The notes under the pieces: generated by a model
What the model saw: only the letters and a program-made list of their open reading frames with translations
Databases searched by the model: none
Told to the model about the DNA's origin: nothing
Source of the DNA: Candidatus Dormiibacterota bacterium
GTDB taxonomy: Bacteria; Chloroflexota; Dormibacteria; Aeolococcales; Bog-877
Assembly: GCA_027306885.1 (NCBI GenBank)
Contig: DAHUYV010000038.1
Location: 1-39,328 of the forward strand
Direction of reading: 5' to 3'
Length of the DNA stretch: 39,328 bases
Position numbers and translations under genes: made by a program
Part shown: positions 1 through 39,328 of the stretch, piece by piece
How the letters are laid out: the number at the start of each line of letters is the position of its first letter
Numbering within the stretch: the stretch's first letter is position 1

Positions 1-1100
1 GCCAGCGCCGACTCCAGGGCGGCCATGCCCTCCATCAGCTCGGGGAGCCCCGCCGCCCCCATGTGGCCGACCCGGCCCGCGGATTCGCTCCAGGCGCCGA
101 TGCCGCCGGCGATGGACACCCCGTGCTTGGCCACCTCCAGCCGAAGCTGGGCCGGAGCCACTCCGGAGGGGAGTCCGAAGGCGGAGACCGTGTCACTGCA
201 GATCTCCTCGGCGGCAATCGGCGGCAGGCCGATCGCCCGCAGCCCGCGCCGCATGGCGATCCCCATCCGGCGGTGACGCCGGAAGCGGGCCTGCCAGCCC
301 TCGGCGACGGCCAGCTGCAGGGCGGCCCCGGCCGCGATCACGAGGTTCGTGGGCAGGGTGGCGAAATACCTGGCCACCGGATCTCGCATCGGACCCTCCC
401 AGCGCAGCCAGTCGAGGAAGTAGCTGCCGGACCTGCCGAGCCGGCGACGATGCTCCAGAGCCCGCTCCGAGAGCGCCAGGATGGCGAGTCCCGGAGGCGC
501 ACCCAGCGCCTTCTGGGAGGCGGTCACGACCACGTCGATCCCAAGACGCGCCATCTCGACGGGCATCCCCCCGACCCCGGCGACGGAGTCGAGCACCATG
601 AGCGCCTCGTGCCGGCGGGCGATCTCGGCGTAGGCGGCGATGGGCGCCACAACCCCGGTGGCGGTGTCCACGTGGGTGACCGTCATCACCCTGGCCCCGG
701 ACTCGGTCAGCGCCCGCTCCACCTGGTCCGGCGCGACCTGCTCACCCCACGGACAGGAGGTCTCGACCACCTCGGCCCCGAGGGTTCGTCCCAGCTCGGC
801 ATAGCGGTCCCCGAAGAACCCGTGATTGACCACGAGGAGGGTGTCCCCGGGCCGGATCAGGTTCACCAGCGCCGCCTCCAGGCCGAGGGTGCCGCTCCCG
901 GCGAGCACCAGCGCGAGCGGACCGTCCCCCGCCTCGGCCCCCACCGCCTCCAGAATCCCGCTCTGGGCGGTCCTGAGGGCGGCGGCGGTCGTCGGGCTGC
1001 TGTGGGCCTCGGTGGGCCGGGCCAGCGCCTCCAGGACCGGCTGGGGAACCGGGGTCGGGCCGGGGATCAGCAACAGCGGGGAGGTGGTCGGCTGGGTCAA
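1..1100 (-). CDS. PLP-dependent aminotransferase class V (serine-pyruvate/alanine-glyoxylate type), 3' end beyond window
   Basis: Manual minus-strand translation from TTG at 1100: MTQPTTSPLLLIPGPTPVPQPVLEALARPTEAHSSPTTAALRTAQSGILEAVGA...GSGTLGLEAALVNLIRPGD; SQKALGAPPG lysine motif. Missing from ORF track because no stop lies in the window. GGAG upstream of start. Confidence 0.85.
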   Translation of the reverse strand, partial: MTQPTTSPLLLIPGPTPVPQPVLEALARPTEAHSSPTTAAALRTAQSGILEAVGAEAGDGPLALVLAGSGTLGLEAALVNLIRPGDTLLVVNHGFFGDRYAELGRTLGAEVVETSCPWGEQVAPDQVERALTESGARVMTVTHVDTATGVVAPIAAYAEIARRHEALMVLDSVAGVGGMPVEMARLGIDVVVTASQKALGAPPGLAILALSERALEHRRRLGRSGSYFLDWLRWEGPMRDPVARYFATLPTNLVIAAGAALQLAVAEGWQARFRRHRRMGIAMRRGLRAIGLPPIAAEEICSDTVSAFGLPSGVAPAQLRLEVAKHGVSIAGGIGAWSESAGRVGHMGAAGLPELMEGMAALESAL

Positions 1101-1119
1101 TTGATGCTCCTTTTCGAGA

Positions 1120-2688
1120 TCAGACCGGGAATACCCCATGGTGGCGGGCAGGCATCGGCCGGCGGCGCCCGGCGGCGGTGGCCAGGCGAAGGATCAGCTC
1201 CTCGCGCAGGCCGGCAGGGTCAACGACGGCGTCCACGACCAGGTCGGACGCGAGCTTGAAGATGTCGATGTCGGCCGCGTACTCGGCGCGCAACCCGTCC
1301 ACGTAGGCGCTGCGCTCCTCCTCGGGCAGCTCGGCGATCCGGTTGGCGTACACGGCGTTGACCGCGGCTTCGGGCCCCATCACGGCGATCTCCGCCGTGG
1401 GCAGGGCGAGGGTGGCCTCGGGCTCGAACCCCGGACCGCTCATGGCGTAAAGCCCCGCTCCGTACGCCTTGCGCAGCACGACGCAGTAGCGGGCCACCGT
1501 GGCCGAGCTCAGCGCGGCGATCATCTTGGCCCCATGACGGATGATCCCCTCTCGCTCCACCGCCGATCCGATCATGAAGCCGGGAACGTCGGCGAGGAAT
1601 ATCAGGGGCAGGTTGAAGGCGTCGCAGAGGCTGATGAAGCGCGCCGCCTTGTCCGCAGAGTCCACGAACAGCACGCCGCCCTGGTGGACCGGCTGGGATG
1701 CCACCACCCCCACGGCCCGCCCGCCGAGGCGGGCGAACCCGCAAACCACCTCCTTGGCGTACAGCGGCTTGAGTTCGAAGAACGAGTCGGCGTCGAAGAG
1801 CGCCTCCAGGACCGCGTGCACGTCGTAGCCGCGAGCCGCCTCGGCGGGGAGCAGGTCTCCGATGTCGGTCGCCCGGGCCGGCTGGCGCGGGGAGGTGGTC
1901 GGGGGGTCCTGGGCCCAGCTGGGCGGCAGGTAACTGAGATAGCGGCGCAGCGCGGCAATCGCCTCCGGTTCGTCGGCGCAGAGCAGGTCGCCGCAGCCGG
2001 AGACGCTGCAGTGCATCCGGGCGCCGCCCATCTCCTCCAGGGAGACTCGCTCTCCCACCACCTCCTGGGCCATGCGCGGGGAGCCCAGGTACATCGAGGC
2101 ATTGCCCTCGACCATGAAGACCACATCGCAGAAGGCCGGGATGTAGGCCCCCCCCGCGGCGCTGGGTCCGAGGAGGACGCAGGGCTGCGGGACCTGGCCG
2201 CTGAGGCGCACCTGGTTGTGGAAGATCCGCCCCGCGTGGCGGCGCCCGGGGAACATCTCCAGCTGGTCGGTGATCCGGGCCCCGGCCGAGTCCACCAGAT
2301 AGCAGAGCGGCAGCTGCAGGTGCTCGGCCCGCTCCTGGATGCGCAGGATCTTCTCCACCGTGCGCGGGCCCCAGGAGCCCGCCTTCACCGTGGGATCGTT
2401 GGCCATGACACAGACCCGTCGTCCCTGAACCACCCCGATCCCGGTCACCACCCCGTCGGCGCCCATCTCCTCGGCGGCCTCGGTGTTGGCGAGCAACCCG
2501 TCCTCGACGAACGGGGTGTGGGGGTCGAAGAGCAGGCGGAGGCGTTCCCGAACCGGCAGCTTCCGCTGCCCCGCCAGCCGCTCCCGGTGGCGGGCGGGGC
2601 CGCCCAGCCGAGCCGCCTCCTCGCGGCGCGCCAGCTCGCCCCGCCGTTCCGCCCCCCGAGGGTGGCTGGGCCGGGCGGTGCTGGACAT
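1120..2688 (-). CDS. acyl-CoA carboxylase carboxyltransferase (beta) subunit, propionyl/methylcrotonyl-CoA carboxylase type
   Basis: Carboxyltransferase motifs in translation (ADGVVTGIGVVQGRRVCVMANDPTVKAGSWG; GPSAAGGAYIPAFCDVVFMVEG; FLADVPGFMIGSAVEREGIIRHGAKMI; AYGAGLYAMSGPGFEPEATLALPTAEIAVMGPEAAVNAVY). Start placed at ATG 2688, downstream of ORF-track start. Confidence 0.9.
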   Translation of the reverse strand: MSSTARPSHPRGAERRGELARREEAARLGGPARHRERLAGQRKLPVRERLRLLFDPHTPFVEDGLLANTEAAEEMGADGVVTGIGVVQGRRVCVMANDPTVKAGSWGPRTVEKILRIQERAEHLQLPLCYLVDSAGARITDQLEMFPGRRHAGRIFHNQVRLSGQVPQPCVLLGPSAAGGAYIPAFCDVVFMVEGNASMYLGSPRMAQEVVGERVSLEEMGGARMHCSVSGCGDLLCADEPEAIAALRRYLSYLPPSWAQDPPTTSPRQPARATDIGDLLPAEAARGYDVHAVLEALFDADSFFELKPLYAKEVVCGFARLGGRAVGVVASQPVHQGGVLFVDSADKAARFISLCDAFNLPLIFLADVPGFMIGSAVEREGIIRHGAKMIAALSSATVARYCVVLRKAYGAGLYAMSGPGFEPEATLALPTAEIAVMGPEAAVNAVYANRIAELPEEERSAYVDGLRAEYAADIDIFKLASDLVVDAVVDPAGLREELILRLATAAGRRRPMPARHHGVFPV

Positions 2689-2698
2689 CTCTCGGCCG

Positions 2699-2704
2699 AG
2701 TATA
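2699..2704 (-). promoter_or_regulatory. putative -10 element TATACT for the carboxyltransferase gene
   Basis: TATACT on minus strand, 10 nt upstream of ATG 2688; no clear -35. Confidence 0.4.
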
Positions 2705-2770
2705 GGGACCGCCCTCAGTTCAGCGAGGGGTCGACCTGAGCCGGCCGGCGACCGGCGAGGGCGCAGCCGG

Positions 2771-2776
2771 TACATT
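2771..2776 (+). promoter_or_regulatory. putative -10 element TACATT for rnhB (leaderless from GTG 2784)
   Basis: TACATT followed by 7 nt then in-frame GTG 2784. Confidence 0.4.
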
Positions 2777-2783
2777 GGCCCCC

Positions 2784-3377
2784 GTGAGAGCGGCTGCGGA
2801 GACGGTGGGCGATCAGGACCCCGACTGCTGCGGGATCGACGAGGTGGGCCGAGGCGCTCTCGCGGGTCCCTTGGTGGCCGCGGCGGTCGTCCTGCGGGAC
2901 GGTTTCCGGAATCCCCTGCTCCGGGACAGCAAGCTGCTGTCGCCGGCCCAGCGGGAGCGGGTCGAGCCGGCCATCCGGGAGGCGGCCGTTGTCCTGGAGG
3001 TGGTTGCGGTGCCCCCTGGGCTCATCGACCGACACGGGGTGGGGTGGGCCAACCGGTGGGCCTTCGAGCAGCTGATGGAGCTGGTGTCGGCTCCGCTCTT
3101 CCTCCTCGACGGCAACCTCCGCCTCAGCTCCGCCAAGCCCCACCGCTGTCTGGTGGGCGGTGACGCGCTGGTGCCGGCGATCTCGGCCGCCTCGATCGTG
3201 GCCAAGGTCTACCGGGACCGGCTGATGAAGGCGCTCCACCCCGAATACCCCGCCTACGGCTGGGAGCGCAACAAGGGGTACGGGAGCCAGGAGCACCGCG
3301 AGGCGCTTCTCTCCCTCGGGCCGACGCCGCACCACCGCCGCAGCTTCCTTCACCTGGAACCCGGACTGCTCTTCTGA
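2784..3377 (+). CDS. rnhB: ribonuclease HII
   Basis: CGIDEVGRGALAGPLVAAAVVL, DSKLLSPAQRE, GGDALVPAISAASIVAKVYRDRLM, HPEYPAYGWERNKGYG...HRRSF. ORF track starts at TTG 2775, inside the putative -10; GTG 2784 preferred. Confidence 0.93.
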   Translation: MRAAAETVGDQDPDCCGIDEVGRGALAGPLVAAAVVLRDGFRNPLLRDSKLLSPAQRERVEPAIREAAVVLEVVAVPPGLIDRHGVGWANRWAFEQLMELVSAPLFLLDGNLRLSSAKPHRCLVGGDALVPAISAASIVAKVYRDRLMKALHPEYPAYGWERNKGYGSQEHREALLSLGPTPHHRRSFLHLEPGLLF

Positions 3378-3384
3378 GTCCGCC

Positions 3385-4014
3385 CTACCAGCCGCGGGCC
3401 CGCCAGGCCCCGAGGAACGGCCGCTCCTGCCCGATGGTGGTGGAATCGCCATGCCCGGGGAAGACCACGGTCTCGGGCGGAAGGGGGAACAGCCGGGACT
3501 CGATGCTGTCGAGGATGGTGGCGAAGTCCCCCTGGGGCGGTCGGGTGGAGCCCGGCCCTCCGGGGAAGAGGGTGTCGCCGGTGAACACCACCCCTTCGGC
3601 CAGGAAGCAGACGCTGCCCGGGGTGTGACCCGGGGTGTGCAGCACCCGCAGGCGCCGGTGCCCGAACTCGATCCCCTCCCCGTCGCTGAGATGGTGGCCG
3701 GGAGGCGGCGGAGGGAACATCTCCAGGTCGTCGGGGTGGGCGGCGACGTAGGCCGAGGGGAAGGTGGCGCTCACCTCGGCCAGCGCCTGCCAGTGGTCCC
3801 AGTGGCCGTGGGTCTCCAGGACCGCCACCAGCTCCAGCCCATCAGCCGCCGCGATCAACTCTCCAGCGTCGTTGGCGGCGTCGATCAGCACCGCCTGCCC
3901 GGTCTCGGGGCAGGCCACCAGATAGGCGGCGTTGTCCAGCGGGCCGACGCGGCGCCGTCGGACCCAGACGTTCCCCTGCAGCTCCCAGTCAGAGCCCCCC
4001 AGCACCAGCTCCAT
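3385..4014 (-). CDS. MBL-fold metallo-hydrolase (glyoxalase II-like)
   Basis: ETHGHWDHWQAL (HxHxDH), HTPGHTPGSVCFL, FTGDTLFPGGPGST, FPGHGDSTTIG. Confidence 0.88.
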   Translation of the reverse strand: MELVLGGSDWELQGNVWVRRRRVGPLDNAAYLVACPETGQAVLIDAANDAGELIAAADGLELVAVLETHGHWDHWQALAEVSATFPSAYVAAHPDDLEMFPPPPPGHHLSDGEGIEFGHRRLRVLHTPGHTPGSVCFLAEGVVFTGDTLFPGGPGSTRPPQGDFATILDSIESRLFPLPPETVVFPGHGDSTTIGQERPFLGAWRARGW

Positions 4015-4050
4015 CCCTCTCCTCCCGCAGCGTCAGCTCAGCGGCTCGCC

Positions 4051-4089
4051 CGATCCCCCGGGGCGGCGCGGTGACGCCCTGGGGGATCG
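4051..4089. terminator. strong GC hairpin without U-tract between glycosyltransferase end and MBL start
   Basis: CGATCCCCCGGGGCG-loop(GCGCGGTGA)-CGCCCTGGGGGATCG: 15 contiguous pairs including one G.U. No T-run after it on the minus strand. Confidence 0.45.
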
Positions 4090-4137
4090 GACCCGCATCA
4101 TGATGGCAGCCGGGGCCGGCTGCCGGACGACGATCGC

Positions 4138-5448
4138 TCAAAGCGCTCCGTCCACCGGCCAGCGCACCATCTGCCGCCCCGCCAGCAGAGGCAATCGGGG
4201 CACGAGGTCGCCCGCCACCACCTCCGGCCACGTGTAGGTGGCGGCGGCGGCCCGACCGCTGCGGCGGATCGCGGGGTCCAGGGCGGGGTCCTCAAGCAGG
4301 CTGTACACGAGCCCCGAAAGCTCGGCCGGGTCGTCGGTCTGGGCCACCAGGCAGTTGTGCATGTGGCGGGCGTAGTCCTCGCCGGTGGCGCCCACCACCG
4401 CGATCCCCCCGGCGGCCATCGTCTCCAGTCCCACCAGGCCGAAGGGCTCGAATCCCGAGTTGGCCAGCACCGCCTGCGCCGAGGCGTACAGGGTGGGCAG
4501 GAGGCTCTCGGGAAGGAAGGTGGCGAGCTCCAGGATGTCCGCCTCTTTGGTCTCGGCCAGCGCCCGGGCCAGGTCGGCGGCCCTGGCGATGGGAGCCGTC
4601 CAGGTGGTGACGCGCAGACCGATCGCCTCCGCCTCCCGCATCAGCTCCCGCCCATAGGGCTCGCCGCCGCCGCGGGCCAGCATCCGCACCGGCATCCCCG
4701 CGGCACGCAGGTCAGCGAGGGCGGCGATCGCCTGCAACCACCGCTTGTCGGGGTGGAAGCGCCCGATCTTGAGCAGGACCCGGCGGTCGCCGGCCGCCGC
4801 CCGCACCCGCCGCACCGCCTCCGCCGGAGGCCGCTGCAGGGCTCGGACGGGGATGCCGTTGGGGATCACCAGGGGGTCGACGCCGCGCTGCTGGAGCAGG
4901 ACCCGCATGTACCGGCTGACCGTGGTCACAGAGGAGGTGTAGGCGAGCGCGGTCCAGTCGATGGCCTCGAACCCGAACTGGTTGTTGGCGTTCCAGACCA
5001 GCAGGCAGCGGTCGCGCTCCCCCTCCTGCCAGAGGAGGTCGGAGACCCGCCGGACCCAGCCGGCGGTGTGCCACTCCTCGAAGAGCACCACCGGGGTGCG
5101 CCCCGCGGCCAGGTGGGGCAGGGCCCAGCCCTGGACCAGTGCCCGGGGAAAGGTCGCCTCCAGATGGGCGGCCTTGACCTCCTCGCCGTCGTAGACCCCC
5201 CTCGGGTAGCGACGCGACAGCTCCTGCGCCAGCCGCTGCATCCTCACCCCGGCCCGCTCCTCGGATGCGGGAAGCCGCGGGTCACCGACAAAGAAGAGGT
5301 CGGTGGGGTAGCCGGCCGCAGCCAGGGCGGAGCTGAGGTGGGCCACCCGGACCCCCAGCCCACCGGCCTGGCTGTACTGGTCCGGCCCCTCCATGGAGAC
5401 CACCGCGAAGGCCAGGCGTGGGCCGGCACCGGGAAGCTTGCTGCTCAT
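4138..5448 (-). CDS. glycosyltransferase, GT-B fold (GT4/GT5-like)
   Basis: QAGGLGVRVAHLSSALAAAGY near N-terminus; KIGRFHPDKRWLQAI; NSGFEPFGLVGLETMAAGGIAVVGATGEDYA. Start ATG 5448 overlaps upstream stop (ATGA). Confidence 0.8.
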   Translation of the reverse strand: MSSKLPGAGPRLAFAVVSMEGPDQYSQAGGLGVRVAHLSSALAAAGYPTDLFFVGDPRLPASEERAGVRMQRLAQELSRRYPRGVYDGEEVKAAHLEATFPRALVQGWALPHLAAGRTPVVLFEEWHTAGWVRRVSDLLWQEGERDRCLLVWNANNQFGFEAIDWTALAYTSSVTTVSRYMRVLLQQRGVDPLVIPNGIPVRALQRPPAEAVRRVRAAAGDRRVLLKIGRFHPDKRWLQAIAALADLRAAGMPVRMLARGGGEPYGRELMREAEAIGLRVTTWTAPIARAADLARALAETKEADILELATFLPESLLPTLYASAQAVLANSGFEPFGLVGLETMAAGGIAVVGATGEDYARHMHNCLVAQTDDPAELSGLVYSLLEDPALDPAIRRSGRAAAATYTWPEVVAGDLVPRLPLLAGRQMVRWPVDGAL

Positions 5449-6281
5449 CCCCAAGCCCACGCCGCGGTCGCCTTCTCCAACCACAGGTCGCCGGCCCCCT
5501 CGCTGATCGGATCCAGATACGGACGGTACCGCTCGGAGCGAAGGAGAGGAAAGTCGGTGCCCAGGACCAGCCGGTCCCGCCCGACAAGGGCCGCCACCTC
5601 CTCCAGCACCCTGTGACCGTAAAGGTATGGGAGGGCCGCGGTGTCGAACCAGACCTGGCGGCAGACCCGGGCGACCTCGGGCATGTGCGCGTAGAGGGGC
5701 AGTCCCCCTCCCAGGTGGGCCAGGCAGAGGCGAAGTTCTCCCGACTCCGCCAGCATCGGCTCCAGCAACCGCCACAGCCGGTCCGGGGTGGCCAGCCCCT
5801 TCCCCGGGTACTGGTGGCCCACCGGCTCACTGGCATGGAGCAGCACCGGCCACCCCATCTCCGCGCAGGAGAGGATGGTGGCACGCAGAGCGCCCGACCA
5901 CTCCAGTTCAAACCTCTGCCCGTCGCAGTTGATCTCACCGAGGCCGGCCAGCCCCAGGGAGCGGCAGCGCTCCAGCTCCGCCGTCGCCCCGGCGTCACCG
6001 GGGTTGACCACGGCGAAGCCCGTCAGCCGATCCGGGGCCCTGCCCGCCTCCTCCGCCACATGGTCGTTGACCTCGGCCAGCAGGCCCGGGTCGGCGAAGG
6101 GCCAGCCGAAGACGACAGCCCTGCCGCCACCGGCCCGGTCCAGCTCCGCCACCACGTCCGCGGCCGCGGCGAAGCGGGGCGCTGCGCCCTGGTGGCAGGC
6201 GGCGAACCAGGGGTCACGCCAGGCGGCGGAGCCGGGTGCCCGGAGCCATTCCGGAACCAGGTGAGTGTGCCCGTCGATCAC
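5445..6281 (-). CDS. amidohydrolase family protein (TIM-barrel metal-dependent hydrolase)
   Basis: MIDGHTHLVPE; GFAVVNPGDA; LGEINCDGQRF; PVLLHASEPVGHQ; LCLAHLGGGLP; WFDTAALPYLYG; LGTDFPLL. Confidence 0.8.
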   Translation of the reverse strand: MIDGHTHLVPEWLRAPGSAAWRDPWFAACHQGAAPRFAAAADVVAELDRAGGGRAVVFGWPFADPGLLAEVNDHVAEEAGRAPDRLTGFAVVNPGDAGATAELERCRSLGLAGLGEINCDGQRFELEWSGALRATILSCAEMGWPVLLHASEPVGHQYPGKGLATPDRLWRLLEPMLAESGELRLCLAHLGGGLPLYAHMPEVARVCRQVWFDTAALPYLYGHRVLEEVAALVGRDRLVLGTDFPLLRSERYRPYLDPISEGAGDLWLEKATAAWAWG

Positions 6282-6300
6282 CGCCAGCGGTGCCCCTGGC

Positions 6301-8565
6301 TCATCCCCGGAGTATGGGCCGGCCGGAGGGGACGGCGGAAGTCGGCGCCCAGAGGCTGGTCACCTTGAAGATCACGTACAGCGGGGTCCGGACCACCACC
6401 GGCAGGCGCTGGGACTGGTACCAGGCGAGGTTCACCTGCAGCTGGTTGTAATTGCCCGGCTCGAACTCCACGTAGCTCACCCGGTAGCGGCGGAGCAACG
6501 TCCCCACCTGGCACGGGAGGTCCCCGGTGCAGCCCGCGTACATCGTCTGGACGGCTCGGTATCGCTCGGCCAGCGGTTGGCCGTAGCTCCAAAGCCAGCC
6601 GTAGTACCCCAGGACCACGGTGCGGCCGGCGAGGGTGGTGACCGGATCATTGGGCTGGCCCTCGGTCAGGAAGACCGCACCGGGCGCGGTCCTCTCCCGC
6701 ACCGCGCGCCCGACCGCCGCCTCCTGGCTGCCGGCCAGGGTCGCCGTGGCTCCCGAAGGTGGCGTTTGGAGCACGTCGCTGAGGCCGGTTATGGAGGCGA
6801 TCTGGGTGAGAACTCCACTGAGCATGAGGGTCACGACCGCTGCCCCGGCCAGGACCGAGAGCACCCGGCGGCGCGGCCCGGCGGTCAGCAGCCAGGCGAC
6901 CGGGATCGCCGCCCCCAGATACCAGTAGCTGAGCAGCTTGGTGTTGTCCCAGTTCCAGGGCTGGGTCACCACGACGTTGCCGATCGCGAACGCCAGCCAG
7001 GCGGGGGCCCAGAACGCCATCAGGCGCAGCCGGCGCAGCCGGGTCCCCAACCGGCCCGGAAGCACCGCCAGAGCCGCCGCCAGCAGCGCCAGAAGGGTGA
7101 AGGCACCGGTGTTGGAGATCCAGAAGCCCGCCAGCCCGCCGTAGAAGGAGGGCTGGGAGAGCGTGTGGCCCACGTAGGCGAGGGCCTCCAGTGGGGAGGT
7201 CCCGGCGAGGAAGAGAGCCGAGCAGTTCGCCCCAGCCCGGTATTGGGCCGCGGTACAGGCCACGGTGGCATGCGAGAGCCAGCCGAGGTCCAGCGCCGGG
7301 AACAGGTTGGGCCCGAGGGGTCCGGTGCTGGAGCCGTGCGGTCCGGAGACGACGAACCAGAGCTGGGGCAGCCCGAGGACGGCCGCGGGGACCGCGAACC
7401 GGGCCAGCCCGGGCCACCAGCCTCGCCGCCCGGTCCACCACAGCCCGCTCAGCCCGGCGAACAGGTACCCGATGGGATTGAAGAAGGGCAGCAGGGCGAC
7501 CACGACCCCGGCGCCCAGCGCCAGCACCCGGCGTCGGCGCCGCACCGCCTCCCAGAGGAGGATCAGTCCGAGGGACACCAGCCCCATGCCGTAGGCGAAG
7601 TCCCGCTGGGGCAGCCAGTAGACCACCAGGGGTGCGTACCACTGCAGGTCCGGAAGCGGTGGCTTGGCCTGGTCCTGGCCGTCGTAGTAGCGGGGCAGGT
7701 GGGCCAGCTGAGTGGGGATGTGGCCGAGAAACCCGGCGACCGCTCCCGGAGTGGATTGGCTGAGGTGGGTGCAGGCGGCCGCGTCGAAGCCCGGCTGGGC
7801 GTTCCCCAGCTGCTGGCAGCCGTCCCCGTAGGCCCCGACGAACCCCAGGCCGCCACCGAAGAGCACCAGCGCCAGAGCCAGGGACGCGGCGGCGGGTCGG
7901 CGGGTGACCCGGAGGCCGAGATGGAAGATCAGCATCATGGCCGACCAGCCGACCACGAACGAGGGCATGTCCAGCGCCCCGGCGAGGTTCTGCCCCAGAG
8001 CCTCCAGCAGCGCGGGCTGGAAGTCGACCAGGAACGGGTAGCGGAGGGCGGTGCCGGCCTCCAGGCTGTCGGTGGGCGGGAGGTTGTGGCCGAGGAGAAA
8101 GCTCTGGACGTAGCTGGTGTGCACCCCCCAGTCGCCCCAGACGTTGGCCGCCGCCGTCAGGCCACCCCCCACGGTGGCCTGGAGGGCATGGCTGAACAGG
8201 TACCAGCTGAGCAGTCCGGTGACGGCGGCCACCGCCACCGACCAGCGGGACCGGGGGAGGGCCGCCCATCGGGCGACGGCCGCACCGGCGTTCTGGGGCA
8301 GCAGCCTCCGGCCGCGCCTTGCTGGCAACGCCAGCGTTGCCGCTGCCAGCAAGGCGGGAGGGAGGAGCGCCGCCAGCGGCCCCACGCCAACCGCCAAAGC
8401 CAGCGCGAAGCTGAGCAGAGTGGAGGCCACCAGCCCCACCACCGCAGCGGCGGCCAGCCGCTCGGTCGGCTCCCAGCGCAGCGGCAAAAGGGAGATCAGC
8501 CCGGTGCCCGCGGCCACCACCAGCAACCAGTAGGTGGCAACGCCGGGCCACCCGGTCAATACCAA
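6301..8565 (-). CDS. large multipass membrane protein, possibly GT-C-type glycosyltransferase
   Basis: 754 aa with many hydrophobic segments; co-directional with and overlapping the PMT-like gene; family not recognised confidently. Confidence 0.7.
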   Translation of the reverse strand: MVLTGWPGVATYWLLVVAAGTGLISLLPLRWEPTERLAAAAVVGLVASTLLSFALALAVGVGPLAALLPPALLAAATLALPARRGRRLLPQNAGAAVARWAALPRSRWSVAVAAVTGLLSWYLFSHALQATVGGGLTAAANVWGDWGVHTSYVQSFLLGHNLPPTDSLEAGTALRYPFLVDFQPALLEALGQNLAGALDMPSFVVGWSAMMLIFHLGLRVTRRPAAASLALALVLFGGGLGFVGAYGDGCQQLGNAQPGFDAAACTHLSQSTPGAVAGFLGHIPTQLAHLPRYYDGQDQAKPPLPDLQWYAPLVVYWLPQRDFAYGMGLVSLGLILLWEAVRRRRRVLALGAGVVVALLPFFNPIGYLFAGLSGLWWTGRRGWWPGLARFAVPAAVLGLPQLWFVVSGPHGSSTGPLGPNLFPALDLGWLSHATVACTAAQYRAGANCSALFLAGTSPLEALAYVGHTLSQPSFYGGLAGFWISNTGAFTLLALLAAALAVLPGRLGTRLRRLRLMAFWAPAWLAFAIGNVVVTQPWNWDNTKLLSYWYLGAAIPVAWLLTAGPRRRVLSVLAGAAVVTLMLSGVLTQIASITGLSDVLQTPPSGATATLAGSQEAAVGRAVRERTAPGAVFLTEGQPNDPVTTLAGRTVVLGYYGWLWSYGQPLAERYRAVQTMYAGCTGDLPCQVGTLLRRYRVSYVEFEPGNYNQLQVNLAWYQSQRLPVVVRTPLYVIFKVTSLWAPTSAVPSGRPILRG
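8315..8356. repeat. perfect 13-bp inverted repeat inside the membrane-protein CDS
   Basis: CGCCTTGCTGGCA (8315-8327) / TGCCAGCAAGGCG (8344-8356); inner GGCAACG-CCAG-CGTTGCC hairpin (8324-8341) competes for GGCA. Confidence 0.7.
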
Positions 8566-10454
8566 CCGGGCACCCAGATGTGCTGGAAGAAGTTGGAGGA
8601 GGCGATCGGCTGGCCGGTCCAGAGTGGGTAGAAGTAGGCAAAGCAGAGCACCACGGCGAGCACCACCGCTCCGCCCAGCGGGGCCAGGGAGAGACTTCCC
8701 AGGCGCGCCCGGTCCAGTTGCACCACCACCTGGGCCCGAAGCAGCCGCGAGCAGGCGTAGGCCAGCGCCAGGCAGACGAACGGCAGCGCCTCGATGTACT
8801 CGTAGAAGAACAGGATCCGCGAGGGCCAGGACCAGAGCAGCAGCCAGTCAAAGAGGAAGGCCAGCAGGATGAAGGCGGCCACCCGGTCCCGGCGCCGCAC
8901 CACGAGGAACAGGCACCAGACGAGAGCCAGCAGCCCCAGCCAGAGGATCGCCGGATTGCCCATGTCAGAGATCCAGGTGTAGTTGGAGACGGTCTGGCCG
9001 TTCACGGTGCTCACCCCGTTGCCGGAGTAGGTGGCGTAGAAGAGCACCGGGTGGGCTCCCACCGGCCAACTGTAGAAGGGCGAGGCGAAAGGGTGGGTGG
9101 CCTTGAGGGTGGCCTGATAGCTGAGGCTGCCAAGGCTGTTCCACTCCACGTCCGCGATCGACTGGACGGGGTTGAAACCAGTGGGAAGCCAGAAGTCAAC
9201 GCTGCCGATGTGGTACTCGCGCAGGGGCATGGCCACCGGCAGCTGACAGACCGAGGCCTTCTCGAACAGCCCGGTGCAGGTCGCGGTCGGCCCCTGGGTG
9301 TTGGCGAAGTTGACGTAGAGGGTGTGTGGGGTGGTCCAGTACCGGAAGAACGAGGCGTAGAAGAGGAAGAGGATCACGGCCCCGGCGGCCAGATAGTGCC
9401 AGGACCAGTTGAGATGACGGACCATGGTGCGGCGGGTCGCCTCCACGGGGTCGTCCGGCGCAGGGGGCAGCACCCAACGGGCGACCCCTCCCCTCCCCCA
9501 GCGCAGGCGGAGGCGGGGTCGCACCCACCGGGCCAGGAGCAGCACCACCATCAAAGCCACAGCCGGGACCATGTCGGCCTTGCAGGCCAGCCCCAGGCCC
9601 GAGGCCACCCCGGTGAGGTACAGAGTCCAGCGCCACTGGCCAGGCGTCCTGGCGTGCCAGTGGAGCAGGAACATCCAGTAGGCGAGCATCACGAAGAAGA
9701 CCGCGATCACGTCGATCACCCCGGTGCGCGACTCCACCAGCTCCAGCCCGTCGAGGCTGAGGAACAGACCGGCCAGGGTGGGAAACACTCGGGAACGTCG
9801 CCACAGGCGCCGTGCCATGAAGTAGATGACCCCGATCACCAGGCTGCCCAGGATCGCCGACATGATCCGCCAGCCCCAGGGGTCGAATCCCAGCCAACTG
9901 ATCCCTCCGGCGATGAGCAGCTTGGTCAGCGGGGGCTCGGGATCGAAGTAATCGATGCCCTTGAGGTCCTTCAGCGCGTCGACCGGGAAGTAGACCTCGT
10001 CGAAGACGTAGCCACAGGTGTTGCGCTCGCTGTTCCCCGGTCCGACCGGCGCCTGGGTGCAACCGGTGGAGTTGAAGGGATACCCCAATCCCCACGCCCC
10101 CACCCCCAGGACGTCGTGGGTGGGCGGGCGGTGCACCCCGGTCGGGGCCGCCACCGTTCCGGTGATCCCCACGTGCCCCTGGAGGAAGTCCAGGTAGATG
10201 GGACTGGCGAGGCGAACGGCGAGGGCCGCGGCCACCAGCACCCCGGCGATCACACAGTCCCAACCGTCGACGCCGGTAAGTGCCCTATGGCGGCGCAGGA
10301 GCAGCGAGAGGCCCCACACCGCCGCCGCCATGACCAGCGCCACCAGCGGATTCACCGGCCAGCGCAGCAACACCGCGACCAGCGCGAAGAGGACCGCCGC
10401 CCCCAGTGCGAATGGCCACTCCCGTCGCACCATGGGCCAGGGGGTCTCGGTCAC
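8556..10454 (-). CDS. dolichyl-phosphate-mannose--protein mannosyltransferase-like (PMT/GT39) membrane protein
   Basis: CGYVFDEVYFPVDALKDLKGIDYFDPEPPLTKLLIAGGISWLGFDPWGWRIMSAILG; SLDGLELVESRTGVIDVIAVFFVMLAYWMFLLHW; multipass. Confidence 0.8.
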   Translation of the reverse strand: MTETPWPMVRREWPFALGAAVLFALVAVLLRWPVNPLVALVMAAAVWGLSLLLRRHRALTGVDGWDCVIAGVLVAAALAVRLASPIYLDFLQGHVGITGTVAAPTGVHRPPTHDVLGVGAWGLGYPFNSTGCTQAPVGPGNSERNTCGYVFDEVYFPVDALKDLKGIDYFDPEPPLTKLLIAGGISWLGFDPWGWRIMSAILGSLVIGVIYFMARRLWRRSRVFPTLAGLFLSLDGLELVESRTGVIDVIAVFFVMLAYWMFLLHWHARTPGQWRWTLYLTGVASGLGLACKADMVPAVALMVVLLLARWVRPRLRLRWGRGGVARWVLPPAPDDPVEATRRTMVRHLNWSWHYLAAGAVILFLFYASFFRYWTTPHTLYVNFANTQGPTATCTGLFEKASVCQLPVAMPLREYHIGSVDFWLPTGFNPVQSIADVEWNSLGSLSYQATLKATHPFASPFYSWPVGAHPVLFYATYSGNGVSTVNGQTVSNYTWISDMGNPAILWLGLLALVWCLFLVVRRRDRVAAFILLAFLFDWLLLWSWPSRILFFYEYIEALPFVCLALAYACSRLLRAQVVVQLDRARLGSLSLAPLGGAVVLAVVLCFAYFYPLWTGQPIASSNFFQHIWVPGWY

Positions 10455-11044
10455 CTCCGGCGGGACGCTCGAGAAGCCGGAGCCGGCGGTCGACGGCGGA
10501 TTCGGGCGTGGAGGGCCTGGTCCAGCTCCTCCGCCCGGCGCACCAGGAGGATCAGGTCCTGGTCGAGCACGGTCCTACGGCCCAGCTGCCGCCCGATCTC
10601 CAGAAGCTGGTCCCGCTCCATCTCGACCCGGACGACGCACACCGGGCTGGAGCCGTACCGGCGCAGGTTGCCAGTGAGCAGCGGGCGGCGGGCGGGAGTG
10701 TCGAAGAAGGACCTGAGGGGCTGAACCCGACTCTGGCGGAGGAAGGAGTAAGGCACCTCGGTGAGCCGGAACCAACGGCGGATCACGAGGCCCTCCGGCC
10801 CCAGTTCGACGTAGTGCCAGCGCTGGCGCAGGTTCATGACCACCAGGAGGGCGACGAAGAGGAACATCACCAGCAGGAAGCTGGGATCGATGCCGTGGTG
10901 GCCGAAGAAGGTTATCCCCTCCCCGACCAGCATGACCAGGATCCCGTAGGCCAGGACCCACCAGCTCCGGCGCCAGAATTCGTACGAGGCGAGCACCCCG
11001 AACCGGACTCCGGTGGCCGCCGGTGCGGCGGACCGCGCGGTCAT
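10451..11044 (-). CDS. membrane-anchored PH-like (bPH) domain protein, hypothetical
   Basis: Two N-terminal hydrophobic segments then HYVELGPEGLVIRRWFRLTEVPYSFLRQSRVQPL. ATG 11044 overlaps mtnP stop (ATGA). Confidence 0.55.
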   Translation of the reverse strand: MTARSAAPAATGVRFGVLASYEFWRRSWWVLAYGILVMLVGEGITFFGHHGIDPSFLLVMFLFVALLVVMNLRQRWHYVELGPEGLVIRRWFRLTEVPYSFLRQSRVQPLRSFFDTPARRPLLTGNLRRYGSSPVCVVRVEMERDQLLEIGRQLGRRTVLDQDLILLVRRAEELDQALHARIRRRPPAPASRASRRR

Positions 11045-11847
11045 GAGGCCGACCTCGGGAAGGGCGTACTGCTGGAGAGGCACGCGCACGACCGCAGCTC
11101 GGGCAGCCCGGCGACCACCTCCGACAGAAGGGCCTTGACCCGGTCGATGTTCGCCGCGAACACCCGCAGCACCTCCTGATGGCTGACCGGCTTCACCTCC
11201 GGCGACCCTTCCAAGCCCGCGTCGTAGTCGGTCACCAGAGCCAGAGAGGCGTAGCACATTCCCAGCTCCCGGGCCAGCACCACCTCTGGGTAACCGGTCA
11301 TGCCCACGACCCCCCAGCCCTGCCGGGAGTAGGAGGTGGACTCCGCGCTGGTGTTGAACCGCGGCCCTTGGATGACCACCAGGGTCTGACCGCGGTGCAT
11401 CGCGAGGCCAGCAGCCCGGCCCCGGGCCTCGGCGAGGTCGCCCAGCTCTGGGCAGTAGGGATGGGCCGCCGCCAGGTGCTCCACCTGCGGGCCGTCCCAG
11501 AAGGTGTCGGCGCGGCCCCAGGTGCGGTCCACGAACTGGTCAGGGATGACGATGCTGCCCGGCGCCAGCTCGGCGCGCAGTGACCCCACCGCCGCCGGGC
11601 CCAGGACCCGGCTCACCCCCACCTGGCTCATCGCCTGCAGATTGGCTCGGAAGTTGATCTTGTGCGGGGGGATCGTGTGGCCCCTCCCGTGCCGGGGCAT
11701 GAAGGCCACCGGGCGGCCCCCGATCTCCCCGAGGAAGATGGCGTCGCTGGGAGGCCCGAAGGGGGTATCGAGCCGCACCTCCTCCGCCCCCTCGAGCAGC
11801 TCGTAGAGGCCGGAGCCACCAAAGATGCCCACGGGTTCTTGGGCCAT
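11041..11847 (-). CDS. mtnP: S-methyl-5'-thioadenosine phosphorylase family
   Basis: GIFGGSGLYELL, FMPRHGRGHTIPPHKINFRANLQAM, IQGPRFNTSAESTSYSRQGWGVVGMTGYPEVVLARELGMCYASLALVTDYDAG. Confidence 0.92.
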   Translation of the reverse strand: MAQEPVGIFGGSGLYELLEGAEEVRLDTPFGPPSDAIFLGEIGGRPVAFMPRHGRGHTIPPHKINFRANLQAMSQVGVSRVLGPAAVGSLRAELAPGSIVIPDQFVDRTWGRADTFWDGPQVEHLAAAHPYCPELGDLAEARGRAAGLAMHRGQTLVVIQGPRFNTSAESTSYSRQGWGVVGMTGYPEVVLARELGMCYASLALVTDYDAGLEGSPEVKPVSHQEVLRVFAANIDRVKALLSEVVAGLPELRSCACLSSSTPFPRSAS

Positions 11848-11894
11848 CAGCCAGCCTCTCCGGGGCGCGCGGCCCAGTTGCGGGATGGGAGCAT
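11847..11894 (-). CDS. candidate leaderless 15-aa upstream ORF (MLPSRNWAARPGEAG*) overlapping mtnP start (TGATG)
   Basis: ATG 11894 lies 7 nt after GATAAT (11902-11907); stop TGA 11849-11847 shares a base with mtnP ATG. Confidence 0.3.
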   Translation of the reverse strand: MLPSRNWAARPGEAG

Positions 11895-11901
11895 GGCGCC
11901 C

Positions 11902-11907
11902 ATTATC
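11902..11907 (-). promoter_or_regulatory. putative -10 element GATAAT upstream of mtnP
   Basis: One mismatch to TATAAT, 7 nt before ATG 11894; no clear -35. Confidence 0.35.
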
Positions 11908-11922
11908 GTCAGCCCCGCCGCC

Positions 11923-12684
11923 TCAGAACGGGTGGCTGGGACAGCGGGGATCCCGCTCGAAGCGGATCTCGCGCCAGCGCAGCGCGGCGCCGTCCAGATC
12001 CCAGAGGCGGCCGGCGGCCCCGACCACGGTCCCGCTCAGCGCCTCAACAGCAAGCAGCGCCTGAAGGGCGCCGACGACCCCCACCACTGGGCCCAACACC
12101 CCGGCGGTCTGGCAGCTCACGGCGCTGGCGGGAGGGGTCTTGAACAGGCAGCGATAGCAGGGTGAGCCGGGCAGCACGATCACCACCTGGCCGCGCATGG
12201 CAATCGCTCCCCCGATCACCGCCGAGTTGCCTGACCCGACCGCCCAGTCGTTGAGGCCGAACTTGGACCGGGGGTCGTCGGTGCACTCCAGGACCAGGTC
12301 GACGCCGGCCAGCGCCGAGGGGAGGTCGGAGGGACCGAGCCGGCGGACCTCGAAGCCGACGTCGGTGAGGGGGTTGAGCTGGCGCAGCCTACGGGCGAGC
12401 GCCAGCGCCTTGGGGGTTCCGAGGTCCGCCTCCCCGAAGGCGACCTGCCGGTGCAGGTTGTGGACCTCCACCAGATCCGGGTCGAAGAGCCGGATCGCCC
12501 CGACGCCGGCACCGGCCAGGTAGGGCGCGGCGGCGACACCCAGTCCCCCGCAGCCGATGAGCGCCACAGTTGCGGCCCGGAGGCGGAGCTGCTCCCCCTC
12601 CCCCATCTCAGGGAGGAGGAGCTGGCGGCTGTAGCGCTCCACCTCGGCAGCGGTGAGGGTCGCCGGCTGGACCCGCTCGCTCAC
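11923..12684 (-). CDS. ThiF/MoeB/HesA-family E1-like adenylyltransferase, no rhodanese domain
   Basis: RYSRQLLLPEMGEGEQLRLRAATVALIGCGGLGVAAAPYLAGAGVGAIRLFDPDLVEVHNLHRQVAF; LECTDDPRSKFGLNDWAV; CYRCLFKTPP...SCQTAGVLGPVVGVVGALQA. Start GTG 12684 overlaps upstream stop (GTGA). Confidence 0.9.
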   Translation of the reverse strand: MSERVQPATLTAAEVERYSRQLLLPEMGEGEQLRLRAATVALIGCGGLGVAAAPYLAGAGVGAIRLFDPDLVEVHNLHRQVAFGEADLGTPKALALARRLRQLNPLTDVGFEVRRLGPSDLPSALAGVDLVLECTDDPRSKFGLNDWAVGSGNSAVIGGAIAMRGQVVIVLPGSPCYRCLFKTPPASAVSCQTAGVLGPVVGVVGALQALLAVEALSGTVVGAAGRLWDLDGAALRWREIRFERDPRCPSHPF

Positions 12685-12977
12685 CACGCCACCGCTGCGG
12701 CGGAGTGCGCGAGCAGGTCCACGGCCCCCAGGTAGTCGGTCCGCTCCCAGCTCTCGCCACCCCCGGGCGACCCGAGGTGTGGTCCCAGCGCCACCACGAC
12801 CGGCGCTGCCTCCGCCCCCAGCCCAGGCAGGAGGTCGGCGATGCTCGACGCCGTCTCCCGCACCGCCTCCCCGGTCAGCACCACCGTGGTGAGCCGTCCC
12901 TGCCGGCAGGAAGAGGCCACCGCGGACCATGCTCTCGCATCGTCGCGGCGGGAGATGATGTGCACGTCCCGGGCCAT
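12681..12977 (-). CDS. small DsrH/TusB-like protein (tentative)
   Basis: 98 aa ending YLGAVDLLAHSAAAVAW, resembling the Y..FV.L..KH...MAW C-terminus of TusB as I recall it; sits between DsrE-like genes and ThiF. Confidence 0.5.
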   Translation of the reverse strand: MARDVHIISRRDDARAWSAVASSCRQGRLTTVVLTGEAVRETASSIADLLPGLGAEAAPVVVALGPHLGSPGGGESWERTDYLGAVDLLAHSAAAVAW

Positions 12978-12978
12978 C

Positions 12979-13335
12979 TCAGAGAACCATCCGGTGGCGG
13001 GCGCGCAGGAAGGCCGACTCGATCTCCACGTCCGACCAGGCCTCGACCCCCTCTCGCAGGTCGGCCCGGCTCCACCCGAGGCGGGTGAGGGAGTCCAGTC
13101 GAACCGCGACCCGGGCGTCCTCGTCGGAGAGAAGCGCCGCCAGCTCGGCGGGCATTTGGGACGCGATCGAGCTGGCGGAGACGGAAGCGGCGAGCCCGAG
13201 GCCCGCGGCGGACCCCTCCAGGATCAGCAGGGGACGGCAGTCGCCCAAGGTGAGCGCCAGGGCCAAACGCACCGCCAGGGCGGCTCCAGGGCCGGTCCGC
13301 TCACCCCTCGCGAGCACCACCACCTCCGGGCCCAT
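12979..13335 (-). CDS. small DsrF/TusC- or DsrE-like protein (tentative)
   Basis: 118 aa from ATG 13335 (ATGA overlap): MGPEVVVLARGERTGPGAALAVRLALALTLGDCRPLLILEGSAAGLGLA. Confidence 0.5.
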   Translation of the reverse strand: MGPEVVVLARGERTGPGAALAVRLALALTLGDCRPLLILEGSAAGLGLAASVSASSIASQMPAELAALLSDEDARVAVRLDSLTRLGWSRADLREGVEAWSDVEIESAFLRARHRMVL

Positions 13336-13673
13336 CAGGAGAACACCAGCACCTTGTCCGCCTCCTGGCACCAGATCGCGAGGTCCCGCAGGCTTCCCCG
13401 GGTGACCCCGGGATCCATCGGGTCGCCGCCACGGCGCCAGCGCCAGTCGGCATCGCAGACGACGGTCTCAGCGCCGGATTGGGCGATCGCCGATGCGCTC
13501 AGCACTCCATCTCCCACCAGGAACGCGCGGGTCTGGTGGCCACGAACGAGGGCGGCGCCGGTCAACCCCGCCACCGTGGCCACCGCCGACCCGCCGGGGG
13601 CCGCGGCCAGCACGAAGACCAACCGCCGGGACTCCCGGTCCCGAGGGAGATCAGCGGCACTTGAGATCGACAC
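13335..13673 (-). CDS. DsrE/TusD-like sulfurtransferase-family protein
   Basis: 112 aa: AFLVGDGVLSASAIAQSGAETVVCDADWRWRRGG...GSLRDLAIWCQEADKVLVF; Cys73 context resembles the C..A..RRG site of TusD/DsrE and the end resembles CDRVVxF. Confidence 0.6.
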   Translation of the reverse strand: MSISSAADLPRDRESRRLVFVLAAAPGGSAVATVAGLTGAALVRGHQTRAFLVGDGVLSASAIAQSGAETVVCDADWRWRRGGDPMDPGVTRGSLRDLAIWCQEADKVLVFS

Positions 13674-13679
13674 ACGGCC

Positions 13680-13685
13680 AGCCTA
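13680..13685 (-). promoter_or_regulatory. putative -10 element TAGGCT for the DsrE-like cassette
   Basis: TAGGCT, 6 nt, then GTG 13673: leaderless geometry. Confidence 0.4.
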
Positions 13686-13761
13686 AGGCATCGGCGCCAT
13701 CGGCCCGGCGGCCCGGGGGCAGGGTCGGTTACGCTCCGTCCGCGAATCTGGGACTACCCGG

Positions 13762-13844
13762 GCCGGGGTGGCGTAATGGCAGCCGCAGCGGTCTTAAAAA
13801 CTGCAGCCCGCAAGGGCGTGCGGGTTCGATTCCCGCCCCCGGCA
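13762..13844 (+). tRNA. tRNA-Leu (anticodon UAA)
   Basis: Acceptor GCCGGGG/CCCCGGC + A; D-stem GCG/CGC with GG in loop; anticodon arm GCGGT-CTTAAAA-ACTGC; class II variable arm GCCCGCAAGGGC; T arm GCGGG-TTCGATT-CCCGC; CCA not encoded. Confidence 0.95.
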
Positions 13845-13861
13845 CGGTACTGACCGAGCTG

Positions 13862-13879
13862 CGTCCCGGCACCGGGACG
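13862..13879. terminator. hairpin downstream of tRNA-Leu, no U-tract
   Basis: CGTCCCG-GCAC-CGGGACG, 7-bp perfect stem starting 18 nt after the tRNA. Confidence 0.35.
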
Positions 13880-13912
13880 GTGTCCGCCCGAGGGGCCCAG
13901 GGCGGGTCCGGG

Positions 13913-13918
13913 TAAACT
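13913..13918 (+). promoter_or_regulatory. putative -10 element TAAACT for the SprT-like gene
   Basis: TAAACT 11 nt upstream of GTG 13930; no SD visible. Confidence 0.35.
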
Positions 13919-13929
13919 CCGCCAAGAAC

Positions 13930-14472
13930 GTGAGGGGAGTTCAGTCCACGCCCGACTACGCCGCCAGCCAACGGGTGCTGGAGCTGCCCCACCCACCGCC
14001 GGCGGCCGCCGCGGTCCTGGTCTCGGCGCTGCTGGTCAGCGCCGGGGTGACCGAGCGGGAACGGCTGGGGACCGCCCTTCTCGAGGTGCTCAACTCGAGC
14101 TTCGGACTCCCGCCCTGCGGCCTCAAGGTGGCGGATCGGGCGCAGCTCCACTCCACCGACGGTTCCGGGCGCCTCGCCCAGGCCACCTACGGGTACTACC
14201 GCTGCCGGATCCCGGCGTCCGGCCCGCCCCAGCGCTGCGCCATCCGCATCTACCACCGGACCGCGGTCAAGGGGCAGGTGGTGTCCGCCAGCGCCTTCAC
14301 CAACACCCTCCTGCACGAGTGGGTTCATCACTTCGACTTCACGGCGATGCGCCTCCACCGCTCCTTGCACACCAAGGGCTTCTTCTCCCGCCTGCGCCAC
14401 CTGCGCTCGGAGCTGCCCGGATCTGCCGCCGAGATGGACCCCGAAGCGCCGGGGACCAGCCCGGCGCGATAG
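13930..14472 (+). CDS. SprT-like zinc metallopeptidase domain protein (putative)
   Basis: HExxH in NTLLHEWVHHFDFTAMRLHRSLHTKGFFSRLRHLRSEL. Confidence 0.65.
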   Translation: MRGVQSTPDYAASQRVLELPHPPPAAAAVLVSALLVSAGVTERERLGTALLEVLNSSFGLPPCGLKVADRAQLHSTDGSGRLAQATYGYYRCRIPASGPPQRCAIRIYHRTAVKGQVVSASAFTNTLLHEWVHHFDFTAMRLHRSLHTKGFFSRLRHLRSELPGSAAEMDPEAPGTSPAR

Positions 14473-14503
14473 CATCAACAGCGACAAGCCTCAAGGAGGA
14501 GTG

Positions 14504-14992
14504 ATGACGCACCCGAGCCCCCACCGCCCCACCCTGCTGCTGGGACTGGCGGCCGCCGCCGCCGCGATCCTGGTAGCCGCCTGTGGCACCGGCCCAATCC
14601 CGGGACAGAGCGCCAGTTCGTCCAACACCACCAGCTCCTCGAGCTCCTCCAGCTCATCCTCCGGGGGCTGCAGCGCGGCCACCGCCCAGACCGCGGTCAC
14701 CGTGGACGCCACCGACGCGCTCAAGTTCACCCCAGCGAGCGTCTGTCTCAAGGCCGGAGGGACCGTCACATGGAAGAACGTCGGGAACATCTTCCACACC
14801 ACCACCGATGAGGCCAGCCTGGCGGCCAACAGCTCCGACGCCGCGGTGCCCAGCGGGGCCAGCGGCTGGAACCAGTCGCTGAACGCGGGACAGTCCTTCT
14901 CCCTGAAGTTGACCGTGCCCGGCACCTACAAGTACTTCTGCATCCCTCATGAGAGCCTGGGCATGCTGGGGCAGATCACCGTCGTCTCATAG
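14504..14992 (+). CDS. cupredoxin (plastocyanin/azurin-like) lipoprotein
   Basis: Signal peptide with lipobox LVAAC; Ser-rich linker; copper-ligand pattern WKNVGNIFHTTT...YKYFCIPHESLGMLGQITVV; AAGGAGGA SD. Confidence 0.85.
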   Translation: MTHPSPHRPTLLLGLAAAAAAILVAACGTGPIPGQSASSSNTTSSSSSSSSSSGGCSAATAQTAVTVDATDALKFTPASVCLKAGGTVTWKNVGNIFHTTTDEASLAANSSDAAVPSGASGWNQSLNAGQSFSLKLTVPGTYKYFCIPHESLGMLGQITVVS

Positions 14993-15033
14993 GGTCGGGT
15001 GTCCCGCCGGGCACCCTGACCGGGGAGGGTCAC

Positions 15034-16221
15034 ATGCGGTTTGCAGAGCGAATGAGCCGGCTGGGAACCGAGAGCGCCTTCGAGGTGCTGGCGCAGGCCC
15101 GCAAGCTGGAGGCGACAGGTCGTTCGATCATCCACCTGGAGATCGGGGAACCCGACTTCTCCACCCCCGACAACATAATTGAGTCCGCCTACGGGGCCAT
15201 GCGCGGCGGAGCCACCCACTACACCCCAGCCGCCGGCCTGCCTCAGGTCCGGGAGGCGATCGCCGCCAACATGGCAAGCCGGGGTGGGGTCCCGGTGGGC
15301 CCGGAGCAGGTCGTCGTGGTCCCGGGGTCCAAGAACATCCTTCACTTCCTCCTGCTCAGCTGCGTCGAGGAGGGGGACGAGGTCATCCTCCCCGACCCCG
15401 GCTATCCCGTCTACCGCTCACTCACCGACTTCGTCGGGGCCAGGGCACGACCCATCGCCCTGCGCGAGGAGAACGGCTTCGGGATGGACATGGACGAGTT
15501 CGAGTCCCTCATCACCCCCCGAACCCGGCTGGTGATCATCAACTCGCCGCAGAACCCCACCGGAGGAGTCCTGACCGAGGCCCAGCTTGACCGCCTGGCC
15601 GAGCTCGCCATCCGCCACGACTTCCTGGTCCTCAGCGACGAGATCTACTCCCGGATCTGCTTCGCCGACCTGCCCCGCCCAATCTGGACCCGGGACGGCA
15701 TGCAGGAACGGACCGTGGTGCTGGACGGACTGTCCAAGACCTACGCGATGTGCGGCTGGCGGCTGGGGTACGGGGTGATGCCCGCTGAGCTGGCCGAGCG
15801 CATGGCGACCCTCATGATCAACACCAGCTCCTGTGCGGCCGCGTTCTCCCAGTTGGCGGCGGTGGAGGCGCTCACCTCACCCGATTCCGAGCTCGCCGTC
15901 GGGGCCATGGTGGCGGAGTTCCGAGCCCGGCGCGACCTCCTGGTGGAGGGGCTGAACTCCATCCCAGGCATCCGCTGCCACCTCCCCCAGGCCTCCTTCT
16001 ATGCCTTCCCCAACGTCGAGGGGACGGGTATCGAGAGCCGCGACCTGGCCGCCCGTCTGCTCTCGGAAGCCGGGGTGGCGGTCTTGGCCGGGCAGGCCTT
16101 CGGCGACGCTGGGCGGGGCTACATCCGCCTCGCCTACACGGTGGGCCGCCCCCAGCTCCAGGAGGCGGTGTCCCGGATCCGGGCCTTCGTGGGCAGCGCC
16201 GCCCCGGCAACCGTCTCGTGA
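15034..16221 (+). CDS. PLP-dependent aminotransferase class I/II
   Basis: LEIGEPDFSTPDNI; HYTPAAGLPQVREAIA; INSPQNPTGGVLTEAQL; LSDEIYSRICF; DGLSKTYAMCGWRLGYGV. Confidence 0.93.
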   Translation: MRFAERMSRLGTESAFEVLAQARKLEATGRSIIHLEIGEPDFSTPDNIIESAYGAMRGGATHYTPAAGLPQVREAIAANMASRGGVPVGPEQVVVVPGSKNILHFLLLSCVEEGDEVILPDPGYPVYRSLTDFVGARARPIALREENGFGMDMDEFESLITPRTRLVIINSPQNPTGGVLTEAQLDRLAELAIRHDFLVLSDEIYSRICFADLPRPIWTRDGMQERTVVLDGLSKTYAMCGWRLGYGVMPAELAERMATLMINTSSCAAAFSQLAAVEALTSPDSELAVGAMVAEFRARRDLLVEGLNSIPGIRCHLPQASFYAFPNVEGTGIESRDLAARLLSEAGVAVLAGQAFGDAGRGYIRLAYTVGRPQLQEAVSRIRAFVGSAAPATVS

Positions 16222-16982
16222 GCCCGGAGGCGGAGGCGGGGCCGCTGGTCCTGGTCCCGCTCCGGTCCGGGTCCCGGGAGGACCAGGGAGCGGGGACTCC
16301 GGTCCCGCTGCAGACGGTCAACCAGGCCTACGTCTCGGCGCTTCAGAGCGCCGGCGCAGTCCCCATCGGGGTCCCCCTGGGCTTCGCCTCGCTGGACTCC
16401 CTCACCTTCGCCACCGGGCTGGTGCTGCCCGGAGGGGCCGACGTGGCCCCCAGCCGGTACGGGAGCAGCGCCCACCCCACCTCCGACTGGGACCAGCGGC
16501 TGGACGAGCTCGAGTTCCCCCTCGTCCACTGGGCGCTGACCCGGGGCATGCCGATCCTGGGGATCTGTCGCGGGCTCCAGGTGCTCAACGTGGCCCTGGG
16601 CGGAAGTCTGGTCCAGGACCTGCCCTCCGAGCGCGCCTCGAGCGTCCAGCATCCCAGCCCGGGCGCAAGGGACCTTCTGACCCACGATCTCCACATTGAG
16701 GAGGGGTCGCTCCTGGCTTCCGCCCTCGGCACCACAACGATGAGGGTGAACAGCCTCCACCACCAGGGGATCGACCGGCTCGCCCCGGGGCTGAGGGCCA
16801 GCGCCTTGGCGCCGGACGGACTCATCGAGGGGCTGGAGGCCGCCGATGGGAGCTGGGTGCTGGCGGTGCAGTTCCACCCGGAGGAGTTGTATCGCGAGCA
16901 CCCCACGGCACAGCACCTCTTCCAGTCCTTTGTGGCCGAGTGCCGGAGGCACGCCCGCAGTCCGGTGACCGCCCCCGCCTGA
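16218..16982 (+). CDS. class I glutamine amidotransferase-like, gamma-glutamyl-GABA hydrolase (PuuD) family
   Basis: GLVLPGGADVAPSRYG; PILGICRGLQVLNVALGGSLVQDL; VNSLHHQGIDRLAPGL; VQFHPEE. GTGA overlap with upstream gene. Confidence 0.88.
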   Translation: MSPEAEAGPLVLVPLRSGSREDQGAGTPVPLQTVNQAYVSALQSAGAVPIGVPLGFASLDSLTFATGLVLPGGADVAPSRYGSSAHPTSDWDQRLDELEFPLVHWALTRGMPILGICRGLQVLNVALGGSLVQDLPSERASSVQHPSPGARDLLTHDLHIEEGSLLASALGTTTMRVNSLHHQGIDRLAPGLRASALAPDGLIEGLEAADGSWVLAVQFHPEELYREHPTAQHLFQSFVAECRRHARSPVTAPA

Positions 16983-16989
16983 GCGGGGG
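16972..16989. terminator. GC hairpin whose loop contains the stop codon of the upstream gene; no U-tract
   Basis: CCCCCGC-CTGA-GCGGGGG, 7-bp perfect stem at a convergent junction. Confidence 0.4.
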
Positions 16990-17082
16990 GCCCGGGCCGA
17001 CGAGCCCCGAGGCACCGACCGGCATCGAGAGATGCGTGAGCCGGCGCTCGACCTCCTGGAGGGTGGAGCGGCCCGCTGCCGG

Positions 17083-18219
17083 TCAGGCCTCCGGGATGCC
17101 CACGGGGAGCTCCCGCCCGGCGGCGAGCAGCTCCTGGTCCTCGTCGGCGATCCGCTCCAGCTCATGGACCAGGGAGTCGACCAGCTCGCCCTCGGGCATG
17201 GTGGCGATCACCTTCCCCTTGCGGTACAGGATGCCCTTCTGCCGGCCGCCGGCGATCCCGATGTCGGCGTGCATCCCCTCGCCCGGCCCGTTGACCACAC
17301 AGCCCATGACCGAGACCGTGATCGGCCGCCGCACCCGGAGCAACGCCTGCTCGACCCGGGAGACCATGGGCATCATGTTGATCTCGAGACGACCGCAGGT
17401 CGGGCAGGCCACCAAGTTGGGGCCGGTGGGACGCTCCTGGAGGTTGGCCAGGATCTGGCGCCCGACGCGCACCTCCTCCTCCGGCTGGTCCACCAGGGAG
17501 ACCCTGATGGTGTCGCCGATGCCTTCAGCCAGCAGGATCCCGATCCCCATGGCACTCTTTATCGCCCCGGTCGAGGTCGGACCCGACTCGGTGAGACCGA
17601 GGTGGAGCGGGTATCGGTTGGGCAGGCTGGCGAAGAGCCGGTTGGCGGCCAGGTTGGTGAGCACGTCGCTGGCTTTGAGGCTGACCTTGATGTCCTGGAA
17701 ACCGAGCTCCTCCAGGATCTTGAGGTGCCCGAGGGCGGCGTCGACCATCCGCTGACCCACCTCCTGGGGCCCTCCCTCTCCGCGGCCCCGGCTGAGGGCC
17801 TTGCGGTCCGGGAGGCTGCCGGCGTTGACCCCGATGCGGATCGGCACCCCCAGCTCCTGGCAGCGACGGGCGATCTCGGCCACCTTCTCCGGCTGCCGGA
17901 TGTTGCCCGGATTGAGGCGCAGGCACTGGATCCCCGCGTCGAGCGCCATCAGAGCCAGCGGGGCGTCGTAGTGGATGTCCGCGACGATGGGGAGCCGGCT
18001 GCCCTTCACGATCTCGTGAAGGGCTACACCCGCCTCCTCGGTGTCGCAGGTGACCCGGATCAGGTCGGCGCCGGCATCCGCCGAGCGGGCGATCTGCTCC
18101 AGGGTCCCCTTCACGTCCTCGGTCGGGGTCTTGGTCATGGTCTGGACGCTGATCTGGGCGGCCCCACCGATCACCACCCCTCCGACCTTGATCGGCCGGG
18201 TCTTGCGTCGCTCGGTCAT
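17083..18219 (-). CDS. ispG: 4-hydroxy-3-methylbut-2-en-1-yl diphosphate synthase
   Basis: RRKTRPIKVGGVVIGGAAQISVQTMTKTPTEDV; CLRLNPGNI; ESGPTSTGAIKSAMGIGILLAEGIGDTIRVSL; ACPTCGR; VMGCVVNGPGE. True start ATG 18219. Confidence 0.96.
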   Translation of the reverse strand: MTERRKTRPIKVGGVVIGGAAQISVQTMTKTPTEDVKGTLEQIARSADAGADLIRVTCDTEEAGVALHEIVKGSRLPIVADIHYDAPLALMALDAGIQCLRLNPGNIRQPEKVAEIARRCQELGVPIRIGVNAGSLPDRKALSRGRGEGGPQEVGQRMVDAALGHLKILEELGFQDIKVSLKASDVLTNLAANRLFASLPNRYPLHLGLTESGPTSTGAIKSAMGIGILLAEGIGDTIRVSLVDQPEEEVRVGRQILANLQERPTGPNLVACPTCGRLEINMMPMVSRVEQALLRVRRPITVSVMGCVVNGPGEGMHADIGIAGGRQKGILYRKGKVIATMPEGELVDSLVHELERIADEDQELLAAGRELPVGIPEA

Positions 18220-19469
18220 CGGGCCAGGCGCGAGATGTCCCCGAAGGTGACGTATATGAACAGCATCAACAACAAGGCTAACCCAACTGTGTGCACGGTC
18301 GCCTCCAGCCTCGGGCTTACCCGGCGCCGACGCACCCACTCCAGCACCACGAAGAACAGCCGGCCGCCATCGAGGAAGGGGATGGGCAGCAGGTTGAACA
18401 GCCCCAGATTGAGGCTGATCAGCCCCAGCAGCGTCAGGTAGACCGACATCGAGATCTGGGTCGCGATCGAGGTCTCCTGGGCGATGCCCACCGGACCGGT
18501 GAGCTGGAGGTTGGGGTTGTGGTGCGGCGTGATCAGGGTCCAGAGATTGACGAACGTGCTCCCGATCTGGGTGGGGACGGTCCAGATCCCGACCCCCAAG
18601 GCCTGATACCAGGGGGCGGGCGGGCCCCCGAGGCTGGCCAGGAGCGGGTTGCCGGGGGAGGCGAGGTAGCCGACCTGCCACTCGGTCTGCAGCTGGGAGC
18701 GGGCCACGCTGACCGAGACCCGCTTGGCCCCGTCGAGGTAGGTCACCGTCACCGGCCCGGTGCCGGAGAGCGCCGCCGCCAGCGAGGAGGGGGTGGCATG
18801 GGGGACGGGGGCGCCGTTGAGGGCCACGATCTCCGCCTCCACCGGGATCGCCGGCTTGGCCCCGAGCCCCACCCAGTGCAGCTCGGGGGTCACCACGTAG
18901 GTCTTGGGGGTCCCGCTGCCCCACGGCTTCATCTCGACCCGCACCGGGTATCCCCGGGAGAGCTGGATCAGGTCGCGGATCTTGGTGAGGGAGGTGGTGG
19001 GCCGGCCGGCGACGCCAGCGATCTGATATCCGGTGGCGGGAGCGCCCGCGGTGGCGAGGCCGCCACCGGCCTGCACCTGCGGCGACGGCCCCCCCACCGC
19101 CGCCACGAAGGCGAAGATCACCGCCGCCAAGATCAGGTTGGTGATGCCACCCGCCGCGACCACGGCCGCCCGCTTTCCGCTGCTGGCCCGAATGAAGGCC
19201 CGAGCGCCCCCGCTGTCCGCCTCCGGCTCCAGGCCGGTCATCCCGGCCATCCGGACGTAGCCGCCGAAGGGGAGCAGGCGGAGGGAGTAGCGGGTCTCTC
19301 CTCGCTGACGGCTGGCCAGGCGGGGCCCGAAACCGATCGAGAACTCGTCGACCTGGATCCCCGCCCACTTGGCCACGACGAAGTGCCCACCCTCATGCAG
19401 GGAGATCACGACAAGAAGCATGAGGACGATCCCGCCGATGCTCTGCCAGGTGAAGACGAAGCCGGTCAC
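18216..19469 (-). CDS. rseP: site-2 protease family zinc metalloprotease (RseP-like)
   Basis: VISLHEGGHFVVAKW; FSIGFGPRL; PDZ region; NLGLFNLLPIPFLDGGRLFF. Confidence 0.92.
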   Translation of the reverse strand: MTGFVFTWQSIGGIVLMLLVVISLHEGGHFVVAKWAGIQVDEFSIGFGPRLASRQRGETRYSLRLLPFGGYVRMAGMTGLEPEADSGGARAFIRASSGKRAAVVAAGGITNLILAAVIFAFVAAVGGPSPQVQAGGGLATAGAPATGYQIAGVAGRPTTSLTKIRDLIQLSRGYPVRVEMKPWGSGTPKTYVVTPELHWVGLGAKPAIPVEAEIVALNGAPVPHATPSSLAAALSGTGPVTVTYLDGAKRVSVSVARSQLQTEWQVGYLASPGNPLLASLGGPPAPWYQALGVGIWTVPTQIGSTFVNLWTLITPHHNPNLQLTGPVGIAQETSIATQISMSVYLTLLGLISLNLGLFNLLPIPFLDGGRLFFVVLEWVRRRRVSPRLEATVHTVGLALLLMLFIYVTFGDISRLAR

Positions 19470-20668
19470 GCCCTCTGCCCCCCGGCGGCCAGCCGCCTCC
19501 CGGACCGAGCCGCCACCAGCTCCTGGGCCCGGTCCCGCCCGAAGGCGTCAGCAGCCAGGACTCCGGTCAGGTCCGAGGGCGGAGGACCGGAGTGCGAGCT
19601 GGTGACCTCGGCCACCAGCTCGGAGATCTCACCGAAGTCGATCGCCCCCGCCAGGAACGCCGCCACCGCCACCTCGTTGGCGGCGTTTAGCACGGCGGGG
19701 GCGGCCCCGCCCCGGATCCCCGCCTCACGGGCGGTCTGGAGCGCCGGGAAGCGCTCCGCGTCCACCTCCTGGAAATCCAGCCGGCCAACCTTGGCAAGGT
19801 CCAGCGGCGGGACCACCCCGGGGAGGCGCCGCCCGCCGTTGAGGGCGAGGGCGATCGGGGCCCGCATGTCGGGGACCCCCAGCTGGGCCACCATGGTTCC
19901 ATCGCAGAACTCGACCGCCGAGTGCAGGGCGCTCTGGGGGTGGATGACCACGGCGATCCGCTCGTAGGGGATGCCGAAGAGGAAGTGCGCCTCGATCACC
20001 TCCAGCCCCTTGTTCATCATGGTGGCGCTGTCGACCGTCACCTTGGGACCCATCCTCCAGCTGGGGTGGGCCAGCGCCTGCTCCACCGAGGCCCGGCGCA
20101 TCGTCTCAAGCGGCGCCTCCCGGAACGGCCCCCCGCTGGCGGTGAGCACCAGGCGGGCGACGTCCTTTGGGTCCTCACCCCGCAGGCACTGCCAGATCGC
20201 GCTGTGCTCGCTGTCCACGGGTAGGATCTCGGCCCGGTGGCGGCGGGCAGCGGCTGTCACCAGCTCCCCCGCCATCACCAGCACCTCCTGGGTGGCGATC
20301 GCCACCCGCCGGCCGGCCTCCAGGGCCGCCATGGTGGGCATCAGGGCCGCCGCCCCACCCCCACCGATCAGGACCACGTCGGCCCGCGGATCCGCGGCCA
20401 GGGCACAGGCAACGTCGCCCCCGACAAGCACTCCTTGCGGGACCGGGCCGGACGGGGACACCAGCACCACCCGGGCGCCCGGGAACGGGGCCACCGCCTG
20501 GAGCAGCGCCTCCGCCCGGGAGCCGCCCACGGCCCCCAGCAGCTCGAAGTGCTCCGGGTAGCGGGCCATGACGTCAAGGGCCTGAACGCCGATCGAGCCG
20601 GTGGCCCCGACAAGGACCACCCGGACCCGGGTCCCCGCCGGGCCGCCCCTAGCCGACGGCACCGGCAA
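19466..20668 (-). CDS. dxr: 1-deoxy-D-xylulose 5-phosphate reductoisomerase
   Basis: VLVGATGSIGVQALDVMARYPEHF; ILPVDSEHSAIWQCL; LTASGGPFRE; HPSWRMGPKVTVDSATMMNKGLEVIEAHFLF; HPQSALHSAVEFCDGTM. Confidence 0.95.
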   Translation of the reverse strand: MPVPSARGGPAGTRVRVVLVGATGSIGVQALDVMARYPEHFELLGAVGGSRAEALLQAVAPFPGARVVLVSPSGPVPQGVLVGGDVACALAADPRADVVLIGGGGAAALMPTMAALEAGRRVAIATQEVLVMAGELVTAAARRHRAEILPVDSEHSAIWQCLRGEDPKDVARLVLTASGGPFREAPLETMRRASVEQALAHPSWRMGPKVTVDSATMMNKGLEVIEAHFLFGIPYERIAVVIHPQSALHSAVEFCDGTMVAQLGVPDMRAPIALALNGGRRLPGVVPPLDLAKVGRLDFQEVDAERFPALQTAREAGIRGGAAPAVLNAANEVAVAAFLAGAIDFGEISELVAEVTSSHSGPPPSDLTGVLAADAFGRDRAQELVAARSGRRLAAGGQRA

Positions 20669-21458
20669 GCGCCAGCAGCGAATACATCACCGCGGCCACG
20701 AACAGGAGGCTGTCCACTCGGTCCAGTATGCCGCCATGCCCGGGAACCAGTCGGCCGGAGTCCTTCACCCCCAGCTCGCGCTTGAGCTGCGATTCGACCA
20801 GGTCGCCGACGATGGCGGCGAGCGAGGCGACGGAGGCGATGGAGAACGCGACCCAGGTGGCCAGGCCGGGGAGCACCAGGGGCAGGAGCGCGCCGACGGC
20901 GGCGGCGGGCAGGAGGAAGCCGGCCACCGCCCCCTCCCAGGTCTTGGCGGGACTGATGGCCGGCATGAACGGGTGGCGGCCCCAGCGCGAGCCCACGAGG
21001 TAGGCGGCGGTGTCGCCGAGCACCGAGACGCCCGCCGTCAGCAGAACCAGCTCCGGGCCGCGAGCGCCGCCACCGACGTAGAGGAGCAGGACGAAGCCGG
21101 GAAGGTATCCCAGCCAAAGTCCACCTCCGATCGCCACCGCCCAGCGCGCCACGGGTCGGTTGGCGGGGGCCGAGGCCAGGGTGAGGGCGAGCCCGGCGAG
21201 AGCCGCCGCGACCAGCCCCACCTGGGCGGCCGGGACCTGCGGGTAGGCGTAGCGGAAGAGCCAGAACCCGGCCAGCGGGACGAGGATCAGCAGGTTGGGG
21301 CCAAGGTGGACCGAGCCCCACAGCTTCCGGTACTCGAAGAGGCCGACGGCGACCACCAGGGCCACCAGCGCAGCCAGGTACGAGCGGCCCAGAAACAACG
21401 CCGCCACCAGCACCGCCAGCAGGAACACCCCACTGGCGGTCCGCACCAGGAGCCTCAA
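20649..21458 (-). CDS. cdsA: phosphatidate cytidylyltransferase
   Basis: Multipass; GDTAAYLVGSRWGRHPFMPAISPAKTWEGAVAGF; GDLVESQLKRELGVKDSGRLVPGHGGILDRVDSLLF. Confidence 0.95.
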   Translation of the reverse strand: MRLLVRTASGVFLLAVLVAALFLGRSYLAALVALVVAVGLFEYRKLWGSVHLGPNLLILVPLAGFWLFRYAYPQVPAAQVGLVAAALAGLALTLASAPANRPVARWAVAIGGGLWLGYLPGFVLLLYVGGGARGPELVLLTAGVSVLGDTAAYLVGSRWGRHPFMPAISPAKTWEGAVAGFLLPAAAVGALLPLVLPGLATWVAFSIASVASLAAIVGDLVESQLKRELGVKDSGRLVPGHGGILDRVDSLLFVAAVMYSLLALAGAVG

Positions 21459-22165
21459 TCCAACTCCGGGACTCCGCCGAACCGACGTTGCCGGGCGGCG
21501 TAGTCGGCCAGGGCGGCGAGCAGGTCGGCGGCACCGAAGTCGGGCCAGAGGGTCTGGGTGACGTAGAGCTCCGCGTAGGCGGACTGCCAGAGCAGGAAGT
21601 TGCTGGTGCGGAGCTCCCCGGCGGTGCGGATGATGAGATCCGGATCGGGCAGGCCGGCGGTGTACAGCGCGCCCGCCAGGGTGGGCTCGTCCAGCTGGGT
21701 GAGGTCGGCCCCGGCGCGGGCGAGGGCGCGGACCGCGTCGACGATCTCGGCCCGGCCGCCGTAGTTGATGGCGACGGTCAGCGCCCCGGTGGTGTTGCCT
21801 GCGGTCCTCTCCTCCGCCTCCTGGACCAGCCGTCGCAGCCGGGCGGAGAGCTGCTCCCGGCGGCCGATCACCCGGATGCGGACCCCGTTCTGGTGGAGCT
21901 CGTCCACCTCCTCCTGCAGGGTCTGCTCGAAGAGCCGCATCAGGGTCGCCACCTCATAGCGGGGTCGCGACCAGTTCTCGGTGGAGAACGCGTAGAGCGT
22001 GAGATTGTGCACCCCAGCCTCATCCGCGGCCTCCATCACGCGCCGGATCGCCCTGATCCCGGCGCGGTGGCCGGCGGTCCGTCGCTGCCCGCGCTGGCGA
22101 GCCCAACGGCCGTTGCCGTCCATGATGATCCCGATGTGGGCCGGCAGCGCCCCCAGATCAGCCAC
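21455..22165 (-). CDS. uppS: isoprenyl (undecaprenyl diphosphate) transferase
   Basis: HIGIIMDGNGRWARQRG; GHRAGIRAIRRV; LTLYAFSTENW; AINYGGRAEIVDAVR; DPDLIIRTAGELRTSNFLLWQSAYAELYVT. Confidence 0.96.
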   Translation of the reverse strand: MADLGALPAHIGIIMDGNGRWARQRGQRRTAGHRAGIRAIRRVMEAADEAGVHNLTLYAFSTENWSRPRYEVATLMRLFEQTLQEEVDELHQNGVRIRVIGRREQLSARLRRLVQEAEERTAGNTTGALTVAINYGGRAEIVDAVRALARAGADLTQLDEPTLAGALYTAGLPDPDLIIRTAGELRTSNFLLWQSAYAELYVTQTLWPDFGAADLLAALADYAARQRRFGGVPELD

Positions 22166-22180
22166 AGCCTGAGATCTCGC

Positions 22181-22738
22181 TCAAACCTCTAGGAGTTCGG
22201 CTTCCTTGCGCCTGGCGATCTCGTCCACCCGCTCCACGAATCGGTCGGTGATCCGCTGCAGGTCGGCGTGGGCCCGCTGCCCCTGATCCTCGGAGATCTC
22301 CCCCTCGTGCTCCAGCTTCCGCAGCCGGTCCAGGTCGTCCCGGCGAACGTTGCGGACCGCCACCTTGGCCTCCTCGGCGCGCTGCTTCACCACCCGGACG
22401 AACTCCCGCCTCCGCTCCTCGTTCAGGGGAGGGACCGGCACCCGGATGACCTGCCCGTCGTTGCTGGGGTTGAGGCCCAGCTCGCTGCGCAGCAGAGCCC
22501 GCTCGATGACCACGATCAGGTGGCGGTCCCAAGGCTGGACCAAGATCATGTGAGGCTCCGGGGCCGAGATGCTGGCCACCTGGTTGATGGGCACCTGGGA
22601 CTCGTAGGCGTCGACCTTCAGGTGGTCGATCAGCGACGGGGAGGCCCGACCGGTGCGGATCGAGGTCAACTCGCGCTGGAACGTCTCAATGCTCTTCGCC
22701 ATCCGCTCCTCCGCCGAGCGGAGGAGGTCCGCACTCAC
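22181..22738 (-). CDS. frr: ribosome recycling factor
   Basis: [64 protein letters not shown]. Start GTG 22738 overlapping pyrH stop (GTGA). Confidence 0.95.
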
Positions 22739-23523
22739 TCCCGCCCCTCCCGGTCGACCACCAAGGTGCCCACCGGCTCCCCGCTGACCGCGCGGGCCAG
22801 GTTGCCGGGCGTGAAGAGGTCCAGCACCAGCAGGGGGAGGCGATTGTCCATGCACAGGGTGATGGCGGTGTTGTCCATCACCTGAAGGCCCCGGTTCAGG
22901 ACCTCGAGGTAGGAGATAGTCTCAAAGCGCTGCGCCGCAGGGTCGACCTTGGGATCGGCGCTGTAGACCCCGTCCACCCGGGTCGCCTTGATCAGCACGT
23001 CGGCGCCGATCTCGGCCGCCCGCAACGCCGCCGGGGTGTCGGTGGTGAAGAACGGATTCCCCGACCCGGCGCAGAAGATCACCACCCGCCCCTTCTCCAG
23101 GTGCCGGATCGCCCGGCCTCGGATGTAGGGCTCAGCCACCTGGTGCATCTCGATCGCGGTCTGAACCCGGGTGGCCATCCCGTGCGCCTCCAGCGCGTCG
23201 CGGAGGGCCAGCCCGTTGATGACCGTCCCCAGCATGCCCATCAGATCGGCGGTGACTCGATTCATGCCTCGGCGGGCGCCCGCCAGCCCCCGGAAGATGT
23301 TCCCCCCGCCCATCATCACTGCGATCTCGGTGCCGAGGGAGTGGGCCGCCTGCAGCTCCAGCGCCACCGTGTCCAGCACCAGCGGGTCGATGCCGTACCC
23401 GCCATCGCCCACCAGCGCCTCCCCGCTCAGCTTTATCACGACGCGGCGATAGTGCGGAGGGGTCAGCTGCCGGGCATCCTCCACCCTGCCGCTCAAGGGC
23501 ATCGCCTCAACCACCAGCGTCAT
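22735..23523 (-). CDS. pyrH: UMP kinase
   Basis: [89 protein letters not shown]. Confidence 0.96.
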
Positions 23524-24142
23524 CCTCCAGCTGTTCCCCCAAGGGGAAGCGGGCGAACCGGGCGACGGAGATGTTCTCGCCGGTGGAGGCGATGGTCTCC
23601 TTGATCACGTCCTCCACTCGCCGGGCCTTCTTGCCCCCCTCGTCGCGCAGCCACGCCTGCTCGTACAGGCAGAACGTCTCGTAGAACTTGCGCAGCCGGC
23701 CCTCCACGATCTGGTCCAGCCGGGATGCGTCCCGCCCCTCGGTCTCGGCCTGCTCCCGGTAGATGGCGCGCTCATGCTCCAGCTCCGCCTCGGGCACGTC
23801 CCCTCGGCGCACCCAGCGCGGGCTCAGGCTGGCGACCTGGAGGGCGAGATCGTGTACCAGGGACTTGAACTCATCGGTCCGGGCCACGAAGTCGCTCTCA
23901 CAGTTCACCTCGAGCAGGACCCCAAGCCGCCCCCCCGGGTGGATGTAGGCGTCCACCAGACCCTCCTTGGTCTCCCGCTCGCTCCGCTTCTCGGCCGAGG
24001 CCAGCCCCTTGGTTCGGAGCAGGTCGCGGGCGCGTTCGAAGTTGCCGTTGGCGTCGACCAGGGCCCGCTTGCAGGCCATGATCCCGGCGCCGGTCTGTTG
24101 GCGCAGCTGCCGGACCAGCTCCGCGGAGATCTCCTCGCTCAC
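23507..24142 (-). CDS. tsf: translation elongation factor Ts
   Basis: [79 protein letters not shown]. Confidence 0.96.
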
Positions 24143-24963
24143 TCCGTCGCCTCCTCGGCAGCCTCGGACTGCTCCCGGGCCAGCGCCTCCCGCTCGGCGG
24201 CGGCGGCCTGCTCCTCGGCGGCGCGCAACTGGGCAGCCCGCTCGGCGGCGGCGGCGGCCTGGGCGGCCTCGATCTGCCGGCGCTGGTCGAGACCGTCGAC
24301 GATGGCATCGGTCAAGCGGGTCACGATCAGGCGAACGCTGCGGATGGCGTCGTCGTTACCTGGGATCACGTGGCTGATCTCATCCGGGTCGCAGTTGCTG
24401 TCGGTGATGGCGATGATCGGGATCGCCAGCTTGTTGGCCTCGGTGACCGCCAGCCGCTCCTTGTGGGGATCGACCACGAAGAGCGCCGCGGGCAGCCGCT
24501 TCATGGCGACGATGCCCCCGAAATTGCGGCGCAGCCGGTCCAGCTCGTCCTCCAGGCGGCGCTGCTCCTTCTTGATCATGCCGGCGAAGCCGTCGCGCTC
24601 CTGCCGCTCGGAGAGCTCGGTCAGCCGCTTGAGCTGGAGCTTGACCACCTCGAAGTTGGTCAGCATGCCACCCATCCAGCGGTTCACCACGAAGGGCTGG
24701 TGGGAGCGCTGGCACTCCGCGTCGATGGTGTCGCGGGCCTGCTTCTTGGTCCCCACGAAGAGGATCTGGCTGCCCTGGGCCACCGTGTCCCGGGCGAACG
24801 CGCAGGCGGAGTCCAGAAGGTCAACGGTCTGGGAGACATCCAGGATGTGGATGCCGCCCCGGCTGTCGAAGATGTACGGCCGCATCTTGGGATTCCAGCG
24901 GCTGGTCTGGTGACCGAAGTGGACCCCGTTCTGGAGCAGCTCGGTAAGGGTGGCTACGGGCAT
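24139..24963 (-). CDS. rpsB: 30S ribosomal protein S2
   Basis: LTELLQNGVHFGHQTSRWNPKMRPYIFDSRGGIHILDVSQTVDLL; ATG 24963 with GGAGG upstream; Ala/Glu-rich C-terminal tail. Confidence 0.96.
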   Translation of the reverse strand: MPVATLTELLQNGVHFGHQTSRWNPKMRPYIFDSRGGIHILDVSQTVDLLDSACAFARDTVAQGSQILFVGTKKQARDTIDAECQRSHQPFVVNRWMGGMLTNFEVVKLQLKRLTELSERQERDGFAGMIKKEQRRLEDELDRLRRNFGGIVAMKRLPAALFVVDPHKERLAVTEANKLAIPIIAITDSNCDPDEISHVIPGNDDAIRSVRLIVTRLTDAIVDGLDQRRQIEAAQAAAAAERAAQLRAAEEQAAAAEREALAREQSEAAEEATE

Positions 24964-25075
24964 GGTGCGCCTCCACGTGCGTTGAACCTCTGCCCGCCAT
25001 CTGCCGGCGCCGGGCCCAGGGGATCCCCGACGCCGTCCGGCGGGCATGTGAATTTGATCGCCGCTGCCCATGTTA
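24964..25075 (-). promoter_or_regulatory. rpsB promoter (TAACAT, 25070-25075) and structured leader
   Basis: About 100-nt leader with an 8-bp closing stem (24991-24998 / 25039-25046) enclosing GGGGATCCCC and CCGGCGCCGG palindromes. Confidence 0.4.
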
Positions 25076-25117
25076 TCCCAAGTCGGGGCCCGGGCCGAGG
25101 GGAGCAGCCCACGCCAC

Positions 25118-25123
25118 TAGACT
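25118..25123 (+). promoter_or_regulatory. putative -10 element TAGACT upstream of GNAT gene
   Basis: Within CCACTAGACTGGA, also present at 30386-30398 upstream of the ferredoxin reductase-like gene. Confidence 0.4.
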
Positions 25124-25130
25124 GGACGAC

Positions 25131-25220
25131 TTGAGAGTCGATCCCTCAACGCGACCCCCGGACCACTCGGGGAACGCGCTGGCCGGTCGGGTCGATCGCC
25201 CGGGGTGCGGACCGGAGTGA
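25131..25220 (+). CDS. candidate leaderless 29-aa upstream ORF coupled (GTGA) to GNAT start at 25217
   Basis: TTG 25131 exactly 7 nt after TAGACT; TGA 25218-25220 overlaps GTG 25217, which is in the GNAT frame and preceded by GGAG. Confidence 0.25.
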   Translation: MRVDPSTRPPDHSGNALAGRVDRPGCGPE

Positions 25221-26053
25221 CGCCCGGTGGCGGCTCAGCCGCGGAGCTGCTGGCCGCGTACGACCGGCAGCTGCGCGGGCCAGAGGTGTTCTCCACCACC
25301 CCTGGGGCCCTGGTGGTCGAGGACGGTCCGCTGCTCCGGGTGACCGGGCTCCAGGGCAGGGGCATGGTGATGGCGCGGGGTCCCCAGGAGATGGCGGGAA
25401 GCGACGTCGGCCTCCTGATCGCCCACCAGGTCGAAGTCTTCTCCGATCTCGGCAGCCCCTTCGAATGGAAGACCTTCAGCCACGACCAGCCCCCGGACCT
25501 CCCCTCCCGGCTGCGGCTGGAGGGGCTGGAGGAGGGCGAGTGCGAGGTGGTGATGGTGGCCAGCGCCGCCGACCTGGCGGGGGAGCGGGACCCGCCGCCG
25601 GGGGTCGAGATCCGAGAGCTGCGCAGCGCAGACGACTTCGCCCGGCTCGCCGTCCACCTGAGCGAGGTCTGGGGCGAGGACATGGGCGCCCCCGCTGCCG
25701 CCTACCAGGCCGCCGCCCAGGCCTTCCCCCAACTGGTGGTGGTGCTGGCCGCCGAGGTCTCGGGGCGGATCATCAGCAGCGCCCGGGCCGAGGTGGTCCC
25801 GGGCACCGAGTTCTGCGGCCTCTGGGGCGGCTCGACCCTGGCCGGATGGCGTGGACGCGGCCTCTACCGGGAGCTCCTGGCCCGCCGCGCCGAGCTCGCC
25901 CGCCGGCACGGCTGCCGGCTGCTCCAGGTGGACGCCCTGCCCAGCAGCCGCCGCATCCTGGAGCGCCTCGGCTTCACCGCCGTGACCACCTCGACCCCCT
26001 TCCACTGGGCGCCCCCGGAGGCGACGGCTTCAGCCCCGGATCAGAGCACGTAG
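25205..26053 (+). CDS. GNAT-family N-acetyltransferase (start 25205 or 25217)
   Basis: GTEFCGLWGGSTLAGWRGRGLYRELLARRAELARRHGCRLLQVDALPSSRRILERLGF. Confidence 0.8.
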   Translation: MRTGVTPGGGSAAELLAAYDRQLRGPEVFSTTPGALVVEDGPLLRVTGLQGRGMVMARGPQEMAGSDVGLLIAHQVEVFSDLGSPFEWKTFSHDQPPDLPSRLRLEGLEEGECEVVMVASAADLAGERDPPPGVEIRELRSADDFARLAVHLSEVWGEDMGAPAAAYQAAAQAFPQLVVVLAAEVSGRIISSARAEVVPGTEFCGLWGGSTLAGWRGRGLYRELLARRAELARRHGCRLLQVDALPSSRRILERLGFTAVTTSTPFHWAPPEATASAPDQST

Positions 26054-27459
26054 CGGCGGAGGTCCTGGTCCCGGACCAGGTCGCCGAGGCTCTGGCGCAC
26101 GAACTCCTGGTCGACAACCACCCGCTGGCCGCGGTAGTGATCAGCGGAGAAGGAGACCTCCTGAAGGACCCGCTCCATCACCGTGAACAGGCGACGGGCC
26201 CCGATGTTCTCGTCCCGCTCGTTGACCAGGTAGGCCTGGCGGGCCAGCTCCGCAGTCCCGTCCTCGGTGAACTCCAGCTCCACCTCCTCGGTGGCCATCA
26301 GCGCCCGGTACTGGTTGGTCAGTGAGTTGCTGGGCTCGACCAGGATCCGGCGCAGGTCGCCCTCGTCCAGTGAGGTGAGCTCGACCCGGATCGGGAACCG
26401 CCCCTGGAACTCGGGGATCAGGTCCGACGGGCGGGTCGAGGTGAAGGCTCCGGCGGCGACGAACAGGATGTGCTCGGTGCTCACCGACCCGTACCTGGTG
26501 CTGACCGTCGAGCCCTCGATGATGGGCAGGAGGTCACGCTGGACCCCGGCGCCGCTGACATCGGGGCCGTGGGACTCGGCGTAGGAGCCGGCGATCTTGT
26601 CGACCTCGTCGATGAAGACGATCCCGTTCTCCTCGACCGCCCGGATCGAGTCGTCGTAGACGCGCTCCATGTCCACCAGCCGCTCGGTCTCCTCCTGGGT
26701 GAGGGCGTGGCGGGCGTCGGCGACGCTCATCCGGCGCAGACGGCGCCGGGGTGGGGCCAGCTGGCTGAAGAAGTCTGCCAGAGACCAGCCGATCTCCTCG
26801 TAACCGGTGCCGGAGAAGACCTCCACCGGCGCGTTGTAGGACTCCTCCACCTCGATCTCGATCTGGCGATCGTCCAGCTGCCGGCCGGCGAGCTTGCGCG
26901 CCAGCTGACGCCGCCGGGTGCGCTCCCTCCGTGCCGCCAGCCTCCGGCCGGCTTCGTCGGCCTCCTCCGCCGCCACCTCGGGCTGGGCCGGCGCCTCCCC
27001 CCCGGGGCCGGCCGGGGCCGGCTCGCGGGAGGCCCGCTCCGCCTCCAGCAGTCGGTCCACGATCCGAGCCTCGGCACGCTGCTTGGCCTCACCCTCCACC
27101 TCGGCCACCCGCTGGCTCTGAAGCTGGGTGATGGTCTGCTCCAGCAGGTCGCGGATGATCGACTCCACATCGCGGCCCACGTACCCCACCTCGGTGAACT
27201 TGGTGGCCTCCACCTTGATGAAGGGGGAGTTGGTGAACAGGGCCAGCCGCCTGGCGATCTCGGTCTTGCCCACCCCGGTGGGACCGATGAGGAGGATGTT
27301 GCTGGGCATGATGTCACCACGCTGCTCCGCGGGCACCCGCATGCGCCGGATCCGGTTGCGCAGGGCCACCGCCATCGCCCGCTTGGCGTCGCGCTGGCCG
27401 ACCACGTAGCGGTCCAGGGCGCTGACGACCTCTCCCGGAGTGAGCTCAGTCTCCGGCAT
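26041..27459 (-). CDS. hslU: ATP-dependent protease ATPase subunit HslU
   Basis: [88 protein letters not shown]; ends DQDLRRYVL. Start ATG 27459. Confidence 0.96.
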
Positions 27460-28027
27460 CCGGCACCTCCCCACCCCCGGCGAGCGTCTCAACTGTGATC
27501 TCCGAGTTGGTGTAGACGCAGAGGGAGGCCGCGATCCGCATCGCCCCCACCGCGACCTCCGTCGCCGGAAGGTCGGTGTACTGAAGCAGGGCCCGCGCCG
27601 CCGCCAGAGCGTACGGCCCCCCACTTCCGATCGCGCCGATCCCATCGTCGGGCTCGATCACGTCGCCATCTCCGCTCAGGAGCAGCATCTGGTTCTGGCT
27701 GGCCACCACCAGCATGGCATCCAGGTGGCGCAGGTACCGGTCGGTGCGCCACTCCTTGCCCAGCTCCACCGCCGAGCGCAGCAGGTTCCCCTGGTGCTGC
27801 TCCAGCTGGCGCTCGAACTTGTCGAAAAGGGCGAAGGCGTCCGACACGGAGCCGGCGAAGCCCACGACCACCTGGTCGTGGAACAGCCGCCGCACCTTGC
27901 TGGCGTGGTGCTTCATGACCACGTCCCCGACCGTCACCTGGCCGTCTCCCGCGACGGCGATCTCAGACCCCCGCTGGACGGCCACTATGGTGGTGGCCCT
28001 GGGAGTGGAGACCTGATGGGAAGCCAC
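27446..28027 (-). CDS. hslV: ATP-dependent protease peptidase subunit HslV
   Basis: [74 protein letters not shown]. Confidence 0.96.
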
Positions 28028-28036
28028 GAACTCAGA

Positions 28037-28042
28037 AGTCTA
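28037..28042 (-). promoter_or_regulatory. putative -10 element TAGACT upstream of hslV
   Basis: TAGACT 9 nt before GTG 28027 in the topA-hslV gap. Confidence 0.35.
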
Positions 28043-28074
28043 CCGCCGCCCGGCCTCGGGCTCCCCCCCGCAGT

Positions 28075-30294
28075 TCAGGCTGGGCGCTTGGTGCGGGCCG
28101 CCCGAGTGGCGACGGGCTTGGGCCGGCCGGCCGCCGGAGCCGCCGCCTCGCGCGGGGGACGGTACCGGCACTTGGGATAGCCGGAGCACGAGACGAAGGG
28201 GCCGAACCTCCCGGTTCGGCGCACCAGCGGTTGTCCGCACTCGGGGCACTTCTCCCCGGTGGGCTCGGGCGCCGCGGCGGCCGGTCGCTGGGAGCCCGGC
28301 TCGGGGCGGATGTACCGGCACTTGGGGTATCCGGAGCAGCCGACGAACGGCCCGCGCCGGCCGGTGCGGCGTACCAGTGGCTTGCCGCACTCCGGGCAGG
28401 CCTCCCCTATCTCCTCCGCCGCGTGGCGTTCTTCCTTGCCCTGAATGTAGTCGCACTCGGGGTACCGGCTGCAGCCGACGAACTCCCCGAAGCGACCGGA
28501 GCGGACCACCAGCTCGGCCCCGCAGCGGGGACACTCGCCTCCCGCGGGAGGGGCCTTGACCCGCACCCGCGGCATGCTTTCCTGGGCCTCGGCCAGCACC
28601 TTGGCGAACGGCTCGTACCAGGACTGGACCACCGGAACCCAGCTCTCAGTCCCCGCCTCGATGGCGTCCAGACGACGCTCCAGGTCGGCGGTGAAGCCCA
28701 GGTCGACCACCTCGGGGAACTGAGAGGTGAGCGCCTCGTTGACCGCCTCGCCAAGAGGGGTGGGGTGGAGCCGTCGCTCCACCTGACGCACGTAACCCCG
28801 GGTCTGGATGATGTCGACGGTGGGAGCGTAGGTGCTGGGCCGCCCGATGCCCCGCTCCTCCAGCTCTCGGATCAGCGTCGCCTCCGAGTATCGGGGCGGC
28901 GGCTGGGTGAAGTGCTGTTCGGGGAGCAGCTCCAGAAGGCTCAGCTGGTCCCCCTTGGCGAGTTCGGGGAGAAGCTCGTCCTGCCGGTCCTCCGCTCCCA
29001 GGACCCGCAGGAAGCCGTCGAACGTGAGCCGGCTGCCGCTGGCCCGGAATCGGTGGGGGCCGGCGGCGATCTCGGCGCGGGTGGCCTCGAACTCGGCAGG
29101 ACCCATCTGGCTGGCGACGAAGCGCCGCCAGACCAGCCGGTAGAGCTTGAGCTGGTCGGCGGTCAGGTGATCGGCGATCGACTCCGGGGTGCGGTCCATC
29201 GCCGTCGGCCGGATGGCCTCATGGGCGTCCTGGCTGGCGACCGGGGCCTTCTCCTGGCGGCGGGCGGCCACCCGGGCTCCGAGGTACTGGGGGCCAAAGC
29301 TGCCCTCCACGAACCGATGGGCCTCGTCGGTCGCCAGCCGGCTGACCCGGGTCGAGTCGGTGCGCATGTAGGTGATCAGCCCGACCGGCCCAGCGTCCCC
29401 CAGGTCCACCCCCTCGTAGAGCTGCTGGGCAACCCGCATGGTCTTGCCAGGGCTGAAGCGGAGCTGTGAGGATGCGTCCTGCTGCAGGGTGCTGGTGGTG
29501 TGGGGCTGGGGCGGGTTGCGGCGCTGGCGGCGCACCTCCACCCCGTCCACCGCGAACTGCTGGTCCCGCACCTCGGCCATAACCGCCTGGGCCGCCTGCT
29601 CGTCGGCCAGCCCCGAGGCCTCCTCCTCGTCGCTCTGTGCGCGGCGCCCCCGGCGGGCCGGGGAGGGCGGGTGGTAGCGAGCCTTGAACTGGGCGCCGCC
29701 CGAGGTCTCGAGCATCGCGTCCAGGGTCCAGCTCTCGGTCGGGCGGAAGGCCCCGATCTCCTGCTCCCGGTCGCAGACCAGCCGGACCGCGACAGACTGC
29801 ACCCGCCCCGCCGAGAGGCCCTTGCGGACCTTGCGCCACAGCAGTGGGCTCAGCTTGTACCCGAGCAGCCGGTCGATGGAGCGGCGGGCCTGGTAGGCGT
29901 CGACCAGGTTGCGGTCGATCGCCCGGGGGTCCTTGAGGGCCAGCTCGACCGCCGGCTTGGTCACCTCCCGGAACACGATCCGCTCGGGCTGGCGGAGGCG
30001 CAGCTGGTTGGCGATGTGCCAGGCGATCGCCTCGCCCTCCCGGTCCGGGTCGGCCGCCAGCAGGACCCTCTTGGAGCGGCGCGCCGCGGACTTGAGCTCC
30101 GCCAGCTGCTTCTCCTTGCCCTTGATCACCGTGTAGTCAGGGGTGAAGCCGCCCTCGACGTCGATTCCCAACTTGGACCGGGGGAGGTCGACGACGTGGC
30201 CCATCGAGGCCCTCACCTCGTAGTCCTCGCCGAGGAACTTGCTCAGCGTCCTGGCCTTGCTGGGCGACTCGACGATTATCAGATTGCTTGGCAT
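28075..30294 (-). CDS. topA: DNA topoisomerase I
   Basis: NLIIVESPSKARTLSKFLG; ADPDREGEAIAWHIA; QARRSIDRLLGYKLSPLLW; GLITYMRTDSTRVS; three C-terminal Cys4 zinc ribbons. Start ATG 30294. Confidence 0.97.
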   Translation of the reverse strand: MPSNLIIVESPSKARTLSKFLGEDYEVRASMGHVVDLPRSKLGIDVEGGFTPDYTVIKGKEKQLAELKSAARRSKRVLLAADPDREGEAIAWHIANQLRLRQPERIVFREVTKPAVELALKDPRAIDRNLVDAYQARRSIDRLLGYKLSPLLWRKVRKGLSAGRVQSVAVRLVCDREQEIGAFRPTESWTLDAMLETSGGAQFKARYHPPSPARRGRRAQSDEEEASGLADEQAAQAVMAEVRDQQFAVDGVEVRRQRRNPPQPHTTSTLQQDASSQLRFSPGKTMRVAQQLYEGVDLGDAGPVGLITYMRTDSTRVSRLATDEAHRFVEGSFGPQYLGARVAARRQEKAPVASQDAHEAIRPTAMDRTPESIADHLTADQLKLYRLVWRRFVASQMGPAEFEATRAEIAAGPHRFRASGSRLTFDGFLRVLGAEDRQDELLPELAKGDQLSLLELLPEQHFTQPPPRYSEATLIRELEERGIGRPSTYAPTVDIIQTRGYVRQVERRLHPTPLGEAVNEALTSQFPEVVDLGFTADLERRLDAIEAGTESWVPVVQSWYEPFAKVLAEAQESMPRVRVKAPPAGGECPRCGAELVVRSGRFGEFVGCSRYPECDYIQGKEERHAAEEIGEACPECGKPLVRRTGRRGPFVGCSGYPKCRYIRPEPGSQRPAAAAPEPTGEKCPECGQPLVRRTGRFGPFVSCSGYPKCRYRPPREAAAPAAGRPKPVATRAARTKRPA

Positions 30295-30328
30295 GAGGGG
30301 GAGGGGCTCCGGTTGTGGGGGCGAGGGG

Positions 30329-30334
30329 ATGATA
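30329..30334 (-). promoter_or_regulatory. putative extended -10 (TGC-TATCAT) for topA
   Basis: TTGCTATCAT on minus strand, about 35 nt before ATG 30294. Confidence 0.4.
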
Positions 30335-30389
30335 GCAACAGCCTTCCACGGCCTCCCCCGATTCAATCTGGGGGCGCGCCGGCGCCCAC

Positions 30390-30395
30390 TAGACT
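30390..30395 (+). promoter_or_regulatory. putative -10 element TAGACT for the ferredoxin reductase-like gene
   Basis: Within CCACTAGACTGGA; would give a leader of about 25 nt with AGGAGA before TTG 30428. Confidence 0.4.
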
Positions 30396-30427
30396 GGAAT
30401 GAAGTCACCGGACCAGGAGAGACCGCT

Positions 30428-31201
30428 TTGCCCACCCTCCCAGACGAGCGTTACCAGCTGGGCCGAATCGTGGCTCGGACCGACTTCACCCCGGAGCTCT
30501 GGTCGATCCGGGTCGGCACCGCCGAGCCCTTCGAGTTCCGGCCGGGCCAGTACGCGACCCTGGGGATCGAGCTCCAGGGCCGGGTGTTGGAGCGTCCGTA
30601 CTCCATCGTCTCCGCCCCGGAGGAGCCGGAGCTCGAGTTCTTCATCGAGATGATCCCCGGGGGTGCCCTCACCCCCCACCTGCACCGCCTCTCGAAGGGC
30701 CAGGAGATCCTTCTTCGGCGCCGGCCCAAGGGACTCTTCCTGCGTCAGGGCCTGGACGCCGAGCGGGCCCACCTGTTCGTCGCCACGGTCACCGGGATAG
30801 CCCCGTTCGCCAGCATCCTGAGGCGCCTTAGGGCTGCCTGGCCCACTCACTTGCGGATCCTCTTGCTCCAGGGGGCCAGCCACCCTGACGAGTTCGGATA
30901 CCGGGAGGAGATGGAGCAGCTGGAGCTGGAGGTGCCGGGGTTCCAGTACGTCCCGACGGTCAGCCGGCCCTGGACCGCGGTGGACTGGCGAGGCGAGGTC
31001 GGCCGGGCGGAGGACGTGCTGCGCAAGCACGCCGACCTCTTCGGGATCACCCCGGAGGAAGGCCGGGTGTACCTCTGTGGGCACCCGGGGATGATCTCGG
31101 GCGGCCGTGCGGTGATGCGCCGTCGGGGCCTCCAGGACCGGGAGATCCTGGAGGAGCAGTACTGGCCGGACGGCAAGGAGCCCAACGGGGCCGCTCCCTG
31201 A
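30428..31201 (+). CDS. ferredoxin--NADP+ reductase-like flavoprotein
   Basis: FRPGQYATLGIELQGRVLERPYSIVSAPEEPELEFFIEMIPGGALTPHLHRL; ATVTGIAPFASILRRL; VYLCGHPGMI; EEQYW. TTG start with AGGAGA. Confidence 0.88.
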   Translation: MPTLPDERYQLGRIVARTDFTPELWSIRVGTAEPFEFRPGQYATLGIELQGRVLERPYSIVSAPEEPELEFFIEMIPGGALTPHLHRLSKGQEILLRRRPKGLFLRQGLDAERAHLFVATVTGIAPFASILRRLRAAWPTHLRILLLQGASHPDEFGYREEMEQLELEVPGFQYVPTVSRPWTAVDWRGEVGRAEDVLRKHADLFGITPEEGRVYLCGHPGMISGGRAVMRRRGLQDREILEEQYWPDGKEPNGAAP

Positions 31202-31243
31202 GTCGGAACTGCTGGGCGACGCTTTAAGCCAGCTCTAAGGCGC

Positions 31244-31259
31244 GCCCACGACAGTGGGC
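31244..31259. terminator. hairpin after the ferredoxin reductase-like gene, no U-tract
   Basis: GCCCAC-GACA-GTGGGC, 6-bp perfect stem starting 43 nt after the stop. Confidence 0.3.
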
Positions 31260-31317
31260 TGAGGGCCGTCCCCATCGGCCGTCTGAGATCCCGCCTGGAG
31301 CTTGTGAGCACCGCCCC

Positions 31318-32841
31318 TTGTCCAACCTTGTGCGCTCCCAGCTGACCGCGATCACGCCGAGGATCCGCTGGCTCCGAGTCTCCGCCGTCGGGTTCGGCAC
31401 GGTGGCCGCCACCTCCCCCTTCGTCCTCTACGTGGCCCTGCGCCTGCCCTCTCTCTGGGAGCCGCATTGGTATAGCGACGAGGCCGGGTACGCGACCACC
31501 GCCTGGCTCTCCACCCACGGCCTGGTCCTCTACCAGGGGGTCTGGAACAACAAGCCGCCCCTGCTCTTCTGGATCTACGACCTCGCCCTCTGGGCCTTCG
31601 GGCCCAGCGAGTTCGGCCTCCACCTGCTCTCCATGCTCGCCGGTGTGCTGACACTCCTCGCTCTGGGAGTGGCGCTCCAGGGCCGGGTCCGGGGACGGGG
31701 CCGGGTGGTCCCAATGGTGCTCGCGGCGGTGCTGCTGGGCGTCCCCTTGCTGGGCGGGGACCTGGCCCTGCCCGAGAACTTCCTCATCGCCCCCGAGGCG
31801 TGGGGGATGCTGCTCATCCTGCAGGCGCTGGAGCGGACCGACGGACGCCGGCTGGCGCTGGCTGCGCCGCTGCGGGCCGCGGCCGTGCTGATTCAGCAGA
31901 CCGCCCTGGCCGCGGTGGCCGCGGCCCTCCTGTTGGTCATGCTCCGCTGGGGGCCGGGGCGGGTGCGCTCCGCCGTCGGGCTCCTCTTGCTCACCGCCGC
32001 CGGCGTGGTCGCCGGAGTGGCGCCATACCTCATCTGGGCGACCCCGGCCCGGGTCTGGTTCCTGCTCGTCGCCTCGTACCGGCAGTACACCGTCTCCAGC
32101 CTCCCCATCACCGCAGCGGCGATGCTACCCCGGGCCTTGGCGGGAGCGCTGCTTCTGACCGGCGCCTTCTGGCGCCGCCACGACCCCCCGATCCGGCTCC
32201 TGGCGACGGTCTGGCTGGCGGCCGACCTGCTCTTGTACCTGCTGCCCGCCCGCCCCTACCCCCACTTCCTGCTGCCCTCAGTGGTCCCCGCCTGCCTGGC
32301 CCTGGCCGCCTACTGGCCACTCGCCAGGAGGAGGTGGCCGGGATGGCGCCGGGCGGCCCTGCCGGCCTCCGGGGCGATCTCTGCGGCCGCCTGGCTGGCG
32401 CTGTTAGCCACCAACGCCTCGGGCCTGTTCGGCGGGCTGTTGACCATGGAGTACCTCCCCCTCACGGTGGGACGGGCGACCGGCCTGGTCACCTCCTCCC
32501 AGTACCTCGGAGCCTTCGGGGTCACCGCCCTGGCGGAGGCGCAGGCGGTGGCGTTCCTCGAGGCGCACCATCTCGACGGTGAGAGCGCGATGGTGTGGTC
32601 GGCCGATGCCTGGCCCTACCTCCTCGCCCGGCTGCGGCCGATCCTGCCGACCCCGGCGATCTACATGGACAGTGCCTGGCTGGGGGAGGCGCAACTGATC
32701 GGGCGGGTGCGAACCGGCCGACCTCAGCTGATCCTGATCGCCGGGTACGCCGTCCCAGCCGCCCTCCGCACCATCCTGGACAGCTCGTACCGGGTCATCG
32801 AGCGGGGGGCCGGTGGGGCCAGCCTGTGGATGCGGCGGTGA
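31318..32841 (+). CDS. GT39-like (ArnT-type) membrane glycosyltransferase
   Basis: HWYSDEAGYATTAWLSTHGLVLYQGVWNNKPPLLFWIYDLALWAFG; multipass. Confidence 0.78.
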   Translation: MSNLVRSQLTAITPRIRWLRVSAVGFGTVAATSPFVLYVALRLPSLWEPHWYSDEAGYATTAWLSTHGLVLYQGVWNNKPPLLFWIYDLALWAFGPSEFGLHLLSMLAGVLTLLALGVALQGRVRGRGRVVPMVLAAVLLGVPLLGGDLALPENFLIAPEAWGMLLILQALERTDGRRLALAAPLRAAAVLIQQTALAAVAAALLLVMLRWGPGRVRSAVGLLLLTAAGVVAGVAPYLIWATPARVWFLLVASYRQYTVSSLPITAAAMLPRALAGALLLTGAFWRRHDPPIRLLATVWLAADLLLYLLPARPYPHFLLPSVVPACLALAAYWPLARRRWPGWRRAALPASGAISAAAWLALLATNASGLFGGLLTMEYLPLTVGRATGLVTSSQYLGAFGVTALAEAQAVAFLEAHHLDGESAMVWSADAWPYLLARLRPILPTPAIYMDSAWLGEAQLIGRVRTGRPQLILIAGYAVPAALRTILDSSYRVIERGAGGASLWMRR

Positions 32842-32851
32842 GCCGGTGCGC

Positions 32852-33994
32852 CTAGTGCTTGAGCTTGGTCGCCAGCGGTGGTGAGATCTGGGCGAAGGTT
32901 CCGCGCAGCGACTTCACCCAGCGGTTGCCGGGCTGACGCCAGGCCAGCGGCTCGCCCCCGCTGAGCGACCGCACCCCGTCCAGGCCGGCGTGGGGCACCG
33001 TGAGCACCGGCTGCTCCAGCACCTTGGAGGCCCGCTCGGCGTCCACCTGGTGATACGGCAGGACGCAGTTCAGGAGGACCGACACCCGCTGCCGGGGGAT
33101 CTGCAGCTGGTCACAGATCCGCAGCCAGGCCAGCAGGGCGAAGACCCCGGGGTTGTCGGGAGTGCCCACCAGCACCATGTGCTCGGCGCGCTCCAGCATG
33201 TCGATCCCGCCGTTGTCGAGACGGCCCCCCTGGTCGACCACGACCAGTTCGGCGGGGTGGGTGAGGCGGATTATCATCGCCCCCACCGCGGCCGGAGCCA
33301 CGGAGTCGGCCAGCTCCGGGCGGGCCGGCGCGGGCAGGACCGAGACCCCGCTGGGATGGCGCGGCAGCCGGTCGAAGACTTCCTCCTCCGGGCCTATCGA
33401 GGTCAGCTCCACCCAGGTCGGGGTCTGGGGCGGGAGGTTGAAAGCCAGAAGGGCGCTGCCGAACCGGGGCACGTTGTCCACCAGGGCGACCCGATAGGCG
33501 TCGGCGGCCAGCACCGCGAGGTTGGCCGCGATCATGGTCCGGCCGGTGCCACCGCGAGGCCCGCAGACGACCCAGAGCTCCCCCCTCCCCTTGGCCGGAC
33601 GGTCCGGCGCCGCAGTGGACCGCAGCCGCGCCTTGATGACCTCGGAGAGCGCCTGAGCCGAGGCGTTGCGAGGGACGCGCTCGCTGGCGCCGGCATCCAG
33701 CGCCGCCGCCACCAGCGGCGAGTTGGGGTCGCCCGCCACCAGGATCACCGGGACCGCCGCATGCAGGATGCTCGCCCGGATCTGCCGGATGAGGGGCACC
33801 AGGGCGGGGTCCACCCCGACCACCTCGATCACGATGGCGTCGGCGGGATTCTGTGGCAGGGCGGCGGCGGCGGCCTCGCTGGACTCGAAGCCCACCATCT
33901 CCAGACCGTTCTGCGCCAGCGCCGAGCGCATGACGTCCGAACGAGATGCCTGACGGGAGACCACCAGCACCGGCCGGGTCGGCAGGTCAGCCAT
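32852..33994 (-). CDS. CpaE/TadZ/MinD-like ATPase with N-terminal pseudo-receiver domain
   Basis: Receiver-like N-terminus (PVLVVSRQASRSDVMRSALAQNGLEMVGF...DAIVIEVVGVD); ATPase VVCGPRGGTGRTMIAANLAVLAADAYRVALVDNVPRFG; LVVVDQGG. Confidence 0.8.
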   Translation of the reverse strand: MADLPTRPVLVVSRQASRSDVMRSALAQNGLEMVGFESSEAAAAALPQNPADAIVIEVVGVDPALVPLIRQIRASILHAAVPVILVAGDPNSPLVAAALDAGASERVPRNASAQALSEVIKARLRSTAAPDRPAKGRGELWVVCGPRGGTGRTMIAANLAVLAADAYRVALVDNVPRFGSALLAFNLPPQTPTWVELTSIGPEEEVFDRLPRHPSGVSVLPAPARPELADSVAPAAVGAMIIRLTHPAELVVVDQGGRLDNGGIDMLERAEHMVLVGTPDNPGVFALLAWLRICDQLQIPRQRVSVLLNCVLPYHQVDAERASKVLEQPVLTVPHAGLDGVRSLSGGEPLAWRQPGNRWVKSLRGTFAQISPPLATKLKH

Positions 33995-34000
33995 GCAGCA

Positions 34001-34006
34001 AGTCTA
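34001..34006 (-). promoter_or_regulatory. putative -10 element TAGACT for the CpaE-like gene (leaderless)
   Basis: TAGACT, 6 nt, ATG 33994. Confidence 0.45.
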
Positions 34007-34050
34007 TTGCCTTCGCTGACCCCGGATGGGCGGGCGGGCGGGGCGGCGGC

Positions 34051-34509
34051 TCACTTCGCCGGCGAGCGTCGGGGCCGCAGGCTGCGCCGCCGAGCCGGGG
34101 CCGCCACCTCGGGCTCAGACTCAATTGTGGCCGCCGCTGCCGGCTCGGCGGCCACCCGGGCCGGTGTCTCGCGCCGCTCCCGGATGCGCGCCTGCTTGCC
34201 CACCTTGCCGCGCAGGTAGTAGAGCTTGGCCCGGTGCACCACCCCGTGGCGCACCACCTCGATCTTGGCGAGTCGCGGGGAGTGGACAAGGAAGGTGCGC
34301 TCCACCCCCACGCCGTGGGCGGTGCGCCGGACGGTCACCGAGCGCCGGACCCCACCGCTGTGCAGGGCGATCACCACCCCCTCGAAGACCTGAACCCGCT
34401 CGCGGGTGCCCTCGACGACCTTGGCGTGGACCCGGACCGTGTCCCCGGGGCGCAGCTCCGGAACGTCGTCGCGAAGCTGCTCCTCCTCCAGGAGATCGAT
34501 GATGTTCAC
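34051..34509 (-). CDS. rplS: 50S ribosomal protein L19
   Basis: [95 protein letters not shown]. Confidence 0.97.
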
Positions 34510-35264
34510 CGCCTACCTCCAGCTTCCGGGCCGCCCACCGAGGCACCCGGTCTCACGTCCAGGGTTGAGGCCGCCCCACTCCGTCCGGACAGCAGATCCG
34601 GACGCAACTGGCGGGCCCGCTCCAGCGCCGCCTCGCGCCGCCACGTGGCGATCTTCGCGTGGTCGCCGCTGCGAAGCACTGATGGTACCGAAAGTCCCTC
34701 GAAGACCGCCGGCCGCGTGTACTGGGGATACTCCGGAAGTCCGGCGGCGAAGCTCTCCTCGAGACTGGAAGTGGGATCGCCCAGGGTCCCCGGCAGCTGT
34801 CGGGCCACGGCCTCCACCAGCACCATCGCCGCCAGCTCGCCACCGGCGAGGACGAAGTCGCCCACCGAGACCTCCTCCAGGCCGAGCCCAGTCGTCACCC
34901 GTTCGTCAACCCCCTCGTACCTGCCGCATACCAGGAGCAGCCTCGGCGCTTCCGCCAACTCCTCAACCAGGAGCTGACTCAGGCGCCGGCCGGGGGCGGA
35001 CATGAGGAGGGAGCGCGGCTCCGCCGTCCCCTCGAGCCCGCGCAGCTCGCGGATCGCGGCGAAGAGGGGCTCGGGGCGCAGGACCATCCCCGGCCCGCCC
35101 CCGAAGGGGATGTCGTCCACCTGGCGGCGGACTCCCAGCCCCCAGCGCCGCAGATCGTGGGCCTCCAGCTCAATGACGCCCGCCGTCAGGGCACGCCCCA
35201 CCACCCCCACCGCCAGCGGTCCAGGGAAGACCTCGGGAAAGAGGGTGAGCACGTCAACCCGCAT
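34506..35264 (-). CDS. trmD: tRNA (guanine-N1)-methyltransferase
   Basis: [82 protein letters not shown]. Confidence 0.96.
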
Positions 35265-35769
35265 CCGCCCACGCCTCCAGGAACCGGCTGGCCACCCGCA
35301 TGCGGCCGGAGCTGAGATCGATCTCCAGCACCGCGGCCCGCACCGCCGGCACCGCCACGTCGCCGTGGTCGGTCCGGACCAGGTAGATGTCGTTGGCGGG
35401 ATAGGCCTCCACCTCCACCAGCTCGCCCCTCTGGGCTCCGGTCTCGTCCTCGACCTTCAGCCCAACCAGTTGGAAGTGGAAGTACTCCCCAGGCGGCAGC
35501 GGCCGGGCGCGCTCCAGCGGCACCTCGAGGTACTCCCCGACCAGCCGCTCCGCCCCCATCCGGTCCTCCACCTCACCCAGCCGACAGAGAAGATGACGCC
35601 CGGCCCGGCGGCTCGCCTTCACCTCCAGCTCGCGGCCCGCCACCACCACCAGGGACCCCGGGGGCAGCCGCTCCGGGTCACCGCCGAGCAGCTCCAGCGC
35701 CAGCTCGCCCTCCAGCCCGTGGGCCCGGGCCACCCTGGCCACCCGGACCCGCTGGGGAGCCTCGGTCAA
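35254..35769 (-). CDS. rimM: 16S rRNA processing protein RimM
   Basis: RVARVARAHGLEGELALELLGG; LPPGEYFHFQLVGLKVEDETGAQRGELVEVEAYPANDIYLVR. Confidence 0.93.
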   Translation of the reverse strand: MTEAPQRVRVARVARAHGLEGELALELLGGDPERLPPGSLVVVAGRELEVKASRRAGRHLLCRLGEVEDRMGAERLVGEYLEVPLERARPLPPGEYFHFQLVGLKVEDETGAQRGELVEVEAYPANDIYLVRTDHGDVAVPAVRAAVLEIDLSSGRMRVASRFLEAWADAG

Positions 35770-36005
35770 TCCTCCACCTCCACCTGGACCCGATCGCGGT
35801 CCCGAAGCGAAGCGGCCCGGACCACCATGCGGATGGCGTCGACATGTCGGCCTTGGCGGCCGATCACCCGACCCAGGTCCTCGGGAGCGGTGCGCACCCG
35901 GACCAGGTAGTGGTGCCCATCCCCCTCCACCTCCACCCTCACGTCCTCCGGCCGGCTGACGATCTGACGGATGATGTGGGTCACCAGCTCCCCGTAGTCG
36001 GCCAC
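35766..36005 (-). CDS. khpA: KH-domain RNA-binding protein KhpA
   Basis: VADYGELVTHIIRQIVSRPEDVRVEVEG...EDLGRVIGRQGRHVDAIRMVVRAAS; between rimM and rpsP. Start GTG 36005. Confidence 0.92.
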   Translation of the reverse strand: MADYGELVTHIIRQIVSRPEDVRVEVEGDGHHYLVRVRTAPEDLGRVIGRQGRHVDAIRMVVRAASLRDRDRVQVEVED

Positions 36006-36009
36006 CTCC

Positions 36010-36438
36010 TCAGGCCCCCGGTTCGGGCTCGCCTTCCACGGCGGCCCCGCTGGCGTCCTCGGCCTCAGCGGCCGCCTCCGGCTCCGCGGTCTGGGCTTCC
36101 GCCTCGATCGGCTCGGCCGCGGTTGCCGCCGGCTCTGCCGCGCCGGCCGCCTCCGCCGCGGGGACCTCGCCGGCTCGCGGCCGCCGGGGACGCGCCTCGA
36201 GCATGCCCTGGCGCTCCAGCAGCTCCCGCACCGCGTCGGAGGGGCGAGCGCCGGTGGCCATCCAGTGGCGGATCCGCTCGTCCTCCAGGTGGACGACGGC
36301 GGGCTCGCGCAGCGGGTCGTAGTACCCGACCAGCTCGATGAAGCGGCCATCCCGGGGGGAGCGTGCGTCCGCCACCACCACCCGGTAGAAGGGCCGCTTC
36401 TTGGCCCCCATTCGCTTCAGCCGGATCTTCACTGCCAT
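36010..36438 (-). CDS. rpsP: 30S ribosomal protein S16 with long acidic tail
   Basis: [44 protein letters not shown]-terminal Ala/Glu/Pro-rich extension. Confidence 0.96.
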
Positions 36439-36462
36439 CTCGCGATACCTCCTGGTGCCACC

Positions 36463-37830
36463 TCAACCCCGCAGCAGGGGCAACCCGCCGCGGGGACTCT
36501 TGAGCAATTCCTGGGCGAGGCGCCGCCGGCCCCCGGTCCCAGAGAGGCTCTTCATCATCACCCGCATCTGTTCGAAGCCTTTGATCAGCCGCGACACCTC
36601 GGCCGGAGTGGTCCCGCTGCCCCGGGCGATCCGCCGCCGGCGCGAGCTGTCCACCAGCTCCGGGCGGCGCCGCTCCTCAGGGGTCATGGAGAGAACGATG
36701 GCCTCCAGGTGGTGCAGCTGGCGCTCGTCGGGGAGGGCCGAACCCTGCGCCTTGATCAGGTCGCGGCCGCCGGGCATCAGGCCGAGGATCGATTCCAGCG
36801 GCCCCAGGCGACGGAGCTGCCGGAGCTGGGTCACGAAGTCGTCCAGGGTCAGCCGGCCCTCACGCATCCGCTCCTGGGCGGACTCGGCCTCCTCCTGGCT
36901 GATCTGCTCCTGGCTCCTCTCGATGAGGGTGAGCACGTCCCCCATCCCCAGGATCCGCCGGGCCATGCGCTCGGGGTGGAACGGCTCCAGATCCCGCGGT
37001 CGCTCGCCCACCCCGCAGTACCAGACCTTGAGGCCGATGGCCGCTCGCATCGAGAGGGCGGCGCCTCCCCGGGCATCGCCGTCGAGCTTGGTGAGAACGA
37101 TGCCGTCAACCCCGACCTGGTCCTTGAAGGCGCCCGCCACCCGGACCGCCTCCTGGCCGGTCATGGCATCCACCACCAGGAGCGAGTGCTGCACCGGCAC
37201 CGCGCCCCGGAGCGCCTGGAGCTCGTCCATCAGCGGCTGGTCGAGATGGAGGCGACCGGCGGTGTCCACCACGACCACGTCGGCCCCCTGGCGCCGGGCG
37301 GTGGCGAGCGCCTGGGCCACCCCCCGGCCCAGCCCGTGGCTGCCGTCCGGCACCAGCATCGGGATCTGCTGCTCGTCGGCCATGGTGCGCAGCTGCTCCA
37401 CGGCGGCGGGACGGCGCAGGTCGGCGGCGATGAGAACCGGACGGTGGCCATCCGCCCGGACCAGCAGGGCGAGCTTCACCGCCGTTGTGGTCTTGCCCGC
37501 GCCCTGCAGCCCCAAGAGGAGGATCGTCGTGGGCGGCTCCGGGTTGTAGGTGATCCCCGAGTCCTCCCCACCCAGCAGCTCGACCAGCTCGCCGAAGACG
37601 ATCTTGATCACCTGCTGGCCGGGGGTGAGGCTCTCCAGGACGTCGGAGCCCACCGCCCTGGTGCGCACCCGATCGACGAACTCCCGGGCGACCTTGTAGT
37701 TGACGTCAGCCTCGAGCAGCGCCAGTCGCACCTCCCGGAGCCCCGCCTCCACGTCCTCAGGGTTCAACCGTCCCTTGGCGGTGAGGTGCTTGAAGGCCAG
37801 CCCCAGCTTGTCGGTGAGGGTGTCGAACAT
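36463..37830 (-). CDS. ffh: signal recognition particle GTPase Ffh
   Basis: MFDTLTDKLGLAFKHLTAKGRLNPEDVEAGLREVRLALLEADVNYKV; LLLGLQGAGKTTTAVKLA; VVDTAGRLHLDQPLMDEL; LTKLDGDARGGAALSM. Confidence 0.97.
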   Translation of the reverse strand: MFDTLTDKLGLAFKHLTAKGRLNPEDVEAGLREVRLALLEADVNYKVAREFVDRVRTRAVGSDVLESLTPGQQVIKIVFGELVELLGGEDSGITYNPEPPTTILLLGLQGAGKTTTAVKLALLVRADGHRPVLIAADLRRPAAVEQLRTMADEQQIPMLVPDGSHGLGRGVAQALATARRQGADVVVVDTAGRLHLDQPLMDELQALRGAVPVQHSLLVVDAMTGQEAVRVAGAFKDQVGVDGIVLTKLDGDARGGAALSMRAAIGLKVWYCGVGERPRDLEPFHPERMARRILGMGDVLTLIERSQEQISQEEAESAQERMREGRLTLDDFVTQLRQLRRLGPLESILGLMPGGRDLIKAQGSALPDERQLHHLEAIVLSMTPEERRRPELVDSSRRRRIARGSGTTPAEVSRLIKGFEQMRVMMKSLSGTGGRRRLAQELLKSPRGGLPLLRG

Positions 37831-38147
37831 CAGGGTCGGGCGGCCCCCCGCTCCAGGCTGGCGAGCCGCTCCTCCAGCTCCTCACTGTGCCGCTCGGCCG
37901 CCTCCAGCTGGCGGCACAAGCCGACCTGCTGCTCCATGGTCTCCATCTTGCGCAGCCCGCGCCGCAGCAGGTCGTGGGCGGCGGCCCGGGACACCGCCAG
38001 GGACTGGGCCAGCTCGCTCACCGACCAGTCCTCCTCCAGGTGCAGCCGGAGCGCTTCCCGCTGGCGCTCGGTGAGGGCCGCCCCGTAGGCATCGAGCAGC
38101 CGGAGGCGGCTGATTCGAGAGCGAGCCAAATCTGCTGTCAAGTTCAA
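37830..38147 (-). CDS. ylxM: YlxM/p13-like helix-turn-helix protein
   Basis: LLDAYGAALTERQREALRLHLEEDWSVSELAQSLAVSRAAAHDLLRRGLRKMETMEQQVG; directly upstream of ffh with 1-nt TGATG overlap. Confidence 0.88.
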   Translation of the reverse strand: MNLTADLARSRISRLRLLDAYGAALTERQREALRLHLEEDWSVSELAQSLAVSRAAAHDLLRRGLRKMETMEQQVGLCRQLEAAERHSEELEERLASLERGAARP

Positions 38148-38185
38148 GGCCTTGACACCATACCGCCTGGCCCGAGCCGCCGCAA

Positions 38186-38213
38186 GCGGGAGCGCGGTCC
38201 TCCCCGCTCCCGC
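38186..38213. terminator. hairpin after GNAT (38233), no U-tract
   Basis: GCGGGAGCG-(CGGTCCTCCC)-CGCTCCCGC, 9-bp perfect stem. Confidence 0.4.
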
Positions 38214-38232
38214 CGGACGCCGGCGACCGAGC

Positions 38233-38835
38233 TCAGCCGGCCACTTTCCGATCCGGCCAGCGCCGGCGGGTCACCCGGTAGAGGACGTGGTGGGAAAGGC
38301 GGCTCCCGGGGAGCGGCCTCGGGTGCTCGAAGTCACCCTTCGGGCCCCGGGTCATCCCCAGCCGCCTCATGACCGCGATGGAGCGCTCGTTGCCAGGGCT
38401 GGTGAAGGAGACGAGCTCGGGCAGCCCCAGCGCCACGAAGCCAAAATCGAGGGCGGCGCGGGCCGCCTCGGTGGCGCACCCCTGGCCCAGGCGGAGCGCG
38501 CCAGCCGCCAGCCGACCTCCACCGCCGGGGTGAAGGGAGCCTCGACCCCGGGGAATCGACAGGCCGGTGAATCCTATGAACTCCCCGCTCCCGATCACCT
38601 CGACGGCCCAGAGCCCAAGGCCGTCCTTTGAGAAGCCGGCCTCGATCCGATCGACGAGGGCGCCGATCTCCTCCCTGCTCATGAGAGCGGGGAAATGGGC
38701 CATGACCTCACGATCGGCGTTCAGCGTCGCGAAGGGGGCCCGGTCCTGCGGGCGGAAGCGGCGCAGCCGCAGCCGGTCGGTAGCGAGGAGGGCGGCGGCG
38801 CTGTTCTGCCCTCGGCCCACCTTCGGCGTCGCCAA
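38233..38835 (-). CDS. GNAT-family acetyltransferase (RimJ/RimL-like)
   Basis: LLATDRLRLRRFRPQDRAPFATLNADREVMAHFPALMSREE; GQGCATEAARAALDFGFVALGLPELVSFTSPGNERSIAVMRRLGM. Confidence 0.9.
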   Translation of the reverse strand: MATPKVGRGQNSAAALLATDRLRLRRFRPQDRAPFATLNADREVMAHFPALMSREEIGALVDRIEAGFSKDGLGLWAVEVIGSGEFIGFTGLSIPRGRGSLHPGGGGRLAAGALRLGQGCATEAARAALDFGFVALGLPELVSFTSPGNERSIAVMRRLGMTRGPKGDFEHPRPLPGSRLSHHVLYRVTRRRWPDRKVAG

Positions 38836-38849
38836 CTCCCCCGCCCACC

Positions 38850-38865
38850 GGAGGCGGCCGCCTCC
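38850..38865. repeat. 16-bp perfect palindrome in the ftsY-GNAT gap
   Basis: GGAGGCGGCCGCCTCC; flanking ACCG/CGGT extends the stem with one bulge. Confidence 0.7.
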
Positions 38866-38919
38866 CGGTCCTCCTGCAAGGCGGGATGATGCCGGCGCTC
38901 CGGGCCTCCCCGAGGGAAC

Positions 38920-39328
38920 TCAGCCAGGGTCGGGGGCGCCCGGCTCGTCGGCCAGCAACGCCTCGACGTACAGTGCGGGGTCGAAGTCCTCCAGGTCCTC
39001 CGGGGCCTCCCCCAGGCCCACCAGTTTGACGGGCACTCCCAGCTCGCGCTCGACCTGGAAGACGTAGCCGCCACGGGCGCTGCCATCGAGTTTGGTGAGC
39101 ACCAGACCGGTGGCACCGATCACCTCGGAGAAGGAACGCGCCTGGGCCAGGGCGTTGGCGCCCACATAGGCGTCCAGCACCAGGAGAGCCTCCTGGGGCT
39201 GGCCCGGCAGCTGGGCCGCGATCACTCGCTTTACCTTGGCCAGCTCCTGCATCAGGTTGTCCTTGGTGTGCAGGCGGCCGGCGGTGTCCACCAGGACCAC
39301 GTCGCGGCCCCGGGCCACCGCCGCCGCC
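38920..39328 (-). CDS. ftsY: signal recognition particle receptor FtsY, C-terminal part (5' end beyond window)
   Basis: DVVLVDTAGRLHTKDNLMQELAKVKRVI; LVLDAYVGANALAQARSFSEVIGATGLVLTKLDGSARGGYVFQVERELGVPVKLVGLGEAPEDLEDFDP. Confidence 0.95.
   Translation of the reverse strand, partial: AAAVARGRDVVLVDTAGRLHTKDNLMQELAKVKRVIAAQLPGQPQEALLVLDAYVGANALAQARSFSEVIGATGLVLTKLDGSARGGYVFQVERELGVPVKLVGLGEAPEDLEDFDPALYVEALLADEPGAPDPG

Follow-up and report, generated by a model that had tools for sequence, protein, structure and literature searches.

Where an E1 enzyme lacks a rhodanese domain, it is often unclear how ThiS and other ubiquitin-like carriers receive their sulfur. A compact operon in a Candidatus Dormiibacterota genome raises the question in concrete form: three small genes resembling those of DsrEFH/TusBCD complexes are coupled to the gene of a rhodanese-less E1, and the donor and the carrier that they would serve have to be sought across the genome. 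In E. coli, TusBCD relays sulfur from TusA to TusE/MnmA, and MoeB and ThiF adenylate sulfur-carrier proteins. ThiI and IscS form the usual route to ThiS (PMC4215014), and in E. coli the reaction of MoeB with MoaD draws on the persulfide of TusA (PMC5372717). Rhodanese-less E1s pair with a separate SirA/TusA persulfide protein, a proposed substitute for the rhodanese (Iyer et al., 2006, PMC1779556). No description of a pairing between DsrEFH/TusBCD and ThiF/MoeB proteins was found in the open-access literature searched, in which this type of E1-triad operon is apparently undescribed.

Organization of the cassette

The window, that is the whole stretch of 39,328 nucleotides analyzed, is contig C151 of a genome (G000) that is about 90% complete. 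The genomes compared with it are incomplete MAGs; the window's own family, f1, is represented by 18 genomes, and the class sample comprises 110. Four coupled genes occupy positions 13673 to 11923 of the minus strand in the order D-C-B-E1 (112, 118, 98, and 253 codons), followed by mtnP:

13335..13673, minus strand: D, DsrE/TusD-like subunit of 112 aa whose Cys73 is a candidate persulfide carrier (Pfam DsrE, profile matches, aligned Cys73)
12979..13335, minus strand: C, subunit in the DsrF/TusC position, 118 aa from ATG, predicted DsrE fold, without an invariant Cys (AlphaFold2, Foldseek, profile match to YchN)
12681..12977, minus strand: B, DsrH/TusB-like subunit of 98 aa with a C-terminal DY...VxxW motif (AlphaFold2, Foldseek, profile match to DsrH, hhalign)
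11923..12684, minus strand: E1b, ThiF/MoeB-type adenylyltransferase, 253 aa from GTG, without a rhodanese domain (Pfam ThiF, PDB neighbor ThiF, invariant catalytic residues)
11041..11847, minus strand: mtnP, S-methyl-5′-thioadenosine phosphorylase, a neighbor outside the proposed relay (NCBIfam PRK07823, over cut-off)

D and C overlap by 1 nt, C and B are separated by 1 nt, and B and E1b overlap by 4 nt; the three small ORFs and the E1 gene are thus arranged in one direction with gaps or overlaps of 1-4 nt, as the preliminary description had them. A longer E1 ORF beginning at ATG 12930 was rejected, as it overlaps B and the alignable part of the relatives' E1s starts near the GTG. The notion of a chance or misread set of ORFs was likewise discarded, order and coupling being repeated in 14 other genomes. 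A tRNA-Leu (taa) gene lies upstream of the cassette in divergent orientation (13762-13845, plus strand).

The D, C, and B subunits

In single-sequence searches, D falls just below the Pfam DsrE cut-off (E = 5e-4, 20.7 bits vs. 22.7) and matches the TusD model TIGR03012 weakly (11.8 bits vs. a cut-off of 89.25), and C and B give no relevant family match. Because the triad lies below the curated family cut-offs, it is termed TusBCD-like here rather than filed as TusBCD. Profiles built from 15 genomes reach further. In the PDB, the D profile matches DsrE, YchN, and TusD, that of C matches YchN, and that of B finds DsrH first (E = 0.31) and TusB third (E = 0.7). Pairwise hhalign comparison matches the whole length of B to TusB and puts Cys73 of D opposite Cys78 of TusD; the one-to-one scores are modest, as E. 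coli contributes just one sequence to each comparison. Cys73 is the sole invariant Cys of D (15 of 15 genomes), and neither C nor B has one.

Structures were predicted for C and B, D being placed by profile search. The AlphaFold2 models have mean pLDDT values of 90.8 (C) and 89.8 (B); Foldseek matches the C model to YchN, DsrE, DsrF, and TusD, and the B model most closely to DsrH (probability 1.00, E = 0.005). The f2 homolog of C exceeds the Pfam DsrE cut-off (E = 2e-9). By sequence for all three proteins, and also by modeled structure for C and B, the subunits belong to the DsrE superfamily, three of whose members thus stand side by side as D(E)-C(F)-B(H). The earlier proposal of a DsrE/F/H (TusD/C/B)-like triad, with a TusD/DsrE-like Cys in the first ORF, agrees with order, fold, and active Cys, and the structure predictions, named beforehand as a check, return DsrE folds and leave it standing. 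D-C-B is a predicted DsrEFH/TusBCD-type complex, whose assembly we infer.

The E1 enzyme

The fourth gene had been called E1-like, of ThiF/MoeB type, and this assignment is borne out by the Pfam ThiF match (4e-62, 210 bits). In the PDB, the closest chain is that of E. coli ThiF (6e-47), with MoeB behind it (7e-43). R20, N76, R79, K92, D136, and Cys191 are invariant in all 15 genomes, and Cys191 aligns with the Cys184 region of ThiF; we take these residues to have adenylation roles and Cys191 to be the counterpart of the catalytic Cys of ThiF. Judged by alignment, E1b keeps its catalytic residues, and together with the ThiF domain, the CxxC motif, and the C-terminal zinc ligands they give it the features of the ThiF/MoeB E1 superfamily. 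In 14 of 15 genomes the fourth ligand of the predicted zinc site is His rather than Cys, and the CxxC is kept in the f2 E1b and in G049. E1b has no rhodanese domain; a second E1 of the same genome carries one at its N-terminus.

The NCBIfam models do not separate ThiF from MoeB for this protein, which scores below both cut-offs (TIGR02356 for ThiF, 197 vs. 275 bits; PRK05690 for MoeB, 203.5 vs. 266). Measured by these models, E1b is no closer to ThiF than to MoeB, which speaks against calling it a ThiF.

Conservation of the gene order

A search with the C subunit in the 110 class genomes gave 15 matches, all in f1 and all with the order D-C-B-E1. Conservation of this order in relatives had been named in advance as a test of the cassette, and it is kept in 15 of the 18 f1 genomes. 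The 14 genomes other than G000 have all four genes, at junctions ranging from an 11-nt overlap to an 11-nt gap and at 29-62% protein identity, and the E1 is translationally coupled in 15 of 15. As for the rest of f1, a window-type E1 lies at the end of a contig in G039, and both the triad and this kind of E1 are missing from G040 and G041. The cassette is therefore a real, conserved operon type built of known protein families.

Gene boundaries at the relatives' loci come from a simple gene caller, with family tests on part of the neighbors. In a second family, f2, the locus (G005, G008, and G010) reads Rrf2-E1a-D-C-B-LarE-E1b, with the triad between two E1s, and five f3 loci read Rrf2-E1a-E1b-mtnP, with no detectable triad. 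Two f4 loci (G098 and G086) have E1a-LarE without a triad, the latter continuing into mtnA-mtnP. The pairing of an E1 with a triad recurs elsewhere in the phylum together with TusA, LarE, or a carrier domain fused to the E1: G181, G135, and G216, from two families, have TusA and a triad in the neighborhood of an E1, and in the last two of these the E1 bears a MoaD/SAMP1-like N-terminal domain. In G188 and G346 the triad has no E1 nearby. The large clusters of G135 and G216 hold the MoaD/SAMP1-E1 fusion, TusA, and two triads beside nitrate-reductase-gamma-like, CCG Fe-S, and GcvH-like proteins, and that of G216 also has a cysteine synthase.

The neighboring mtnP had suggested a connection to methylthioadenosine. 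The adjacency is partly conserved, mtnP following the E1 in 10 of 15 f1 loci (once with an intervening gene) and in the five f3 loci. Three f1 cassettes, by contrast, and each of the three f2 triad loci lack a neighboring mtnP; of the remaining f1 genomes, one has its contig end there and another has no mtnP found on the contig. These absences make the adjacency look like retained gene order, and mtnP was rejected as a necessary partner. A role in methylthioadenosine/methionine salvage, with sulfur drawn from MTA, would suit the position of mtnP in most f1 and in the f3 loci, as well as the E1a-LarE-mtnA-mtnP order of one f4 locus, but mtnP also follows E1s that have no triad at all. This role is very improbable and the functional link weak, so that of the original suggestion only the partial adjacency stands.

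Sulfur carriers and donors

The preliminary description had found no TusA, TusE/DsrC, ThiS, or MoaD in the window and had supposed an unlinked carrier. Both points stand: none of the ThiS/MoaD, TusA, or DsrC matches of G000 lies on C151, and ThiS, MoaD, and SAMP1/CysO-like carriers are encoded elsewhere, as a ThiE-ThiS fusion, a MoaD-MoaE fusion, and a SAMP1/CysO-like protein (three ThiS/MoaD-family proteins). The ThiE-ThiS fusion lies upstream of ThiG on contig C146 (L148:5104-5982), with thiL-tsaE-tsaB-rimI-tsaD-like genes after thiG; in f3, ThiS appears to be fused to ThiG instead. No thiF stands beside thiS-thiG at the loci read. Outside the window, G000 also encodes TusA, ThiG, and ThiO (over cut-off), and ThiO is over cut-off in most E1b genomes tested. 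An extra, weakly scoring ThiS-family carrier of about 85 aa occurs in many triad genomes (e.g., G043:C47:2981-3235 and G005:C19:104101-104355).

TusA is matched in all 18 triad genomes (17 over cut-off). The DsrC family, which includes TusE, is matched in six of them, so that TusE was rejected as an obligatory partner. These numbers bear on the classical role of TusBCD, in which the triad would supply sulfur for tRNA 2-thiouridine via MnmA and the E1 would be a co-transcribed passenger. The tusDCB-like gene order, the presence of TusA, and an MnmA gene on contig C111 of G000 all fit such a role. However, TusE/DsrC, the usual step to MnmA, has no match in G000 or in 12 of the 18 triad genomes, the E1 is translationally coupled in all 15 genomes, and the f2 triad is flanked by an E1 on both sides; we consider this role improbable. 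On C111 (L146:9074-10642), the gene of the SAMP1/CysO-like carrier immediately precedes mnmA, an adjacency that, in a genome without a TusE match, might hint at carrier-based sulfur supply to MnmA.

A dissimilatory DsrEFH of a sulfur-oxidation pathway would account for a triad of the DsrE family and for the DsrC of some relatives. Against it stand the f1 and f2 genomes tested, none of which has a DsrA over cut-off, and the position of the cassette next to an E1 rather than dsr genes. The missing TusE/DsrC and the missing DsrA thus argue against the classical and the dissimilatory roles, respectively, and the latter, the least credible of all the readings, was rejected.

Co-distribution of E1b and ThiG

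The ThiG sequences of the class form two clades (100/100 support), and their distribution follows that of E1b. Among the 110 genomes, 35 have E1b with ThiG clade II, one has E1b without ThiG, 56 have ThiG clade I without E1b, and 18 have neither; there are no discordant cases. Clade II is thus found in 35 of 36 E1b genomes, and clade I together with E1b in none. For genomes not in the tree, the type of ThiG was assigned by bits per aligned position, which is less firm (gap of 1.31 vs. 1.39), as are E1b calls made from tandem position in some f3 genomes. In f1 as in f2, every genome that has E1b carries clade II, and where E1b is absent ThiG is of clade I or lacking; the two change together within each family though their loci are unlinked. 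Clade II is also present in the f3 genomes, together with a second E1 of their own. This E1 falls with E1b on one side of a branch (100/99) that sets off the other E1s; its assignment to the same lineage depends on the position of the root. The naive odds of the E1b/ThiG-II match are 0.0065 within f1 and 0.0015 within f2, values to be read knowing that the genomes are related and not independent, and that the correlation rests on only some three or four evolutionary changes.

Genomes without ThiG still have the rhodanese E1 and two other carriers, which by elimination leaves ThiS for E1b. On this comparison of gene contents, the unlinked carrier of E1b is most likely ThiS. The relay might instead serve another carrier (CysO/SAMP1-like, MoaD, or the ~85-aa ThiS-family protein), with cysteine, molybdopterin, or a thiolated nucleotide as the product. 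E1s of the ThiF/MoeB family can serve several carriers, the first two of these are present in G000, and the G135 and G216 clusters combine a MoaD/SAMP1-like-E1 fusion with TusA and a triad, beside cysteine synthase in G216. Yet the CysO-like and MoaD carriers persist with the rhodanese E1 alone in genomes that lack E1b, and several triad genomes, including G000, lack the ~85-aa carrier, whose distribution fits less well than that of ThiS and which was set aside as the partner. Service to a carrier other than ThiS is unlikely, though it is the strongest competitor.

A proposed relay to ThiS

With ThiS as the carrier, the following relay can be put forward. TusA, the likely upstream donor, would charge Cys73 of D, and the D-C-B complex would hold the persulfide there. 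E1b, as the ThiF of this lineage, would adenylate the C-terminal Gly of ThiS (the ThiE-ThiS fusion in G000), and the complex would then give its sulfur to convert ThiS-COAMP to ThiS-COSH, which would feed ThiG. The complex would thereby replace the rhodanese or ThiI step used elsewhere. We infer that the complex forms and that sulfur flows in this direction, and likewise the roles of ThiS (carrier) and TusA (donor). From comparative genomics, the chain from TusA through the DsrEFH-like complex and E1b-activated ThiS to ThiG has, in our estimate, an even chance of being correct. The broader statement, that a DsrEFH/TusBCD-type complex passes persulfide sulfur to an E1-activated ubiquitin-like carrier and is the source of the thiamine thiazole sulfur in the class, is a little more tentative.

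Several observations weigh against the relay to ThiS. The cassette is not linked to thiS or thiG, and the genome also has a rhodanese E1 that could act on ThiS, which in G040 it must do. Furthermore, f3, a sister family, combines ThiG clade II with a second E1 and no detectable triad, which indicates that the triad is not always needed.

Relation to known sulfur-transfer systems

Like E. coli TusBCD, the cassette has the D-C-B order at near-zero spacing (tusD-tusC-tusB shows a 1-nt overlap, then a 7-nt gap), DsrE folds, and Cys73 on the position of TusD Cys78; it differs in its identity of about 20%, below family cut-offs, in its coupling to an E1, and in that TusE is mostly missing. With the DsrEFH complexes of type I (Allochromatium) and type II (cable bacteria, PMC13293266) it shares three DsrE-fold subunits with one active Cys in DsrE. 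Type II, compared here by description only, is missed by standard HMMs and receives sulfur from TusA (PMC13293266). In contrast to the cassette, whose f1 and f2 genomes tested have no DsrA over cut-off, both types work with DsrC and DsrAB. The ThiF-ThiS-ThiG system (with ThiI/IscS) is approached through the E1, nearest to ThiF in the PDB, and through the ThiS, ThiG, and ThiO of G000, but the cassette E1 gene lies outside the thi locus and the proposed donor is a DsrE-type complex. The operons of rhodanese-less E1 and SirA/TusA likewise combine such an E1 with a separate persulfide protein; there, however, the partner is a single SirA protein, and DsrE and TusB are unmentioned (PMC1779556).

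An operon that ties a rhodanese-less E1 to a persulfide complex offers a concrete, testable donor, and the cassette helps to annotate small proteins that standard models miss. If the relay is correct, tRNA thiolation and sulfur oxidation would not be the only tasks of DsrEFH/TusBCD proteins, and two sulfur-trafficking systems so far known apart from each other would be joined.
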